Source: Candidatus Kapaibacterium sp.
GTDB taxonomy: Bacteria > Bacteroidota > Ignavibacteria > Kapaibacteriales > UBA4661
Assembly: GCA_025455065.1 (NCBI GenBank)
Contig: JALONG010000009.1
Span: 1-64,000 of the forward strand
Reading direction: 5' to 3'
DNA: 64,000 nt
Shown: piece after piece, positions 1 through 64,000 of the stretch
Layout of the letters: each line of letters begins with the position of its first letter
Position numbering within the stretch: position 1 is the stretch's first letter
Made by a program: the position numbers and the translations under genes
Notes under the pieces: model-generated
The model's input: only the letters and a program-made list of their open reading frames with translations
Told to the model about the DNA's origin: nothing
Databases searched by the model: none

Positions 1-99
1 TTTGGTTTTTGGTTTTTGGTTTTTGGTTTTTGGTTTTTGGTTTTTGGTTTTTGGTTTTTGGTTTTTGGTTTTTGGTTTTTGGTTTTTGGTTTTTGGTTT
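1..99. repeat. (GGTTTTT)n heptanucleotide tandem array
   Basis: A perfect 7-bp tandem array: GG doublets recur every 7 bases from position 4 to position 96 (14 doublets), separated by five Ts. It begins at the window edge, so its true length is unknown. The reading frame through it encodes only a V-F-G-F-W-F-L periodic peptide and is not a credible gene. It lies downstream of the lipoprotein gene. Such arrays can vary in length by slippage. Confidence 0.95.
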
Positions 100-113
100 A
101 TTTTTATTGTTTT

Positions 114-145
114 GTGAGACTCTCACGTCTTCGTGATAGTCTCAC
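114..145. other. 14-bp stem-loop after the lipoprotein gene
   Basis: Arms 114-127 and 132-145 pair over 14 positions with one mismatch (122/137) around the four-base loop 128-131. It lies between the heptamer array and the stop of the lipoprotein gene. Neither strand has a proper T-tract after the stem, so it may be a weak terminator or a 3'-end stabilising hairpin. Confidence 0.6.
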
Positions 146-168
146 TGCTCCCGAAATAGCCGCAGAAT

Positions 169-699
169 TTACTTCGCCGCTTGAAACGCTGCCAAGCCTG
201 TTAAATTGACCTTTTGCAACCATGCTTCGCGGTCAGCTTTGGTAAATTCCGGCGCACGGGAAAGCACTTTTACTTGATAGCGTCCGCCAACAAGCAATGC
301 CGTAGCGGTGCTGCCTTGGTCCACAGCAGGGAAACCACCGATTTTTTTGGTTGCGGTTTTGAATTTATCAGCTGCTTGCGGGTTATTGGCTACATCGGAA
401 ATAGCAATCATTGCCAAATCTTTGCCGTCTTTTTTCAATTTATATTCGGCAAAGCCTGTTTTTTCTTGGCTTGCAATAATGTCGAATCCTGCTTCATTTT
501 TCGGGAAAAACTTGTTAAACGAGCCACCTTCTTCGGGCTTTGGCAGAGCGCCGGATTCTTGCGCCTGCTTTTTGGCTTCGATTGCTTCTTTGCTTTTTTT
601 GTCTGCTTCAGACCAGCGCGGGTCTTCTTTTTTGCAGGCGCTCAGGCTTAGGAAAACGGCACAAAGCAGCGCTGCTATGCGGAACAAACGTGTATTCAT
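169..699 (-). CDS. Putative lipoprotein of unknown function
   Basis: A 176-residue protein of a family I do not recognise. The start at 699 was chosen because it opens a clean lipoprotein signal: MNTRLFRIAALL, a hydrophobic stretch, then the lipobox LSAC and a charged tail (KKED). The longer reading frame to 819 would bury this signal. After the lipid-attachment Cys comes a Lys/Glu/Ala-rich probable helix (about residues 25-55), followed by a mixed alpha/beta region with repeated Lys-Gly segments and a hydrophobic GGRYQVKVLS strand. It is probably anchored in the inner or outer membrane facing the periplasm. A TATATTTG -7 box lies 25 bases upstream, so it is likely monocistronic. The gene on its 5' side is rdgB, on the same strand. 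No function is proposed. Confidence 0.75.
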   Translation of the reverse strand: MNTRLFRIAALLCAVFLSLSACKKEDPRWSEADKKSKEAIEAKKQAQESGALPKPEEGGSFNKFFPKNEAGFDIIASQEKTGFAEYKLKKDGKDLAMIAISDVANNPQAADKFKTATKKIGGFPAVDQGSTATALLVGGRYQVKVLSRAPEFTKADREAWLQKVNLTGLAAFQAAK

Positions 700-723
700 C
701 AGGTTTTTGGGAAAAATGTGAAA

Positions 724-753
724 CAAATATATTTTCTGTACTTTCTCTGAAAA
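724..753 (-). promoter_or_regulatory. Bacteroidota-type promoter, lipoprotein gene
   Basis: CAAATATA at 724-731 is TATATTTG on the minus strand, a perfect TAnnTTTG -7 box. The -33 position (750-753) is only T-rich. It predicts transcription starting about 20 bases before the ATG at 699. Confidence 0.5.
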
Positions 754-840
754 AAGCACTTTTTCTGCGGCGCAATCTACACAAAGCCTTTTTGACGACA
801 AAGGGTTTTCCGCACACATTGTGAATTCTTGATGCAGACT

Positions 841-1449
841 TTACTCCTCGTGTTTGTGATATTCACGTAATAGACGGGACAACTCTTGAAGCGCTCTTCC
901 GCGATGACTAATCGCATTTTTTGCCGTAGCATCCATTTCGGCAAACGTCGTCGAGAAGCCGTCGGGAACAAACACCGCATCATAGCCAAATCCCCCTGAG
1001 CCGCTTTCTACCTCACTTATACGCCCTTCGCACACACCTTCGGCGAAACTCACGCGCAGTGCGTCGTGATAACAAATCACCGTCCGAAAGCGTGCCGTGC
1101 GCTTCTCCGGCGGCGTGTTTTTCAGCGCGTCCAAGAGTTTAGCGCGGTTGTCGGCATACGTCGCATTTCCGCCTGCATACCGCGCCGTATAAACGCCCGG
1201 AGCGCCTTGCAGTGCATCCACCTCCAAGCCCGTATCATCGGCAATGCAGGTTATTCCGGTTGTGTGAAAAATGGTAACGGCTTTGATGTACGCATTTTCT
1301 TCCAACGTCGTGCCTGTTTCGGGGATTTCCTGCGGAAAACCTTGAATAGCGCTTGGCATCAGGATTTGTGCGATATTCTGCGTTTCCAAGATAGCCCGTA
1401 ATTCTTCCGCTTTGTGAACGTTATTTGAGCCGACAAGAAGGGTAATCAT
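841..1449 (-). CDS. rdgB: RdgB/HAM1 non-canonical purine NTP pyrophosphatase
   Basis: Hydrolyses dITP, XTP and related deaminated purine nucleoside triphosphates to the monophosphate and pyrophosphate, keeping them out of DNA and RNA; cytosolic dimer. The 202-residue length is normal for the family. Visible family marks are the N-terminal VGSNNVHKAEEL (the T/SxxNxxK substrate-binding motif), CIADDTGLEVDALQGAPG in the middle, the GSGGFGYDAVF loop and the C-terminal SHRGRAL. The start at 1449 gives MITLLVGSNN, matching the family N-terminus; the frame is open to 1515 but the extra 22 residues look non-coding. It is divergent from the L,D-transpeptidase gene, with 95 bases between the two starts. 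Confidence 0.95.
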   Translation of the reverse strand: MITLLVGSNNVHKAEELRAILETQNIAQILMPSAIQGFPQEIPETGTTLEENAYIKAVTIFHTTGITCIADDTGLEVDALQGAPGVYTARYAGGNATYADNRAKLLDALKNTPPEKRTARFRTVICYHDALRVSFAEGVCEGRISEVESGSGGFGYDAVFVPDGFSTTFAEMDATAKNAISHRGRALQELSRLLREYHKHEE

Positions 1450-1482
1450 TGCGTGGAGGATAGTGATAAAAAAAGAGAAGTT

Positions 1483-1512
1483 TTTGCAAGCCGTAGTTTT
1501 TTGGTAACTTTG
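1483..1512 (+). promoter_or_regulatory. Bacteroidota-type promoter, L,D-transpeptidase
   Basis: TTTG at 1483-1486, 18 bases, then TAACTTTG at 1505-1512: both elements of the Bacteroidota consensus (TTTG and TAnnTTTG) are present. Predicted transcription start is about 1519, some 25 bases before the ATG at 1545. Confidence 0.65.
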
Positions 1513-1544
1513 CACTTCGTGAAGTTCGACAACTTGTACTTTCT

Positions 1545-2525
1545 ATGAAAACATTATTTCACCTTTGTATTGCGCTAAGTCTGACAGGAATTGTGTTTGT
1601 TTGCTCTCAACTCAGTATTCGTGCGGATTCCACGCCACAATCAACGGCGGATTCACTACTCAAACGCCAGCAACTCATCAGCATAGCCAATCACCTTGAA
1701 TTTGCGCGCATTTGCGACACAGTGTACGTTCCGGGCAACCGTTTTATTGACGTAAACCTTGCCACGCAACACGCGACGCTGCACTACCGCAACGGCGACA
1801 CGCTGCTTGTGCCGATTTCAACAGGGCGCATCACCAATGACGGCGGTATTCTCACGCCCACCGGCATTTTTTCGATTCAAAGCAAAACACGCGAGGCAAT
1901 TTCCCGACAATTTGACAATACCAAAATGCTCTGGTGGATTGGTTTTAACTACAATGTGGGTTTTCACGGTTTGGAAAAAGACAGTTACTATCGGCACTTG
2001 GGAGTACGCCCTTCGTCACACGGCTGCGTCCGCACAGGGCGTGAAGCCGTCGAAGACCTTTACAAGCGTGTTTCCGAAGGCGACCCTGTTATTGTCCATG
2101 ACGGCAATCCCGCACGGATACTTGCGTTTACCGACACCGTGCGCTTTGACACCAACAAAGCATTTGCCCTCGGCTCACGCACTAAAACAATGGGAAAACT
2201 CATGGAAGAGCGGCTGCAACTACTCTACAAGGGTGAACGCATCGCACGGCAGAATTTTTCGGTCTATATTCCGCTTGCAAGGCAACTGCGTCCGGGCGGC
2301 TTCGCTGTTGGGGTTCGAGATTCTTTGACCATGCCGCAACAGCGCCCGATTACGATTGCCGGAACATCAATCGCTGCGCCATTAGACTATTTCGCACGCA
2401 CTTCTACCGCGTGGAATAATCGCGCAACCATCAAGGCATTACCCGTTCTCAAGCAAGAGATATTACCGGACAGCACGACAACTACGGCACCGCGTAAAAA
2501 ACCACGCAAGAAAAAATCATTGTGA
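1545..2525 (+). CDS. L,D-transpeptidase (YkuD family), exported
   Basis: Cross-links peptidoglycan stem peptides (3-3 links) or attaches proteins to them, acting in the periplasm. The 326-residue protein begins with a signal peptide (MKTLFHLCIALSLTGIVFVC). The YkuD catalytic domain spans about residues 65-185: RFIDVNLATQHATL, STGRITNDGGILTPTGIF, GFHGLEKD and the active-site motif SSHGCVRTG with Cys161 as nucleophile. The C-terminal 140 residues are not recognisable and end in a very basic tail (PRKKPRKKKSL). Its own TTTG/TAnnTTTG promoter precedes it and a strong bidirectional terminator follows. The exact substrate cannot be told from sequence. Confidence 0.93.
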   Translation: MKTLFHLCIALSLTGIVFVCSQLSIRADSTPQSTADSLLKRQQLISIANHLEFARICDTVYVPGNRFIDVNLATQHATLHYRNGDTLLVPISTGRITNDGGILTPTGIFSIQSKTREAISRQFDNTKMLWWIGFNYNVGFHGLEKDSYYRHLGVRPSSHGCVRTGREAVEDLYKRVSEGDPVIVHDGNPARILAFTDTVRFDTNKAFALGSRTKTMGKLMEERLQLLYKGERIARQNFSVYIPLARQLRPGGFAVGVRDSLTMPQQRPITIAGTSIAAPLDYFARTSTAWNNRATIKALPVLKQEILPDSTTTTAPRKKPRKKKSL

Positions 2526-2550
2526 AGCATATCAACACGGGATGAAATAG

Positions 2551-2590
2551 AAAAACGGCGTAGCTGCACACAAGCAACTGCGCCGTTTTT
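2551..2590. terminator. Bidirectional intrinsic terminator
   Basis: AAAAACGGCG (2551-2560) pairs perfectly with CGCCGTTTTT (2581-2590), and the inner bases extend the stem by about three more pairs. A T-run closes the stem on both strands. It sits between the convergent L,D-transpeptidase and GlsB-like genes and can serve both. Confidence 0.9.
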
Positions 2591-2606
2591 ACGAATAGTT
2601 TCGCAC

Positions 2607-2855
2607 TTAGCTTTTGAGCATCCGATACCCGCCCAGAAGCACAAGCGAACCGACAATCGCTAAACCAAAACTCCGCAAATTAAAACCGGAAACATCGCCA
2701 AACCCAAGAAATGTACCAAGCCAGCCACCCAAGACACCTCCGGCAATACCGATAAGACTTGTTACAATCCAGCCTCCGGGGTCTTTGCCCGGCATAATCC
2801 ATTTTGCTAATGCTCCGGCAATCAAGCCGAAAACAATCCACGATAAAATGCCCAT
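2607..2855 (-). CDS. GlsB/YeaQ/YmgE family stress-response membrane protein
   Basis: A small (82 residues) integral membrane protein of the transglycosylase-associated family (PF04226). Members are induced by general stress in many bacteria; the biochemical role is not established. Two or three hydrophobic Gly-rich helices are visible: ILSWIVFGLIAGALAKWI, then a PGKDPGG turn, then WIVTSLIGIAGGVLGGWLG and LAIVGSLVLLGGYRML. The start at 2855 is fixed by a strong AGAGGAGG ribosome-binding site a few bases upstream; the open frame to 2966 is ignored. It is convergent with the L,D-transpeptidase gene and shares its terminator. Confidence 0.92.
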   Translation of the reverse strand: MGILSWIVFGLIAGALAKWIMPGKDPGGWIVTSLIGIAGGVLGGWLGTFLGFGDVSGFNLRSFGLAIVGSLVLLGGYRMLKS

Positions 2856-3003
2856 TTCGAGCCTCCTCTGAATTAGAATAATGAAACAACGTGATTTTTT
2901 TAAGTGTTGAATGTTAAGTTTGAATTTGCCGGACAAAAAAATGACAAATCGTTTTATTTTATACACTTAAAGACTCAAAACTAAAGATACTCAACCCTTC
3001 TTT

Positions 3004-3609
3004 TCATAAATTGCGTAATTTTTCGCGCCAATTCCCAACAAAACCTATCACACGGCGCAAATATCCGATAATTTTCGGAATAATAATAAACGATGCAATA
3101 ACACCAACAACAACCACACCAATAATTACTGCGGGATAAAACACCGCCAACGATGCGCCACCAATAGCTAATACATCCTCAGCCGTGCTTGCGGCGATAT
3201 TAGAAACAGGTTCGGGACTGGTGTTAATGGCGGCACGTGCGGTTGCTTTTGTGCCGTGCGAAGTTAGTGCTAATCCGCCTCCGACGAGTAGAGCAACCGT
3301 TTGAATGGTAGAATCAAATTTAGCGAAACTCGCCGCCGCTAACACCGCTCCGGCAGGCACACGGATAAAGGTGTGAACAGCATCCCACGCTGTATCTACG
3401 GCAGGAATTTTATCGGCAACAAACTCCACCGCATACATACATCCCGCAATGCCAATAACCCACCAACTTGTGAGAGAATCAAGACTTCCGGGTAATTGCA
3501 CATTCGCAAAACGCCCCAGTAAGCCCAGCGTTGCTACCGTTGCGTAAAGATTTACGCCGGACAGCCACGATGACCCCATTGCCATTGCAAGTGTGCTTGT
3601 TACATCCAT
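3004..3609 (-). CDS. DUF4126 family membrane protein
   Basis: A 201-residue multi-pass membrane protein matching DUF4126 in overall character: a Gly/Ala-rich N-terminus (MAMGSSWLSGVNLYATVATLGLLGRF), a segment YAVEFVADKIPAVDTAWDAVH, the pattern GGGLALTSHGTKATARAAIN, a SPEPVSNIAAS loop and a C-terminal pair of strongly hydrophobic helices (VIIGVVVVGVIASFIIIPKI). Family function is unknown. It follows the DUF4112 gene by 31 bases on the same strand, so YbjQ, DUF4112 and DUF4126 probably form one operon of membrane or stress proteins. Confidence 0.88.
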   Translation of the reverse strand: MDVTSTLAMAMGSSWLSGVNLYATVATLGLLGRFANVQLPGSLDSLTSWWVIGIAGCMYAVEFVADKIPAVDTAWDAVHTFIRVPAGAVLAAASFAKFDSTIQTVALLVGGGLALTSHGTKATARAAINTSPEPVSNIAASTAEDVLAIGGASLAVFYPAVIIGVVVVGVIASFIIIPKIIGYLRRVIGFVGNWREKLRNL

Positions 3610-3640
3610 GATTGCCGGAAGATAAAAATGACGGAAGAAA

Positions 3641-4156
3641 TTACCACAAAGGAATGTTCAGTGCGGAAGCTAAAAGTGACAGCAGCCAATACGTGCAAAA
3701 AGCAGCACCCGCCACAATACTTATAGCCAGCACCACAACTATCCCAAGCACCGCACCACTAGCCTTTTTCGTAGCATCCGGCGTAACAGCGTAGCGCTCC
3801 AAAAGCGCCATATTTTGCGTGTTCGCTTTCCAAACAAAATCAAACACCTGCCCGATTGCAGGAATCGCTCCCACAAGCGCATCAATGCCGATATTCACCA
3901 CCATTCGCGCCAAAATACGCTTGGGAACGCCCATTTTGACAGCAGTGACAAGCAAGGAAAGGCTCATCACCGTACCGACGGCATCTCCTGCAAAGGGAAT
4001 CAAATTCAAAAGCGGGTCTAAGCCAATGCCAATCTTTGTTCCCGGCACACGCACCAAATCATCCAGCACTCGTGCAAAACGACGCATGGATTGAAGCGGG
4101 TCGGAAGCCTTCGGCGCAACAGGTTTTCCCGCAGATATAGGTGTGGAAGTCGGCAT
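3641..4156 (-). CDS. DUF4112 family membrane protein
   Basis: A 171-residue protein with the DUF4112 core: RFARVLDDLVRVPGTKIGIG, then GLDPLLNLIPFAGDAVGTVMS, then NIGIDALVGAIPAIGQVFDF. This core is two related amphipathic/hydrophobic halves, each ending in a P-x-x-G turn. A C-terminal transmembrane helix (VLGIVVVLAISIVAGAAFC) is clear. The ATG at 4156 was preferred; a TTG at 4177 would overlap the preceding YbjQ stop. It starts 7 bases after that stop, which supports translational coupling. Family function is unknown. Confidence 0.88.
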   Translation of the reverse strand: MPTSTPISAGKPVAPKASDPLQSMRRFARVLDDLVRVPGTKIGIGLDPLLNLIPFAGDAVGTVMSLSLLVTAVKMGVPKRILARMVVNIGIDALVGAIPAIGQVFDFVWKANTQNMALLERYAVTPDATKKASGAVLGIVVVLAISIVAGAAFCTYWLLSLLASALNIPLW

Positions 4157-4163
4157 AGACAGT

Positions 4164-4484
4164 TTACTCAATGACAACCGCCGTGCCGTTCACACTGACC
4201 ATCAGCATACCATTGTGCTGCCCCAGCACTTCGTAGTCCAAATCCACGCCCACAACAGCGTTTGCGCCAAGTTGCATCGCTATATCCTCCATTTCTTGGA
4301 AGGCGATTTCACGCGCTTTGCGGAGTTCGTTTTCATATGAGCCGGAGCGCCCCCCGACAACATCACGAATACTTGCGAACATATCCTTAAACATATTCGC
4401 CCCAACAATTGCCTCGCCCGTTACTACGCCCAAATAGCGCTTGATACGGTATCCTTGGATGTCTCCGGTAGTAGTTACAATCAT
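4164..4484 (-). CDS. YbjQ/DUF74 family (UPF0145) protein
   Basis: A 106-residue cytosolic protein of the YbjQ family (PF01906, named heavy-metal-binding from limited evidence; members form pentamers). Family features seen: [41 protein letters not shown], the Gly-Gly-Arg-Ser-Gly-x-Tyr turn, a helix [22 protein letters not shown] and the final strand [14 protein letters not shown]. The start at 4484 matches the family N-terminus; upstream in-frame residues to 4541 do not. It is probably the first gene of a three-gene operon with DUF4112 and DUF4126. Actual function is unproven. Confidence 0.92.
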
Positions 4485-4576
4485 AGCTGTAGGGAATTGA
4501 GTAAAAAAAATACAGTGTTGCTTATCAAAATTCAGACACACACCAGCGCAAAAAGGTTTGATGCGGTTTTTGTCGC

Positions 4577-5731
4577 TTACGCTTCTTCGCCAGTGCCTTC
4601 GGGCATGGTCGAAATATCGGGAAAATCAATGTAAAATGTTGCACCTTTACCGAGTTCGGACTCGCACCAAATCGTGGCTTCCATTGCTTCAGCCAAACGC
4701 TTGACAATGGATAGTCCCAAGCCGGTAGAGTGTTCTCCGCCCGTAGGCTTTGCAGACAACCGAGCAAATTTCCCAAACAGTTTTTTCTTATCTTCTTCGC
4801 TGAATCCAGGACCTTGGTCTTTGACCATAACACGAATCCGCTTTATATCGGGATGCTGCGACACCGCTACCCAAACGTTTTTGTCAAAGGGCGAGTATTT
4901 GACGGCATTGGAAACGACGTTGTCCAACACTTGAATCGTTAATGTGGGGTCGGCATAAATTTGAATATCACCATCGGGAATATCTACATTCAGTGTAATA
5001 TTTTTCTTTACGGCAGCCGCTTGATAGCGGTCGGTAACAGCGCTGAGAGAAAGTATCATATTCACGTTTGTAGGCTTCACAATGAGTTTGCCGTTTTCGA
5101 TTTTATTAACATCCAGCAAATTGGTGATAATCTCAAACATAAAATTCGACGAAGTTTCAATTTGATGCGCCATATCATCAACTTCCTCATCGGAAAGTTC
5201 GACATCACGGCGTTTGCGAATCATCTGCGCCATACCGCGAATGGAGTTAAGCGGGTTTTTCAGGTCGTGCGCAGCAATACCCAAAAACTCGTTTTTCTCA
5301 TCGTTTAAGCGCGTTAAACGCCCGTTTTGGTCTTCAAGCTGTTCTTGCGCCTGACGAAGCGCCAAATGCACCTTCACTCGCGCAAGCAATTCCGCCTTTT
5401 TGAAGGGTTTGGTGAGATAATCCACTGCACCTGTTTCAAATGCTTTCGCAATAGATTCTGCGTCGGCATGAACCGTCAAAAAGACTATGGGAATATCAGC
5501 AATATTTGGGGTTTCTTTGAAGTGCTTACAGACTTCGTAGCCGTTCATTTCGGGCATATTGATGTCCAGCAGCATCAAGTCGGGATGCTGCGTTTCAGCA
5601 ATTTGAATAGCTTGTTTACCGGAATTCGCCACAAAGGGTGTATATCCCGCGCTCTTCAAAATCGTTGAAACGATGTAGGTATTTTCCTCCACATCATCAA
5701 CCACCAAAATACGCTTATTGAGTGTTTCCAT
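4577..5731 (-). CDS. Response-regulator/histidine-kinase fusion (REC-HisKA-HATPase)
   Basis: A soluble 384-residue signalling protein with the receiver domain first. REC is at about residues 6-125 with the phosphoacceptor Asp56 in [11 protein letters not shown] and Lys108 in YLTKPF. A short coiled coil leads to HisKA with His155 in [11 protein letters not shown], then the ATPase domain with the N-box [14 protein letters not shown], the G1 box DQGPGFS and the G2 box [11 protein letters not shown]. It has no membrane segment and no DNA-binding domain. The receiver could accept phosphate from one of the three membrane kinases just upstream on the same strand and gate the attached kinase; that order is inference. 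The kinase core closely resembles those neighbours. A triple 13-bp repeat lies upstream of the gene. Confidence 0.93.
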
Positions 5732-5783
5732 CGGGTCTCATCTGAAAATGAGTGAAAAGTTGTAATAATTTGCTTAGGGAAAA

Positions 5784-5822
5784 CAGTTGGTCACAGCAGT
5801 TGGTCAAAACAGTTGGTTAAAA
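5784..5822. repeat. Three 13-bp direct repeats upstream of the REC-kinase gene
   Basis: CAGTTGGTCACAG, CAGTTGGTCAAAA and CAGTTGGTTAAAA follow one another without spacers (5784, 5797, 5810). They lie in the 110-base gap between a TPR histidine kinase and the REC-kinase gene, some 50 bases before the latter's start. They could be regulator-binding sites or a local slippage product. No -7 box was found beside them. Confidence 0.8.
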
Positions 5823-5841
5823 TAAACCACGACAATTATCG

Positions 5842-7980
5842 TTAGACCGCCATTTCATGCGGATCTTGCATCGTTTGAAACTGTTCGGTGCTTGCTTGAT
5901 GCAATTCGACAATAAACGTTGCACCATAGCCAAAGAGCGATTCACACCAGACACGTCCGCCAAGCGTGTCGGTAAGTTTTTTGACTATTGAAAGCCCTAA
6001 CCCCGTCGAATGTTCCCCGGCGGTTGGTTGCGCGGAAAGACGTGCAAATTTAGTAAAAAGATGCGCTTTATCCTCTTCTGTTAATCCGGGACCAAAATCT
6101 TGTATTTCAAAACGAACGCATTTTTCGGTGAACTCTTCGGCAGTTGATTCGTCTTCAAGGCTCATTTGAAGCCATTCTTCGCGTGTCCAAATGCGATTCG
6201 TCTGCAAAATACTTGATTCTGTAAGACGCACCGATATGCGTTGTCCGGGATTCGAGTATTTCACGGCATTGGAAAGAAGATTTTCAATAATTTGAATTGT
6301 AGCATACTTGTCCGCAAGGACGTACAAATGCTGCTCCGGCAGCGATAATTCCAAGCGAATATTTTTCAATAATGCCGGCTGTTCAAAACGGTCAATTACC
6401 CCGGAGAGCATCACATTGGCACTAAAAACAACGGGTTGCAATGCGAGTTTGCCGGATTCAATCGCATTAACATCCAACAAATTCGTGATCAGTTCAAACA
6501 TCCGGCGAGAATTGTCTAAAATCACTGCCGATAATTTTTTGACCTGCTCCTGCGAAAAATTGTCGTGTTGTAGCATTTCTGCCACACCCTGAATTGCCGA
6601 AACAGGATTTTTCAAATCATGCGCCGCAATGCCTAAAAACTCATTTTTTTCTTTGTCTAAATCCAACAGCATCCGATTCTGCTCTTCGATTTCCAATTTC
6701 GCTACACGTAATTGTGTGTTTGCCGCCGCTAATTCCGCAGCACGAACTTCCAACATTTTTTCCGATTCCTGCTTCAAACGGAAGCGGTTCACCAACAGCA
6801 CAAGTGAGACAAGAAGCAGTACGCCGCCGCCAATCAAGATATTCCGCACCAATTCTTGTTGTCGTGTTTCTTTTTCCAATAGAGCAACTTGTTCCGCCTT
6901 GCGCTCATGGTCATACCGTGCCGAATATATTGCCGTTTGCCTCGCTGCTTCTTCGGTGTAAAGCGAATCGCTAGCTTCTTTGAGCAAGCGATGATATTCC
7001 AACGATGTTTCGTAATCCTGTAACTGTGCAGCAGTTTCCGCTAAAACCCAGAGTGCATCTTTGATTTGCTGACGTGATTGCGATTGTTGAGCGTATCGGT
7101 ATGCTTCTTCAGCATACTTTTTCGCTTCATTTGGCTTACCAAGCATTAAATATACGGAAGTTATCCGCGAGAGCGTGCCGCTCATATCATGGGGCTGACG
7201 ATAATGGTCAAAGAGCGCGAGCGCTTTCATATAATACTCTTGAGCTGTTTTATAATCACCCAATTCATAGAATGACAGCCCAATACTGGAAAGCGTTGCA
7301 GCGATATTTACCTCAGCACCAATTTTTTCCCAAACCTTTAATCCGCGTAACAGTAAGCCTAGTGCTTCGGAATACTGCCCTTGCAAATGCCGCACATCAC
7401 CGATATTGGATAAACAATACGCTAAAAGCCTATCGTCGTGCGTTTTTTCGGCAATGGTCAGCGCCCGCTCCAAATACCCAATGGCTTCTTGCGGTTTTTT
7501 TTGCAAAATAAAAATTCTACCGATACTGTTGAGCGAATGTCCAATTTCCACAGGATTTTCGCCGTTGTTCTCGTCAATAGACAATGCTATAAAAAAATGT
7601 TCAATCGCCTCGCCATAATCGCCGAGATTACGATACGCTACACCCAAAAATCGTTCTGCTCTGGCAAGATTTTCGGTAATGCCAAATTGACGACCAACGA
7701 TAATTGCTTGCCGACCATACACAACTGACTGCTTTGGGTTCAAAGCCCGATATTCCCAGCATAATTCTATTAACGTCGAATACTGCGCTGCACCTTGCTG
7801 CGTTTGAAGGACACTTTTGAGCGAATCTATGCGATAGTTGGATTGCTCCTGCGCAAAAATAGTATCAGAATGAATACACAAACACACCATACACACAAGC
7901 AACCAAGCGTATTGACCGCCATTCGCGGCTCGCAAAGCAAGCCGTTTACAATGACAGTATATGGTGAACGAAAATACCAT
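5842..7980 (-). CDS. TPR-repeat sensor histidine kinase
   Basis: A 712-residue membrane-bound kinase. The N-terminus carries a signal-like hydrophobic segment (YAWLLVCMVCLCIHSDTIFAQ). Six or so tetratricopeptide repeats follow (about residues 60-340; e.g. AERFLGVAYRNLGDYGEAIE, SLNSIGRIFILQKKPQEAIG), predicted periplasmic, then one transmembrane helix (LIGGGVLLLVSLVLLVNRF), a coiled coil, HisKA with His454 in [11 protein letters not shown], and an HATPase domain (N-box IENLLSNAVKYSNP, G1 DFGPGLT, G2 [10 protein letters not shown]). The stimulus sensed by the TPR part is unknown. It is the third of four consecutive same-strand kinase genes (108 bases after the DISM kinase gene) and has no dedicated DNA-binding partner nearby. 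Confidence 0.94.
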   Translation of the reverse strand: MVFSFTIYCHCKRLALRAANGGQYAWLLVCMVCLCIHSDTIFAQEQSNYRIDSLKSVLQTQQGAAQYSTLIELCWEYRALNPKQSVVYGRQAIIVGRQFGITENLARAERFLGVAYRNLGDYGEAIEHFFIALSIDENNGENPVEIGHSLNSIGRIFILQKKPQEAIGYLERALTIAEKTHDDRLLAYCLSNIGDVRHLQGQYSEALGLLLRGLKVWEKIGAEVNIAATLSSIGLSFYELGDYKTAQEYYMKALALFDHYRQPHDMSGTLSRITSVYLMLGKPNEAKKYAEEAYRYAQQSQSRQQIKDALWVLAETAAQLQDYETSLEYHRLLKEASDSLYTEEAARQTAIYSARYDHERKAEQVALLEKETRQQELVRNILIGGGVLLLVSLVLLVNRFRLKQESEKMLEVRAAELAAANTQLRVAKLEIEEQNRMLLDLDKEKNEFLGIAAHDLKNPVSAIQGVAEMLQHDNFSQEQVKKLSAVILDNSRRMFELITNLLDVNAIESGKLALQPVVFSANVMLSGVIDRFEQPALLKNIRLELSLPEQHLYVLADKYATIQIIENLLSNAVKYSNPGQRISVRLTESSILQTNRIWTREEWLQMSLEDESTAEEFTEKCVRFEIQDFGPGLTEEDKAHLFTKFARLSAQPTAGEHSTGLGLSIVKKLTDTLGGRVWCESLFGYGATFIVELHQASTEQFQTMQDPHEMAV

Positions 7981-8088
7981 GGTTTGGGCAGAATGACCGA
8001 CAAAAATTGAATATGGTCAGTTATGTATCATGTTACAGCAAACCAAACACGCAGAGAGGATAAAGCAGGAAGAATATCATAGCGCAAT

Positions 8089-10353
8089 TTAGGTAATAGA
8101 CGTTCCAAACGCAACAACAAACCGCGCACCACGCTCCGGCTCGGATTCACACCAAATCACTCCGTTCATACTTTCGACCAAACGCTTGGAAATGGATAAA
8201 CCAAGTCCTGTCGAATGTTCACCGCCTGTGGGTTGCGCAGAAAGCCGTGCGAATTTCTGAAAAAGGCGTTGTTTGTCTGCATCGGTAAAACCGGGTCCTT
8301 CGTCTTGTACCAACAGTACCGAAAAAGGATGCTCCAACGAAAACTTTGCCAAATGGTGCATTTCAGTAATGTCATACCGAAGCATCTGCTCTTGTAATTC
8401 CACCAATGTTGGAAAATAGAGCGTCCGAATAAAAATATTTTTTTGTAAGCGCGAATATTTAACAGCGTTAGAAATGATATTATCGCCCACTTGGAGCAGC
8501 AATTGTTTGTCGGCAAAGCACGGCACTTCGGAAGCATTTGCCTTAAAATCAAGATTGAGGCGCTTTTTTGCAGCGGGAACTCTGTAAGAATCGGCAAGGG
8601 GTTTCACTGCCGATACCATATCAAAATACTCGTATTGTGGCTTAATTGCGCCTTCTTCAAGCGCTTCAATATCCAGCAAATTTTTGATAATATCAAACAT
8701 TCTGTCCACTGAATGTTGCATTGTCAGCGACATCTGGTTCAGATATGCAGGTTTGAAATTATCCCCGCTTCGTAAAATCTCCAACATTCCTTTTAAGCCC
8801 GTCAGAGGGTTTTTCAAATCATGCGCAGCAATGCTCAAAATCTCGCTTTTTTCTTTGCTGGCTGCGTTCAAATCATCATTTTTTTGTTGCAATAACGCTC
8901 GCTGCTGAATGAGCTCGTGCGCTATCTGTTCCATTTCTAAATTCGCAATTTTTAGTGATTGTGCCTGCTCTTCCAACTGTGCGCTTTGGCGGCGAATTGC
9001 TTCGTTTGCTGCCGACAATTCTTGATTTCTGAGGGCTTCTTGCTGACGCTCTCTTTCTGCAATCGTGCGCTCTGCCTGAGCGTTGTGCAGTGCCCGTTCC
9101 GAACTTCCTGTACGCACGGCAACAGCAACGGACACCATAAAAAGTTGTACAACAGCACCAATTCCACCCGCTCTCACGCCCCAATACTCACCCCAGTCCG
9201 CCACAAAACCAAGCACATTTGCCGCCGTTACAGACAGCGTACAAACACTCCAGCCAATAGCAAACAACACCAACGACAACCGCATTGCACCACTGGACTC
9301 TTTCATCAGCAACAGTGCCAGCGCAACAATCGTCGGTACGACAATCAGCGTATAAGAGCTTGCCACCATAAAACTTCCCCAACCTAAAAACGAAAACACT
9401 ATCAGCAGCAGCGCTACCAACATTTCCACTTGAAAAATACGATAAAACCGAGGACTGTCCTGTGCTTTCAGAAAATACCGAGCATAGATAAGCGACAGCA
9501 AATTGGACAACGAAATACATACCTCTAAAAGCCGTGTCCCGAAGCCTTGAACATCAAGCCAAATATATTCCGTCAGTACGCCATTGATAGACAATAGTGC
9601 CAGAAGACTTGTTATTGCGTGAATTGCAAACAAGCCATAGACAAATCGCTGCGATGCAAGATACTGAACGACATTGAAAATAGCGATACAAAGGATCATC
9701 CCCCAAATCATTCCGTCAAAGTTCGCATCTTGGCGCTGCAAAGCAACAAAATCATTGTGTGGATACAGTTCAAAGTGAAAAATCATCGGCAGCGTACCTA
9801 CGGCTCGCACATACACGGTTTTTTCCTCAAAGGGCTTCAAACGGAGCAAAAATGCAGCACGGCGCATCTTCATTGCTCGTTGTTCAATAAAAATTCCGCC
9901 GCCTGCCCACGATTCTTGGAAATTACCTCCCGGATTCGACTCGTAAAGGGCGACCGAATCCAAAAATACCGAACCAACGTCAAAAACACGCTCAATGCGG
10001 TCGAGTGTTGTATTTTTCAAGCGCACACGAAACCAGAGAACGTCGTTTGTGTAACCAAAGTTTGGATACAGTCTTGTTGAAGGCTGGAACTGTCCCGCAT
10101 ACACGCCCTGCACGATTTCTTGTACGCCTAACTTACGCAACGGCGTTCGCATCACTTCCACATCACGACCAATTGCTTGAATACGTTCCGCCCCAACTAA
10201 CGTCAAAACTTGACCATGTTGCTGGGCATATACTGTATTGATTATAAGAACAGAACACAAACTTACCAACACGAATAGCCCCCGCAACCAAGAAAAAACC
10301 TGATGATGCGAGCATCTGTTACGGCGCTGATATTGTAAGGTGCAACTGCTCAT
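8089..10353 (-). CDS. 7TMR-DISM sensor histidine kinase
   Basis: A 754-residue kinase with the 7TMR-DISM layout: signal peptide (LRGLFVLVSLCSVLIINTVYAQ), an extracytoplasmic beta-sandwich of the DISMED2 type (about residues 50-195, with FGYTNDVLWFRVRLKN), seven transmembrane helices (about 210-405), a long coiled coil, HisKA with His511 in [13 protein letters not shown], and HATPase (DNIISNAVKYSR, DEGPGFT, TGLGLSISKRL). DISMED2 domains resemble carbohydrate-binding folds, so an extracellular ligand is possible but unproven. The ATG at 10353 was chosen over a TTG at 10365. It begins 27 bases after the preceding kinase stop, so the two are probably co-transcribed. Confidence 0.94.
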   Translation of the reverse strand: MSSCTLQYQRRNRCSHHQVFSWLRGLFVLVSLCSVLIINTVYAQQHGQVLTLVGAERIQAIGRDVEVMRTPLRKLGVQEIVQGVYAGQFQPSTRLYPNFGYTNDVLWFRVRLKNTTLDRIERVFDVGSVFLDSVALYESNPGGNFQESWAGGGIFIEQRAMKMRRAAFLLRLKPFEEKTVYVRAVGTLPMIFHFELYPHNDFVALQRQDANFDGMIWGMILCIAIFNVVQYLASQRFVYGLFAIHAITSLLALLSINGVLTEYIWLDVQGFGTRLLEVCISLSNLLSLIYARYFLKAQDSPRFYRIFQVEMLVALLLIVFSFLGWGSFMVASSYTLIVVPTIVALALLLMKESSGAMRLSLVLFAIGWSVCTLSVTAANVLGFVADWGEYWGVRAGGIGAVVQLFMVSVAVAVRTGSSERALHNAQAERTIAERERQQEALRNQELSAANEAIRRQSAQLEEQAQSLKIANLEMEQIAHELIQQRALLQQKNDDLNAASKEKSEILSIAAHDLKNPLTGLKGMLEILRSGDNFKPAYLNQMSLTMQHSVDRMFDIIKNLLDIEALEEGAIKPQYEYFDMVSAVKPLADSYRVPAAKKRLNLDFKANASEVPCFADKQLLLQVGDNIISNAVKYSRLQKNIFIRTLYFPTLVELQEQMLRYDITEMHHLAKFSLEHPFSVLLVQDEGPGFTDADKQRLFQKFARLSAQPTGGEHSTGLGLSISKRLVESMNGVIWCESEPERGARFVVAFGTSIT

Positions 10354-10380
10354 AAAACTTCTCAAAACATAGAAATTTGC

Positions 10381-12441
10381 TTACGCGACATTGAAAGTGG
10401 AAGCCGGAAAACGCGCAATAAACGTTGCCCCCAAGCCGTATTCCGACTCACACCACACCTGCCCGTTCATCATCTCGACAAGCTGCTTGACAATCGAAAG
10501 CCCAAGCCCGTTAGAATCTTCTCCGGCAGTAGGGCGAGCCGAAAGTTTCGTGAATTTTCCGAAGAGGAATTGTTTGTCGTTCAGCGTTAATCCTGGTCCT
10601 TCATCTTGAATTTCAATCTTGATAAACTCTTGCTTTTTGACACTATTTTCATACCCGTATTGCACTCCTTCTTCGTGCATAATACGCACAAACACACGCT
10701 TACCGGGCGGAGTATATTTCACTGCATTAGAAACGAGATTTTCTGCAACCTGCATAAATGCTTGTTCATCCACAAACGCACAAAACTCATAAAAACCTTT
10801 TGTGTCTTCTAAATGCCTGTGCGCCGTAAAGGAGAGCGTGATGTTCTTTGCCTTCGCTGCATCCATATACATCTGAACACAGGTTTCAAGGAGTGCAGCG
10901 GCATCAACGTTAATCATTTGCAACGCAAAATTACCACTTTCAATCGCGTTTACATCCAGCAGATTTTTGACAAGGAGAAACATTCTTTCGGCAGTATGAC
11001 TGATTCGCCCTGAAAGCATAGAAACTTCGTCGCTCGGCATTTTTCCTGCTTCCATCGCAATATATCCCGCAAGGGCATTAATGCTGGTCAGAGGATTTTT
11101 CAAATCATGCGCTGCAATCCGCATAAATTGCGACTTTTCTTCGTTTAATTCCACCAAATGCTCGTTTTTGTGTTGCAACTCACTGTTCATTGTAGCAATC
11201 TCGCTTGTTTGCTGCTCCAAACGAGTGCGCTGGGCAAGAATTTCTTGGTTCTGCTCCGAAAGTTGTTTGTTCACGGTGCGCATCCGCAAATATGCCCGCG
11301 ACAACAGTAACCCGGCAATAATAATGACACCCACAATTCCCAGCAGCCCATTACGAGTTGTTTGTTGAATTTGGTTGTCTTTCGTCAAAAGTTGAATTTG
11401 CGTTGACTGGGCGCGAGTCTGTATTTCACGCTGCATTGCGGCTATCTGCCGTGCGCTTTCCTGATTAAACAAACTGTCTTTGTACAGCACGGTCAGCGTT
11501 TGGTATTTGTACGCCATTTTGTAATTGTTCATCGTTTCGTACAAATGCTGATAACCTTCATAGGTATCTTTGATACGAAAGCGCATATTTCCTTGCTGTG
11601 ACAGTGCTAACGACGAATCCAAATACTGCTGCGCTTCCGCAAATCGCCTCATATCGGCATACAAATATCCCAGCAAATAATACAACCGTGAGTTCGCAAC
11701 AGCGTTTGCGGGGTTAGCGCTGATAATCACCAAGCCTCGCTTAAAAAACGTTTCAGCCTCGGTAAATTCCTGTCTGCGACGGGCAATATCGCCTAAATGC
11801 GACAACGCAAAAATTTGTATCACCGGAACATTGTACTTATTGGCAAGCGAAAGTGCTTTGTCTGCATAGACTTGTGCAAGGTTCAAATTTCCCATTTGCA
11901 AATACGTGTAGCCGATATTCGACATTGAGGCAGCATATCTGTCCATTTTGCCGAGACGCAAAAATAGCGGCTCGCCACGCTGGTAAAAATCCAGCGCATT
12001 TTCGTAGTCGCCTTGCTCGAAATAACAGATTCCAAGACCGTTCCACACATTTGCCAGCCCGACGGAATCACGCAATTCCTCGTAAATCGGCATTGCTCGC
12101 AGATAAAAACTCGTGGCATCGGCTAATTTTCCGATGCGCTGATAAGCAAAACCGATGTTCCGACAGGCTGCGGCTGTACCTTTGCGATTGGCGCTGTGTT
12201 CGGCGACTTTTAATGCTTGTTGTCCGTAAAGCAATGCACTATCAGCTTTGTAGGCATTATACGCATAACTGAGTTCATTCAGCAAATCAACAAACCGCTC
12301 TTCCTCTGCACCGGGTCGGTGCAACTCTCTCAGCAGCGAATCAATACTACGTGTCTGCCCTAAAGCATGAGGCACAAAAGCACACCATATCACGCTTACA
12401 CAGGCAATAACGAGAACAATATATCTTCTTGGTTGTTTCAT
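10381..12441 (-). CDS. TPR-repeat sensor histidine kinase
   Basis: A 686-residue relative of the kinase at 5842-7980. Signal peptide MKQPRRYIVLVIACVSVIWC, then about six TPR units (residues 45-330; e.g. CRNIGFAYQRIGKLADATSF, WNGLGICYFEQGDYENALDF), one transmembrane helix (GLLGIVGVIIIAGLLLSRAYL), a coiled coil, HisKA with His445 in [13 protein letters not shown] and HATPase with NLVSNAVKYTPP, DEGPGLT and [10 protein letters not shown]. Starts at 12441 and 12459 are both ATG; the former gives the better signal peptide. The gene begins 38 bases after recN, so it may be read from the recN promoter. The TPR ligand and the partner regulator are unknown. Confidence 0.94.
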   Translation of the reverse strand: MKQPRRYIVLVIACVSVIWCAFVPHALGQTRSIDSLLRELHRPGAEEERFVDLLNELSYAYNAYKADSALLYGQQALKVAEHSANRKGTAAACRNIGFAYQRIGKLADATSFYLRAMPIYEELRDSVGLANVWNGLGICYFEQGDYENALDFYQRGEPLFLRLGKMDRYAASMSNIGYTYLQMGNLNLAQVYADKALSLANKYNVPVIQIFALSHLGDIARRRQEFTEAETFFKRGLVIISANPANAVANSRLYYLLGYLYADMRRFAEAQQYLDSSLALSQQGNMRFRIKDTYEGYQHLYETMNNYKMAYKYQTLTVLYKDSLFNQESARQIAAMQREIQTRAQSTQIQLLTKDNQIQQTTRNGLLGIVGVIIIAGLLLSRAYLRMRTVNKQLSEQNQEILAQRTRLEQQTSEIATMNSELQHKNEHLVELNEEKSQFMRIAAHDLKNPLTSINALAGYIAMEAGKMPSDEVSMLSGRISHTAERMFLLVKNLLDVNAIESGNFALQMINVDAAALLETCVQMYMDAAKAKNITLSFTAHRHLEDTKGFYEFCAFVDEQAFMQVAENLVSNAVKYTPPGKRVFVRIMHEEGVQYGYENSVKKQEFIKIEIQDEGPGLTLNDKQFLFGKFTKLSARPTAGEDSNGLGLSIVKQLVEMMNGQVWCESEYGLGATFIARFPASTFNVA

Positions 12442-12479
12442 CAGGGCTTCAATTATCATGCCGTCATAAATTCGTTGTA

Positions 12480-14192
12480 TTACTCGGCTTTCACGAGTTC
12501 TTTTGCACTTTCGAGCGCTGCATTGGTGATTTCCTCACCGCTCAAAAGCCGCGCCACTTCATAAACACGCTCTTCTTCGTTCAACACTACTGCGGAAATA
12601 CGTGTACTTGTGGCTGTTTGACGCTTTTCGACCATGATGTGCGTGTCGGCAAACGCAGCAATTTGCGGTTGGTGCGTAATGGCGATAATTTGCGGATGCT
12701 TGGAAAGCTCTTTCATCGTTTTGCCGACTTTTTGCGCGATGCGTCCGCTAATACCTGTGTCAATCTCGTCAAACACCATCATCGGTAGCCGCTCCGATTC
12801 TGCCAGCGCCGCTTTGAGCGAAAGCATCACGCGAGAAATCTCGCCGCCGGAGGCAATTCGCGCCATCGGCTTTAGTTCTTCACCCGGATTAGCAGCAATC
12901 AAAAATTCGACTTTTTCCGCACCGTTGGGATACGCCACAACCCGCTCGGAATCTATCACCACGAAGAGTTCATCGCTTCCGGATTCTACCGCAATTTCCC
13001 GCGAAAAATTCACAGCAAAGCGAATATGCGGCATTCCGAGTGTTTGCAGAGTCGTAATAATCGTTTTTTCGATTTTCGCGGCAATCTTTTTTCGCTGTTC
13101 GGAAAGCATTTGTGCGGCTTTGGCGAGATTTGCCCGTGTTTCTTCGATTTCCGCACTCAATCGCTCTTTTGCCGCCTCGAAATTTTCCGCCAACTCCGCA
13201 TCATTCCTCAGTTCTTCCCACTTTGCGAAGAGTTCTTCCTTACCGCCGTATTTTTTTCGGAGGCGTGAAAGTTGCTGCAAACGATATCGAATTTCTTCCA
13301 GCCGTTCCGGTTGAAATTCGATAGTGTCACGGTAACTTTGGGAAAATTTTGCAATCTCGCCGACTATTGCCAACGCTGATTGGCACTCGCTTCGGTACTC
13401 GGCAAAGTCCTTATCAATCTGTGCTAATTCATCCAAGATATTTTTCGCCGTTGCCAAACGGTCGCGCACGGAATCTTCGGCATCGTAAAGCAATGTTGCC
13501 AGACGATAGGTTAAATCGTAAAGCTGCTCGGCATTTTCGCGCAAGGCAAGCTCTTGTTCGAGGCTTTCTTCCTCGTCGCGCTGCGGGTTGAGGTGGTTAA
13601 TTTCTTCAAGTTGAAACCGGCGAAATTCCGCTTGCTCTCGTAAGGATTGTTCACGGGAAGCCAGATTTGAACGCTCGTGGAGTTGCTTGCGCAATCGTTC
13701 AAAAAGTTCGTGATATTTTTCCAAACGCCCCGAAACACCTTCAAAATTGTCAATAAAATTCACGTGCGCCTCTGAACGGAGCAAGGATTGATGCTCGTGC
13801 TGACCGTGAAAATCTACCAACTGCGCCCCAACTTCGCGCATCACCCCCACAGGCACAGGCGAATCGTTTATGAAGGAGCGCGACGTGCCTTTTTCCGAAA
13901 TTTCACGGCGCAAAATCAGCTCTTCGCCGTCATGCTCAATATCATGCTCTTGCAGCAAAGGACGAATAAATTTATTGCCCGTAATCACAAAACTGCCTTC
14001 AATCACAGCTTTGGAAGCGCCTTTACGGACATATTCCGCCGAGCCGCGCTCACCAAACAGCAGCAACAGCGCATCAACAATAATAGATTTGCCGGCTCCG
14101 GTCTCGCCGGTGATAATGTTCAAGCCGCGTCCAAGTTCAATATCAAGTTCGTCAATAAGCGTGAAATGGCGGATTGTCAGGCGTTGCAGCAT
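12480..14192 (-). CDS. recN: DNA repair protein RecN
   Basis: An SMC-like ATPase that acts early in double-strand break repair, holding broken DNA ends and promoting RecA-dependent recombination; nucleoid-associated. At 570 residues it has normal RecN length. Walker A is GETGAGKS (residues 29-36), the central part is long coiled coil (about 150-370), the signature region is MARIASGGEISRVMLSLK, and Walker B is MVFDEIDTGISG followed by IAITHQPQIAAFAD. The start at 14192 (MLQRLTIRHFTLIDEL) fits the family; the 32 extra upstream residues do not. It is divergent from the membrane cyclic-nucleotide-binding gene and first in a line with the kinase genes downstream. Confidence 0.97.
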   Translation of the reverse strand: MLQRLTIRHFTLIDELDIELGRGLNIITGETGAGKSIIVDALLLLFGERGSAEYVRKGASKAVIEGSFVITGNKFIRPLLQEHDIEHDGEELILRREISEKGTSRSFINDSPVPVGVMREVGAQLVDFHGQHEHQSLLRSEAHVNFIDNFEGVSGRLEKYHELFERLRKQLHERSNLASREQSLREQAEFRRFQLEEINHLNPQRDEEESLEQELALRENAEQLYDLTYRLATLLYDAEDSVRDRLATAKNILDELAQIDKDFAEYRSECQSALAIVGEIAKFSQSYRDTIEFQPERLEEIRYRLQQLSRLRKKYGGKEELFAKWEELRNDAELAENFEAAKERLSAEIEETRANLAKAAQMLSEQRKKIAAKIEKTIITTLQTLGMPHIRFAVNFSREIAVESGSDELFVVIDSERVVAYPNGAEKVEFLIAANPGEELKPMARIASGGEISRVMLSLKAALAESERLPMMVFDEIDTGISGRIAQKVGKTMKELSKHPQIIAITHQPQIAAFADTHIMVEKRQTATSTRISAVVLNEEERVYEVARLLSGEEITNAALESAKELVKAE

Positions 14193-14292
14193 TGGTGCGG
14201 TGCATGGTGGAACAAAAATACGGAAGTGCGATTCATCAACTACCTGTAAAAAAAAACTTGCAATAACAAGGATTGTTGTGGAAAGCAAACAG

Positions 14293-14300
14293 CAAAGTTA
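14293..14300 (-). promoter_or_regulatory. Candidate -7 box for recN
   Basis: CAAAGTTA reads TAACTTTG on the minus strand, matching TAnnTTTG and identical to the box before the L,D-transpeptidase gene. No TTTG is present at the expected -33 distance. It would give a leader of about 90 bases before recN. Confidence 0.4.
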
Positions 14301-14370
14301 GGAAAAGTTTGTGTTATTTCCCGCGTAGAAATTTGCGTCAATGCAGACGAACAAATCCGCGAAGAGTGTT

Positions 14371-14400
14371 TTTGACCGAAAGAGGAATTTCGTATATTTG
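14371..14400 (+). promoter_or_regulatory. Bacteroidota-type promoter, cyclic-nucleotide-binding gene
   Basis: TTTG at 14371-14374, 18 bases, then TATATTTG at 14393-14400: the same spacing as the promoter at 1483-1512. It puts the transcription start near 14407, about 35 bases before the ATG at 14441, and supports that start over longer upstream readings. Confidence 0.65.
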
Positions 14401-14440
14401 CCGCATAATTGCTTTTGTTTCAGCGAATTGCTTTGTCATT

Positions 14441-15112
14441 ATGGGCATAGTTCCTGTTTTACTTATTCTTCTTCCGTATTGCGTTCAAGCATTTGCTTTC
14501 GCGGTCAAACCTGCATTGTGGCTGCGCATCGGCTTAGTTACTGGCTTTGCGCTTCAACTGCTGTATTGGATTTACATTCCTCACGAACTTCAGTATGTGC
14601 ATATTATCGGCACAAGTGTTTTGTTGCTTATCAATCTTTTCCAATCACTGACGCTCTACCGCACACGGCACGGCGAGACGTGGAGCGAGGAAGAGCGCTA
14701 TTTGCAATCTACCGCCTTTCGCAGTTTACCGAATGTTATTTTTAAGCAACTTATGGATATTGCCGAATGGAAAACCGCGAATAAAGGCGATGTGTTAATT
14801 GCCGAGCATAAAGATGTGGAGCGCCTTATGCTGGTTTATGATGGCACGGCAACGGTACATTTGGACGGCAAACCCATTACCTACGTGCGCGACAACAGTT
14901 TCATCGGTGAAATGAGTTTTCTCACGGGCAATCCTGCATCGGCGACCGTCAAAGCCGCAACAACCATGCGCCTTATCACATGGCGTAAAACAGACCTTTA
15001 CGACCTCATGGCAAAAGAACCCGATTTGAAAACGGGCTTGCAAACGCTCTTCAGTTATGACCTTGCGGGAAAATTATCGAAGCAAAATGTGCGTCAGCCA
15101 AAAGAGGAATAA
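14441..15112 (+). CDS. Membrane-anchored cyclic-nucleotide-binding (Popeye-like) protein
   Basis: A 223-residue protein of two parts. Residues 1-75 hold three hydrophobic helices (VPVLLILLPYCVQAFAFAV, WLRIGLVTGFALQLLYW, VHIIGTSVLLLINLF). Residues 85-215 form a cNMP-binding beta-barrel: FRSLPNVIFKQLMDIAEWK, GDVLIAEHKDVERLMLVYDG, then DNSFIGEMSFLTGNPASATV, which is the phosphate-binding cassette position with GEMSFLTG and Ala-Thr instead of the usual Arg-Thr-Ala, then an ITWRKTDLYDLM helix. This arrangement, three membrane helices before a cNMP barrel, recalls Popeye-domain proteins. Whether it binds cAMP is doubtful, since the cassette lacks the canonical Arg. It lies 48 bases before a methyltransferase gene and may be co-transcribed with it. 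Confidence 0.8.
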   Translation: MGIVPVLLILLPYCVQAFAFAVKPALWLRIGLVTGFALQLLYWIYIPHELQYVHIIGTSVLLLINLFQSLTLYRTRHGETWSEEERYLQSTAFRSLPNVIFKQLMDIAEWKTANKGDVLIAEHKDVERLMLVYDGTATVHLDGKPITYVRDNSFIGEMSFLTGNPASATVKAATTMRLITWRKTDLYDLMAKEPDLKTGLQTLFSYDLAGKLSKQNVRQPKEE

Positions 15113-15160
15113 AGCGTTTTTCCTCGAATCTAACATCAATTCATCACACTGGCAAAATCC

Positions 15161-16009
15161 GTGAAAATCGCATTAAACCTAGAACAACAATCATTAACAG
15201 CCTACGAATCTGTACTCAATGCTAAAGAGTTTCCGGGCAACGTCAAGCATTATTGGGGCTATCAATACAGGCTTGCAAAGGAAGTTCTTGTGCCGTATTT
15301 GCAGCGTGAGGGCGTGTTTCGTGCGGGACAGCGTGTTGTGGAAATCGGTTGCGCCGAAGCAGGTGTACTCATGGCGTTTACGGAAGCAGGTGCTGTGGAT
15401 GTGCTGGGAACGGATATTGAGAAACATCGCTTGGAATATGGTCAGCGTATCGCCGACACACTCAAAATTCCTCTCACACTTTCCACGCATAACGTTTTGT
15501 TTGATGAGCTGCAACCCGCATGGCAGAAGGCTTTTGACCTTGTTATTTTGCGCGATGTGATTGAACATTTGGACGACACACGGCTTGCACTTGCGAATAT
15601 TCAGCGTTTGCTCAAACCCGGTGGACACGTGTTTATCGAATTTCCGCCCTACAGTTCGCCCTACGGAGGTCATCAACACTTGCTTCGCAACCGTTGGGGC
15701 AAACTGCCCTACGTTCATCTCTTGCCCAAAAAATTATTTCGCGCAATGACTTCTTCCGGCTGGCATCCGCTCGACATTGAGGAAGTACGCCGTTTAGCGG
15801 ACATTCGCCTCACGGTCAAATCCTTCAAGCGTGCCGCACACGAAGCACAGTACACCATTCAACGTGAGCAGTATTTTTTCTTGCGCCCTGTCTTTAAGAT
15901 GAAATTCGGCTTGCCGACTGTCCCACTCACGCCGTTGCGCGGGATTCCGGGTGTGAAGGAAATACTCAGCCTTGAAGCGAATTATATTTTGAAAAGTACG
16001 TTGCTTTAA
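15161..16009 (+). CDS. Class I SAM-dependent methyltransferase
   Basis: A 282-residue Rossmann-fold methyltransferase. SAM-binding motif I is VVEIGCAEAGVL (about residues 58-69), the acidic end of strand 2 is GTDIEKHRLE, and motif IV/post-I is DLVILRDVIEHLDD followed by NIQRLLKPGGHVFIEFPP. The C-terminal 100 residues (SSPYGGHQHLLRN onward) resemble methyltransferases acting on sugars or small molecules in glycan or natural-product loci, but the substrate is not identifiable. Translation most likely starts at a GTG (15161), since no in-frame ATG exists near the N-terminus. It is followed 111 bases later by miaE. Confidence 0.88.
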   Translation: MKIALNLEQQSLTAYESVLNAKEFPGNVKHYWGYQYRLAKEVLVPYLQREGVFRAGQRVVEIGCAEAGVLMAFTEAGAVDVLGTDIEKHRLEYGQRIADTLKIPLTLSTHNVLFDELQPAWQKAFDLVILRDVIEHLDDTRLALANIQRLLKPGGHVFIEFPPYSSPYGGHQHLLRNRWGKLPYVHLLPKKLFRAMTSSGWHPLDIEEVRRLADIRLTVKSFKRAAHEAQYTIQREQYFFLRPVFKMKFGLPTVPLTPLRGIPGVKEILSLEANYILKSTLL

Positions 16010-16120
16010 TGGTGGAGAAATCAATCCGACAGCCCGCCCACGTAAGAACGTGGAAGCGGACAGTTGGAACAAAAGAACCAACAAGCACAGCCCACTTACA
16101 GCCATAATTCTCAAAAAACC

Positions 16121-16699
16121 ATGCTCTGCCTCAAAACCTCGACCAATTCAGGCTGGATAGACGTTGCCGCCGCCAATATGCCCGCAATCATGCGCGACCA
16201 CGCCCATTGCGAGAAAAAAGCCGCATTGAACGCATTAAACCTCATCATGCGTTATCCTGACAAAACGGAATTGGTGCGCGAAGTCATTACGATTTTGGAA
16301 GAAGAAACGGCACATTTCAAACTAATGGTTGGTGAATTGGCGCAGCGCGGCTTGAATCTTGGCTTGGACAAAGGAAACCCCTACGCACAGCAACTTTCAA
16401 GCGTTGTCTCTAAGCAAGAACCCATGAGGCTTTTAGACCTTTTGTTGGTTGATTGTTTGATTGAAGCGCGGTCTTGTGAACGCTTTACGCTCTTGGCTGC
16501 TTCAGAGGCGATTCCGCCTGATTTACGCGGTATTTATCATTCACTTATGGCTTCGGAAGAAGGGCATTTTATGACGTTTGTCGAAATCGCAAAAACATAT
16601 TTCCCGCACGACGTGGTTGATAAACGGCTGGAAGAAATTTCCGACCTTGAAGCGAATATTGTGCGTTCTCTGACCAATCAACCCGCAATGCACGGTTAA
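16121..16699 (+). CDS. miaE: tRNA-(ms2io6A37) hydroxylase MiaE
   Basis: A non-haem di-iron monooxygenase that hydroxylates the isopentenyl group of 2-methylthio-N6-isopentenyladenosine at tRNA position 37. The 192-residue product is a ferritin-like four-helix bundle with carboxylate/His ligands visible as DHAHCEKKAALNAL, EEETAHFKLM, EARSCERF and SEEGHFMTF. The ATG at 16121 gives the family-like N-terminus MLCLKTSTNSGWIDVAAAN; a TTG further upstream at 16064 is less likely. It needs MiaA and MiaB for substrate supply; neither is in the window. Confidence 0.95.
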   Translation: MLCLKTSTNSGWIDVAAANMPAIMRDHAHCEKKAALNALNLIMRYPDKTELVREVITILEEETAHFKLMVGELAQRGLNLGLDKGNPYAQQLSSVVSKQEPMRLLDLLLVDCLIEARSCERFTLLAASEAIPPDLRGIYHSLMASEEGHFMTFVEIAKTYFPHDVVDKRLEEISDLEANIVRSLTNQPAMHG

Positions 16700-16854
16700 T
16701 CCAGTGTTTTAGGGGAAAGGTTTTTCTCTTCTGCAATAACGGCAGATGAATAATTTAATTTCTTGACTTTTCATGTTAAAAAATGTAGATTGCGAAGGCA
16801 AAAAACAAAAATAATTTAACCTTTTTCCGTCATTCTACTTTTTTATTCATGTTG

Positions 16855-16860
16855 AAAGGA
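16855..16860 (+). promoter_or_regulatory. Ribosome-binding site deciding a start
   Basis: AAAGGA sits six bases before the ATG at 16867. It selects that codon over the in-frame ATG at 16849, six codons upstream, which has no such site. Confidence 0.6.
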
Positions 16861-16866
16861 TTTTGT

Positions 16867-17979
16867 ATGAATAATTTCCAACTGCGTTTTTGCAAAGTCT
16901 TGATGCTGATAATTTTTGGGGCAACCTTCAGCATTCACAGCCATGCACAAGATAAGAAGCCCGCAGCGCCCACGATTACCTTTTCGGGGTATGTTGATAC
17001 TTATTACGCTTTTGATAATGACGCAACCGTTTTACAAGGGCAACCCGCCGGAGCGCGTCAATTTTCATTTTTGGGGTACGTTCGCAATCAATTTAATCTC
17101 AACACCGCACAATTAACGGGAACACTCTCTCATGAGGACTACCGCGCAGTTCTTACTGTTGCCTACGGTGATTTACGCAATTCCGCATATGTTCCGTTTT
17201 CTCGCTTCAACACACTACAACAAGCAAACGGCGGCTTCCGCATTGTGGACAAACTCTGGATTGACGGTGGTTTTTTTATGACGCACATCGGCGGCGAGAG
17301 CCTTCTGCCAAAAGATAATTGGTTTACACTCTATTCTTTTGCAACCACCAATGAGCCTTTCTATCAAGCAGGCGTGCGCCTCTCCTACGAAGGTAGTCTT
17401 ATTCAGGCACAAGTACATTTGCTGAATGGCTACGGAATTTTCGAGGACAATAATGATTCAAAATCAATCGGCTGGTTTCTTGGTTTTACGCCGTCTTCAC
17501 AGTTTTCTGCGGTTGTAACGGGTATTGCCGGAAATGAGCAGCCCGCAGGAAGTCCCGCAGCAACACGCATTTACAATGATGTTGTCTTGACTTATCAACC
17601 GCTTGACGCTTTGACGCTTAAAGCAGAAGTTGATTACGCTCTGGAGGAAATGCCTGCGTTGAATCGCCAAATGGGTTCGTATTTGGCGAGTTTCCTTGCT
17701 TTGCGCTATGCACTTATCCCCAATCTCTTTGTTTCTGGGCGTTTTGAGTATGTTGTTAATGCCAACGGTGCAAATGGTGATGTGGGCATTATCACAACAG
17801 CCCTCAGAGGCACGGGATACTCTGCATCGCTGGAATACCGCCCCATTCCTAACTCTTACGTGCGTGCGGAAGTGCGTGCTTTGAATTTTGATAATCAATA
17901 CCGCCTTTTTCTTGATGCAGCGGATCGCCCGACCAATTCTCGATTAGAAGGTGTTATTAGTTTGGGCGTTTGGTTTTAA
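16867..17979 (+). CDS. Outer-membrane beta-barrel protein (porin-like)
   Basis: A 370-residue exported barrel. Signal peptide at residues 1-28 ending in HSHAQ, then a run of alternating strands typical of the BBP2/OmpL-like barrels in Bacteroidota: TFSGYVDTYYAFDND at the start, YRAVLTVAYGDL, GFFMTHIGGESL, AGVRLSYEGSLIQAQVHLLNGYG, GWFLGFTPSSQFSAVVTGIAG, LTLKAEVDYALEEM, and a closing aromatic residue (EGVISLGVWF). It probably forms a pore for small solutes; the solute is unknown. No Pho-type repeats were seen upstream, unlike the porin at 56.4 kb. A strong terminator follows. Alternative: a non-porin barrel of the same fold. Confidence 0.85.
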   Translation: MNNFQLRFCKVLMLIIFGATFSIHSHAQDKKPAAPTITFSGYVDTYYAFDNDATVLQGQPAGARQFSFLGYVRNQFNLNTAQLTGTLSHEDYRAVLTVAYGDLRNSAYVPFSRFNTLQQANGGFRIVDKLWIDGGFFMTHIGGESLLPKDNWFTLYSFATTNEPFYQAGVRLSYEGSLIQAQVHLLNGYGIFEDNNDSKSIGWFLGFTPSSQFSAVVTGIAGNEQPAGSPAATRIYNDVVLTYQPLDALTLKAEVDYALEEMPALNRQMGSYLASFLALRYALIPNLFVSGRFEYVVNANGANGDVGIITTALRGTGYSASLEYRPIPNSYVRAEVRALNFDNQYRLFLDAADRPTNSRLEGVISLGVWF

Positions 17980-18043
17980 GCTGTTTTTAGATAAAACGAC
18001 TTCTTGAGATAGTATTCACAACGCTTTCACCACATCATAACGC

Positions 18044-18088
18044 AAAGAGCGTAGAAACGGCATGGTTTCTACGCTCTTTTTGTTTTTT
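18044..18088 (+). terminator. Strong intrinsic terminator
   Basis: A perfect 15-bp stem (18044-18058 with 18065-18079) around loop GGCATG is followed by a T-rich tail to 18088. It ends the porin-like gene at 17979. The minus side has only three Ts, so it is weaker for the convergent protease gene. Confidence 0.95.
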
Positions 18089-18138
18089 CACGCCTCAGCA
18101 GTCGGATTGGAGCAGCCAAAATTCAACCCAAATCGCTT

Positions 18139-19398
18139 TTACTTCTTCCGCTTCTCCAATAGCAACTGTTTTGTTATTGTTTTGTCGCCGCGCTGGATGA
18201 CGAGATTGAGCGTCTGCCCGACAACACCGTCGTTGATAACCGTCAAAACGTCATTTTCACGACGAATTTTCACACCGTCAATTTCTGCAATGATGTCGCC
18301 CGGCTCAAAACCTGCCTTCTCCGCTGTTGAACCGTAGGCAATTTCACTAATCACCACGCCTTGCACTTTTTTCAAATCTAAATACTTCGCAATGCGCTCA
18401 TCTACTTGCTGCACTCGCAATCCGACGTTAAAATCACGGTTGATAGAACCGTCTTTTCGGAGTGCCTCCATAATCCGCCGAACACGATTCGCCGGAACAG
18501 CAAAGCCAATACCAATGCTACCTGCACCGGAGCCGCTTTGCGCTGTCGAATAAATAATCGTATTCATCCCGACAACCTCGCCGAGCGAGTTAGCAAGCGG
18601 TCCACCGGAATTTCCCGAACTAATCGCCGCGTCGGTCTGAATCATACCGCGATACACACGCCCTTCCTGCACCATATTCACACCGGAATTACTCACAACG
18701 CCAACGGTAATCGTTGGTTTTGCATTAACGTCGAAAAGCCCGAAAGGATTACCAAGTGCGATAACCCATTCACCGATAATTACTTCGTCGGAATTGGCAA
18801 AGCGCAAAAACGGGAAGGTAATCCCCTTTGCGCTTTCGTCATCAATTTTGAGCAATGCCACATCACTCGTGCGGTCAGTGCCGATGAGCTTTGCGTTGTA
18901 TTTTTCACCGTTATTCATCGTAACAACAATTTTGGATGCGTGTCCGGCAACGTGGTCGTTGGTCAAAATGTAGCCGTCAGAAGAAATCAAAAAGCCCGAA
19001 CCCAAGCCCGCTACTTCCTGCCGATACGTTTGCGGTTGCGCTCTTTGACCAAAATACTGCCCAAAAAACGGGTCATTGAAAAAATCGGCAAAGGGGTCGC
19101 GCACCTGATATTCTCTGACTTCTACGACATTGATGCCGACAATAGCGGGGCTGCACTGAGCAACAGCACGGGTAATCGCATTGCGGCGCGAGTTGTTAAT
19201 GTCTTGCTGCGCAGCACTCAGCGCCTCCGCCGAAGCGGGAGCAGCGTTTTCCCCATTGGCGTTTGGCTGTTCGGCAGCCGTTAATGAAACATTGCCGGAG
19301 CGCTTAAAGAGCGAGGAAAGACGCGATTGCAACTGAGGAGAAAACCACACAACACACGCCAAAGCAATGGCGACGGCGATGACAATTTTTGTTTTCAT
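18139..19398 (-). CDS. DegP/HtrA-like periplasmic serine protease, one PDZ domain
   Basis: Degrades or protects misfolded envelope proteins. The 419-residue product begins with a membrane anchor or uncleaved signal (KIVIAVAIALACVVWF). The trypsin-like domain shows the catalytic triad: His149 in LTNDHV, Asp179 in TSDVALLKI and Ser264 in ISSGNSGGPL. A Gly-Gln-Phe-Asp-Pro-rich loop precedes it (DPFADFFNDPFFGQYFG). A single PDZ domain covers about residues 325-415 (VVISEIAYGSTAEKAGFEPGD). One PDZ places it nearer DegS/HhoA-type proteins than DegP proper, which has two. It converges on the porin-like gene. Confidence 0.95.
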   Translation of the reverse strand: MKTKIVIAVAIALACVVWFSPQLQSRLSSLFKRSGNVSLTAAEQPNANGENAAPASAEALSAAQQDINNSRRNAITRAVAQCSPAIVGINVVEVREYQVRDPFADFFNDPFFGQYFGQRAQPQTYRQEVAGLGSGFLISSDGYILTNDHVAGHASKIVVTMNNGEKYNAKLIGTDRTSDVALLKIDDESAKGITFPFLRFANSDEVIIGEWVIALGNPFGLFDVNAKPTITVGVVSNSGVNMVQEGRVYRGMIQTDAAISSGNSGGPLANSLGEVVGMNTIIYSTAQSGSGAGSIGIGFAVPANRVRRIMEALRKDGSINRDFNVGLRVQQVDERIAKYLDLKKVQGVVISEIAYGSTAEKAGFEPGDIIAEIDGVKIRRENDVLTVINDGVVGQTLNLVIQRGDKTITKQLLLEKRKK

Positions 19399-19449
19399 AG
19401 TGAGAAAAATCGTTGGACAAAAGGAAATGGAATAAAACGATATATTGGC

Positions 19450-19494
19450 AAATTACCCCAAACACCGCTTCAAAACAAGGGCTTGGGGTAATTT
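19450..19494 (-). terminator. Hairpin terminator after the M3 peptidase
   Basis: A perfect 12-bp stem (19450-19461 with 19483-19494) encloses 21 bases that can themselves fold. On the minus strand the stem ends in GTAATTT and a weak T/A-rich stretch. It lies 40 bases after the M3 peptidase stop and also upstream of the protease gene, so an additional 5'-leader role is possible. Confidence 0.6.
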
Positions 19495-19533
19495 TGACAT
19501 TTCTTAACAATTTTGTGCAAAGAGGCGGAACAC

Positions 19534-21261
19534 TTACACTGCCTGAGCATCAAGCCACGAAGCGGCTTCGGTAACAATCCCTTTCATCGTTGCGGCTTCA
19601 AAGGGTGATTGTAAGTGCGCTGCCTGTACAATTTCCAAAAACGGCTTGCTTCCACCGATACGACAAATTGCGATGTAATCCTGCAAAGCGCTTGTATCCT
19701 TGTTTTGGTGGCGTTTCCAGAATTGCAACGCGCAAAGCTGCGCCAAAGCGTAGTCAATGTAGTAAAAGGGGTATAAATACACGTGCAGTTGTGTTTGCCA
19801 AAGCGCTCCGGCGGCGTTAAAGGGCGCATTGCCGTACTTTCGCCAAGGCAGATATGTCCGCTCCATCGCTTGCCACTGCGCTTTGCGGTCTTGCGGCGAG
19901 GCATTGGGATTGGCGTAAATCCAATGCTGGAACTCGTCAATCGCACAAGCATAGGGAAGGAACGTTACCGCCTCTTCCAAGTGCGCATAGCGGAACTGCG
20001 GGGTTTTCTTGCCAAAAAATTTCTCCATCCAATCCCACGTGAGAAATTCCATGCTCATCGAATGAATTTCACAGGCTTCCATCGTCGGCCAAAAATAATC
20101 CAACAAGGGCTGCTCTTGGCTGCTGCAATAGACCTGAAAAGCGTGTCCCGCCTCGTGTGTCAGCACACGAATATCGTCGGACGTGCCATTAAAATTCGAG
20201 AAAATAAACGGCACACCAAAGCCCGGAAAATTCGTGCAGTAGCCGCCCCGCGCCTTGTTCGGGCGCGTGGTCAAATCCATATAGCCGCCTTCGGTCATCA
20301 TCGCAAAAAAGCGCCCCGTTTCGGGATGCAATTCGTTGTACATCGTCTGCGTGTCAGCAATAATGCCCTCTTCGGGCGCGGAAGGTTGCGGATTACCGTC
20401 AGGAAAATTGAGTGATTCGTCAAACGAATAAAACTCTTCCAAACCGCTCAAACCCAAGCGTTTTGCCTGTTTTTCATGTTGTTTCAGCGCAATCGGCACA
20501 ACAAATTCTCGCACCGCCGCACGGAATTTCGCCACATCATTCGCAGTGTATTCAATTCTTCCCATTTGCGTATAACGATATTCCGTAAAGCTGGTAAAAC
20601 CTGTCTTTTGGGCAATTTCATGGCGAATTTTTACGAGGCGGTCAAAGAGCGTATCCAACGTTTCGGCAACGGTCAAAAGCGCTTGTTGCTGCGCTTCCGA
20701 AGCCTCGCGGCGCACGGCGCGGTCGGTGTCTTCGGCAAATTTCCGAATGCCGGAAAGGTTGTATTTTTCACCGCGAAATTCAATTTCCAATTCCGCCAGA
20801 AGCGAGGTGTACTCTTGCCCCGCATTAGCTTCGTCAATAAGCAGTTGTTTGATTTCGGGTGTGAATGTTTTGGCGGAATCTTCAATGCGTCGCAAAAACA
20901 ATTTCCCGTATTTCGCCTCGACATCCTTGCGGAAAGGCGATTGAAGAAGCCGCTTCGAGACCTCTTCGTTCCATTCTGTGACGGTGGGACTGTTGTCGGT
21001 GTAAAACTGTTTTTCGGCTTTGACAATTTCGTCTTTCACGTTTTGCGTAAAGTGCGTTTCGGCAAGGTTTTCCATGGTAATATAATCGGTGCGAAGCGTG
21101 TTCCAATCTTGCACGGCATCAAGCACATCAGCCGCAGTCGTTGCAGCGTCAAATCGTTCCCAAAGCGTGGTGTATGTGACTTGCAAGGCTTGTAAATCGG
21201 GGCGTTTGTAGGGTAAATCGCTAAATTTCGTAAATTCCTTCGGAGAAGCAGATTTCGTCAT
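19534..21261 (-). CDS. M3 family oligoendopeptidase (PepF-like)
   Basis: A cytosolic zinc metallopeptidase that cleaves short peptides. The 575-residue product has the usual length. The zinc-binding HEAGH lies at residues 369-373 in VLTHEAGHAFQVY, with the third ligand region downstream in TMEACEIHSMSMEFL. The N-terminal part (LQALQVTYTTLWERFDAATT) is the helical lid typical of M3. No signal peptide is present. The gene stands alone between the DegP-like gene and an intergenic region. A possible role is end-stage degradation of peptides made by proteases, which is inferred from the family. Confidence 0.94.
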   Translation of the reverse strand: MTKSASPKEFTKFSDLPYKRPDLQALQVTYTTLWERFDAATTAADVLDAVQDWNTLRTDYITMENLAETHFTQNVKDEIVKAEKQFYTDNSPTVTEWNEEVSKRLLQSPFRKDVEAKYGKLFLRRIEDSAKTFTPEIKQLLIDEANAGQEYTSLLAELEIEFRGEKYNLSGIRKFAEDTDRAVRREASEAQQQALLTVAETLDTLFDRLVKIRHEIAQKTGFTSFTEYRYTQMGRIEYTANDVAKFRAAVREFVVPIALKQHEKQAKRLGLSGLEEFYSFDESLNFPDGNPQPSAPEEGIIADTQTMYNELHPETGRFFAMMTEGGYMDLTTRPNKARGGYCTNFPGFGVPFIFSNFNGTSDDIRVLTHEAGHAFQVYCSSQEQPLLDYFWPTMEACEIHSMSMEFLTWDWMEKFFGKKTPQFRYAHLEEAVTFLPYACAIDEFQHWIYANPNASPQDRKAQWQAMERTYLPWRKYGNAPFNAAGALWQTQLHVYLYPFYYIDYALAQLCALQFWKRHQNKDTSALQDYIAICRIGGSKPFLEIVQAAHLQSPFEAATMKGIVTEAASWLDAQAV

Positions 21262-21494
21262 GGTTCGTGAGGTGAATTATACCAATTTATGTGAATCACT
21301 GTTCATTAACTTCGACACGAGTATGAGTTTGGAAGCCTGATAAATACTCGCACAGACAAGAATGTCTGTGCCACTGAAGCCTGATTTTAATGCACAATTA
21401 TCAACTTATATTGGTATTAGTGAAACATACAAGCATTTACGGCGCGTAATCTACACAATTTCTTGGAGTTTTTTGGCGTTTTTGTGGTTTAAGC
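21262..21494. other. Intergenic region with no gene
   Basis: Between the M3 peptidase start and the terminator of the next minus-strand gene. An 84-codon plus-strand frame (21362-21616) exists but has no ribosome-binding site, runs through the terminator hairpin and has no recognisable content. No TAnnTTTG box for the peptidase was found here. Confidence 0.5.
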
Positions 21495-21535
21495 AAAAAG
21501 CAACGGCACAGCCTCAAAATGAAGCTGTGCCGTTG
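21495..21535 (-). terminator. Intrinsic terminator of the beta-helix gene
   Basis: CAACGGCACAGC (21501-21512) pairs perfectly with GCTGTGCCGTTG (21524-21535), and on the minus strand the stem is followed by C-TTTTT. It lies 65 bases after the stop at 21600. Confidence 0.92.
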
Positions 21536-21599
21536 AATAGTGTCTTGCAGAACACTTGTGTTCAAGCGCTTTTCAATAAAGAAATGTTAGAAAGAAATG

Positions 21600-23702
21600 T
21601 TAGCGAATCACATTGAGTTTTTGCGCTGTGCTGCCGAGCGAACTTTCCACGCGAACAATATACGCGCCGGGCGCGAGGCTCTGCACATTTAACTGAAACT
21701 CAAAAACACCTTCTGCTTGCGGAAGATTGACAGCAGGCGTGAACACAACGTTACCAAGCATATCGTAGATGCGAATCGAAACATTATCCGCTTTGGGCAA
21801 ATTGTAGCGCACCGTGACAACATCACGTGCCGGAATCGGGAACGCCGTTACGCTAAGACGGTCATATTCCAACACGTTTCTGTCACGAACACTCACAACA
21901 CGCTGCGTAGCAGCACCGGAGCGGTATTCGTAAGATTGCGGGTCGTATTCCGCCCATGGCAAATCCCAACGATTCACGATGTTGTTTGTGCCTTCTGCCG
22001 CTCCAAACGCTCCACGATAGGGAACTCGCTGAAAAAACGCATCGTCAATGGCAACATCACTGCCTTGCGGACGGGTGAAGGAGGTAGCATTTGCCAGATA
22101 CGGCGCGATTGTGCGCGGACGCGGGTCAATAGCATTGCTGTTTTCAATAAACGGATTGCCGAGTTGGGCAGGTTCAACGGAAGCAGGCGACAACACATTG
22201 CTAAATGCTGAGGTTTCAAGCCATGTTGCGGGGATACCCGGAGTTGTTCCGTCGAGTTGCAAAGCAACACTCTGTACGCCATACCAGCTATTGTTCCGCA
22301 CCAGAATCGAATCCCGCGAAGCAGCACCTTGTGAGCCTACACCCAAAATTTCAAAGCCTCTGCGCCAACCGACAAACACGGAGTTCACAATCGAAGTGCG
22401 GTTGTTACGGCGTAATTGCGCTGCTGCACCGAAAAAGGCGTTAAATTGATTATCACCGCGTCCTGTTGTCCAAGCATTGTTTTGTACAGGTCCGACGGCG
22501 GTCATATTCGAGAAAATAGCGCGTGTCAAAGGCTGATTAAAACTGCCTCCTGCGTCGTTGTCCATTTCAAAAGCCTGCGACGTGGAAACGTCTGCACGCA
22601 AGCGGTAACGCTGTGCAAAACCGAATTGCACACGACCGCTCCAACCGTTATCGCCATCAAAATCATCATCCAACGTCGCCGTAGCCACGAGATAACGACC
22701 GTCCACCGTACCACCAAACCACTCAAACGCATCGTCATTACCGTAGCTGCACTGCACGTATTCAATGCGTGTGCGGCGACCAACACCGCCCATTGTGAGC
22801 GAGTTCAATTCTTGGTTTGGCGCTGCGGCAATTCCCGCAAACTCAATACGCACATAGCGAACAACGCCGGAGCTATCGTTATCGTCTGTTCCACCGAAAA
22901 TACCGTCGCCTGTTAGAGTGTTTGCAATGCCGCCTTCAAGCGTAGCCGTGCCTCCCGGTTGATTCGTCCGAGCGCGACCGCAAATCAACAAACCACCCCA
23001 ATCACCCGCAGAGCGCTGTCCCGGAGGTGCGGAACTGGTCATCACAATCGGGCGTGTCGGTGTGCCATTGGCGAAAATAACACCGCCGCGATTAACGCAA
23101 ATAGCGGAATTTTGACCAACAGTATCACCAACAATCATTGTTCCGGGTTCAATGTTTAGAGTTGCCAAAGAATCTACGTAAAAATAGCCGTCAAGCGCAT
23201 ATACACGACCGCTGCGCAAGGTCAGCCTTTGACCGCGAGCAACACGACCTGTGAGAACTGAATCCACAGCCGTCGGAAGCGGACGCACGATAGTCATCGG
23301 ACCGTTAATCGTCTGCACAGCGCTTGGTGTGCCGTCTGCATTCAAAAGCGTCATGCGAATAAAGAGCGATTCCGTCGAAATCGAAGGTACACGAAAACCG
23401 CCGTTGAAACGACCGCGATTTGCTGTCGGCAAAGAATCTAAGCGGTTTGCAACAATGCTTGTCCACGTAGCGGCATCGCGGCTTGTTGCCCAATCAAAAC
23501 GGAAACGACTACGAAATGTTCCTGTGGTGTCCCAAACCAAATCCACTGACGTACCGGCACGAAGCGTTGTGCCGCTTGCCGGCTCGGTTAGACGCAGTGT
23601 TGTCGGTTGTGCAAACGCAAGGCTGCCGTACAATGCGACCGCCACAATAACAACGACAGATTGCAAGAGCGATTGCCACTGCTTGGAGAAACGATTGTTC
23701 AT
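21600..23702 (-). CDS. Type IX-secreted right-handed beta-helix protein
   Basis: A 700-residue secreted protein. Signal peptide at residues 1-31 (VVVIVAVALYGSLAFAQ), a fibronectin-like beta domain (about 35-140), then a Gly/Asp/Asn-rich parallel beta-helix (about 150-600; GDWGGLLICGRA, NDDAFEWFGGTVDGRY, DDDFDGDNGWSGRV) and a C-terminal type IX sorting domain (about 620-700; SVTAFPIPARDVVTVRYNLP ... GAYIVRVESSLG). In Bacteroidota such proteins often lie beside a TonB receptor of the kind found here at 23931-26774; a joint surface role is plausible. The promoter carries three 11-bp-spaced TTAACA-like repeats. The ligand or enzymatic activity, if any, is unknown. Confidence 0.88.
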   Translation of the reverse strand: MNNRFSKQWQSLLQSVVVIVAVALYGSLAFAQPTTLRLTEPASGTTLRAGTSVDLVWDTTGTFRSRFRFDWATSRDAATWTSIVANRLDSLPTANRGRFNGGFRVPSISTESLFIRMTLLNADGTPSAVQTINGPMTIVRPLPTAVDSVLTGRVARGQRLTLRSGRVYALDGYFYVDSLATLNIEPGTMIVGDTVGQNSAICVNRGGVIFANGTPTRPIVMTSSAPPGQRSAGDWGGLLICGRARTNQPGGTATLEGGIANTLTGDGIFGGTDDNDSSGVVRYVRIEFAGIAAAPNQELNSLTMGGVGRRTRIEYVQCSYGNDDAFEWFGGTVDGRYLVATATLDDDFDGDNGWSGRVQFGFAQRYRLRADVSTSQAFEMDNDAGGSFNQPLTRAIFSNMTAVGPVQNNAWTTGRGDNQFNAFFGAAAQLRRNNRTSIVNSVFVGWRRGFEILGVGSQGAASRDSILVRNNSWYGVQSVALQLDGTTPGIPATWLETSAFSNVLSPASVEPAQLGNPFIENSNAIDPRPRTIAPYLANATSFTRPQGSDVAIDDAFFQRVPYRGAFGAAEGTNNIVNRWDLPWAEYDPQSYEYRSGAATQRVVSVRDRNVLEYDRLSVTAFPIPARDVVTVRYNLPKADNVSIRIYDMLGNVVFTPAVNLPQAEGVFEFQLNVQSLAPGAYIVRVESSLGSTAQKLNVIR

Positions 23703-23778
23703 AAAGAAACAGAATGGTGATGAAAAAAAGAAGATGATTTCAGATATTATGCTTGATAGCAGATTACAATGTTCGTTG

Positions 23779-23823
23779 CAAACTTACATTTCATCGTTTA
23801 CCTGAATGTTACGGCAATGTTAA
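23779..23823 (-). promoter_or_regulatory. Pho-box-like promoter of the beta-helix gene
   Basis: On the minus strand TTAACA, GTAACA and GTAAAC (5' ends 23823, 23812, 23801) repeat at exactly 11-bp intervals and lie 37, 26 and 15 bases before a TAAGTTTG -7 box (23779-23786). No TTTG -33 box is present, as expected of a promoter that needs an activator. The arrangement matches the promoters at 57640-57706 and, within one base, at 26838-26883. Confidence 0.6.
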
Positions 23824-23849
23824 GCCTACATAACATTCTCATTGTCATC

Positions 23850-23890
23850 AAAGAAAAACCCTTGCTTGTCAAAGAACAAACAAGGGTTTT
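23850..23890 (-). terminator. Intrinsic terminator of the large TonB receptor
   Basis: Fifteen-base arms 23855-23869 and 23876-23890 pair with one mismatch. On the minus strand the stem runs into TTTTTCTTT. It separates the TonB receptor from the beta-helix gene, so each is its own transcript. Confidence 0.92.
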
Positions 23891-23910
23891 ATGGCATGAC
23901 ATCCGATATA

Positions 23911-23950
23911 TTATTTCAAGCGATAGCTAATTATTTCAAGCGATAGCTAA
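23911..23950. repeat. 20-bp perfect duplication across a stop codon
   Basis: The 20 bases at 23911-23930 are repeated exactly at 23931-23950. The second copy holds the last five codons and stop of the TonB receptor (S-Y-R-L-K-stop); the first copy lies just after the stop, out of frame. The protein is unaffected. It is a recent tandem duplication or an assembly error. Confidence 0.97.
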
Positions 23951-26774
23951 CGCCAATCGTGTACGACGCTCCACGAAGATTAGAAGCGACTTGCTTGCCG
24001 CCTTGTTCCCAAATCAAACGCTGGTTCAAAATATCACGCGCCGAAATTTTCAACTCCAATGCATCACCAAGCGGTTGAATAAGCGAGGCATCAATGACAT
24101 CGCGCGGGAGTTCGTACACGTGCGGGTCGTCGAAGCTGAATGCACCGCGCTGTCCGACTTGAATAATGCGGCGACCGTAGGTGTTGTAGGCAAGATTCAA
24201 TGAGGTGCGCGTATTGGGGTTGGTGTAAAAGAGGCTCACATTCAGCGTGAAGGGTGATTGTCCCCACATCGGGCGCGTATCAGTTCTGCCGCCTTGCGAA
24301 ACGGTGAGTTCCGAGCGCACCCATGTATAATTTGCCGAGAACACGAGGTTTTCCAAGTCTGCGGCAAGGAAACCAAAGTTTTTGCGGAGTTCAACCTCAA
24401 AGCCGTAATTCACCGCCGGACCGTCAGCATTAGCAAATGTGCGGGTTAGCTCACTTTGTTGGGGGAAAATCGTTTCTTCGATTGCATCGGTAAATTGTTT
24501 GTAAAACCCGCTCACCGACACGACTTCACCAATGCCGGGGAAAAGTTCATAGCGAATATCGTAGTTCTGAATAAGCGCACGGCGGAGTGCGGGATTGCCT
24601 TGCACAAGTACCTGCTGTTGGAAATCAAAAAACGCAAATGGAGCAAATTCGCGCAACGACGGTCGTGCAAGTGTTTGTGTCGCAGAAAGGCGCAAATTGG
24701 TGTTTTCCGAGGCTTTCCAAACGAAGTGCAGCGACGGAAGCAAATCCGGCGTAACGAGGTTAATTTGCACAGGTTGGTCGTTAATGGCAAAACTGTTCAG
24801 GCGCTGCGTATTGCCCTCAAAGCGCAAACCGCCAATAACACGAAGGTTCAAACCGCCAAGTTCAAACGGTGCATCCACCATGCTGTACGCTGCAAACAAG
24901 GTTTCAACAGCAGTATAAGCATCGCTGAGGCGTGTATCTTCGGAAATGCCCAAACCGTCAAGACGGAAGTTTTCGGGGGCGAGAAGTTGGTCTAAGGGTG
25001 CAGCGTAGTTGATATTCTGACCACCGTTGCGTGGCTCAATAACCGTGATAGAACGGGCGTTAAAACTGCGATTGCGAATTTCGCCCAATGCTCCGGCTTT
25101 GATTTTTATCTGCTCCACCGGAAGCGTTACATTAAGCGCTCCCAAGGTAGCATCTTCGCGGAGATTCGAGAAAAAGCGCCCTGCGCGTGTACCGTCGCCT
25201 TGCTGGGATTGAATAATCTGTGCTTCAAAGGGCGTGTTTGGTTCTGATTGCGACACTGCTGTTTGGCGGCTGTAACGAAAACGGCGGAAATCCGGCTCAT
25301 TGCGGCTTGATTGCGAGTAGGATACTTTCCAATCTACCAATATATTGCTCAAATCTTTGATAGTATGCTCGCCCGAAAGCTGTCCCGAATACAATTCTTT
25401 TTCGACAAATTGAAAACTTGTCATGCGCAAATCCAAGAACTGATAGCCAAGGTCTTGACCTTCCAACACAACGGTTTCATCATCCATTGCGCGGTTATAG
25501 ACATTTTTGAAACTGATGGAACTGTGGTCGCCGATTTTATAGGCAAAATTGAGCAAGCCGCCCCAACTCACAGAACGCTGCGCCTGTGCGCCTTTGAAAT
25601 CAAAAAACGGTGAGCGGTCAGCCAAAATTCCGGCACGCTCTATGGTATTGATGCTAAAGCCGTTGCTATAATTGAGCGAGGCAATAACGCCAAAATCGTT
25701 ATCGGCAATCGGGAAGATGTTGCTGAAGGACAAACCAAAACTGCCATTCGGCATAGCAGTCGTGCGGCTTTGGCGAACTGTTTGGTTGGAAAAAGCACGT
25801 CCCAAGTTTTGCCAGCGTGAAATAGATGTCGCATCTCCTCGCGTAACACCTTGCAAAAGTGTATTCATAGCACGGCGGTCAGCAGGCATATCGGCGGGAA
25901 GGCTACGCAAGCCATTATCGAAGCCAAGCCAATCTGTCGAACTTCCTTCAGAACCGATAAACGCATTTTGCTGAAATGTTACATTCGTGTTGTACGTTCC
26001 CGAAGCGCTAAACCGCAATGAAAAACGGTCGGGGAAATCAATCGTATTCAACTGCACCAAGCCACCCGCGAAATTACCCGGAAGGTCAGGAGTAAAGCTC
26101 TTTGCAACATTGGCGTTTTGAAGAAACTCCGACGGAAACATATCAAACGCGAAGGCTTTTTTGTCGGGTTCGGTGGAAGTCAAAGCCGCTCCGTTCAGTG
26201 TTGTATTGCTGTATCGCTCGCCTACACCACGCACATAGACAAATTTGTCACCAACAAGTGTAACACCCGGAACTCGCCTCAATGCTTGCCCCGCATCGGC
26301 ATCGGGCAGTTTTTTCATCTCTGCTTCGCTGATGCCGTCGCTAACTTGAGCGGCATTTTTCCGTTGAGCCAGCATTGCTGCTGCGTTGTCATTGATGCGC
26401 GTTGCATTAACGACGATTTCTTCTGTTTTCTTGATTGCCGATTCCAAAACGATATTCAGCGAAAGCGTCTGTCCGTCAGTAACAACAACACCTTCGACCA
26501 CTTTGGGCTTAAAACTCACATAGTTAAAGCGCAAGGAATATGTTCCGGCAGGAATACCTTTGATAGAGTATGTACCTTTCACATCGGAAATTGCACCCTT
26601 TTTGGTGTTCAAAACCTGTACTGTTGCACCCCGCATGATTTCGCCGCTTTCGGCTTCACGGATAGTACCGGAAATAGTACCGCCTGACGCGGGAGACTGC
26701 GCAAAAGCCATTTCGGAAGGATAAAAACTCGCCAAAGGAAGGAAAAGAAAACAAAAACGCAGTAAAAAGCGCAT
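23931..26774 (-). CDS. TonB-dependent outer-membrane receptor, carboxypeptidase-regulatory N-domain
   Basis: Imports a scarce substrate across the outer membrane using TonB energy. The 947-residue protein has a signal peptide (residues 1-25), a CarboxypepD_reg-like domain (about 30-110; GTISGTIREAESGEIMRGAT), a plug domain (about 130-240; KKLPDADAGQALRRVPGVTL, FDMFPSEFLQNANVAKSFTP) and a 22-strand-type barrel ending ASYTIGVSYRLK. The FDMFPSE plug motif marks the receptor subfamily that in Bacteroidota often pairs with a type IX-secreted partner, here the next gene. Substrate is not evident; the Pho-box-like promoter points to phosphate or organophosphate, by inference only. Confidence 0.93.
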   Translation of the reverse strand: MRFLLRFCFLFLPLASFYPSEMAFAQSPASGGTISGTIREAESGEIMRGATVQVLNTKKGAISDVKGTYSIKGIPAGTYSLRFNYVSFKPKVVEGVVVTDGQTLSLNIVLESAIKKTEEIVVNATRINDNAAAMLAQRKNAAQVSDGISEAEMKKLPDADAGQALRRVPGVTLVGDKFVYVRGVGERYSNTTLNGAALTSTEPDKKAFAFDMFPSEFLQNANVAKSFTPDLPGNFAGGLVQLNTIDFPDRFSLRFSASGTYNTNVTFQQNAFIGSEGSSTDWLGFDNGLRSLPADMPADRRAMNTLLQGVTRGDATSISRWQNLGRAFSNQTVRQSRTTAMPNGSFGLSFSNIFPIADNDFGVIASLNYSNGFSINTIERAGILADRSPFFDFKGAQAQRSVSWGGLLNFAYKIGDHSSISFKNVYNRAMDDETVVLEGQDLGYQFLDLRMTSFQFVEKELYSGQLSGEHTIKDLSNILVDWKVSYSQSSRNEPDFRRFRYSRQTAVSQSEPNTPFEAQIIQSQQGDGTRAGRFFSNLREDATLGALNVTLPVEQIKIKAGALGEIRNRSFNARSITVIEPRNGGQNINYAAPLDQLLAPENFRLDGLGISEDTRLSDAYTAVETLFAAYSMVDAPFELGGLNLRVIGGLRFEGNTQRLNSFAINDQPVQINLVTPDLLPSLHFVWKASENTNLRLSATQTLARPSLREFAPFAFFDFQQQVLVQGNPALRRALIQNYDIRYELFPGIGEVVSVSGFYKQFTDAIEETIFPQQSELTRTFANADGPAVNYGFEVELRKNFGFLAADLENLVFSANYTWVRSELTVSQGGRTDTRPMWGQSPFTLNVSLFYTNPNTRTSLNLAYNTYGRRIIQVGQRGAFSFDDPHVYELPRDVIDASLIQPLGDALELKISARDILNQRLIWEQGGKQVASNLRGASYTIGVSYRLK

Positions 26775-26837
26775 AATACCGAATAGTTGGTGAATAAGAA
26801 TTGTTGCAAGCCTGAAAGATTGCGGCTTTCAGACGTG

Positions 26838-26883
26838 CAAAATTACCTTACCAACATTACGTGGATATTACGTTCAGTGTTAA
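26838..26883 (-). promoter_or_regulatory. Pho-box-like promoter of the TonB receptor
   Basis: On the minus strand TTAACA, CGTAAT and CGTAAT (5' ends 26883, 26872, 26861) recur every 11 bases, 38, 27 and 16 bases before a TAATTTTG -7 box (26838-26845). The first hexamer is identical to those of the porin promoter; the other two are diverged. The -7 box is identical to the porin operon's. It lies 64 bases before the ATG. Confidence 0.5.
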
Positions 26884-26913
26884 ATTTTGGTAATAATGAC
26901 AGAAAAGCAGAAT

Positions 26914-27789
26914 CTACCGCTTCTGTTCACGGGCTTTGAAGAAGGTACGAAGAGGAGTGATATAGGATTCGGCAGTACCAATGCGCACGACATCTACACC
27001 GCTTTTGGCAAAGGAGGAGGAAAGTGCCATTTCATGCGATGTCCACCAAGAACGGTAGGCTGCACGGGCTTCAGGGTTGGCGGTGTCAATCCACGTCAAG
27101 CTATCGGTTTCGGCATCCCGAACCCGCATTAAACCGACGTTGGGCAAAACAGATTCCCGCTCATCATAAACACGAATGGCAACGAGATCGTGCTTTTTTG
27201 CCGCTATGCGGAGTGCGGTTTCAAAATTACTGTCTAAAAAATCGGAGATAAGGAAGGCAATACTGCGCTTTTTGATGGCACTAGTCAAGTATTGCAGCGC
27301 TTCGGCAATATTTGTGCGGTTATGCTGCGGAGTAAAATCAATAAGTTCCCGAATGATGCGCAAAATATGGGATTTTCCTTTTTTCGGCGGGATAAATTTT
27401 TCAATGCGGTCACTGAAAAAAATCAGCCCGATTTTGTCATTGTTTTGAATTGCCGAAAATGACAAAACAGCGCAAAGTTCGGTAACAAGATCTTTTTTGA
27501 ACTGTTTGCTCGTTCCGAAATCCTTCGAGGCACTCACATCCACCACCAGCATTACCGTCAGTTCGCGCTCTTCTTCAAACACTTTCACGAATGGTTCATT
27601 GAAACGGGCAGTAACGTTCCAATCAATCGTCCGAACATCATCGCCGGGCTGGTACTGCCGAACTTCGCTGAACGCCATTCCGCGCCCTTTGAAGGCACTG
27701 TGGTATTCACCGGAAAAAATCTGGTTCGACAAACCGCGTGTTTTTATCTCAATGCGGCGTACTTTTTTGAGGAGTTCGGAGGCTTCCAT
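26914..27789 (-). CDS. DUF58 domain protein (vWA-like)
   Basis: A 291-residue cytosolic protein of the DUF58 family, usually partnered with MoxR-type AAA ATPases in the Bat/aerotolerance-type gene groups. Family marks: the N-terminal RRIEIKTRGLSNQIFSGEYHSAFKGRGMAFSE, split here as YHSAFKGRG then SEVRQYQPGDDVRTIDWNVTAR, and the vWA metal-site-like VVDVSASKDFGT. A later segment AFLISDFLDSNF matches the second conserved acidic region. No MoxR or other Bat gene is adjacent in this window, so the usual partner must lie elsewhere or be absent. It starts 107 bases after the toxin-antitoxin pair. Confidence 0.92.
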   Translation of the reverse strand: MEASELLKKVRRIEIKTRGLSNQIFSGEYHSAFKGRGMAFSEVRQYQPGDDVRTIDWNVTARFNEPFVKVFEEERELTVMLVVDVSASKDFGTSKQFKKDLVTELCAVLSFSAIQNNDKIGLIFFSDRIEKFIPPKKGKSHILRIIRELIDFTPQHNRTNIAEALQYLTSAIKKRSIAFLISDFLDSNFETALRIAAKKHDLVAIRVYDERESVLPNVGLMRVRDAETDSLTWIDTANPEARAAYRSWWTSHEMALSSSFAKSGVDVVRIGTAESYITPLRTFFKAREQKR

Positions 27790-27896
27790 GATGATTGGTA
27801 ATCGGTGCTTGGATGCGTGAGGTTCAAGAGAGAATAGGTATAAAACGTTGGAAGGATTGCCGAAAAAATATATTTACCGCTAAACATCAGCATATA

Positions 27897-28118
27897 TCAA
27901 CTTCCTAGGGGTTTCTGCCGTTGCAAATCCTTCGCAATCACTTGTTCAAATTGGGCTTGTGATTTTTTCTCCGCAATACTGTCGGAGTTATCAACGAGCA
28001 GAGTTCGTTTACCTGTTTCAGGATCAACGTGCCAAACACGGCTTGGTTGCGCCCTTCCTTTGCGAACAAGCCCATGCTCAACAATGCTTGTGGCAATATC
28101 AACAAAATGTTTATTCAT
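27897..28118 (-). CDS. Candidate antitoxin, 73 residues, no recognisable HTH
   Basis: A short protein (MNKHFVDIATSIVEHGLVRK ... VWHVDPETGKRTLLVDNSD) whose start overlaps the stop of the toxin-like gene by 8 bases, a spacing typical of type II toxin-antitoxin pairs with the toxin gene first. Usual HigA partners of such toxins are about 100 residues with a clear helix-turn-helix; none is visible here. The C-terminal half is Gln/Lys-rich and probably helical, which could be the toxin-binding arm. Function is inferred from position only; it could instead be an unrelated small gene. Confidence 0.5.
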   Translation of the reverse strand: MNKHFVDIATSIVEHGLVRKGRAQPSRVWHVDPETGKRTLLVDNSDSIAEKKSQAQFEQVIAKDLQRQKPLGS

Positions 28119-28434
28119 GTTCCAAATATTCCTTGACTAATTGTTTGAAGAAGGCTATATCACGCTTGGAAAGGTCATCTTTATCGCTTTTACGGTAAAT
28201 GTCGAGAAAGAGAATCTCATCATCGTCCGTTATCCAATAGTAAATCACACGAGCTCCGCCACGCTTGCCTTTACCTTCTATATTCCATCGGACTTTCCGA
28301 ACACCCCCACTTGCCTTAATGATTGCACCGAGTTCAGGATTCCGCGATAAATTCCATTGCAGCATCCCATATTCCTCGTCGTTCATAACATCATAAACTT
28401 TTTTTGTAAACGATGATGATTCAGAAAAAACCAT
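28111..28434 (-). CDS. RelE/HigB-like type II toxin
   Basis: Ribosome-dependent mRNA interferases of this family block translation when freed from their antitoxin. The 107-residue product has the family pattern: FTKKVYDVMNDEEYGMLQW, NPELGAIIKASGGVRKVRW, GKGKRGGARVIYYW and the tail IYRKSDKDDLSKRDIAFFKQL. The basic residues of GKGKRGGAR and the Tyr pair are as expected for RNA binding and catalysis. It starts three bases after the stop of the FKBP lipoprotein gene, so it may be read from that gene's transcript. The adjacent downstream gene is the likely partner. Confidence 0.85.
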   Translation of the reverse strand: MVFSESSSFTKKVYDVMNDEEYGMLQWNLSRNPELGAIIKASGGVRKVRWNIEGKGKRGGARVIYYWITDDDEILFLDIYRKSDKDDLSKRDIAFFKQLVKEYLEHE

Positions 28435-28437
28435 ACG

Positions 28438-29160
28438 CTAAAACACCGTCTCGAGGTCAATTTCAAAAATCAACGTGGAATTCGGCGGAATCGAACCTTG
28501 TCCGCGGCTTCCGTAGCCCAACAGCGAGGGAATCGTCAAACGCCTTCTGCCGCCGACTTTCATACCGTTCACACCAATATCCCAACCGCGAATAACACTG
28601 TTTGCACCAATACGGAAGGTGAACGGAGCGCCACCGGGCGTGGTATTGTCAAAAATTTGTCCGTTACGCAAGCGCCCGACATACCGCACTGCTACGTTGG
28701 AATTAAACTTCGCTTCAGCACCCGTACCGACGACCAAATCTTCAATCAAAAATACTTCTGTGCTGTTTAACTTGACATTATAGACCATTGTAGAGTTTGG
28801 TGGAATAGTGCCAAATTGACGATTCCCAAACGCAAGACGTGGCGGCACAGTAATCGTACGCTCTCCGCCAACGCGCATTCCACGTAACCCTTGATCTAAG
28901 CCGGGAATCATTGTTAAATTATCCACCAACAAAAACGTTGTGGTTGTTCCGGTAATAAATGTGCCATTAAGAAGGCGTTCACTATATTGAACTCCAACCT
29001 GCGTTACAACATTAGTGTCCGCAGAGATTGTCGCGCCGGTACCGGTAACAATATTTTCTATTCTGAGGTCGCCTGTTGTGTCTAATGGCGGGTCGGAGGG
29101 AAGGCAAGCAGTGAAGGAACTAACGCAAAAAAGCGCGAGCAGAAGCAACATACCTCGCAT
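28438..29160 (-). CDS. Two-domain FKBP-type peptidyl-prolyl isomerase lipoprotein
   Basis: Assists folding of exported proteins by cis-trans isomerisation of X-Pro bonds. The ATG at 29160 opens a lipoprotein signal: MRGMLLLLALFCVSSFTAC with the Cys at residue 19. Two FKBP domains follow: the first (about residues 45-130) ends LAFGNRQFGTIPPNSTMVYNVKL; the second (about 135-240) has FDNTTPGGAPFTFRIG, VIRGWDIGVNGMKVGGRR and LGYGSRGQGSIPPNSTLIFEIDL. The first has lost several active-site residues (its core reads TFLLVDNLTMIPGLDQGL), so it may be structural. The frame is open to 29343, into the kinase gene, but the lipoprotein start is more convincing. Confidence 0.93.
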   Translation of the reverse strand: MRGMLLLLALFCVSSFTACLPSDPPLDTTGDLRIENIVTGTGATISADTNVVTQVGVQYSERLLNGTFITGTTTTFLLVDNLTMIPGLDQGLRGMRVGGERTITVPPRLAFGNRQFGTIPPNSTMVYNVKLNSTEVFLIEDLVVGTGAEAKFNSNVAVRYVGRLRNGQIFDNTTPGGAPFTFRIGANSVIRGWDIGVNGMKVGGRRRLTIPSLLGYGSRGQGSIPPNSTLIFEIDLETVF

Positions 29161-29261
29161 AATGCGGTGGTGAACAGATGCAAAGAGCGTGGGAACAGCA
29201 GTGGTAAACGCTGAAAAAGGAGCCATAAAAAAAACGTACAATAATGGTAAAAATCGCCTAT

Positions 29262-31172
29262 TTATGCGGTTTCCGGCGTAAGTTCTGCTGCTGGAAGTTC
29301 CAAGAAGAACGATGCGCCATGACCGTATTCGCTTTCGCACCACACCTTGCCGCCCATCGTTTCTGCCATCTTTTTCACGATAGACAAGCCCAAGCCGGTG
29401 GAATGTTCACCGCCGGTAGGTTGCGCCGAAAGCCGTGCAAATTTACCAAAAAGTTTCTTTTTATCCTCTTCCGTTAATCCGGGTCCTTCATCTTTTACTT
29501 CACAACGCACGAATTTATCGCCGTTCATTGTGCAGCGCACCCACACATTTTTGCTTGGAGGAGAGTATTTGACAGCGTTAGAAATAAGATTGTCCAACAC
29601 TTGAATCGTCGCATTTTGATCGGCAAAGGTTTGGCTCAAGCCTTCTTCAACCTCAAAATTGATAACAATGTCTTTTGCTTGCGCCCGTTGGAAATAGTTG
29701 TCACAAAGCGCTCTGACAATCATCGTAAAATCGAAATCGCACAGATATACTTTTACCGCGCCACGCTCAATAGCGTTAATATCCAGCAAATTCGTAATCA
29801 AATCAAACATTCGTCCGGCGGAATTCAAAATGTCATTCGATAATTCCTTAATTTCATCCTGACTAATGACGCTCCCCTCGTCATGAAGCACTTTTGCGAG
29901 CATTCTGATACCCGAAAGCGGATTTTTCAAATCGTGCGCAACAATACCCAAAAACTCGTTTTTCTCATTGTCAAGTTCCACCAAATGTTTGTTTAACTGC
30001 GTAATTTCCGCACGGGTGCTTTCAGTCTCAGCAAATGCCGTTGCTAAATACGAATAAGCGTAAATGTTGTCAATCGCTGTGGCTGCGTAGGTAGCAATGG
30101 TGCGCATCATGTCAATTTGGTACTTTGAATACGCATTGGCATTGGTGCTTTGTACTGTCAGCACACCAACAGCGCGGTTTTTCACGACAAGCGGGAAATA
30201 TACCAGCGATTGTGCATGAGCCTCTTCCGCCCGAAGGCGTGTAACATATTGACTGTATTGGGTAGGAACGGAACTCATCACAATTTCCGAGCGCTCTTGC
30301 ATACTTTTCACTGCCAAACTCGTGTCATCATCCAGCGAAATCGGCACGTGATAGCTTTGATGACCATTGACCATAAAGAGCAAATATTCAATCGTATTGT
30401 CAGAATCCCGCGCCACGCCCAAGCCGAAGGTCGAAACATCCATAAGTTCGCATACGCTTTGGTACATGGCACTTAAAATTGTCTCGTAATCCAGCGTTGA
30501 AGTGATTTTCTGCCCCATCGAACTGAGCGTCGAAATATCCTGATTGATTTTCTGCATTTTGTCGTTCAAATCACGCAACGAATGGTTCATCACTTCCATC
30601 TCCGCAGCAGCATTTGCGAGGCGTGAATAGGAATTAAGGTTGTCAATCGCAACCGCAGCGTAGGAAGCTATCGTTCGCAAAATGCCGATGTGTATGTCGG
30701 TGTAAGCATTCGGCGTAAAGGACTGCACGGTAATAAGCCCAATAGGCTGATTTTTCGCAATAAGCGGGAAGTACATCTGCGCTGCCGCTTTGGTCTCTTC
30801 AGGGCGCAAGGTTTCAACATATTGTTTGTATTCTTCGACGTAATTTTCAACAACAACTTCTTTGGCATTATCAATAGCCCAGACGGCAAAACTTGTCTTT
30901 TCTTCCATAACCGCCGAAGGCATATACTCGAACTTCCCACCTTCGATGTAGTATTGATACTCAATTTCACCCCATTCACGATAAATCGCAATGCCGAAAA
31001 TATCCGTCGGCATCAGTTCTTCCACGTTTTTGTGGACTGTTGTCAAAATAGTCTCAAGGTCAAGGCTCGACGTAATGCTTTGACCTATTGCTCCAAGTTT
31101 AGCAATATCAAAATTTTGGCGCTCTCCGTTGGAACGCGGCTCGGTAAGGGGAGAAGAAACTGTGGCGCTCAT
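29262..31172 (-). CDS. Tandem-GAF sensor histidine kinase
   Basis: A soluble 636-residue kinase. Two GAF domains (about residues 25-200 and 220-385) share the segment pattern FGIAI/FGLGVA then MYFPLIAKNQPIGLITVQS and VYFPLVVKNRAVGVLTVQS, so they arose by internal duplication. HisKA follows with His413 in [13 protein letters not shown], then HATPase with [20 protein letters not shown] and [12 protein letters not shown]. The kinase core is of the same subfamily as the four at 4.6-12.4 kb. ATG codons at 31172 and 31220 both fit; the former avoids a short hydrophobic N-terminal stretch. Ligands of the GAF domains are not predictable. Confidence 0.93.
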   Translation of the reverse strand: MSATVSSPLTEPRSNGERQNFDIAKLGAIGQSITSSLDLETILTTVHKNVEELMPTDIFGIAIYREWGEIEYQYYIEGGKFEYMPSAVMEEKTSFAVWAIDNAKEVVVENYVEEYKQYVETLRPEETKAAAQMYFPLIAKNQPIGLITVQSFTPNAYTDIHIGILRTIASYAAVAIDNLNSYSRLANAAAEMEVMNHSLRDLNDKMQKINQDISTLSSMGQKITSTLDYETILSAMYQSVCELMDVSTFGLGVARDSDNTIEYLLFMVNGHQSYHVPISLDDDTSLAVKSMQERSEIVMSSVPTQYSQYVTRLRAEEAHAQSLVYFPLVVKNRAVGVLTVQSTNANAYSKYQIDMMRTIATYAATAIDNIYAYSYLATAFAETESTRAEITQLNKHLVELDNEKNEFLGIVAHDLKNPLSGIRMLAKVLHDEGSVISQDEIKELSNDILNSAGRMFDLITNLLDINAIERGAVKVYLCDFDFTMIVRALCDNYFQRAQAKDIVINFEVEEGLSQTFADQNATIQVLDNLISNAVKYSPPSKNVWVRCTMNGDKFVRCEVKDEGPGLTEEDKKKLFGKFARLSAQPTGGEHSTGLGLSIVKKMAETMGGKVWCESEYGHGASFFLELPAAELTPETA

Positions 31173-31635
31173 ACCATGATAAACCGACGGTGGAACAAAA
31201 AAAATCGTAACCAATAGCATGGAGCTATTGTTCTTATTTATATTGAACTCTCATCCAACACACAAGCGGCTTCCAAAGCCGCGCTTGTATATGGCAGCAG
31301 AAATTTTTCTCAAGCCTTGTGAATATACAGAGATTTCATTGTAAAACCTACATTTTCTGTGCCAAACTTTTTAAGAATATTGCCCGATGTTGCAAAATGC
31401 AACCTGACCGTTCATTGTTCGTCTTGGAAGGAAGATATTTTCGTTCTAGCACAAGATTTGAAAAACACGTATTTTGGCACAACCTTAATTCACAGTGGAA
31501 CTTGATACGTTCCGACCTATCATGTTTTAATCTATTGTTCCGTCTCCAAACCTCTAACCTCAAAAATAGTTACCCTGGCAATAACTCATAGCAATTTCTA
31601 AGTCTAATCCCGTTAAACGCTCTCAACACTGCACT
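31173..31635. other. Intergenic region between divergent genes
   Basis: Separates the GAF kinase (minus) from tamB (plus). A 7-bp palindrome (31212-31218 with 31224-31230) overlaps the alternative kinase start at 31220. A second hairpin (GCGGCTT at 31266-31272 with AAGCCGC at 31276-31282) has no T-tract. Neither TAnnTTTG box nor a gene was found for either direction. Confidence 0.5.
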
Positions 31636-34600
31636 ATGTCAGAGTTCCACTTCAAACCCTTTTTTGGTAAGCGCAGTCGCCGTGTGGTGCGGGTTGTGCT
31701 GGGGTTGCTGTTGTTGCTTTTTCTGGTGATGTTTACGGGGGTAATGCTAGTGGTCAATGTACCACAATTCCGGCAGTGGGTCGTCAAATTTGCCATAGAG
31801 CGCATCAATACTGCTTTAGAAGCAAAACTTTCCTTCGATGATTTTCACGGCTCTCTTCTTTCCGACCTCACACTGACTAATGTTCACCTCGTCGCGGCAG
31901 GCGACACGCTGCTTGCAGCAAAGAAGCTGACTCTCACCTATGATATTCAAATGGTCTTGGTGCGGAGAATTTCTCTCAATCGTGTTCACCTCGACGAGCC
32001 GCGTATTGCCTTACTTCGCAGCATGGATAGTTCGTGGAATTTCGAGCATATTGTGAAAACTCCCGCACCCGATGCCAAGCCCAAACCCTTCAAATGGTCA
32101 GTAACCGTGCGCGATTGGTCGGTGTCTGAGGGAACACTTACCGTGATTGATTCACTCCAATCTCCTTCCGATGGTATGCGATTGGCATCACAGAACCGTA
32201 TCAACACAGGGCGTTTGAAGGTTTCCGGTTTGGAACTTTCGCTCTCGGCAGCGCTCAATTTCAAGAAAAACGAGCATACACTTTCACTCCGCAAATGCGC
32301 CTTCCGCGAGGAAGTATCAGGCTTAGAGCTACACAATCTTTCACTTTTTGCCTTTGCTGACACGAACCGTTTGGAAGTGAATAATGCTGCAATCAAAACC
32401 GCTTCGTCTTCTGCAAGAATGAGGCTTGTTGCTGATGGCTACAATCTTTTCAAAGCCCGCTCTGCAAGCGCTTTTCAAGGCGATAGCCTCGAAACAACGC
32501 TCCAAAATACTCATGTAGAACTTGCTCTCCACGCAGATTCCATCAGCGCTTTCGAGCTGCAGCGCATTACTCCTGCTGCCGACGCGCTGGGTGACAAAGT
32601 AGCTCTGCGACTTGATGTTTACGGCAATGCGCAAACTGCCGTGCTGAAACGCTTGGAAGTGCGCGGCGTGGAAGATGCGAACAGCGAGAGAACGCCGCCA
32701 ACACTGCTTTCATTAGAGGGAACAGTTCAAAAGCCTCTTCAAACCTCTACGCTTTCCTATTCCGCCCGATTAAATCCCATGCGCCTCAGCACGGCGGACA
32801 TTCGCCGCTACGCACCACGCCTTGCGCTGCCTGACTTGAGTGGCTTGGGAGCAGTTTCGGTCGAACAAGGTACATTTGACGGCACACTCAAAACGCTTAC
32901 GGCAAATCTCCGTGCCGAAAGCAACGCCGGAGGCGTGGAAGCCGCTTGTAATCTGAATTGGCAAGACACGCTGCGCTATGATGCCACCATACAAACCAAG
33001 CACCTCAATCTCGCCGCAATCACGCATGATAGCGGCTTACAAAGCGACCTCAACACCAAAACGGTACTTGCGGGACAAGGCGTTACGCTGCAATCACTCA
33101 AAGCAACAGCCCGTACCGAAGCTACACCCTCAAACATCGCCGGACGCAGTTTTGATGCGCTTTCGCTGGATGCTGCCATTGCAGACGGGGGGCTTTTGAC
33201 GATTAACTCGCTGCGTATTCATTGGAATCGGGCTGCGGATTTTCTTACCGATGACAATGCCGGAGAAACAAGAATTGATGAGGCTCACACAAGTTCTGCT
33301 CTTCCTGCTTCTGACCTTTGGGCAAGCGGTTGGCTGAATCTGCAAAATCCCTCACTTCCCGCATACAAACTGGATGCACGGGCTTCACACTTGGATTTGA
33401 GCCGTTTGCTGCTTATGCCGGACGCGGCGACCGATGCGTCATTCACGATGAACGTGCTTGGAAGCGGTTTCAGTGCTGATAGTTTGCGGGGTTCTATCAA
33501 TCTTGTGGCACAGGAATTTCTCACGCCGAAAAAAGCCTTTGAGCCGTTTACGATAAAAACCCGTTTGGAGCATCTGCCCAAGCCCGGAAACCCGCTTTAC
33601 CGCGAGTTTCACCTGAACTCCGAACTCGCCGAAGCCCATTTGAAGGGCGTTTTTACGATGCAGGATTTTATCGCCTCTTTTGCGCACACGGTGGACAATT
33701 CGATTTTCCTTGTTCGGCGCAAATATCATCTCATTCGGGATTCGCTCAAAGCAAGCACCTACGAGGGTTTGTATCGCCCACGTCCTGAGCGATTGAAGCC
33801 GCTTGATGTGGATTTTGTGCTAAAACCGCATGACCTCTCTATTTCGAGGCTTTTTAGCGGTTTTGCCAAAATTCAGTGCGTTGGTGATGTGCAAGGTTCT
33901 ATGCGGGGTACAACGCATGATTACACCTTTCGTTTTGATTCTTCGCATATTGACGAATTTTTCTATACCGACGGTTTTACGCAGGTTAATTTTGCCGATA
34001 CGCGGCTTCAAGCCTCGTTTCGCAGCATTGCCGAAGGCGATTCTTTGAACGTTGTGGAAGCATCGGCATCGGTAAAAACGGATTCTGTTTTTCGCTTCAA
34101 CGACTTCGTTTTCCGCCGTTCTCGCGCTGCGGCAAGCTACAAGCAAGACGTTTTCTCGTTTGACGTGAAGTCGGTCTATGGCGACAGCCTGTTGGCATTT
34201 CACACCAAAGCCGAGTTGGACATGAAAACCCAAAATGCGCCCTTCGTGCTGGACACCACATGGGTGCTGTATCGGAAGGATTTAGAGTGGGCGAGTGTCG
34301 GCAAGATTGCGACGGAATTGAACAAGGAAGGGCTGCTCGTGGAAAATCTCACCTTGCGCCGCCCAAAGGCAGAAACCCTGTATTTAAGCGGCTTAGTGTG
34401 GTTTGACCATTTTTCCAATGCCCTTTTGACGATAGAATCTATGCCGCTTCAGGACATTAACCGCCTATTTCCGAAAGAAAGCCGTATTCCCACACTTGAC
34501 CCGCTTCGCGGCACGCTGGAGCGCTTGGAATGTCGCCTCTCAGGACTGCCCGAAACACCTCAACTTTCCTTGCTTTTGAATGCTTCCAATGTGTTTTACA

Positions 34601-36648
34601 ATGCCACGTATTTGGGCAAATGTGCGATTTCTGCTTCGCACCAAGATTCGGTTGTGCGCGGCACGGCGGAAATTCAAAACCCACTGTTGATGAACGACAC
34701 GCTGCACACGCTCAAAGTTCGCGCAAAGTCCTTCCCAATGAACCTCGCATTGACCGACGTTTCCGAGCGTTTGGTATCCGGAAAACCGATTGAAATTTTC
34801 TTCGATGCCGAACAGCTTCCCTTGGGCGCGGTGGACGTGTTTGTGCCGGGAATCACCAATTTACAGGGTTATGCCGACGCGCATTTTTCCATCACCGGAA
34901 CAACGCCGGAAAACATCATGTATCAAGGAAGTGCCGTCATTCCTCGTGCGTCGTTTATTTTTGAAGCAACCAATCTTAAATATTTTGCTGAAGGTCGTGC
35001 AACCTTGCTAAACCGCACTGTCACTGTCGAAAGCATGAACCTCGCCAATGACCCGCTTGATTACGAGCGCGGCAGAGCAAATGCAACAGGAACAATCACC
35101 GTGAACGGCTTTGAGATTACAGGCTTTGACATCACCGCCAAAGTCCCGCAACAAGGGCTGTTCGTGCTGGGCAATGCCTCGCGCATACCGAACCCGCAGC
35201 TTTTTGGCGATGTGATTATGTCCACCGGCGCAGCACCCTTGCATTTTTATGGAACGCTGGAAGAGCCGTATTTACGCGGCGATGTGAACATTTTAGCGGC
35301 AAAAATCAATTTCCCCGAAATCAAAAGCGTCAAAACCGAGAACAAACTTTTTTGTTTCGAGACCGTGACCAAAGACCGCACAGGGCGCACCATCACTGCC
35401 CGTGATTGCAGTCCGCAAGAATACGCACTGCTCATGCCGGAGGGCGATTCCCTTGCAAAGCGTTCCCCCGAAGAGGCGCGGAAACAGCTTTCGGCGGCAG
35501 AATTGGCGCATTTGGCGGAGGAAGAGGCGCTGCAAGCACAACGCGAAAATGCCACAACGCATCTGCCGACAGGCTCAAGAACCGACATCCCGCCGCGAGA
35601 CTCGAATGTAAGCGCTTTCCGCGTCGTTTCCGAACAAACATTGCGCCGTGCAGAAAATAATGCAGCGACGAATACCGAACAAACCGATAATGCAGAGCGC
35701 TTGGGGAAAGAGCGCACCGACAAGGAGCGGGCTGAAGAGCGCTCCAAACTTGGCTTTGCGCACAAAATTGATTACGCGCTGAATGTGAATTTACGCGGGA
35801 ATTTTTCGGTAACAATGGACTGGGGACCGTTTGAGCAGCTTGTCGCAAATTTGGCGCAGGAAAATCCCGAACAGCCGCTTCGCTACGTTAAAACACCCGA
35901 TAGACCTGATGAACATAGGCTTTTCGGCGATTTGATTTTGCGCGACGGCTCAACCTACAAGTTTTATCGGCTCTTCACCGCTTCAGGCAAACTCGCCTTC
36001 AATACCGGAACAATGAGCAATCCGCGCTTGAATTTGAACGCCGCACTGCGCGGACAGCGCACCATGCCTGACCGCAACGGCACAAGTGAGTATTTCGTGA
36101 ACCTTGGAATCACGGGAACAAAAAAAGTGCCGATGCTCAAAATGGGATATTTGCTGGACAATGTGCCGGGTGTGGGCGATTCGACGAAGATTCAAAATGA
36201 TGCCATTATGCTCCTGCTTTTTGGGCGGACGCAAGATGAGTTCGCTATTGGAAGCGGCTTAGGCAGCGTTACCCAAAACACCTCGTCGTCACTGGCTTCG
36301 CGCTTGCTGACGGATTTGCTGCAAGGCACGGGCATTGTGCGCAGTGCCGATATTTCCTTCGGCGGCGGCAGAACGGGATTGCCGCTTGATTTGTCGCAAG
36401 CACGGGTGCAAGTTACGGGGGAAATCGGCGATTTGGGCGTTCTCTGGCAATTAGCCAACGATTTCGGCTCCAACAACGCAAACACCAGCTTTTCGATTGA
36501 TATTCCCTTCCGCAATTTTCTCGACCAAGAACTCTTCCGCAATATCGTACTGCAAATCACACGCTCGGCTGCGGTCTCCAATTCCAGCGTTTTCCTCCGC
36601 CAACAGCGTGAATGGGAAGTGAAAATCGGCTCACGAAATTCGTGGTAG
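31636..36648 (+). CDS. tamB: TamB-like translocation and assembly module protein
   Basis: A 1670-residue inner-membrane-anchored, periplasm-spanning protein involved in outer-membrane biogenesis, possibly phospholipid transport. An N-terminal transmembrane helix (VRVVLGLLLLLFLVMFTGVML) is followed by an AsmA-like start (VKFAIERINTALEAKLSFDD) and long beta-taco repeats. The C-terminal DUF490 domain (about residues 1460-1670; DRNGTSEYFVNLGITGTKKV, TGEIGDLGVLWQLANDFG) is the conserved TamB signature. About residues 1290-1380 form a Glu/Arg/Ala-rich charged insert unlike the rest. No tamA (BamA-like) gene is adjacent, which is common outside proteobacteria. Confidence 0.93.
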   Translation: MSEFHFKPFFGKRSRRVVRVVLGLLLLLFLVMFTGVMLVVNVPQFRQWVVKFAIERINTALEAKLSFDDFHGSLLSDLTLTNVHLVAAGDTLLAAKKLTLTYDIQMVLVRRISLNRVHLDEPRIALLRSMDSSWNFEHIVKTPAPDAKPKPFKWSVTVRDWSVSEGTLTVIDSLQSPSDGMRLASQNRINTGRLKVSGLELSLSAALNFKKNEHTLSLRKCAFREEVSGLELHNLSLFAFADTNRLEVNNAAIKTASSSARMRLVADGYNLFKARSASAFQGDSLETTLQNTHVELALHADSISAFELQRITPAADALGDKVALRLDVYGNAQTAVLKRLEVRGVEDANSERTPPTLLSLEGTVQKPLQTSTLSYSARLNPMRLSTADIRRYAPRLALPDLSGLGAVSVEQGTFDGTLKTLTANLRAESNAGGVEAACNLNWQDTLRYDATIQTKHLNLAAITHDSGLQSDLNTKTVLAGQGVTLQSLKATARTEATPSNIAGRSFDALSLDAAIADGGLLTINSLRIHWNRAADFLTDDNAGETRIDEAHTSSALPASDLWASGWLNLQNPSLPAYKLDARASHLDLSRLLLMPDAATDASFTMNVLGSGFSADSLRGSINLVAQEFLTPKKAFEPFTIKTRLEHLPKPGNPLYREFHLNSELAEAHLKGVFTMQDFIASFAHTVDNSIFLVRRKYHLIRDSLKASTYEGLYRPRPERLKPLDVDFVLKPHDLSISRLFSGFAKIQCVGDVQGSMRGTTHDYTFRFDSSHIDEFFYTDGFTQVNFADTRLQASFRSIAEGDSLNVVEASASVKTDSVFRFNDFVFRRSRAAASYKQDVFSFDVKSVYGDSLLAFHTKAELDMKTQNAPFVLDTTWVLYRKDLEWASVGKIATELNKEGLLVENLTLRRPKAETLYLSGLVWFDHFSNALLTIESMPLQDINRLFPKESRIPTLDPLRGTLERLECRLSGLPETPQLSLLLNASNVFYNATYLGKCAISASHQDSVVRGTAEIQNPLLMNDTLHTLKVRAKSFPMNLALTDVSERLVSGKPIEIFFDAEQLPLGAVDVFVPGITNLQGYADAHFSITGTTPENIMYQGSAVIPRASFIFEATNLKYFAEGRATLLNRTVTVESMNLANDPLDYERGRANATGTITVNGFEITGFDITAKVPQQGLFVLGNASRIPNPQLFGDVIMSTGAAPLHFYGTLEEPYLRGDVNILAAKINFPEIKSVKTENKLFCFETVTKDRTGRTITARDCSPQEYALLMPEGDSLAKRSPEEARKQLSAAELAHLAEEEALQAQRENATTHLPTGSRTDIPPRDSNVSAFRVVSEQTLRRAENNAATNTEQTDNAERLGKERTDKERAEERSKLGFAHKIDYALNVNLRGNFSVTMDWGPFEQLVANLAQENPEQPLRYVKTPDRPDEHRLFGDLILRDGSTYKFYRLFTASGKLAFNTGTMSNPRLNLNAALRGQRTMPDRNGTSEYFVNLGITGTKKVPMLKMGYLLDNVPGVGDSTKIQNDAIMLLLFGRTQDEFAIGSGLGSVTQNTSSSLASRLLTDLLQGTGIVRSADISFGGGRTGLPLDLSQARVQVTGEIGDLGVLWQLANDFGSNNANTSFSIDIPFRNFLDQELFRNIVLQITRSAAVSNSSVFLRQQREWEVKIGSRNSW

Positions 36649-36691
36649 TTTCACGGCAGTATTTCGCCAAAGTACATTCGCCAAATTTGTC

Positions 36692-36719
36692 ATTCGTGAA
36701 GATTCGTGCAATTCGTGGA
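36692..36719 (+). repeat. ATTCGTG-type interspersed element, copy A
   Basis: A 28-bp unit built of three ATTCGTG heptamers. It matches the revcomp of the copy at 48480-48507 at 27 of 28 positions. It lies in the 112-base gap between the convergent tamB and penicillin-acylase genes, and a palindromic CACGAAATTCGTG overlaps the tamB 3' end just before. Confidence 0.85.
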
Positions 36720-36760
36720 CGATACTTTTGCGAACTTAGAGCAAACAGATTGATTCTGAC

Positions 36761-39748
36761 TTACTCCTTCCCCTTGGGAACAAGCGATAAAACCTTGCTG
36801 AAGGAGGCGTGAGGCTCACGTGCCACAGGCACAGGCAAAAGCCCGCCATTACGCCAAAGTTCATGCTGGTCGCTGTAATTTCGTGTCATAATCTCGCCTG
36901 TGTTGCCGCTTGGCAAAATCATATACGCCAGAGTATCGCTCATATCGCACACAAAGCGCATAGATGCTCCCGCCGTAACCTCAAACGGCTTGACAAACGA
37001 CCATTCGCCGGAGGAAATCGTCGTGGCATCGCCGCCGTACCCGACAGGTGGCATATTGACAACACCGCGCACGGAGAACCGCGTCCATTCTGTACCATTA
37101 GCAATAACGTGACGCATGGTCAAACGGTGAAAACGCCCGTAATTCCATGCTTCGAGAGAATCTATGTCGTTTGCCTCGCTCATACTTTGTTGCACCAATC
37201 GCACCGCTTCGACAAAACTTTGACGAATAATGTCGTCCCGCGTTTCTTTGTTCGCCGTTGTGCGGTTGTCAAACCACGCTGCACTCAAGGAATCATCAGC
37301 GTTGTAGCGCTCTGTAAGATGCAACAATGCTCTCAAAGGCAATCGTGTGTTCACGGCATATTGCGTGTAAAGCGCCTCGCCGAGATCGTCTGCAAGCGTA
37401 TTACGGGCGAATCGCTCCAAAAACGCTGCATACACCGATGCAACAGCAGAAGTGCTTTCCAAAGCACCATTCCACGCCGCCAGCAAGGTTAATGCTTTGC
37501 GTTCCGTAAACGTGAGTTTAAGCGGATTAGCGACTTTTGGTGTTGCAGTTTGATTTCCCACACCAGCAGAAATATTTGCAGAACTATTTGCCGAAGTCGC
37601 TGTTTCAAATGCTGCCACAATCGCCGGAATAAGGCGCTGTGCGTAGTGCGAAACAAGGTCAGTTTGTGCCGATTTCATGCCGTTTACGGAAAAATGCTCA
37701 AAATCTGACAAAAACTCCCCAATTCGCGCCGCCCGCGACGGCACATCCCAGAGATGCGAGAGATGAAGCGGTTCGCCATTCACCGATGCCGAGCGAACAA
37801 GCGGATTATTCGCAGCAATAACGCGCCCACTTGCGGGGTTCAACAGCACTCCAACAGACGAAAGCGCCGCAAAGCCTCGCCACGCATCATCGCGCAGCCA
37901 ACCTTTGCGAATAAAATTCGGATGTGTTTGTTGATTACCACTGCGAAGCGGCACAGTTCCAAGCGGCATCACGCCAACGCTGCCGTCTGCCGAAGCAATC
38001 ACACACGCCACAGCCGGAGCGCCAAAGGTTGCCATGCCCGTCTCGACATCCGCCCACGAGCGCGATTTCGCAAGACGCAAGAGTGCAAGCGCTTCGTCGG
38101 ACATTTCCTGCCCTGTCCACTGCACCGTTAGACATTCACGCCCCACAAGCACGCGGAAAGCGCTTTGTGATGCGGCATTCAAGCTGTCTGCCGGAGAAGT
38201 CAGTAGTGATGCGCTACTCAGGCGACTTTTCCAAGGAATCGCATTTTGCAAACCCGGATATTTTTTCAGTCCCTGCGGAAGGTCGGAAATGACGCAAGAA
38301 CGCCGCGTGAAGCGCAAATCCACAACAGCATCGCTGGAATCTTTCACCTTGATTGTGTCGGTGATAATACGAAACTGTTCGGAGCGTTGCCCGCCAAGGC
38401 TGTCGGCAATAACATACCGCCGAAGGTCGCTTGAATCCAAGCGTTCAGCAAAAAAATCCGTATCGTCAATCAATGCATTGACCAAACTCCACCCAATGTG
38501 GTCGTTTCGCCCGACAATCACAAAAGGCAGCCCCGGAAGCGTGTGTCCAAGCACGTTTAGCGTCGGTGAGGACAAATGCGCTTCGTACCACCGCGCAGGC
38601 AACGTCAGCGCCAAATGAGCATCGGCAGCAAGAATCGCTCCGTGACGATGTTTTTGCTTAAAGCCGCTTCCCGCGCTGTCTTGTTCAGGGTGGAAGAATG
38701 CGGAAGAACGCACCGCCCACGCATTACTGCCCAATGACGAGCCAATCATTTGCGCGGCATTGCGGGTTTGTTGCGCAAGACATACAAAAGTGTGGGTAGA
38801 GGAAGATAATTTGGAAGGCGATGATAGGACTGCACGTCGTGGAAGCGCCGTATTTACTGAAGTTTTCGGGAGTGAATCTTTTGCCGGTGCAGGAACAATC
38901 AGCGAATCTTGTTGCAGAGAATCAAGCAATAATGCGGGTTTGACGGCAAGCCTTGCAGGGCGCTTCGGTACAAGCGAATCCAAGACGCACGGCGCAAAAT
39001 ACGCATCCTGCTCTTGCGGCGGAAGCAGCTGTAATGCGCGTTCCCGTCCAAGCGTGTCGGCTATGGCGCTTAACACAAGGTCAATCGTAAAGCCACTGCT
39101 CAATTCCCACGCCCAAAGGCGCTGCACAAGCAAACAATCTTCAACCGTCCAAGGCTCAGGCTCATATTCCAGCGCGTCAAACTCCGCAGCAATCCTGCCT
39201 TTGTGGGTTTCGAGATACGCATTGATGCCGTTGGAATATGCCTGAAGTGCGGCACGGGATTCAGTCGAAATGTGGCGCGAAAGGGCGCTTGCAAGGGAAT
39301 CAAAACGCATTGCCCGTAAGAAAATATCCTGCTCCAATGTTCTTCGTCCAAAAATTTCCGATAAACGCCCACGCCCCACGCGGCGCTGGAAATCCATTTG
39401 CCAAAGGCGGTCTTGTGCGTGTGCGTAGCCGATGCCGAAATATGCGTCGTTGTCGGTGGCGGCGGTGATATGAACGATGCCGTAATCGTTTCGGTGCAGC
39501 TTTACCTCAGCGCTGATGCCCGCGACTTCCTCTTCACCACTGCGCCCAAAAGCAGAGCGCGTCGCAAAAAGAAAAGCAAAAACCGCTAAACAGGCTGCAA
39601 TCACAAGCGCGGCGAACACAATGCCCCAAAAATGATTAGGCGCACGACGAGCAAACGTCGAGCGCCGAGCATCATTGACAAGACGATTTGAAACGAAGCT
39701 AAAGCGTTTATCTTCCCGATTTAGAGCCACTTGTTCTCCTTGTACCAT
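36761..39748 (-). CDS. Penicillin acylase family Ntn-hydrolase
   Basis: Members hydrolyse side-chain amides of penicillins, N-acyl-homoserine lactones or other acylated amines; the substrate here is unknown. The 995-residue precursor has an N-terminal membrane helix (WGIVFAALVIAACLAVFAFLF), an alpha region with LHRNDYGIVHITAATDNDAYFGIGYAHAQDRLWQM, a linker rich in Lys/Ser/Thr/Asp (about residues 255-335) and the beta-subunit nucleophile Ser341 in LGSNAWAVRS, then RNDHIGWSLVNALIDDTDF. Autocatalytic cleavage before Ser341 is expected from the family. Its start overlaps the epimerase stop by 28 bases, so the two are co-transcribed. Confidence 0.93.
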   Translation of the reverse strand: MVQGEQVALNREDKRFSFVSNRLVNDARRSTFARRAPNHFWGIVFAALVIAACLAVFAFLFATRSAFGRSGEEEVAGISAEVKLHRNDYGIVHITAATDNDAYFGIGYAHAQDRLWQMDFQRRVGRGRLSEIFGRRTLEQDIFLRAMRFDSLASALSRHISTESRAALQAYSNGINAYLETHKGRIAAEFDALEYEPEPWTVEDCLLVQRLWAWELSSGFTIDLVLSAIADTLGRERALQLLPPQEQDAYFAPCVLDSLVPKRPARLAVKPALLLDSLQQDSLIVPAPAKDSLPKTSVNTALPRRAVLSSPSKLSSSTHTFVCLAQQTRNAAQMIGSSLGSNAWAVRSSAFFHPEQDSAGSGFKQKHRHGAILAADAHLALTLPARWYEAHLSSPTLNVLGHTLPGLPFVIVGRNDHIGWSLVNALIDDTDFFAERLDSSDLRRYVIADSLGGQRSEQFRIITDTIKVKDSSDAVVDLRFTRRSCVISDLPQGLKKYPGLQNAIPWKSRLSSASLLTSPADSLNAASQSAFRVLVGRECLTVQWTGQEMSDEALALLRLAKSRSWADVETGMATFGAPAVACVIASADGSVGVMPLGTVPLRSGNQQTHPNFIRKGWLRDDAWRGFAALSSVGVLLNPASGRVIAANNPLVRSASVNGEPLHLSHLWDVPSRAARIGEFLSDFEHFSVNGMKSAQTDLVSHYAQRLIPAIVAAFETATSANSSANISAGVGNQTATPKVANPLKLTFTERKALTLLAAWNGALESTSAVASVYAAFLERFARNTLADDLGEALYTQYAVNTRLPLRALLHLTERYNADDSLSAAWFDNRTTANKETRDDIIRQSFVEAVRLVQQSMSEANDIDSLEAWNYGRFHRLTMRHVIANGTEWTRFSVRGVVNMPPVGYGGDATTISSGEWSFVKPFEVTAGASMRFVCDMSDTLAYMILPSGNTGEIMTRNYSDQHELWRNGGLLPVPVAREPHASFSKVLSLVPKGKE

Positions 39749-40707
39749 GCGATTGTTTTCGGAATGCCACGCTCAATGCCTAGCTCAGAAGCATAGCCAA
39801 AATCACGCTTTGCTTTTTCAACCGAACCAATCCAGTATTTTTGCACAAAATCAATCCCTTTTTCATAGTTGAATACGGGCGGCTTCGAGGAAAATTTCCC
39901 GAAAAATTCCGATACGCCCGCAACGCCCATAACGATGCCGTGCGGAAGGCGAAGTGTCAGGACATTTTTTTTCTGCAATGCTGCTTTGGTAACATCGGTA
40001 ATTTCCACCCACGAATAAAACGGCTCATCCGCTAAAAAGTAGGTTTCACCAACGGCTTTCGGCGACTCTACTGCGTCGGCAATGCCCCGCGCAAGGTCTT
40101 CGGCGTGGATAAGGCTCAGGCGTTTGTCATCAAAGCCGATAAGCGCAGCAATTCCTTGATTCACGGCTTTGAAATAGTCAAAAATGGCAGTATCGCGCTG
40201 CCCATAAATCGCAGGAGCGCGAATAATGGTTACAGGCATCACATCGCGCAGCGCATTCACTTCGTCTTCGGCAGCTTTTTTGCTTTCACCATAGGCAGTA
40301 AGCGGCTTACAGGGGTCGGATTCTACTATTGGGCGGTCAAGTGATTGCGCGGGACCGCAGACGGTCAAACTGCTCAAATGAAGGAATCGTTTAAGGTTTG
40401 GTGCGCTTTTGCGGGCTGCTGCTAACAAATTTTTCGTACCGATATGGTTTCCCTGAAAAAACTCCTCACGGTTACGCGCCGCCGTCAAACCTGCAATATG
40501 CACGATAACGTCTGCACCTTCAACAGCTTTTTCCAGCGATGCAGCATCCGAAAGCGACCCCAAAGCACGCTCCACAGGCAAGCCTTCAAGCCATTGCAGG
40601 CTACTCGTGGCACGGGTGAGACAACGCACGGTGTAACCGCGCCGTAACAATTCTTCCGCAACAAAACTTCCTGCAAAGCCTGTTGCTCCGGTGATAAATG
40701 CGACCAT
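39721..40707 (-). CDS. NAD-dependent epimerase/dehydratase family protein
   Basis: A 328-residue extended SDR enzyme. The Rossmann GxxGxxG is ITGATGFAGS at residues 5-14, the mid-domain motif is IVHIAGLTA, and the catalytic YxxxK is YGESKKAAEDE with a Ser-Ser-Leu upstream (HLSSLTVCG). The C-terminal half carries NAD-sugar or dihydroflavonol-reductase-like features; the substrate (sugar nucleotide, hydroxy-steroid-like or other alcohol) is not identifiable. It overlaps the penicillin-acylase gene downstream and follows a heptamer-repeat intergenic region. Confidence 0.9.
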   Translation of the reverse strand: MVAFITGATGFAGSFVAEELLRRGYTVRCLTRATSSLQWLEGLPVERALGSLSDAASLEKAVEGADVIVHIAGLTAARNREEFFQGNHIGTKNLLAAARKSAPNLKRFLHLSSLTVCGPAQSLDRPIVESDPCKPLTAYGESKKAAEDEVNALRDVMPVTIIRAPAIYGQRDTAIFDYFKAVNQGIAALIGFDDKRLSLIHAEDLARGIADAVESPKAVGETYFLADEPFYSWVEITDVTKAALQKKNVLTLRLPHGIVMGVAGVSEFFGKFSSKPPVFNYEKGIDFVQKYWIGSVEKAKRDFGYASELGIERGIPKTIAWYKENKWL

Positions 40708-40755
40708 TTGTTATTAGTGTGGGTGATGAAAATTGGAAAAGAAGATTGGGAAGAG

Positions 40756-40856
40756 AAGTATGAATGATGAGGTATGAAAATTGCGGGCAAGAATGTTGCC
40801 ACAACCAGCTTCCTGCCTTGATTTCATACTTCATACTTCATCCTTTATACTTTCTT
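40756..40856. repeat. Inverted heptamer arrays between amylase and epimerase genes
   Basis: Five 7-bp units (TTTCATA, CTTCATA, CTTCATC, CTTTATA, CTTTCTT; 40822-40856) run up to the amylase stop. A diverged inverted match (40756-40779; 20 of 24 positions) lies 42 bases away. The whole 150-base gap is heptamer-like. It could fold into a hairpin in either transcript. Confidence 0.75.
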
Positions 40857-40857
40857 C

Positions 40858-42195
40858 CTACTCCTGCGGCAAATACACAGCATATCCGCGTGGCGGTGCC
40901 CAAAACTCGCCGCGGCCACTGCCGTCGGTTATTTGAACTTTAGGTTCTCCATCGGGGTTTTCCGTCCATGCCACGGCTTTGAAGGTGGTGTTACGCCAGC
41001 GCGTTTGCACACGTGCGCCGTTCCAGCCATCGCTTGAGGGTTTACTATTCAAAACGTAGAGCAGTCCTTTTTGTTCGCCCCAGCCGCTTCGTTGCATGAT
41101 GTAGAGCGTATTGTCGAGATAAATCACCGAGCTCATGCCGCCTGCGTGATTATGATGCGCTTCAACCAAAGCAGCAATGCCGTTTGGCGTACCTTCTTTG
41201 GCGAGATTCCACGTAAAATAATCTTGCCAAAAAACGCACGGATAGCCTTCATGCGTCAAGATAAACGAATATGCCATAAGTTTATCATTGACAATAGGAT
41301 GCTCACGAACAATATCGTGATTTTCGACAAATGTTACCGCATCTTCATGGCGACTTGTAAGCAGCGTTCCGGGGTGTGGAAGATTGCGCAACGACCAACC
41401 GGGCGTGTCGCACATATCTTTCAAGCGCCCACGCAAGGGGAAATCAAATGCCCGAACAGGATTGTCCGACGTAGCATTAACGCGGTTTAGCCAATCATCA
41501 ATGACGTTTTTGCTGTCCCAACATTCGCCCACACCAAAAGGCTGAAATGCTTCACCGTTTTTCGTGTAGCGCATCCCTTGAATAGCGTCAATAAGCCATA
41601 TACCGAAGCCTTTCACAAAATCGTAGCGAAAGCCGTCGAAACCGATTTCTTCGACTAAAAAGCGCGAAAACTTCAGGATTTCACCGTACACGTAGGGATT
41701 GTAATGGCACAAATCCGGCATCCCGCCAAACGGGTCTTCATCGTGCGTGCGGTAATTCGAGGGATGGAAGGATTCCCAATTACGAGGAAATTTGCCGCTT
41801 TTGGGTTTGTAGAGCGTCCACCCTTGTTCACCCGTAATCGGGTTCATTTCTTGCTCATCTGCACCGTTATTATGGTTGAGTACAAGATCCGCATACACTT
41901 GCATATCGTTGTCATGCGCAGTTTTGATAAGCGCCAAAAGGTCTTTTTTGCTACCAAACCATGTCGGGATGCTGCCTTTTTGGTCGTATTCTCCCAAATC
42001 ATAGTAATCATATGGGTCGTACCCCATAGACTGACCACCAACGTTCCCGGCTTTGCTTACCGGAGGCAGCCATAAAGCCGTAAAGCCGAGTTTGCGTAAG
42101 CCCGGAACAACCTCGCTGACGGCATTCCACCACGCAAATTCTTTGTTTTCCAGTGTTGGACAATCCCAGTAAAAGGCTTGCATCATCGCGCCCAT
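40858..42195 (-). CDS. Cytosolic GH13 alpha-amylase
   Basis: Hydrolyses internal alpha-1,4 bonds of starch-like glucans. The 445-residue enzyme starts with MGAMMQAFYWDC and has no signal peptide, so it should act in the cytosol on stored glycogen or imported maltodextrin. The (beta/alpha)8 residues are present: ADLVLNH (His108), FDGFRYDFVKGF (nucleophile Asp192), GVGECW (acid/base Glu224) and TFVENHD (Asp294). A C-terminal beta domain follows. The sequence resembles plant/archaeal-type amylases. No other glycogen-metabolism gene is in the window. A TAGTTTTG -7 box lies 89 bases upstream. Confidence 0.95.
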   Translation of the reverse strand: MGAMMQAFYWDCPTLENKEFAWWNAVSEVVPGLRKLGFTALWLPPVSKAGNVGGQSMGYDPYDYYDLGEYDQKGSIPTWFGSKKDLLALIKTAHDNDMQVYADLVLNHNNGADEQEMNPITGEQGWTLYKPKSGKFPRNWESFHPSNYRTHDEDPFGGMPDLCHYNPYVYGEILKFSRFLVEEIGFDGFRYDFVKGFGIWLIDAIQGMRYTKNGEAFQPFGVGECWDSKNVIDDWLNRVNATSDNPVRAFDFPLRGRLKDMCDTPGWSLRNLPHPGTLLTSRHEDAVTFVENHDIVREHPIVNDKLMAYSFILTHEGYPCVFWQDYFTWNLAKEGTPNGIAALVEAHHNHAGGMSSVIYLDNTLYIMQRSGWGEQKGLLYVLNSKPSSDGWNGARVQTRWRNTTFKAVAWTENPDGEPKVQITDGSGRGEFWAPPRGYAVYLPQE

Positions 42196-42283
42196 AATCG
42201 TTTCTCCTTCGTAAAAGTAAATCGTAAAAGTGCCGATAACCTCTGCGAAAATTTCGCTCTCGGTATAGTATTCACACAGACCG

Positions 42284-42315
42284 CAAAACTACGCAGTGTT
42301 TAGCAGAAAAGCAAC
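42284..42315 (-). promoter_or_regulatory. Candidate promoter of the amylase gene
   Basis: TAGTTTTG (minus strand of 42284-42291) matches TAnnTTTG; a GTTG (42312-42315) lies 20 bases upstream as a possible -33 element. Confidence 0.45.
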
Positions 42316-42326
42316 GTTCTTTCGCT

Positions 42327-42357
42327 GTTGAGCGGAGTTTTAGGGACGATATTTTTG
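42327..42357 (+). promoter_or_regulatory. Candidate promoter of the beta-propeller gene
   Basis: GTTG at 42327-42330, 19 bases, then TATTTTTG at 42350-42357, matching TAnnTTTG. It implies a leader of about 170 bases. Confidence 0.4.
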
Positions 42358-42532
42358 TTAATTGCACAAAATGGAGCAATTCTTCACAAATCGTGTTTGG
42401 GTGGTTGCGGTAAATTCTCTATTTTTTGCTCAAAACACGCAGCAAGCCCGAATTTCCTTGTTGAACAGCCTCAATCAACCATGTTAAACAGGATTATGCT
42501 GCATTTTTTTGTGATTCTAGGGCTAACAAATT

Positions 42533-44881
42533 ATGCTTCAGCGCAATCTCGCTCAATACCTCGTCATTGTGCGCTTTGTTCGTATTTCATTACTGTCTTT
42601 CGCAGCCGTTTTTGCATCGCCTCTCGTTCCGGCACAAACGCAAACGTATAGACTTATTGAGACCGTAAAAATTGGTCAAAAACTTGGCTACCGCTTTAAC
42701 GCTACTCTTCAACCCTGCGCTATTGCCATAGACGCATCTACGCGCCGTGCTTACTGCGCTTCGCGCTCTTCGACACAATTTCCAATATTCGACACCGACA
42801 GCGCTCGGCAGATTGGCGCATTAAACGCTCCTTTTGCTCCGACAGGCGCTCGTGTCAATGTGCTTGTCAATTCTCGTCAGCAGTTACTATACATTTACCC
42901 TACCGAAACGCTGCGTGATTCCATCAAGACCATTTACGCCGTTAATCCTCAACAAAATCAGGTTGTCACCACAGCAACTTATTCTACTTCTATTGGAGAC
43001 ATAGCGCTACATGAGCGGCAAAACCGCCTCTACGTGGCTGATGGTGCGCTTTTGAGGGTATTGGACGGCACGACGCTGGAGCAACGCGACAGCATCCTCT
43101 TTCCCTACGCTATCGGCTCTGTGGCGCTTGATTCCTTGCATGACAGGCTGTATGCCGTTGCACGTGAGCCTGCAAGCGGTCAGGGACGCTTTGGGATGTA
43201 CACGCTTACACCACCATATTCGTTGGTGAAAAATTTTACGTTTCCTTCGACTATGCCTGTTTTACGGGCGTTTATTGACACAAATTGGAATCGTTTTTTA
43301 CTGGCACTGCCTTCACAAGTGCGTATTCTTCAACTTGGCAGTAATGCTCCTGTGCGCACGGTTGCTTTGAACGGCACGTACACACACTTCGCGTATTCTT
43401 GCGCAACGGAACGCTATTTTGCCATGAGTGAAAATGGTTATGCTGCTAACGGTGAACACGGGAATTTCGGAAAATTGTTGTCGCTTGGGTTTATTGACGA
43501 TACACGGGATTCGATTCGCCTTGGTTTGAAGCCTGTTGCCATGGCGTTAGATGAAGTAAATAAGCGCTTGGCGGTCGTTTCCGAACAAGAAGCCTCGGTG
43601 ACGTGGTACAATATGGATTCGCTGCGAGCGAGCGTTTATACGAATTTGGCAATGCACTTTGACGATATGACGCTTTCGCCTGATGGTCTGACGATGTTCA
43701 TGGCGAATCATCTCGGCAAAAGTCAGCAGCTTTTTCTTTACACTTTTGTCGGACAAGAATTAAGCGAACTTCCCACCGGAACATGGACGACTGCTCTTGC
43801 GTCGGACTCCGCACGAGGTCGTATTTATGCGCTTTCACATCAAGAAAATGCGGTCTATATTCTCTCCACGTTCACGGGTTCAATGGTCGGCAAAGCGCCC
43901 ATTTTCGGCTTCAAAGAACAACGCGGTGATGCACTTTCGACGATGTGTTATGACCGCAACCAGCAAAAAATGTACATTGGGCTGCCGGAATATAAAACTA
44001 TCGCAGTCCTTGACCTCGGTTCGGGAGCAGTAGAAAAAACGCTCAAAATTTGGGGTTATAGCGGAAGTGAGCAGGAAAGCGGTGTTGGGAAAATTCAAAT
44101 GGCGTACGCTCCTGAAGTGAATAAACTCTATGTGCTGCGCACTACACAAAAGCGACTTAATATCTACAATCTTAATACATCTGTTTTGATTGATTCGCTG
44201 AATCTGGCTTCGCATTGGTCATCGGTTATGGCGCTGTGGGCAGAAAATCTCCTTGCATATGACGCAATTGCAAAACGCATCTATGTAGGTGCGGTAGGAA
44301 TTGATTGCGGGACAAATAAAATTGTTCAAATCCTACCTTCTGCCGCACGGTTTGTGGGCTATAATTCAAAAGAAACCATTTTATACTCTCTGACGCAATC
44401 TGGCTCTACAATCATTGCCCAAGAGCATGACACCAAAACGCTTGCCGTTACTGCATCGCGCACACTCTATAACAGCGCAGAGCCGATTTCACCTGTGGTC
44501 TATCTGGATTCCAAACGCAATCATCTCTATCTTTTAGACAGGCTGGAAGGCGTTTTGCACCGCTACGATACGAAAAACCTGATTGGTGCGGCTGTTGCAA
44601 AAAATGACGGTGAAGATTATGTTACGCTGACTGTGTTTCCCAATCCCGTTACCAGCCAAGCAACGGTGCGCTTTGGCGTGAAGCATAGAGAAAAAGTGCG
44701 CATTGTTGTTTATGACAGCAACGGTCGAGAAGTCAGCGTTTTGACGGAAAATGAATTTGAACCGGGAAATCACACAATCACGCTGCGCGTCGAAGGTTCG
44801 GCGTACACCACGCAGAACTATACCATTCAACTCAAATCGCCGAGTGTGAGTTACACCAAAGCGTTTCAAATACAACGCTAA
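42533..44881 (+). CDS. Type IX-secreted beta-propeller protein
   Basis: A 782-residue exported protein. The N-terminus has a signal-like segment (LSFAAVFASPLVPAQTQ). Residues 45-680 are repeated YVTN/WD-type blades (RRAYCASRSSTQFPIFDTDS, NRLYVADGALLRVLDGTTLE, GRIYALSHQENAVYILSTF, QQKMYIGLPEYKTIAVLDLG). The last 80 residues form a type IX C-terminal sorting domain (LTVFPNPVTSQATVRFGVKH ... REVSVLT). It is probably surface-attached; binding partner or enzymatic role is unknown. No ribosome-binding site is evident. It is followed 52 bases later by pyrE. Confidence 0.88.
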   Translation: MLQRNLAQYLVIVRFVRISLLSFAAVFASPLVPAQTQTYRLIETVKIGQKLGYRFNATLQPCAIAIDASTRRAYCASRSSTQFPIFDTDSARQIGALNAPFAPTGARVNVLVNSRQQLLYIYPTETLRDSIKTIYAVNPQQNQVVTTATYSTSIGDIALHERQNRLYVADGALLRVLDGTTLEQRDSILFPYAIGSVALDSLHDRLYAVAREPASGQGRFGMYTLTPPYSLVKNFTFPSTMPVLRAFIDTNWNRFLLALPSQVRILQLGSNAPVRTVALNGTYTHFAYSCATERYFAMSENGYAANGEHGNFGKLLSLGFIDDTRDSIRLGLKPVAMALDEVNKRLAVVSEQEASVTWYNMDSLRASVYTNLAMHFDDMTLSPDGLTMFMANHLGKSQQLFLYTFVGQELSELPTGTWTTALASDSARGRIYALSHQENAVYILSTFTGSMVGKAPIFGFKEQRGDALSTMCYDRNQQKMYIGLPEYKTIAVLDLGSGAVEKTLKIWGYSGSEQESGVGKIQMAYAPEVNKLYVLRTTQKRLNIYNLNTSVLIDSLNLASHWSSVMALWAENLLAYDAIAKRIYVGAVGIDCGTNKIVQILPSAARFVGYNSKETILYSLTQSGSTIIAQEHDTKTLAVTASRTLYNSAEPISPVVYLDSKRNHLYLLDRLEGVLHRYDTKNLIGAAVAKNDGEDYVTLTVFPNPVTSQATVRFGVKHREKVRIVVYDSNGREVSVLTENEFEPGNHTITLRVEGSAYTTQNYTIQLKSPSVSYTKAFQIQR

Positions 44882-44933
44882 AACACATTGCCGCAAACTA
44901 TTGCTTTGTTTACTTTTTTTATTTCAAATACCC

Positions 44934-45467
44934 ATGACCAAAGAAGCACTCGCACAAGAAATTATGCAGGTGGCGCATTTGACAGGCACATTTACCTTGC
45001 GCTCCGGTACTATCAGCAATGAATATTTCGACAAGTACCTTTTTGAAAGCAAACCCTCGTTACTTCGCGCTATTGCACAACACCTTGCACCGCTTGTACC
45101 AAAGGAAATTGAGGTTTTAGCAGGGTTGGAAATGGGAGGAATACCGATTGTTACGGCATTATCACTGGAAACGGGCTTACCGGCTGCATTTGTCCGCAAA
45201 AAAGCGAAAGAATATGGCACACGCAAATTTGCCGAAGGCGCTCAAGTGTATGGGAAAACGGTCTTAGTCGTTGAAGATGTAATTACAAGCGGTGGGCAGG
45301 TTATTGTAAGCGCAACGGATTTGCGCAATGTCGGGGCAAATATTCACTCGGTTTTGTGTGTGATTGACCGTGAACAAGGCGGTAAGGAGAAATTAACGGA
45401 AGCCGGATTTTCTCTGACGGCACTGTTAACGATGAGTGCTTTGAAAGCGGCAGAGAGAGAATCTTAA
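44934..45467 (+). CDS. pyrE: Orotate phosphoribosyltransferase
   Basis: Converts orotate and PRPP to orotidine 5'-phosphate in de novo pyrimidine synthesis; cytosolic dimer. At 177 residues it is a little short of the usual 190-210. The PRPP-binding motif is VLVVEDVITSGGQ (about residues 105-117), the flexible catalytic loop is RKKAKEYGTRKFAEG, and the N-terminus ALAQEIMQVAHLTGTFTLRSG matches the family. The ATG at 44934 is preferred to an upstream in-frame start at 44901 that would add a hydrophobic peptide. Its stop overlaps the dacB stop by four bases on the opposite strand, a convergent overlap. Confidence 0.95.
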   Translation: MTKEALAQEIMQVAHLTGTFTLRSGTISNEYFDKYLFESKPSLLRAIAQHLAPLVPKEIEVLAGLEMGGIPIVTALSLETGLPAAFVRKKAKEYGTRKFAEGAQVYGKTVLVVEDVITSGGQVIVSATDLRNVGANIHSVLCVIDREQGGKEKLTEAGFSLTALLTMSALKAAERES

Positions 45468-47161
45468 TTCATCTCATGCCCCGCCTCCACATCAGTAGAA
45501 TCAAGCCCCGCAGGAGTTTCTTTCGGTGTATAATACGAGAAATTTGCGAGAAGTTGGCAGAGTTTATTTTCTAAGCCTTTGTAGAGCCAGACTGCATTGC
45601 CGTTGAATATAAACGAGAACATTAACCGCTCACCGTCCAAGGTGCGAATATACCCCGCTAAAGCGCTCACATTCTTGTGTGTGCCGGTTTTTGCACGGAC
45701 GTTATACTCAGCAGTTGTGCCACGCATACGATATTGCAATGTGCCGTCCAGTCCTGAAATTGCCAGAGAATTAACAAACTCATTCGCAAAGGGCGTATTT
45801 TGGACATTTTCTAACAACCGTAGCATCGAAAGCGGTGCGATTTTATTTCTCCGCGACAATCCCGAACCGTCAAAAACCTGCACTGTCGGTGCGGATGAAC
45901 CTGTAATGTGATATTGCTGCAAAGCGCCTTGTAACTGCTCAATCGAAGCATGAATGGTGTGATTGTCGCGTGCTGCAATTTCGGGGTCGGGCGAATCAAG
46001 TTTTCCGCCACCTACCATCTTAAAAACGTGTTCGGCACAAAAATTATCGCTCTTTTTGTTGATGACATTGACAATATCCATCAACGGACGGTGTAGAGCA
46101 GCAAGTTCGGAAACAGTCGGGGGCGCTTGTTTGACCGCCGAAGCACCGTCAATCGTAATTCCGACAGCTTCAATGCGCCTTTTGAACATATCAGCCGCAA
46201 CAAATCCCGGACGTTCAATAAAAAACAGTCGCGAAACAGAAGAATTCGGCGCAAGTGTGCCTTGAATCAAAAATCGCTGTTTTCCGCCCTTTTGCCCATA
46301 GACTTCCGAAATACTAAAGTGCGTACGAACAGTTGCTTTGCGGCGTTTTTTCACAGGCTTGGGTGCAGGCGCAACAGTCGCTTTAATGTCAAAATCAAAC
46401 GCATCACAACTCGGAAACGTCTGTACATTGACGGGTTTTCCGATGACACCACCTGCGCTGACAATCACCGTTATCAAATTACGCTGAACGCTGAGTGCGC
46501 TTATTGGTGCAGTTGGTTGTACTTCGTCGTCGTCGCCGCTATATGCCTGACGGTTTGTTACGCGGTCGAAAAATGTGTCATCACCGAAAACATTCCCCGT
46601 AATACGGCGCACTCCTGCATGGTATAACTGCGTGGAAAGCTGCTCCAAATCACTAATATCCAAAAGCGGGTCGCCATGTCCAACCAAATAAATATTTCCG
46701 TCCAAAACGCCGTCGCGCACTTCCGTTGCATCCGTCAAAACGACAGTTTCCACCGAATAATCCGTACCGAATTTATCCAGCGCCGCAAAGGTTGAAAAGA
46801 GTTTTGTCGTAGAAGCGGGAGTCAGGGGAATGGTGGGATTGAGCGCAAAAAATTCTTTGTTTTGCTGAAGTGAATATACTGCCAAGCCGAACTGCGTCTT
46901 GCTTTTTTGAAAGGTTGCCGTGTGTTCTGCAAGCAGTTCTTGGATACGGGTTTGGAGTTGAGTAAGCGCACTAACACTGTCTTCGTGCGAAAGCGGGACT
47001 TTCTGCACATCCACACGCTGTGGCGTGGGAATATCGCTTTTGAGGCGGAATTGACTGTTGCGCATTCCCGGAACACGCTGGGCAAAGAGGGATACTTCAA
47101 ACAATAGCCCAATAAATACGATGAGCAGTATCGCCGAGAAAAGATTGGATAAACGCTTCAT
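45464..47161 (-). CDS. dacB: D-alanyl-D-alanine carboxypeptidase/endopeptidase (PBP4, S13)
   Basis: Removes terminal D-Ala or cuts D-Ala-mDAP cross-links in peptidoglycan; periplasmic. Signal peptide MKRLSNLFSAILLIVFIGLL. The three active-site motifs of family S13 are present: SxxK as STTK (Ser117-Lys120 in LTPASTTKLFS), SxN as SDN in INKKSDNFCAEH, and KTG in RAKTGTHKNVSAL. The long insert between the first two motifs (domains II/III) is typical of S13. The ATG at 47161 is preferred to an ATG two codons upstream. A TATATTTG -7 box lies about 115 bases before. The gene converges on pyrE with a four-base overlap of stop codons. Confidence 0.95.
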   Translation of the reverse strand: MKRLSNLFSAILLIVFIGLLFEVSLFAQRVPGMRNSQFRLKSDIPTPQRVDVQKVPLSHEDSVSALTQLQTRIQELLAEHTATFQKSKTQFGLAVYSLQQNKEFFALNPTIPLTPASTTKLFSTFAALDKFGTDYSVETVVLTDATEVRDGVLDGNIYLVGHGDPLLDISDLEQLSTQLYHAGVRRITGNVFGDDTFFDRVTNRQAYSGDDDEVQPTAPISALSVQRNLITVIVSAGGVIGKPVNVQTFPSCDAFDFDIKATVAPAPKPVKKRRKATVRTHFSISEVYGQKGGKQRFLIQGTLAPNSSVSRLFFIERPGFVAADMFKRRIEAVGITIDGASAVKQAPPTVSELAALHRPLMDIVNVINKKSDNFCAEHVFKMVGGGKLDSPDPEIAARDNHTIHASIEQLQGALQQYHITGSSAPTVQVFDGSGLSRRNKIAPLSMLRLLENVQNTPFANEFVNSLAISGLDGTLQYRMRGTTAEYNVRAKTGTHKNVSALAGYIRTLDGERLMFSFIFNGNAVWLYKGLENKLCQLLANFSYYTPKETPAGLDSTDVEAGHEMN

Positions 47162-47275
47162 ACGCATCAAAAATTTGGTCTGCTAAAACATTCTCATTCA
47201 TCATCAAAAGCTCATTTGTTGGCTTTCTTCTTTGACGCTCAAAATGTATGCCATTTGCTGAGAAGATTGGGTGTG

Positions 47276-47283
47276 CAAATATA
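47276..47283 (-). promoter_or_regulatory. Candidate -7 box for dacB
   Basis: CAAATATA reads TATATTTG on the minus strand, a full TAnnTTTG match; the -33 region is not convincing (TTTC). Confidence 0.4.
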
Positions 47284-47336
47284 CAATGTGGAAGTGTGCG
47301 AAGAAAGCATATACGATAAAGAATTTCCGCAAAACG

Positions 47337-47376
47337 CACAAACGGCTTTAGAAAACGTGTTCTAAAGCCGTTTGTG
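47337..47376 (-). terminator. Perfect 17-bp hairpin after the DUF4249 gene
   Basis: CACAAACGGCTTTAGAA (47337-47353) and its exact complement (47360-47376) enclose loop AACGTG. It lies 21 bases after the DUF4249 stop. The minus-strand tail (GCGTTTTGCGG) is only weakly T-rich, whereas nine Ts precede the stem, so termination may be imperfect. Confidence 0.75.
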
Positions 47377-47396
47377 GTAAAAAAAAAGCAGCAAAT

Positions 47397-48392
47397 TTAC
47401 GGGCGCACCGTAACTTGCAACGCCCTTGACTGCCCGATAAACAAGCCGATACCGTCGCCCTTAATGTTCCAAAGCGGGTTTTGACCGCTATTGCCGAAGG
47501 GGCTTGCATTGGGAGAATTGCGGGCTTGCGTGGTGATAAAATCCAACAATGCCGCGTCGTGCGCGTAAACACGCATGACGCTCACAGTGGAAGCAGTCGC
47601 AAGGCGGAAAAGTTGGGGCTTAAAAATAGAATCGCCCTGCACAAAATACCGAACACTCGAAGACACTGTTACTGTTGGTGTGCTGGAGCCAAAGAGATTT
47701 GTTGTGTTCAGCGTAATCGCATTCGTCGTGGAAAGGCGGCTTACGGTATCTTGTGCAGTGAAGGTTTCGATGCGATATGCTTCGCCGGAGCGCGCCACAA
47801 GCGGAATTTGTGATACTGCTAAAAGCGAAGGAACAATGCCTGTTGCAGGGAATGTGCGCGGACGATTCACCACATAACGGAACGGCTCCTGCCGCCAAAT
47901 AACTGACGGCTGCGGCGCAGCAAGCATTGGTTCTTCGGGAACACGCGTGCTTGCAGTAGCTTGCTTGCCGTTCCACGAAACTTGAATGGAATAGGTTTTA
48001 CCTGCTTGAATTGTCAAACCAGACACTTCGTAAAGGCTGGGTTGATTAGACAAACTAAAGTTCAGACTATCAATAAGCGTACGCGGTGCAACGCGAGGTT
48101 GCAAACGTAATGGGAAGGATGCGCCATCAACGGTAATAGTCGCAGCGGCGTTTTCAATGCGACTGAGCTCTACGTTAAAGGTGTCAAGCGGCGGCAGTGT
48201 GCGCGTGATTTGGATATTGTTCAAAGGCTGCCCCGCAACGAGCGAAGCGTAAATCACGATTTTTTCTTCGTGGGGAATTTCTACGCCTGTTACGGTAGTA
48301 GGCATACAACTTTGTAGTATCCATGCGCTTCCTGCGAAGGTGAGCGCCACAAGAAGCGTTAGAATGAGTTGTTTGAAATAAGAGCGATTCAT
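47397..48392 (-). CDS. DUF4249 lipoprotein, TonB-receptor partner
   Basis: A 331-residue lipoprotein of the DUF4249 family, typically encoded just after a TonB receptor in Bacteroidota and thought to serve at the outer membrane with it. Lipobox ILQSC at about residues 25-29, then VEIPHEEKIVIYASLVAGQPLNNIQIT, the usual DUF4249 opening, an ATITVDGA strand and YEVSGLTIQAGKTYSIQVSW. The C-terminal half is less conserved. The ATG at 48392 is preferred to a TTG at 48401. The receptor gene precedes it by 211 bases, with the inverted ATTCGTG element between, so the pair may be one transcript with a structured spacer. Confidence 0.9.
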   Translation of the reverse strand: MNRSYFKQLILTLLVALTFAGSAWILQSCMPTTVTGVEIPHEEKIVIYASLVAGQPLNNIQITRTLPPLDTFNVELSRIENAAATITVDGASFPLRLQPRVAPRTLIDSLNFSLSNQPSLYEVSGLTIQAGKTYSIQVSWNGKQATASTRVPEEPMLAAPQPSVIWRQEPFRYVVNRPRTFPATGIVPSLLAVSQIPLVARSGEAYRIETFTAQDTVSRLSTTNAITLNTTNLFGSSTPTVTVSSSVRYFVQGDSIFKPQLFRLATASTVSVMRVYAHDAALLDFITTQARNSPNASPFGNSGQNPLWNIKGDGIGLFIGQSRALQVTVRP

Positions 48393-48479
48393 AGTGTTCA
48401 AAAGAAATCAAAATGTTGGTGAAGTGGGAAAAGGTGTCATTCTTAAAGCGTAACCTATCAAGTCTTTCGAGAATAATTG

Positions 48480-48575
48480 TCCACGAATTGCACGAATCCT
48501 CACGAATAACGATAATCACACCGTCTTTTTGATTCAAACAAAATGAGATTCGTGTCAATTCGTGCGATTCGTGGA
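48480..48575. repeat. ATTCGTG-type interspersed element, inverted pair (copies B and C)
   Basis: Copy B (48480-48507, minus orientation) and copy C (48548-48575, plus orientation) are 28-bp units that face each other across 40 bases and can pair as a hairpin. Copy B differs from copy A (36692-36719) at one position. Copy C is more diverged. The element lies between the TonB receptor and the DUF4249 gene. Confidence 0.9.
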
Positions 48576-48603
48576 TAAATTTTTGTGGAATTGACCAGTG
48601 ACC

Positions 48604-51039
48604 TTAAAACTTAAAGCCAATACTCAAGGTCGGGATAATCCCAAAGAGCGCCGTCTGCTGAACGCTGGGAACGAGGATATTCGCAGAGTTTGCACGAGGA
48701 CCTTCGCCAACAGGTATGGGTGCTGCGTTTGTAGCCGTGCCGTAGCGGACGACCCATTGGAACGGATTTTGACGGTTGTAGGCGTTGTACACGCTCAAAG
48801 CCGCATTAAACGGTAATCCGAACCACGTAAAGTAGTGCGTGATGTTCACGTCCAATTTGTGAAAATCCGGCAAGCGGAAGCCGTTACGCTCGGTGTAATT
48901 CACCCGAACGCCTTGGATAAGCGGGTTTGTCTGCTGAATGCCGCCCACAGTCGGAAAAGAGTATTGCGCCGAGGGCATCGTAAATGCTTGCCCCGTAGCA
49001 AATGTCCATGTTGCGCCCAATTCCCACACATCAGAAAGTTTGTATGTGCCAACAACAGAAATATCATGGCGGCGGTCGAATCGCGGAAAAAAGGGCTTGC
49101 CGTCATTGAGTTCAGCAAAAGTGCGTGTCGCCCATGAAAGCGTGTAGCCAATCCATCCCGTGAAAGCACCCATGCGCTTTTCCAAGAAAAATTCCACGCC
49201 GTAAGCATCGCCCACGCCTTCGGTCAAAACCGATTCGGTTGGAGCAAGCAAGCCGAAAGGCGCATTATCTCTGAATTCATAGAGATTTCGCATGAACTTG
49301 TAGTAGCCTTCCACGCTGAAGGTATATTCACCGTTGAGCAGTTTCGTTTCCGCGCCAAGCACGTACTGAATAGCGTTTGCGGGCTTGATGTTGTTCGTTG
49401 CAGGAAACCACGTGTCGGTAGGCAGCGCCACATCGTTACGGATGACCAAATGCAAAAACTGGTTCGCAATAGCAAACGCGCCTTTGATAGAAAGGTCGTT
49501 CACAAAACTGTCCGTGTTGCCGCTAAATACACTATACGATACGGATGCTCGCGGCTCAGGCAGGAAGCGGTCTCCACGCTGGAAGTACGCCATGCGTAAA
49601 CCGATATTCGTTGTAAATTTCTCGCTGATTTCCCACTCATCTTGCGCATAGATACTCGCTTCCAGAGCATCAATCGTGTTATTGGAGCCGAGTGCCGCAA
49701 GTGCCTGACCGAAAGGCAAACTCTTCGATTCTACCAGCGTTGTAAAGCGGTGGAAGGTCGCATCAAAGCCAAATTTGACCTTGTGTTCGGTTGCCGGAAA
49801 ATACTGCGCGTCGCCACGCAAGGTAAAATCACGGATTTGGGAAAATGTCGTAAAACCGACTTCGTTATCACCTGTGCCAAAGCCAATGTTGATGCCTGTT
49901 CGGTAATCGGTGTAAATTGCGGAGAAGTTTGAGAAGAGCGTCGGCGAGAAGGTATGCGCCCAGCGAATGTTCGCCGTTGCATTACCCCAATCAATACCGA
50001 AACGCAAGGCTTGGTCAGCCGTTGCCCCGGCAGCAGACGAGGTTAGTACGTCATTCCCGAAATAACCGCTCACATAGAGGCGGTCGTCATCGGAAATTTT
50101 GTAATTGAGTTTTGCGTTAAGGTCGTAAAAGTAATAATTAAGACTGCTTTGCTGCCCCGAAATGGCGGAACTCAGCGCCAAAAGCGGGTCTAAGTAGGTT
50201 CTACGTCCCGAAACCATAAACGATACATCGTCGCCAATCGGACCTTCAATAGTCGCACGAGCCGCAATAAGACTGAGGTTTACTGTACCGCCGAACTTTT
50301 CTTTCGAGCCTTCTTTCATCGTGAGGTCAATCACACTGGACAAACGTCCGCCGTATTCGGCAGGAAACGCACCTTTAATCACGCGAACATCACGAATAGC
50401 GTCGTTATTAAAAACACTCAGAAAACCGCCTAAATGCGAGGGATTATAGACAATCACACCATCAAGCAGCGTTAAATTCTGGTCGGGTGAGCCACCGCGC
50501 ACGTATAAGCCGCTTGAAAGCTCACCACCGGACTTGATGCCAGGCATATACTGAAGCATACGGAACACATCTGCTTCGCCGCCAATGGTGGGCAGTTTCC
50601 GCACCATATCTGCTTTCAGTTCCACAGCGCTGATATTTGCAACGGATTTTGTTTCGCGCTCTGCCGTAATCGTAACCTCGCCAGCGCTCACATTTGCTTG
50701 CTTCAGTGCGATATTCATCTTCACAGCAGCATCGGGTTTGTCAATGGTAATCGCTTTGGAAAATTGTTTGAAACCTACGCCGCGCACAACAAGGAAATAC
50801 GAGCCTTGAGGGACAGTGGGAATAGAATAAAAGCCGTATTTATTTGTCCGCGCACCACGTAAAATGGCGCTTGCAGACGACGCAGTTTCGTCTTTCGACA
50901 AAATCACATTTACGCCGATAACTGCTTCGCCTGAGCCTGCTTCGCTTACCGTGCCGGAAATCACGCCGTTTTGAGCAGGCAAAAGCCTTGCGAACAGCAT
51001 CAGGGCTGCTGTTAGAACAGAGAGTTTGAAAAACTTCAT
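48604..51039 (-). CDS. TonB-dependent receptor, carboxypeptidase-regulatory N-domain
   Basis: An 811-residue outer-membrane transporter. Signal peptide MKFFKLSVLTAALMLFARLL, a CarboxypepD_reg-like domain (about residues 22-110; GVISGTVSEAGSGEAVIGVN), a plug (about 115-230; VRKLPTIGGEADVFRMLQYM, LLDGVIVYNPSHLGGFLSVF) and a beta-barrel ending PTLSIGFKF. The YNPSHLGGFLSVFN plug motif marks the receptor type that pairs with DUF4249 lipoproteins; the pair is present here. No Pho-type repeat or TAnnTTTG box was found upstream. Substrate is unknown. Confidence 0.93.
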   Translation of the reverse strand: MKFFKLSVLTAALMLFARLLPAQNGVISGTVSEAGSGEAVIGVNVILSKDETASSASAILRGARTNKYGFYSIPTVPQGSYFLVVRGVGFKQFSKAITIDKPDAAVKMNIALKQANVSAGEVTITAERETKSVANISAVELKADMVRKLPTIGGEADVFRMLQYMPGIKSGGELSSGLYVRGGSPDQNLTLLDGVIVYNPSHLGGFLSVFNNDAIRDVRVIKGAFPAEYGGRLSSVIDLTMKEGSKEKFGGTVNLSLIAARATIEGPIGDDVSFMVSGRRTYLDPLLALSSAISGQQSSLNYYFYDLNAKLNYKISDDDRLYVSGYFGNDVLTSSAAGATADQALRFGIDWGNATANIRWAHTFSPTLFSNFSAIYTDYRTGINIGFGTGDNEVGFTTFSQIRDFTLRGDAQYFPATEHKVKFGFDATFHRFTTLVESKSLPFGQALAALGSNNTIDALEASIYAQDEWEISEKFTTNIGLRMAYFQRGDRFLPEPRASVSYSVFSGNTDSFVNDLSIKGAFAIANQFLHLVIRNDVALPTDTWFPATNNIKPANAIQYVLGAETKLLNGEYTFSVEGYYKFMRNLYEFRDNAPFGLLAPTESVLTEGVGDAYGVEFFLEKRMGAFTGWIGYTLSWATRTFAELNDGKPFFPRFDRRHDISVVGTYKLSDVWELGATWTFATGQAFTMPSAQYSFPTVGGIQQTNPLIQGVRVNYTERNGFRLPDFHKLDVNITHYFTWFGLPFNAALSVYNAYNRQNPFQWVVRYGTATNAAPIPVGEGPRANSANILVPSVQQTALFGIIPTLSIGFKF

Positions 51040-51259
51040 GGAGAAAAACCTTGAGAATGAGGGAGGTTATTGAATTGCAGTGGTGAATGGCGAATAACTC
51101 GACAAATGACTTTACGCAAGTATTCATCAAGAAAAAGCCTGTGGTGACAGATTGGTTACAAACTGACGAGAACTGTGGTGAAACCTGTCTTGCCACAGTA
51201 AACGATTCAGTTGGTACGTTATTGTACAAAAATTTGTTTCAAATTGTTCAATATTGCAT
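51040..51259. other. Intergenic region upstream of the TonB receptor
   Basis: A 220-base AT-rich stretch between the TonB receptor start and the CotH-gene terminator. A palindromic ACAAAAATTTGT is present near 51225-51236. No TAnnTTTG -7 box, gene or conserved RNA was recognised. Confidence 0.45.
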
Positions 51260-51315
51260 AAAAAAATGCCTGACTCCTCAAACGCTTGGAAAATTGCGTT
51301 TGCAGAAACAGGCAT
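51260..51315 (-). terminator. Intrinsic terminator of the CotH-like gene
   Basis: A two-part stem: ATGCCTG (51266-51272) with CAGGCAT (51309-51315) and CAAACGC (51279-51285) with GCGTTTG (51296-51302), separated by an internal bulge. On the minus strand the stem ends in a run of seven Ts. Confidence 0.93.
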
Positions 51316-51368
51316 GGTACTTTTTGTGGGAACCGTTCGGGGAAAATCTTTAACAGGCGTTTGAGTGA

Positions 51369-53831
51369 TTAATTCTTCACAAACCGCTTCCCAACTGCTC
51401 CGCAACGCAAATAATACACGCCTTGCGGAAGAATACCGAGTTGTACTGTCATCGTATTTTTTGCCGAAAGCCGCATCACTACTTGCCCGAAAGTATTATA
51501 GATTTCCACCGTGTTTCCGTGTACATCCCCGCCGAACTGTACCGTCACTTGCTCTGATGCAGGGAGAGGATAAATACTCACTTCGCCTTCAATGGCGTTC
51601 TGTTGCTCACGAACACTTGTCGCCATGAGGTTGTTTGTCGTGCGGGGCGACGGCGTTTGTATGGCAAAATTATCCGTTCCATTGGGTACACGCGCATAAC
51701 TCACATTTGCTGCCAAAGCAGGAAAGGTAACTTGGTCTATCATACGCCCTGTGGAGTCCGATAAAATAGCAGATTCACCGCTTGCCGACAGTTTGAAACT
51801 TGCGTGGAGTGGTCCTTCGGTGGGTTCTTCGTCTGCCCAAACGATGAGGTAGCCGTTGGCGGGAATAACCGTACCAGCCGGAAAGCGCCATTTTAAGGGC
51901 GTTGCAGGGGCATCGCTGAGATAATAGCCGCTCATATTTATTGCTGCATTAGTATTGTTGTAGAGTTCAATCCAATCCTCAAAATCACCTGCTTCATCCT
52001 TCGCACCGTTGGTATTACTTGCAACAATTTCATTCACGACGACCGTTTTTTCCGCCGTTCCACTTGATGCCACCGTATAAACGAACACATCATGCTCTGC
52101 TCCCAAGGGCAGATAGGAAGCGCTTTTTACGGCATTATTGGCAATCGCTTCCACATAATACCGCACCACTGTTCCCCCAGCAAACCCGGGAATAGTGCCG
52201 CCGTAGAGACCGTCGCCCACCGCACCGTCATTGTGCGCTCCGTCGTCAAACATGGCAGCAGCCGTGAAACCGCCTACCAAGCCGCTTGCGTAATACACGC
52301 TCACTTTGTTCACGCCGTTTGCCGAACTTACTTGCGCTTGTACTTTCACGGGTTCTTGTGCTGCGGGAGCGGTTTCTGCACGTCCGGCATTATTGAAATA
52401 TTTCACAGAAGAGAGTGCCAGTGCGGTTTGTGCGACTTCGGGATGAGCAAGCAAAAACGCTCGGCGATTGGTGACAAATGTCTTTAATGCCGGAACACCG
52501 CTTGTATATTGGGCTGTGGGGTAGAGTTTTTTCGTATCGGAAGCGACTTCTGCGGCAATTTGGCGGTCTAATTCGTCAATCACCGCATTCACGTTGGCGG
52601 AAGTGAAGGTTTCCTGCAAAATAGCGCGGTAATGCGCCAAATAACGCTGCCGAACTTCAGGAATACTCAGAAGTTTGTGCAAAAGCGGATAATTGGCATT
52701 TCCCGAATTTTTGAAGGGACCCCAATCTGCACTCGTCGCAAAGTTGCTTTGAAACGAGGAGTTTCCGTCGTATTCAAGCGGCATGGAGCGCCCTGTTTCC
52801 GGCTCGTAATAGACATAATAATCTTGCTTGCCCTTCATAATGTAGCTGTCGTCATCGGTAAAAATGTTCTCCACCGCAAGAAACCACAGCGCTTTATCAA
52901 TATCAATCGTTTTGTCAATCGCTGTGATATTCGCCGCCGTCGCCGTGCTGAGAGTTTGACACGCCGTTATCAACTTTTGCCACGAATCCGCAATGTCGCT
53001 GGATTTTAGGTCGTAATAACGCTTGTATGTTGCCGAATCATTGCCGAGAAAGTTCATTCCCGCCGTGCCGTCGCCCCAGCCGCCGGGCATTGCGCCCATA
53101 CCGCCACCGGGGGGCATACCGCCTCCCGGAGGAAGACCACCACCCGGAACAGTATTGGTCTGGCTTTCCACCGTTGCACGAAACCGCGCACCGTTATTGC
53201 TCAAGAACCATTCTTTGAGAAACGTTTTGTCAATCGCTTGAATGTTCGCGTAAATGCCCCAATCTTCACCGTTGATGTACAACCGTACATAATTCGCTTT
53301 TGCCATCGGCGTATAGCGGCTTCCCAGCCGATCATAGAGGACTTCCCGCATAAACGTCGGGTCTTGGTGGGCGTTATTGAATTTGAGGTTTTTATAGCCC
53401 ATCAGCGTTTGGTCGCCGTTTACAAAATCGGTTTCAACAGCAAACGATTTTTTTTGCGATGTGCCTGTGCCGGTGTACGATGTATTACCGCGAAAGCGCA
53501 CACCTACGCCGTTGTATTTCACGCCGTCCACTTCCATATTGGCGTGGATATTGCCTTCGGTGGCATAATTTGCCGTCAAAAGCGCCCAATAATTGGGCTG
53601 CGTGAAGGACAGATAAACTTTGCGAATTGTGCCGCGTTCATACAAGCCCGTTGGTGCTTTCCCGCCGGAAAGCAGCATTGTAGCGCCTTCCGAGAGATAC
53701 CACTGGTTTGGCAGCGATTGTACGCTCAGGGTTTGTGCAGAAATTTTTGACGGCAGTGCAAGAGTAAAACTTACTGCAAGAAGGAGAAGCAACGCAAGCA
53801 GTAATGAGCGTTGCAGGCGAAATGAATTCAT
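51369..53831 (-). CDS. Secreted CotH kinase-like protein with lamin-tail and type IX sorting domains
   Basis: An 820-residue exported protein. Signal peptide (LLLALLLLLAVSFTLALP). A CotH kinase-like domain spans about residues 60-490: VYLSFTQPNYWALL, GYKNLKFNNAHQDPTFMREV and the later LDIDKALWFLAVENIFTDDDS region, where Asp residues expected for metal binding are seen. A Gly/Pro/Met-rich linker (PGGGLPPGGGMPPGGGM, near 53080-53150) interrupts it. A beta domain follows, then a lamin-tail domain (about 635-745; VVNEIVASNTNGAKDEAGDF) and the type IX sorting domain (about 755-820; YPLPASEQVTVQFGGD). CotH proteins phosphorylate coat proteins in Bacillus; activity here is unproven. The alternative start at 53924 adds no signal. 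Confidence 0.9.
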   Translation of the reverse strand: MNSFRLQRSLLLALLLLLAVSFTLALPSKISAQTLSVQSLPNQWYLSEGATMLLSGGKAPTGLYERGTIRKVYLSFTQPNYWALLTANYATEGNIHANMEVDGVKYNGVGVRFRGNTSYTGTGTSQKKSFAVETDFVNGDQTLMGYKNLKFNNAHQDPTFMREVLYDRLGSRYTPMAKANYVRLYINGEDWGIYANIQAIDKTFLKEWFLSNNGARFRATVESQTNTVPGGGLPPGGGMPPGGGMGAMPGGWGDGTAGMNFLGNDSATYKRYYDLKSSDIADSWQKLITACQTLSTATAANITAIDKTIDIDKALWFLAVENIFTDDDSYIMKGKQDYYVYYEPETGRSMPLEYDGNSSFQSNFATSADWGPFKNSGNANYPLLHKLLSIPEVRQRYLAHYRAILQETFTSANVNAVIDELDRQIAAEVASDTKKLYPTAQYTSGVPALKTFVTNRRAFLLAHPEVAQTALALSSVKYFNNAGRAETAPAAQEPVKVQAQVSSANGVNKVSVYYASGLVGGFTAAAMFDDGAHNDGAVGDGLYGGTIPGFAGGTVVRYYVEAIANNAVKSASYLPLGAEHDVFVYTVASSGTAEKTVVVNEIVASNTNGAKDEAGDFEDWIELYNNTNAAINMSGYYLSDAPATPLKWRFPAGTVIPANGYLIVWADEEPTEGPLHASFKLSASGESAILSDSTGRMIDQVTFPALAANVSYARVPNGTDNFAIQTPSPRTTNNLMATSVREQQNAIEGEVSIYPLPASEQVTVQFGGDVHGNTVEIYNTFGQVVMRLSAKNTMTVQLGILPQGVYYLRCGAVGKRFVKN

Positions 53832-53935
53832 AACGATACCCCAAAAAGTGATGTGGAAATTATAGCTGAATAAGGATTGTGCTTTGGCAAAGAGGAACAT
53901 CGCTAAACCAAAAAAGTTACACAATCGAGTAACGC

Positions 53936-55756
53936 TTATTTCCTCGCTGCGGGAAGTTTTTTTGCGTGTGAAAAATGCTTCGTATTTCCCTGAAGCCGCT
54001 TTCTTCCACGCTCCTCTACAACTCCTTGAAAACGACCCAGAGCCTCTTGCAGTGCGGAGGTCAGCGCAGCAAGATTCTCAGCGGCTTCGGCGATAATGCC
54101 GACATCATCGGCAGAGCGCTCGGAAATCGTCGTAATACGGTTCACACTCGCGCTCACATTCTCGCCCGCAGCCGATTGTTCCTCGCTTGCAGCGGCAATG
54201 TTTTGAATAAGCTCCACCATTGCTTCCGAACTTTTCACCACGCCGTGCAGTGCCGTTCCGGCGTTGTCGGCAAGCGTGATGCCTTGTTTTACTTGGTCGT
54301 TACCTTCGTTCATCACCTTGACGGCATCGGAGGTTTCTCGCTGAATGGCGTTAATCATTGTGGTAATCTGCTTCGTAGCTTGCGTGGTACGCTCTGCGAG
54401 TTTACGGACTTCATCGGCAACAACCGCAAAACCGCGCCCCTGCTCGCCTGCGCGGGCTGCTTCGATAGCGGCGTTCAGCGCCAGCAAATTCGTCTGGTCT
54501 GCAATTTCGTTGATAACAAGCGTGATTTCGCCAATCTCCGCACTGGATGCACCCAGCTTTTCAATCGTTTTTACTGATTGTGCTACGACATTGGCAATTT
54601 GCCGAATTTTATCCACCGTTTGAATCACCACAAAACCACCGGATTGAGCAATGGTACGGTTTTGCACCGCTACTTCGGATGTTCGTGCAGCGCTGCGGGC
54701 GTTGTCGGCAATCGTTGTGGTCATTTGGCTCATCGAAGCGCGTATTTCCTGTGTTTGTGTGGCTTGCCCTTCGGCTGCATCGGCAATAAGGATGCTCCGC
54801 TCTTGGATATTTGCTGCCGCTTCAGCGACATTTTCCGCCGCTTCATGCACCTGCGCCATCATACGTTGTACATTCTGAACGGCAGCATTAAAGCCATTAC
54901 AGAGGTCTCCGATTGCGTCATCACTCGACACGTCCAAGCGTACTTCAAGATTGCCATTAGCAAATTCTTGCATTGTTGCCAAAATTTCTTCCACACTTTT
55001 TTGTAAGTATTCTTGCTGCTCCACAGCCTTTTGTTGCGCTTCCACAGCCCGCATCTCGCCTTCATGCGCAACGATTGTTTGCTTGGAAATTTCGTCATTT
55101 GCCCTGAGCAGACTTTCCAACATTTCCCCGAAAGACCGCATGAGTTCTCCCGTTTCATCGCTTCCGGCGCTGTTGTAGGGAATCGGAGTCGTCAAATCAC
55201 CTTCGCTCACACGCTGCGCCGCATCACGCAGGGCAATAACAGGCTTTGCAAGGTTTCGTGCCAGAAAATACACGCCTACGCTGCCCAGCAAAAACAAGCC
55301 CGCAATCACACCAAGCATCGTCAGCGTCCGAGTCCGAATAAGCGCAGCAATACGCTTTGTAGAAGACCCCACAACCACAACTCCCTTCAGCGACGGTGAT
55401 TCAACCGAAGAGCGCTTCACAACAAGGCTGTCAGTCTGCGTAATATTTTCGGCAAACTCGAATTTTTCAGGAAATGCCGCAATCGTCTGACCGTCGCTCA
55501 CCAAAGCAACGAAGCGCACATCAGGGTTTTGCTTCACGTAATCAATCGCCCTTTGGGCGCTCTGCAAATCTTGATTTTGCAGACCAATCGAAACACCCAA
55601 GGCGACTGTTTCCGCTAGCGCCTGTGATTCACGGGTGAAGGATTCAAGCAGGGTTTCACGGGTTTGTGTCGGGAAATATATTCCCACAAAGACGACTATC
55701 GCCAAGAGCAAGGCATTGACGAGAAGTTGGATTTTGGTGCGAAGGCGGAAGCGCAT
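53936..55756 (-). CDS. Methyl-accepting chemotaxis protein
   Basis: Membrane chemoreceptor that signals to CheA/CheW. The 606-residue product has TM1 at about residues 9-28, a periplasmic sensor of about 115 residues (29-146, single Cache-like: [19 protein letters not shown]), TM2 at about 147-166, HAMP at 167-220, a second HAMP-like segment (about 270-325) and the signalling helices with the hairpin tip [18 protein letters not shown] and [18 protein letters not shown]. No CheR-tethering pentapeptide is at the end. The start at 55756 is preferred; the longer frame adds a TNDQV repeat that is only the tandem array. It lies 135 bases downstream of the PstS-like gene, same strand. No che gene is in the window. 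Confidence 0.93.
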
Positions 55757-55770
55757 AGAGTGGGGCTTGG

Positions 55771-55835
55771 TTACTTGGTCATTAGTTACTTGGTCATTGG
55801 TTACTTGGTCATTCGTCATTTGTCATTCGTCATTC
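55771..55835. repeat. Tandem 15-mer and heptamer array upstream of the chemoreceptor
   Basis: Three 15-bp units (TTACTTGGTCATTNG; 55771, 55786, 55801) run into four 7-bp units (GTCATTC or GTCATTT; 55808-55835). It lies in the leader of the chemoreceptor gene. If translation began upstream it would encode T-N-D-Q-V repeats, which is improbable. Confidence 0.9.
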
Positions 55836-55840
55836 GCTGT

Positions 55841-55872
55841 CCCGTCCTACGCTTTCCTAAGCGTAGGACGGG
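55841..55872. other. Perfect 14-bp palindromic hairpin
   Basis: CCCGTCCTACGCTT (55841-55854) and its exact complement (55859-55872) enclose TCCT. It lies between the PstS-like and chemoreceptor genes. With no T-tract on either side it is not a normal terminator; transcript processing, attenuation or a small mobile palindrome are options. Confidence 0.9.
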
Positions 55873-55891
55873 TTGGGTTGATTTCTAGTAG

Positions 55892-56347
55892 CTAAAACTT
55901 CGCAATAATTTTCACATCTTTCGGGGCTTTGTCCGCGCTGATATACCCGATTGCTCCTGGCGTATTTGCTACCCTCTGGATGATTTCATCCTCCGAGGCG
56001 AGCGCTGTTGGCGGTAAGCCTTTCCCTGCGAACTGTTTTTTGAGCCAAAGTTTTTGCATCTCGCCGAAGGATGTCCCCAAAGCTGCATAAAACTTGGCTT
56101 TTGCGGGGGAATCGCCTTTGATTTCAAGCAGCGTAATTTTGCCGCCATCACTCCAATTTTTCGTATTGAGCGTGAAAATATCCAGTAGTTTATCATTGTC
56201 CAGCGTAGCGACAGGCGAGGATTTATGCGCTATGACGACGACTTGGGCAAATATCCTTTGCGAACATCCAAGAATAAAAGCTAACACAAGAAGTATTCGT
56301 AAGGCTGTTCGTATCTGGGTAATTGAGAGGGGTAAAAAGGTTTTCAT
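55892..56347 (-). CDS. PstS-like single-domain periplasmic binding protein
   Basis: A 151-residue exported protein resembling half of a PstS-type phosphate-binding protein (PF12849 family). Signal peptide at residues 1-35 ending RIFAQ, then VVVIAHKSSPVATLDNDKLL, FTLNTKNWSDGGKITLLEIK (the W-x-D-G loop of the family), AGKGLPPTALASEDEII and NTPGAIGYISAD. Such short proteins are often annotated as phosphate ABC transporter substrate-binding. It is not accompanied by PstC/A/B here; instead it sits between a porin (10 bases upstream) and a chemoreceptor (same strand). It may deliver ligand to the chemoreceptor, which is speculation. Confidence 0.88.
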   Translation of the reverse strand: MKTFLPLSITQIRTALRILLVLAFILGCSQRIFAQVVVIAHKSSPVATLDNDKLLDIFTLNTKNWSDGGKITLLEIKGDSPAKAKFYAALGTSFGEMQKLWLKKQFAGKGLPPTALASEDEIIQRVANTPGAIGYISADKAPKDVKIIAKF

Positions 56348-56357
56348 GGTAGTCTCC

Positions 56358-57572
56358 TTAAAAAATGACGCTCAAGCCAAAATAAATAAAATTCAGTCTT
56401 ACAGCATCCGAAGCACGTGTTTGCAGGAGTTGATACTGTGTCTTTGCTACCAAACCATCAATAATGCGGTATCCCAAACCTCCGCCAAAAGCGTCCAAAC
56501 CGTTTGCTGTTGGGTCTGTAGGGGTTATGACATCGCCTTTAAGGTAGCCGTAATTGACGTAAGCGTAAAAATTATCGGTAAAATTGTAAAGCAGATTGCC
56601 GTAGTAGAAGGTTTTATCGAGTGTTCCGCGAAAATTTGTGGGATAGGTAACGTTGTGAAAAACACCAATATACTCGCCCTCAAATGCAAAATTTCCGAGT
56701 GAAAACGATAAATCTGCCCCCACGCGAAACCGTTCTACATCGCCCAAGGGAGCAAGGTATTCTTGCCTTCCCATTCCTAGAGGACCGCCAAATGTTGTGT
56801 CTCGACGATTATCGCGGTCATAGGTGCCGGAAATACCAACTTTGAACGTTTCAGATGCATTACGAAGACCTATACGCCCACCTGTTGCCTTAAAAGGAGA
56901 TGTATCTTCACCTGTTATAGCAGCTTGCGGGAGGCGTTCATTACTGTTTGAGATATAGGATTTTTCTGAGTTTCCTGTATGCAGGGCATAGTCCAGTCGC
57001 AAGCCTCCAAGCGGCACCGAGCCGTAGAATTGCAAATAGGCTCGCTCAGGCAGGAAATCCTCAGCGTTCAGAAGGCTTGCAATGCTGGTTTCATAGACAA
57101 ATGGTCGGAAAAGATACGGCAAAAGCGGTGTGCGGTTTTTGAGTTCGTTAAGATTATTAAACGTCGGCAAAAGCAGACCGGCTTTAACGTTAAGGGCTTC
57201 GCTGTGGTTGTAATTTGCCCACGCTTCTTCCACACTAAAACTCCCCCAACCGCGCTGCGAGGCATATGAAAGCGAAAATTCTAAATTCACAAATGCGCTA
57301 AAGCGCTCTCCAAGCGGCTTGGAAAGGAATAGGTTCATTTGTTGCAAGGAAAACGTATTCCGCTCGGAAGTGTTTGAAATAGTACCCACCGGAGTAGAGA
57401 TATTGTTGTTCGTGCGCTGATTATAGCCCAAAACTTGCATATATCCGTAAATGCGAAGATCGCTGAGTGGGTTGTCCTGCGCGTGCAGTGGCTGAATGAA
57501 CAATGTCGTAATGTATAATGTTGCCACACAAAGCGCACCAAGACTTGTTCGAGAAGGTGAAAAAGTGTTCAT
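56358..57572 (-). CDS. Phosphate-selective-porin-like outer-membrane protein
   Basis: A 404-residue beta-barrel. Signal peptide at residues 1-33 (ALCVATLYITTLFIQPLHAQ). The body has alternating strands typical of OprO/OprP-type porins: LRIYGYMQVLGYNQR at the start, FSLQQMNLFLSKPLGERFSAF, VEEAWANYNHSEALNVKAGLL, YLQFYGSVPLGGLRLDYALHTG, FRVGADLSFSLGNFAFEGEYIG and the closing NFIYFGLSVIF. The start at 57572 was chosen for the signal. The next gene is the PstS-like protein, 10 bases on, and the promoter carries four 11-bp-spaced TTAACA-like repeats, which supports a phosphate link. Anion selectivity cannot be read from the sequence. Confidence 0.87.
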   Translation of the reverse strand: MNTFSPSRTSLGALCVATLYITTLFIQPLHAQDNPLSDLRIYGYMQVLGYNQRTNNNISTPVGTISNTSERNTFSLQQMNLFLSKPLGERFSAFVNLEFSLSYASQRGWGSFSVEEAWANYNHSEALNVKAGLLLPTFNNLNELKNRTPLLPYLFRPFVYETSIASLLNAEDFLPERAYLQFYGSVPLGGLRLDYALHTGNSEKSYISNSNERLPQAAITGEDTSPFKATGGRIGLRNASETFKVGISGTYDRDNRRDTTFGGPLGMGRQEYLAPLGDVERFRVGADLSFSLGNFAFEGEYIGVFHNVTYPTNFRGTLDKTFYYGNLLYNFTDNFYAYVNYGYLKGDVITPTDPTANGLDAFGGGLGYRIIDGLVAKTQYQLLQTRASDAVRLNFIYFGLSVIF

Positions 57573-57639
57573 ACAGAATGATTTAATATGAGGAATTGTG
57601 AACAAATGATTGTGAATGTTCTTGTCAATAATCATGGCA

Positions 57640-57706
57640 CAAAATTACCGTTTCACACTATGCACGTTGTTAAGACCTTGTTAAGAGTTTGTCAAAGGTG
57701 TGTTAA
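57640..57706 (-). promoter_or_regulatory. Pho-box-like array and -7 box of the porin operon
   Basis: On the minus strand TTAACA, TTGACA, TTAACA and TTAACA (5' ends 57706, 57695, 57684, 57673) repeat with a period of exactly 11 bp. The last is 26 bases before a TAATTTTG -7 box (57640-57647), which is 68 bases before the ATG. The direct-repeat geometry is that of PhoB/PhoP boxes. The array lies between the porin operon and the divergent kinase/regulator genes, so it could serve both. Confidence 0.75.
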
Positions 57707-57748
57707 TTCTACATTTCGTGTAATTCTTGCTTTTACAAACCGCTTCAA

Positions 57749-57769
57749 TACGGTATTTTGCACACCGTA
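57749..57769. other. Inverted repeat TACGGT-N9-ACCGTA
   Basis: Perfect 6-bp arms (57749-57754 and 57764-57769) surround nine bases. It overlaps TATTTTG (57754-57760), a one-base-short version of the TAnnTTTG box in the orientation of the kinase gene. It may be an operator for that gene. Confidence 0.5.
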
Positions 57770-57849
57770 ACACAAAAAAATCGGACACCCTGCGCCGAAG
57801 ACGGCAAGCGGACAGCCCGAAGTATGAAGAATATTTTAGAAGCGTTAAA

Positions 57850-59736
57850 ATGCCTCAATCCCGCATAAAATCGCCTCTTCTTTGGATGATTGTGATACTT
57901 CTCGCAATCGTTCCGCTTTTGGCGTGGTTGCAATGGCGCTGGATTGGGGAGATTTCCGACCGCGAAGCACAGCGTTTGAGGATGAATGTCCGCACAGCAT
58001 CTATTTATGCGGCATCGAACTTCAATCAACATGTTTTGGCGCTTCAGCGTGCCTTTCCCATGAATGACATGGCGGACAATGTTCAGGATTATGCACCCAC
58101 GCTGGCGGAACTCTGGAAGGCTTGGAAGCAAGACGGGGACACGCTTTTGGTGGAGGGGCTGTACATTGTTAAAAGTGAAAAAGCAGGCAAAAACGAGGCT
58201 GCTCATTTTGCTACATACCGCTTCGATGCTGACCGCGAGGCATTTCAGCCAATAAATACAAACGAGACACCGACGCTGTTTTTTGAGAACACCCCACGAA
58301 TCCCTATATCCCGCATTATATCAGGACTTCAAGCGCTTGCCGTGCCGATTTTACCGACACGTTTGCAAACGCCTCCAAGCGGCATAATTAGCGAAGAAAT
58401 TCCGGGTATGCTCAAGAGTGGGGCGCATGGATTGTCGCCGCCGCAGTTTGGCGGAGGAATGGGGGAAATGGGTAGCGGGGCGATGATGGCGATAATGTTC
58501 AGTGGCATAAAACCTGATGTTTTGATGGTACGCTTCGATACCAACTATCTTCGTAAAACATTGTTGCCGGAAATAATGAACACACATTTTCAAAAATCCA
58601 GTTATCATTGGGCGATAATCAACCGTCAAGACCGCACCGTTCTTTGCTCTTCGGAGGAATCACTGCATACTGAAATGTTCGCCAAAGCCGATTTTTCTGT
58701 ACCGATGGGCTTTGTACCACCCCGTGCGCCGGGTCCGATGGGAAAAGCGCTTGCAAGCGTCTTTGCGCGGCTTCCGATAGCGATTGCAACGGAGCAGGAT
58801 ACCAATACGATGGATTTTTCTTCGCTGCTGCCCAGTATACGTCAAGGAAATCTCCCGCTTGGGCTGGATTCTGCGCTAGCACAAAGCCTTTTGGGTGTTG
58901 CCGAATTGCGCGTTGTGGCGGCTGCGGGTTCGGTGGAGCAAGAAGTGGCGGCGTTTCGGCAGCGAAATTTGCTGGTGAGCGGTGGAATACTACTTATTTT
59001 AGCGGTGGGATTGGTGGTTGTGCTGCTTGCGGTCATGCGCTCGGAACGGCTTGCAGAACAGCAAATGCGCTTTGTTGCAGGAGTTTCGCATGAAATTCGC
59101 ACACCGATTGCGGTGTTGCAATCTGCCGGAGAAAATCTCGCAGACGGCATTGTGAAAACCCCTGAACAGGCACAACGCTACGGAATGGTTATGAAGCGAG
59201 AAATTACGCGGCTTTTGGAGATGACCGAAAAAACACTCTCCTTTGCCGGAATCCAAGCCGGAAAACGTACACTTGACCGCCAAAGCGCATCAATTCAAGC
59301 GCTCATGGACGAAACACTTTCGCGCAATGCGGATTTTTTGCAGGGTGAAGGCTTCACCGTCAAAACTCAGATAGAAAGAGGTCTGCCGATGCTTCCCATT
59401 GATACTCGCGCACTCAATTCAGTGCTTGATAATTTGATAACAAACGCCGTAAAATACAGCACAGGGCGGCAGGAAATCGTGATGAAGGCGCAGAAACAAG
59501 GTTCTATGCTGGTTTTAAGCGTACAAGATTTTGGTCGCGGTATTGCCCTAAAAGACCAAAAGCACGTATTTGAGCCGTTTTTCCGCACCAATGATGTTAT
59601 CAACGCACAAATTCACGGCACAGGGCTTGGTTTGGCTATCGTTCAATACCTCGTGAAGCAGCATGGTGGCTATGTTTCCGTCGAAAGCGAATTGGGGCGC
59701 GGTACGACATTTTTTGTGAAATTGCCGTTGGACTAA
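57850..59736 (+). CDS. Membrane sensor histidine kinase, partner of the OmpR-type regulator
   Basis: A 628-residue kinase with TM1 (about residues 9-29; LLWMIVILLAIVPLLAWLQW), a large periplasmic sensor (30-373) of no recognised fold, TM2 (about 374-396; LLVSGGILLILAVGLVVVLL), HisKA with His414 in VAGVSHEIRTPIAVL, and HATPase with DNLITNAVKYST, DFGRGIA and GTGLGLAIVQYL. The sensor contains a Gly/Met-rich stretch (FGGGMGEMGSGAMMAIMFSG). It lacks the PAS domain of classical PhoR. The start at 57850 precedes the first membrane helix. The regulator gene begins 55 bases after it. The H-box differs from the other kinases in this window (SHEIRTP rather than AHDLKNP). Confidence 0.93.
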   Translation: MPQSRIKSPLLWMIVILLAIVPLLAWLQWRWIGEISDREAQRLRMNVRTASIYAASNFNQHVLALQRAFPMNDMADNVQDYAPTLAELWKAWKQDGDTLLVEGLYIVKSEKAGKNEAAHFATYRFDADREAFQPINTNETPTLFFENTPRIPISRIISGLQALAVPILPTRLQTPPSGIISEEIPGMLKSGAHGLSPPQFGGGMGEMGSGAMMAIMFSGIKPDVLMVRFDTNYLRKTLLPEIMNTHFQKSSYHWAIINRQDRTVLCSSEESLHTEMFAKADFSVPMGFVPPRAPGPMGKALASVFARLPIAIATEQDTNTMDFSSLLPSIRQGNLPLGLDSALAQSLLGVAELRVVAAAGSVEQEVAAFRQRNLLVSGGILLILAVGLVVVLLAVMRSERLAEQQMRFVAGVSHEIRTPIAVLQSAGENLADGIVKTPEQAQRYGMVMKREITRLLEMTEKTLSFAGIQAGKRTLDRQSASIQALMDETLSRNADFLQGEGFTVKTQIERGLPMLPIDTRALNSVLDNLITNAVKYSTGRQEIVMKAQKQGSMLVLSVQDFGRGIALKDQKHVFEPFFRTNDVINAQIHGTGLGLAIVQYLVKQHGGYVSVESELGRGTTFFVKLPLD

Positions 59737-59791
59737 TTTCTTTACGATAAATCAGCCCCAAAACATCAATCACGCATTGATATCACGCACT

Positions 59792-60499
59792 ATGAATCAT
59801 TCCATACTTCTTATCGAAGACGACAGCGGACTTGTTTTTATGCTCTCCGACAGGCTTTTGGCAGAAGGTTACGTCCTTGAAATAGCCAACGACGGGCGCT
59901 CCGGCTTGGCATTGGCGCAAAAAAAACGCTTTGACCTTATTTTGCTGGATGTGATGCTGCCCGAAAAAACGGGCTTTGAAGTCTGCCGCGAACTCCGCAA
60001 AAGCGGCATCACTACACCGATTCTCATGCTAACGGCTCGCGGACAACTTGACGATAAAATTACAGGCTTGAAATTAGGTGCTGATGATTATATGACCAAA
60101 CCCTTTGAGGCACTCGAACTTGTCGCCCGCATAGAAGCACACATCCGAAGGAATCAGTATCCTTCTTCACAAGAGACACTCCCCGCAAAGCACTATGAAC
60201 GGTATGCTTTCGGTGATATTGTCGTGGACATTCGCGGTATGGAAGCCCACAAAGCGGGACAAGCACTGGATTTGTCGCTCAAGGAATTTCAGCTTTTGGT
60301 GTATCTCATCGAAAATCAGGGAACAATGCTCTCCAGAGATGATATTTTGAACAATGTCTGGGGATATGATGCCATGCCAACCACCCGCACCGTAGATACA
60401 CACGTGGCGTGGTTGCGCCAAAAAATTGAGCCAAATCCCAAACAACCCCAATTTATCTTGACTGCGCACGGATTTGGGTATAAATTTGTTGCTTCGTAA
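59792..60499 (+). CDS. OmpR/PhoB-family response regulator
   Basis: A 235-residue transcription factor. Receiver with the acidic pair Glu9-Asp10-Asp11, phosphoacceptor Asp53 (LLDVMLPEKTG), Thr82-type switch (LMLTARG) and Lys103 (YMTKPF). The C-terminal winged helix (about residues 140-235) has LSLKEFQLLVYLIENQGTML, SRDDILNNVWG, TRTVDTHVAWLRQKIE and the wing ILTAHGFGYKF. It is the only DNA-binding response regulator in the window. OmpR/PhoB proteins bind direct repeats with an 11-bp period, which fits the array 2 kb away between the divergent operons; it is therefore the best candidate to bind it, although binding is inferred. Confidence 0.95.
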   Translation: MNHSILLIEDDSGLVFMLSDRLLAEGYVLEIANDGRSGLALAQKKRFDLILLDVMLPEKTGFEVCRELRKSGITTPILMLTARGQLDDKITGLKLGADDYMTKPFEALELVARIEAHIRRNQYPSSQETLPAKHYERYAFGDIVVDIRGMEAHKAGQALDLSLKEFQLLVYLIENQGTMLSRDDILNNVWGYDAMPTTRTVDTHVAWLRQKIEPNPKQPQFILTAHGFGYKFVAS

Positions 60500-60545
60500 A
60501 ACATCATTGAACCTCTTTTCTGCAAGTATTTATTACTGTTCGACC

Positions 60546-61721
60546 ATGACCAACGACCATATTTTTTCCGTCAGCGACATCACCCGAGCAATTCAGCAAA
60601 CACTTGAAAGCAGCTTCAGCACTGTTACCCTGCGAGGTGAAATCTCGAATTATATTCATCATTCTTCGGGGCACCGTTATTTTTCACTGAAAGACGGCGG
60701 TGCGCAACTGAAAGCCGTGATGTGGCGCAGTACGCCGCTCCGTTTCACGCCTGCCAACGGCATGAGTGTCATAGCCAAAGGAAAAATCACGATGTATGCC
60801 CCGCAAGGCGCGGTGCAGCTTGAGTGCCGAGCAATGGAGCCACTCGGCGCAGGAGATTTACAACTTGCTTTTGAGGCGCTCAAACGTGATTTATACGAAA
60901 GAGGCTGGTTTGATGAGGCATACAAAAAGCCTCTGCCTCGTTACCCGCTTAAAATCGGCGTTGCGACTTCGCCGACGGGTGCTGCCGTGCGTGATATTTT
61001 GACCACGTTGGCGCGGAGGATGCCTGCGGCACAAGTGTTAGTGCGCCCTACGCTGGTGCAAGGTGATGGCGCTGCGGAAGATATTGCACGAGCGATTCAA
61101 GAATTGAACTCGACCGATTGCGAGGTGCTGATTGTCGGGCGTGGCGGCGGTTCGATTGAGGATTTGTGGGCGTTTAACACGGAGATTGTCGCGGAAGCGA
61201 TATTTCGCTCGGAAATACCGATTATATCTGCCGTCGGGCATGAAATTGACGTTACGATTGCCGATTTTGTTGCGGATGTTCGTGCTGCGACACCAACGGC
61301 TGCGGCAGAACTTGCTGTTCGTGACCAAAACGAGATTTGGAGCGCCCTGCAAGGCACACAAGCATTTTTCGACCGCGCTGTGGAACAGCGTATGCAACTG
61401 CTTGCGCATCATATGGAATTTTTGGGCAAAAAAAGCGCATTAGCGAGGTTTCCCGACCTTTTGCGTCACAAACAACAACGCATAGATGAACTTCAAATCC
61501 GCATAAACGCTGCACTTCCGCGTACATTGGCACAGCGCAAGAAACATTTGGAAGGTTTGGGGCAACATTTGGCATCGCTTCATCCTTACGCACCGCTTCA
61601 AAAAGGTTTTGCGCTCTTGGAACGTGAAGGGCGCATCGTATCTGCTTCGGAGGCATTGAAAACAGGAGAGGAAATTGCCATTATTCGGGGCAATGAGCGG
61701 CGGAGCGCTTTGGTGCGGTAG
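60546..61721 (+). CDS. xseA: Exodeoxyribonuclease VII large subunit
   Basis: Catalytic subunit of ExoVII, which degrades single-stranded DNA from both ends. The 391-residue product has the N-terminal OB fold (HIFSVSDITRAIQQTLESSF, VTLRGEISNYIHHSSGHRYF), the catalytic core (IGVATSPTGAAVRDIL, VLIVGRGGGSIEDLWAFN, PIISAVGHEIDVTIADFVAD) and a coiled-coil C-terminus ending LQKGFALLEREGRIV. The start at 60546 matches the family; it begins 46 bases after the regulator gene. The small subunit xseB usually follows; no xseB was found beside it. Confidence 0.96.
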   Translation: MTNDHIFSVSDITRAIQQTLESSFSTVTLRGEISNYIHHSSGHRYFSLKDGGAQLKAVMWRSTPLRFTPANGMSVIAKGKITMYAPQGAVQLECRAMEPLGAGDLQLAFEALKRDLYERGWFDEAYKKPLPRYPLKIGVATSPTGAAVRDILTTLARRMPAAQVLVRPTLVQGDGAAEDIARAIQELNSTDCEVLIVGRGGGSIEDLWAFNTEIVAEAIFRSEIPIISAVGHEIDVTIADFVADVRAATPTAAAELAVRDQNEIWSALQGTQAFFDRAVEQRMQLLAHHMEFLGKKSALARFPDLLRHKQQRIDELQIRINAALPRTLAQRKKHLEGLGQHLASLHPYAPLQKGFALLEREGRIVSASEALKTGEEIAIIRGNERRSALVR

Positions 61722-61842
61722 CGTACCGATTAGTGGTACTTTCTGCTCGGTATCGCGCTTTACCAATGAATCTTTTTTGCTCTTACGCTGTCTAACGACT
61801 AATGCATCAGCAATTTTTCGTACGTTTTTTCGGAGATATTTT

Positions 61843-63126
61843 ATGATGAACCGCCGAACATTCCTGAAATCAAGCGGCTTGGCTGTAGTTGCCTTGGGAG
61901 CAAGCGGAACGCCATTTTTTTTAACCCAAACTGCCGCCTCCACACTTGACAAACCTTTCAAACGAAAAAAAATTCTCGTTACGATTTTCCAGCGTGGCGC
62001 AATGGACGGGCTTATGGCTGTTACGCCCTTCACCGACCCGAATCTGGCTTCAGCACGTCCGCGCTTGGCAATGCAAATCGGGAAAAACAAAGGGCAGTTA
62101 GTGGATTTAGACGGCAAATTTGCCCTACATCCTGCGTTTGCGCCATTGGAAGCGTTGTTCCGCGAACAGCACCTCGCAATCGTGCATGGGATGGGTTCTC
62201 CGAACACCACGCGCTCCCATTTCGATGCACAGGATTACATGGAAACCGGTACTCCCGACCGCAAAGGTACGCCATCGGGCTGGCTCAATCGCGTAGAAAC
62301 ACTTCTTCAAAGCAAAAGCCCCAAAGCAGAAACTACGCCATTTAGCGCTGTTGCGATGACCTCCGCTATGCCGCGCTCACTCTATGGCGATGCTCCGGCG
62401 CTGGCGATTGCTCGTTTGGAGGATTTTGGGGTGCGCGTTGGTGGGCAAAATATGGCGGCTGCAACATTAGCACAGTCTTCCGGCAAAGGGTTTGAGGCGC
62501 TATATGAGCAGACATCGCAGAAAATCTTGCGCGGAGCGGGGCAGGAAAGTTTTGATGCAATAAAAATTTTGTCGGAATCAAATTTCAAAAGCTATACCCC
62601 CTCGAAAGGCGCGAATTACCCTGTTTCGCCGCTTGGCGACAGTCTGAAACAGATTGCACAACTTATCAAGGCAAATGTGGGCTTGGAGATTGCTTTTGCC
62701 GAATCGGGCGGTTGGGATACCCACGTCCAGCAAGGCACAATAAATGGCGTATTTTCGCGTCGTGCGCAAGATTTAGCGGACGCAATAGCCGCATTTTGGC
62801 GCGACATTGAACCCTTCCGCGATGATGTTGTTCTGATGACAATGACCGAATTTGGACGCACCGTTAGTGAAAACGGCTCCGGCGGCACAGACCATGGGCG
62901 AGGCTCATGTTTATTTGTGTTGGGGAATGACGTTCAAGGTGGGGTGGTCTATGGCAACGTGCCGACACTTGTACCGGAAAACCTCGCTGACGGGCGCGAT
63001 GTGCCTGTAACAACGGACTTTCGGGGGATTTTTTCTGCTGTTGCTTCGGGACATTTGGGGATTACCGAAACCGCAAAACTGTTTCCTGGTTGGACGGGCG
63101 AGGCACTGAAGATGATGAAGGTCTAA
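61843..63126 (+). CDS. DUF1501 protein with Tat signal
   Basis: A 427-residue exported protein of the DUF1501 family (alkaline-phosphatase/sulfatase-like fold; function mostly unknown). The twin-arginine signal is MNRRTFLKSSGLAVVALGAS, so it is folded in the cytosol and exported by Tat. Family segments: TIFQRGAMDGLMAVTPFTD, HPAFAPLEALFREQHLAIVH, SHFDAQDYMETGTP, FAESGGWDTHVQQG and MTEFGRTVSENGSGGTDHGR, the last with possible metal ligands. A GGAG ribosome-binding site seven bases upstream supports the start at 61843. DUF1800, a common partner, is not adjacent; it could lie outside the window or elsewhere in the genome. Confidence 0.93.
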   Translation: MMNRRTFLKSSGLAVVALGASGTPFFLTQTAASTLDKPFKRKKILVTIFQRGAMDGLMAVTPFTDPNLASARPRLAMQIGKNKGQLVDLDGKFALHPAFAPLEALFREQHLAIVHGMGSPNTTRSHFDAQDYMETGTPDRKGTPSGWLNRVETLLQSKSPKAETTPFSAVAMTSAMPRSLYGDAPALAIARLEDFGVRVGGQNMAAATLAQSSGKGFEALYEQTSQKILRGAGQESFDAIKILSESNFKSYTPSKGANYPVSPLGDSLKQIAQLIKANVGLEIAFAESGGWDTHVQQGTINGVFSRRAQDLADAIAAFWRDIEPFRDDVVLMTMTEFGRTVSENGSGGTDHGRGSCLFVLGNDVQGGVVYGNVPTLVPENLADGRDVPVTTDFRGIFSAVASGHLGITETAKLFPGWTGEALKMMKV

Positions 63127-63156
63127 TAACACAAGTATTTATAGGGTAATTGGGCA

Positions 63157-63456
63157 TCAGCGCATCACGGGTGGCTCCAGCGCTTCCCAATCATCTTCTT
63201 CGTGAATATTATTGAAGGACAGCCCGTATTGCTTATTAAACAAACGATAGAGATCGCTAACAAGTTCTTCAAAGGTTGCATCTTCTGCGCCACAGGTTTT
63301 TCGACCGAAGCCGACATAGACGGTAACAGTATTTCCCTCTTCGTTATGACGCAAAATAATATCGTCGCCCTCACGGGTAACGTGCATCATTCGCTCAAGA
63401 ATAATGCGACATTTTTCCTCTGTGGTGAGAGTTTGCCTTGTTGATTGGCGGCTCAT
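63157..63456 (-). CDS. Small protein of unknown function
   Basis: A 99-residue acidic protein without signal peptide or membrane segment. Residues 10-25 look helical (LTTEEKCRIILERMMHVT); a beta region follows (DDIILRHNEEGNTVTVYVGF) and then a helical EELVSDLYRLFNKQYG segment and an acidic tail. No family is recognised. It lies convergent with the DUF1501 gene and is separated from the leucine-rich-repeat gene by 170 bases with no visible element. The ATG at 63456 has no strong ribosome-binding site. Confidence 0.6.
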   Translation of the reverse strand: MSRQSTRQTLTTEEKCRIILERMMHVTREGDDIILRHNEEGNTVTVYVGFGRKTCGAEDATFEELVSDLYRLFNKQYGLSFNNIHEEDDWEALEPPVMR

Positions 63457-63626
63457 AGTAGCGATAAAAATACGGTATTGCGAGAGTTTTGAGCGAGAAA
63501 TATACAGGAAAATTTCTCAACAACAATTACTCTAACAAACGCACATCCTGTAAAAATAGTTTCTCAATCCCGTGCAAAAAGAGAATTTTTCTCAAGACAG
63601 ATGTAAATGCACAGACAATATCAGCT

Positions 63627-64000
63627 TTACTTGATAATGACATTCGGCAACAGTTCTTTGATACGCTGAATTTCCACATCGGAAAACAGATTCCCGCTTA
63701 TTCGTAATTCGCGCAGATTCACCAATTTTTCCACCCCTAGAGGCAGCGTCGTGAGATTATTTCCCGAAAGGTCAAGCACTACGAGAGCGGCAAGTTTACC
63801 GATTTCCGGCGGAAGCGTTTCAATTTGGTTGTTGTCGAGATAGAGTTCACGTAAATTTCTGAGCCAGCCGATGCTTGGAGGAATATACGTGAGATAATTA
63901 CGGCTTAAATACAGAACTTGCACGTTGGTCATGCTGCCGATAATTGCCGGAATGTCTTCAAGTTCGTTATCGCTCACGTCGAAAGCCCGCATATTGACTA
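63627..64000 (-). CDS. Leucine-rich-repeat protein, N-terminus beyond the window
   Basis: A 3' fragment: the frame is open to the right edge, where the residues before the first Met (63992) also fit the repeat. About five LRR units of the 23-residue bacterial type are visible (VQVLYLSRNYLTYIPPSIG, LRELYLDNNQIETLPPEIG, LVVLDLSGNNLTTLPLGVE, LRELRISGNLF). It ends ELLPNVIIK. LRR domains of this type bind other proteins or peptides; partner and the missing N-terminal domains are unknown. Confidence 0.88.
   Translation of the reverse strand, partial: VNMRAFDVSDNELEDIPAIIGSMTNVQVLYLSRNYLTYIPPSIGWLRNLRELYLDNNQIETLPPEIGKLAALVVLDLSGNNLTTLPLGVEKLVNLRELRISGNLFSDVEIQRIKELLPNVIIK

Follow-up and report, generated by a model that had tools for sequence, protein, structure and literature searches.

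The HLR1 box of RpaB, a regulator that mediates light/redox control in cyanobacteria, is a TTACA-type direct repeat with an 11-bp period. PHO boxes are built of 11-nt direct repeats that are bound head-to-tail (PMC4415409), and the WalR/VicR box has the form TGTWAH-N5-TGTWAH (PMC4168254). The Bacteroidota -7 box was mapped to -12 to -5 in Flavobacterium psychrophilum (PMC9723704). A search of the open-access literature found no described Bacteroidota Pho box.

Here we describe an array of four TTAACA-type hexamers in a 64,000-nucleotide stretch of DNA, hereafter the window, from Candidatus Kapaibacterium sp. (genome G000), a member of the Bacteroidota. The array is a real, evolutionarily conserved site. 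It is very likely a four-half-site operator of the response regulator (RR) encoded nearby (Table 1), which would activate the porin operon on one side of the array and probably also autoregulate the sensor histidine kinase (HK) and RR genes on the other.

Table 1 Features of the window and array loci of the sister family f7.
Feature	Position or locus	Strand	Remarks
Four-half-site operator (predicted)	57668..57706	minus	exact hexamers, 11-bp period
Hexamer 1 TTAACA	57706-57701	minus	
Hexamer 2 TTGACA	57695-57690	minus	
Hexamer 3 TTAACA	57684-57679	minus	
Hexamer 4 TTAACA	57673-57668	minus	
20-nt spacer, last hexamer to -7 box	57648..57667	minus	length invariant in six species
-7 box TAATTTTG, porin-operon promoter	57640..57647	minus	read from sequence; placed at -12 to -5 per PMC9723704
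Conserved -7-like box TATTTTGC, divergent HK/RR promoter	57754..57761	plus	47 nt from array edge
Outer-membrane porin-like gene, first downstream of array	56358..57572	minus	start 57572 preferred over 57635
Short PstS-like periplasmic protein, 151 aa	55892..56347	minus	lacks R-x3-SGT phosphate-binding motif
Methyl-accepting chemotaxis protein, same gene cluster	53936..55819	minus	MCPsignal 6.5e-50
TonB-dependent receptor, further down cluster	48604..51039	minus	homologues in G003 and G007 clusters
Sensor histidine kinase (HK)	57850..59736	plus	HisKA 6.7e-13, HATPase_c 4e-26
OmpR/PhoB-family response regulator (RR), proposed array binder	59792..60499	plus	Response_reg 2.6e-27, Trans_reg_C 2.6e-26
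f7 arrays before pst operons or PstS	L136, L137, L139, L142, L144, L148, L149		
f7 arrays before other phosphate genes	L138, L145		L138, Porin_O_P gene (phosphate-selective porin); L145, Na/Pi cotransporter

Array sequence, promoters and conservation

Read on the minus strand from 57706 to 57640, the site is TTAACA-CACCT-TTGACA-AACTC-TTAACA-AGGTC-TTAACA-N20-TAATTTTG. An earlier note, made from the letters of the window alone, had described four TTAACA-type hexamers with an exact 11-bp period, and re-reading the sequence gives the same hexamers in the same register; as direct repeats at this period they also support the PhoB/PhoP-type geometry that it proposed. Its Bacteroidota-type -7 box is borne out as well, with the octamer fitting TAnnTTTG, as expected of a Bacteroidota sigma-A promoter, and invariant in six species. 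The distance of 26 bases to this box holds when the count begins at the first base of the last hexamer, whereas the gap from the hexamer end is 20 nt.

The transcription start of the porin operon is predicted at about 57635, and the array would then span -71 to -33. The transcript would begin right at the ATG at 57635, and the porin start at 57572 is therefore preferred, from which the protein begins MNTFSPSRTSLG... with a signal-peptide-like stretch. On the other side, a TATTTT facing the HK gene is separated from the array by 47-48 nt in five species; in G003 the distance is 36 nt, one 11-bp step under 47. In G004 and G006 this box is a full TAnnTTTG, TATTTTTG. With an HK/RR transcript predicted to start near 57766 on the plus strand, the array would be placed at about -60 to -98 of this promoter. 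By shuffling, the probability of a TATTTT within 70 nt is 3-16% per species, and a phased TATTTT in all six is unlikely to be a chance occurrence, bearing in mind that related species are not independent. Before genes of the lineage, TAnnTTTG occurs 38 times in sense and 25 times in antisense orientation, the surplus lying 50-100 nt upstream (19 sense, 7 antisense there).

Orthologous arrays occur in five further species of the genus (G001, G003, G004, G006 and G007). The repeats, whose absence from orthologous promoters the earlier note had named as counting against its reading, are kept in all six, with all four hexamers, the exact N20 and the TAnnTTTG box, and with TTGACA as the second hexamer throughout. 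Pairwise identity among the six sequences is 98.6% in the hexamers and 100% in the box (six fixed positions), values to be read knowing that the sites were gathered by the motif itself and were bound to fit TTRACA and TAnnTTTG; it falls to 64% in the 5-bp spacers, to 44% in the N20 (constant in length) and to 35-40% in the flanks. The comparison is meaningful because the sites share an orthologous position beside the HK gene and their flanks have low identity.

Several other 11-bp arrays were seen. In G006, four TTAACA at 11-bp steps precede a serine hydrolase/beta-lactamase-like gene (L061, G006:C132, 6370-6408) without the N20-TAnnTTTG geometry, and in the genome of the window three TTGACA at 11-bp steps are intergenic and lack a matching -7 box (L062, G000:C130, about 6680-6708, minus strand). 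The window itself holds a distinct conserved array at 23779-23823 (minus strand), TTAACA-N5-GTAACA-N5-GTAAAC followed by TAAGTTTG, downstream of a TonB receptor gene and immediately before the gene for a T9SS-sorted 700-aa protein; similar sites with homologous genes nearby occur in G001:C81 (two), G003:C5 (two) and G113:C23, the last from a distant family. Two families of the order have arrays of TTGACA/TTTACA/ATGACA with N20-TAnnTTTG ahead of genes for secreted 5'-nucleotidases (L140, G047:C84; L151, G107:C14).

The neighbouring kinase/regulator pair

The array lies between the orthologous HK gene and a divergent gene in 6/6 same-genus genomes. Across the ten genomes of family f1, array and RR orthologue (E at or below 1e-70) occur together in seven and are both missing from three (G002, G005 and G102, the last only 70% complete), a match with a chance of 1 in 120 under independence, although shared descent weakens the test. 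The tie to the adjacent OmpR-type regulator that had been suggested from the window is upheld by this co-occurrence and by the position divergent from HK. That HK, RR and array share a locus would in part be expected if they were simply inherited together, an objection that the changes of target gene weaken. Array, spacing, conservation and association with the HK/RR pair can all be read from the genomes directly.

The HK has an extracytoplasmic region of about 345 aa flanked by two likely membrane helices. The RR carries the expected receiver residues D53, T81 and K103, which are invariant, and its recognition-helix segment is TTRTVDTHVAWLRQK; the DNA-contacting segment TTRTVDTHxAWLRQK is retained in all seven RR orthologues. 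The locus combines several marks of an operator of an OmpR/PhoB-family regulator: 11-bp hexamer repeats, a linked gene with receiver and Trans_reg_C domains, and co-occurrence of the two across species.

A natural variant is found in G004, which has a second HK/RR pair at C111, with an RR 57% identical, beside its copy of the porin/PstS-like/chemoreceptor genes. Around 11660-11731 of this contig (L177), six half-sites at 11-bp steps, with TTTACA and CACACA alternating, precede the porin orthologue as TTTACA-N5-CACACA-N5-TTTACA-N5-CACACA-N5-TTTACA-N5-ATGACA-N20-TAGATTTG. The 11-bp steps, N20 and box are retained, and both the hexamer letters and the helix residues, here STRTVDMHILKLRQK, are changed. 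Were the array read by the regulator encoded next to it, such a joint change of helix and hexamers would be expected.

Two sites count against this link. In G101, of the same family, a three-hexamer version with one mismatch precedes an outer-membrane beta-barrel receptor gene on a contig without the RR gene, where the regulator would have to act in trans, and near a second, shorter site in G006 (C235) no HK/RR pair was found. At the loci of a third RR paralogue (G004:C69 and G006:C188), a TTAACA pair is spaced at 9 bp and no 11-bp array was found. Beside 80 RR relatives from other phyla, three-hexamer arrays show a slight excess (4 loci against 0 for the reversed control, at >=17/18 positions, i.e. 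at least 17), on which we base no claim, two of the four lying inside genes.

Target genes and the phosphate genes of a sister family

The first gene downstream of the array encodes a porin-like protein for which a Pfam search gave no match even at E=1; its AlphaFold2 model, from a five-sequence alignment, is strand-rich and of low confidence (pLDDT 48), which is not good enough for a fold search. The PstS-like protein encoded next is half-length, with KGDSPAK at the aligned place of R-x3-SGT, a motif that the full-length PstS of the genus retains; it is not a two-lobed PstS with R-x3-SGT, and it is possibly a ligand carrier for the chemoreceptor. The gene is kept together with the porin and chemoreceptor genes in four species. 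The porin takes the divergent position in G000, G001 and G007. In G003 the divergent gene is a TonB receptor gene, with a DUF4249 gene and the porin further down on the same strand; in G004 it encodes a T9SS-sorted DUF4397 protein. In G006 the gene for a 396-aa exported protein comes first and a homologue of the G004 DUF4397 protein next.

In the sister family f7, pst operons, some of them led by a porin gene, are preceded by an array of the form TTAACA-N5-TTAACA-N5-TTAAxx-N20-TAATTTTG in G100, G064, G097, G048, G099 and G098; such an array is also found ahead of PstS in G078, a Porin_O_P gene in G067 and an Na/Pi cotransporter gene in G093. Judged by these positions, it is likely to be the Pho box of those species.

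Alternative readings and comparison with known systems

In the mechanism that we propose, two RR dimers would sit head-to-tail on the four 11-bp half-sites, the last of which, on the porin side, falls at about -38 to -33, in place of a -33 element. Phosphorylated RR would most likely recruit RNA polymerase/sigma at this last half-site and so switch on the porin/PstS-like/chemoreceptor operon. As the array also lies about 60 bp upstream of the HK/RR promoter in the other direction, the system would probably control its own synthesis too. We infer binding, activation rather than repression, and autoregulation from this arrangement: conservation by itself would fit activation and repression alike, and the RR is most likely an activator because the last half-site sits where the -33 element would be.

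That the array is a chance repeat or a non-regulatory DNA repeat has a negligible probability. Lone TTRACA hexamers are indeed no commoner in the window than expected (74 seen against 86), but in dinucleotide shuffling of the whole window, patterns of three and of four in 11-bp register arose in 0/300 shuffles, and 11-bp pairs, observed 3 times, averaged 0.07 per shuffle. Across the order, a scan gave 68 sites against 12 for a reversed-pattern control (summed from the scan table), and we regard this reading as already refuted by the conservation in six species. An unlikely but more serious alternative is that the array serves mainly the HK/RR promoter, as an autoregulatory site, or represses the porin operon, whose -33 region it would cover. 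The HK-side box is kept in all six species in phase with the array, and the gene on the opposite side varies, both as this alternative would have it; yet it is the target side that has a base-exact N20 to a perfect TAnnTTTG in all six, which is where an activator acting at -33 would sit, whereas on the HK side the distance ranges from 36 to 48, and the target-side box is kept with the array in G101 and at G004:C111 too.

It is quite improbable that the array is a true Pho box, bound by the RR or by the genome's PhoB and inducing the operon upon phosphate starvation. The f7 arrays with their N20-TAATTTTG before phosphate genes speak for it, as do the PstS-like gene and porin of the operon, from which the earlier note had drawn a phosphate-starvation circuit. 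That circuit finds no support in this lineage: the RR is not the PhoB orthologue, scoring 180 bits against a PhoB model with a cut-off of 270 that no RR of the genus reaches, and the best match of the f7 PhoB in the genome of the window is G000:C49 (160 bits), with the window RR third (117 bits). A tree also groups the f7 PhoB with C49 (99/97), within the limits set by long branches. In eight same-genus genomes, the regions examined ahead of pst genes showed no array, with contigs in some of them ending near the operon; the PstS-like protein lacks the phosphate motif, blastp finds no similarity between the window porin and the f7 Pho porins, and absence of the array coincides exactly with absence of the window RR (G002 and G005), yet those genomes keep pstB. 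Of the marks of a Pho regulon, a linked PhoB and a box before the genus's own pst operon were not found here, and the geometry before phosphate genes is present in f7 only. Phosphate control of the window operon is no longer the leading reading, and the kinase signal is probably other than phosphate starvation sensed via the Pst system. A TTAACA-N5 array alone is no proof of phosphate control, since essentially this site goes with a non-PhoB paralogue as well.

With the RR operator as the preferred reading, the locus supplies an exact operator/promoter geometry for two-component control in a lineage that has TAnnTTTG promoters and has received little study, consisting of four half-sites predicted at -71 to -33, an invariant N20 and, as part of the same geometry, a second promoter that faces the kinase gene; a likely Pho box is gained for f7. 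The array is a local operator of an already known kind. The regulon-wide signature that the earlier note hoped for is not borne out, as a genome scan for the repeats with a spaced TAnnTTTG found the array essentially in single copy, the two-hexamer-N20-TAnnTTTG pattern having one perfect match in the 5.6-Mb genome, the window site. A bolder reading, less probable than not, is that PhoB and non-PhoB RR paralogues within one order share the 11-bp TTAACA code and N20, kept apart only by the fixed TTGACA of the second half-site and by changed helix residues. The non-Pho operator would then remain beside its kinase, and each species would put it to use for different surface-transport genes.

Among known systems, the PHO box of PhoB/PhoP in E. 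coli, Bacillus and Streptomyces resembles the array in its tandem 11-bp half-sites for an OmpR/PhoB-family regulator over the -35/-33 region. It differs in that the RR linked to the array is not a PhoB orthologue, that pst upstream regions of the genus are without such a box, and that the array has four half-sites, all near-perfect, with TTGACA in second place in each of the six species. The WalR/VicR (YycF) box is also a hexamer direct repeat with a 5-bp spacer, and its reverse complement includes TTAACA, but it is one half-site pair from Firmicutes, whereas the array has four half-sites and outer-membrane/surface-protein targets. RpaB gives the best NCBIfam score of the window RR (210 bits, below the cut-off of 330), and its HLR1 box shares the 11-bp direct repeat on a different type of promoter. 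Like the Bacteroidota sigma-A promoter, with TAnnTTTG at -12 to -5, the locus has the -7 box, but the last half-site of the array would here replace the -33 element.
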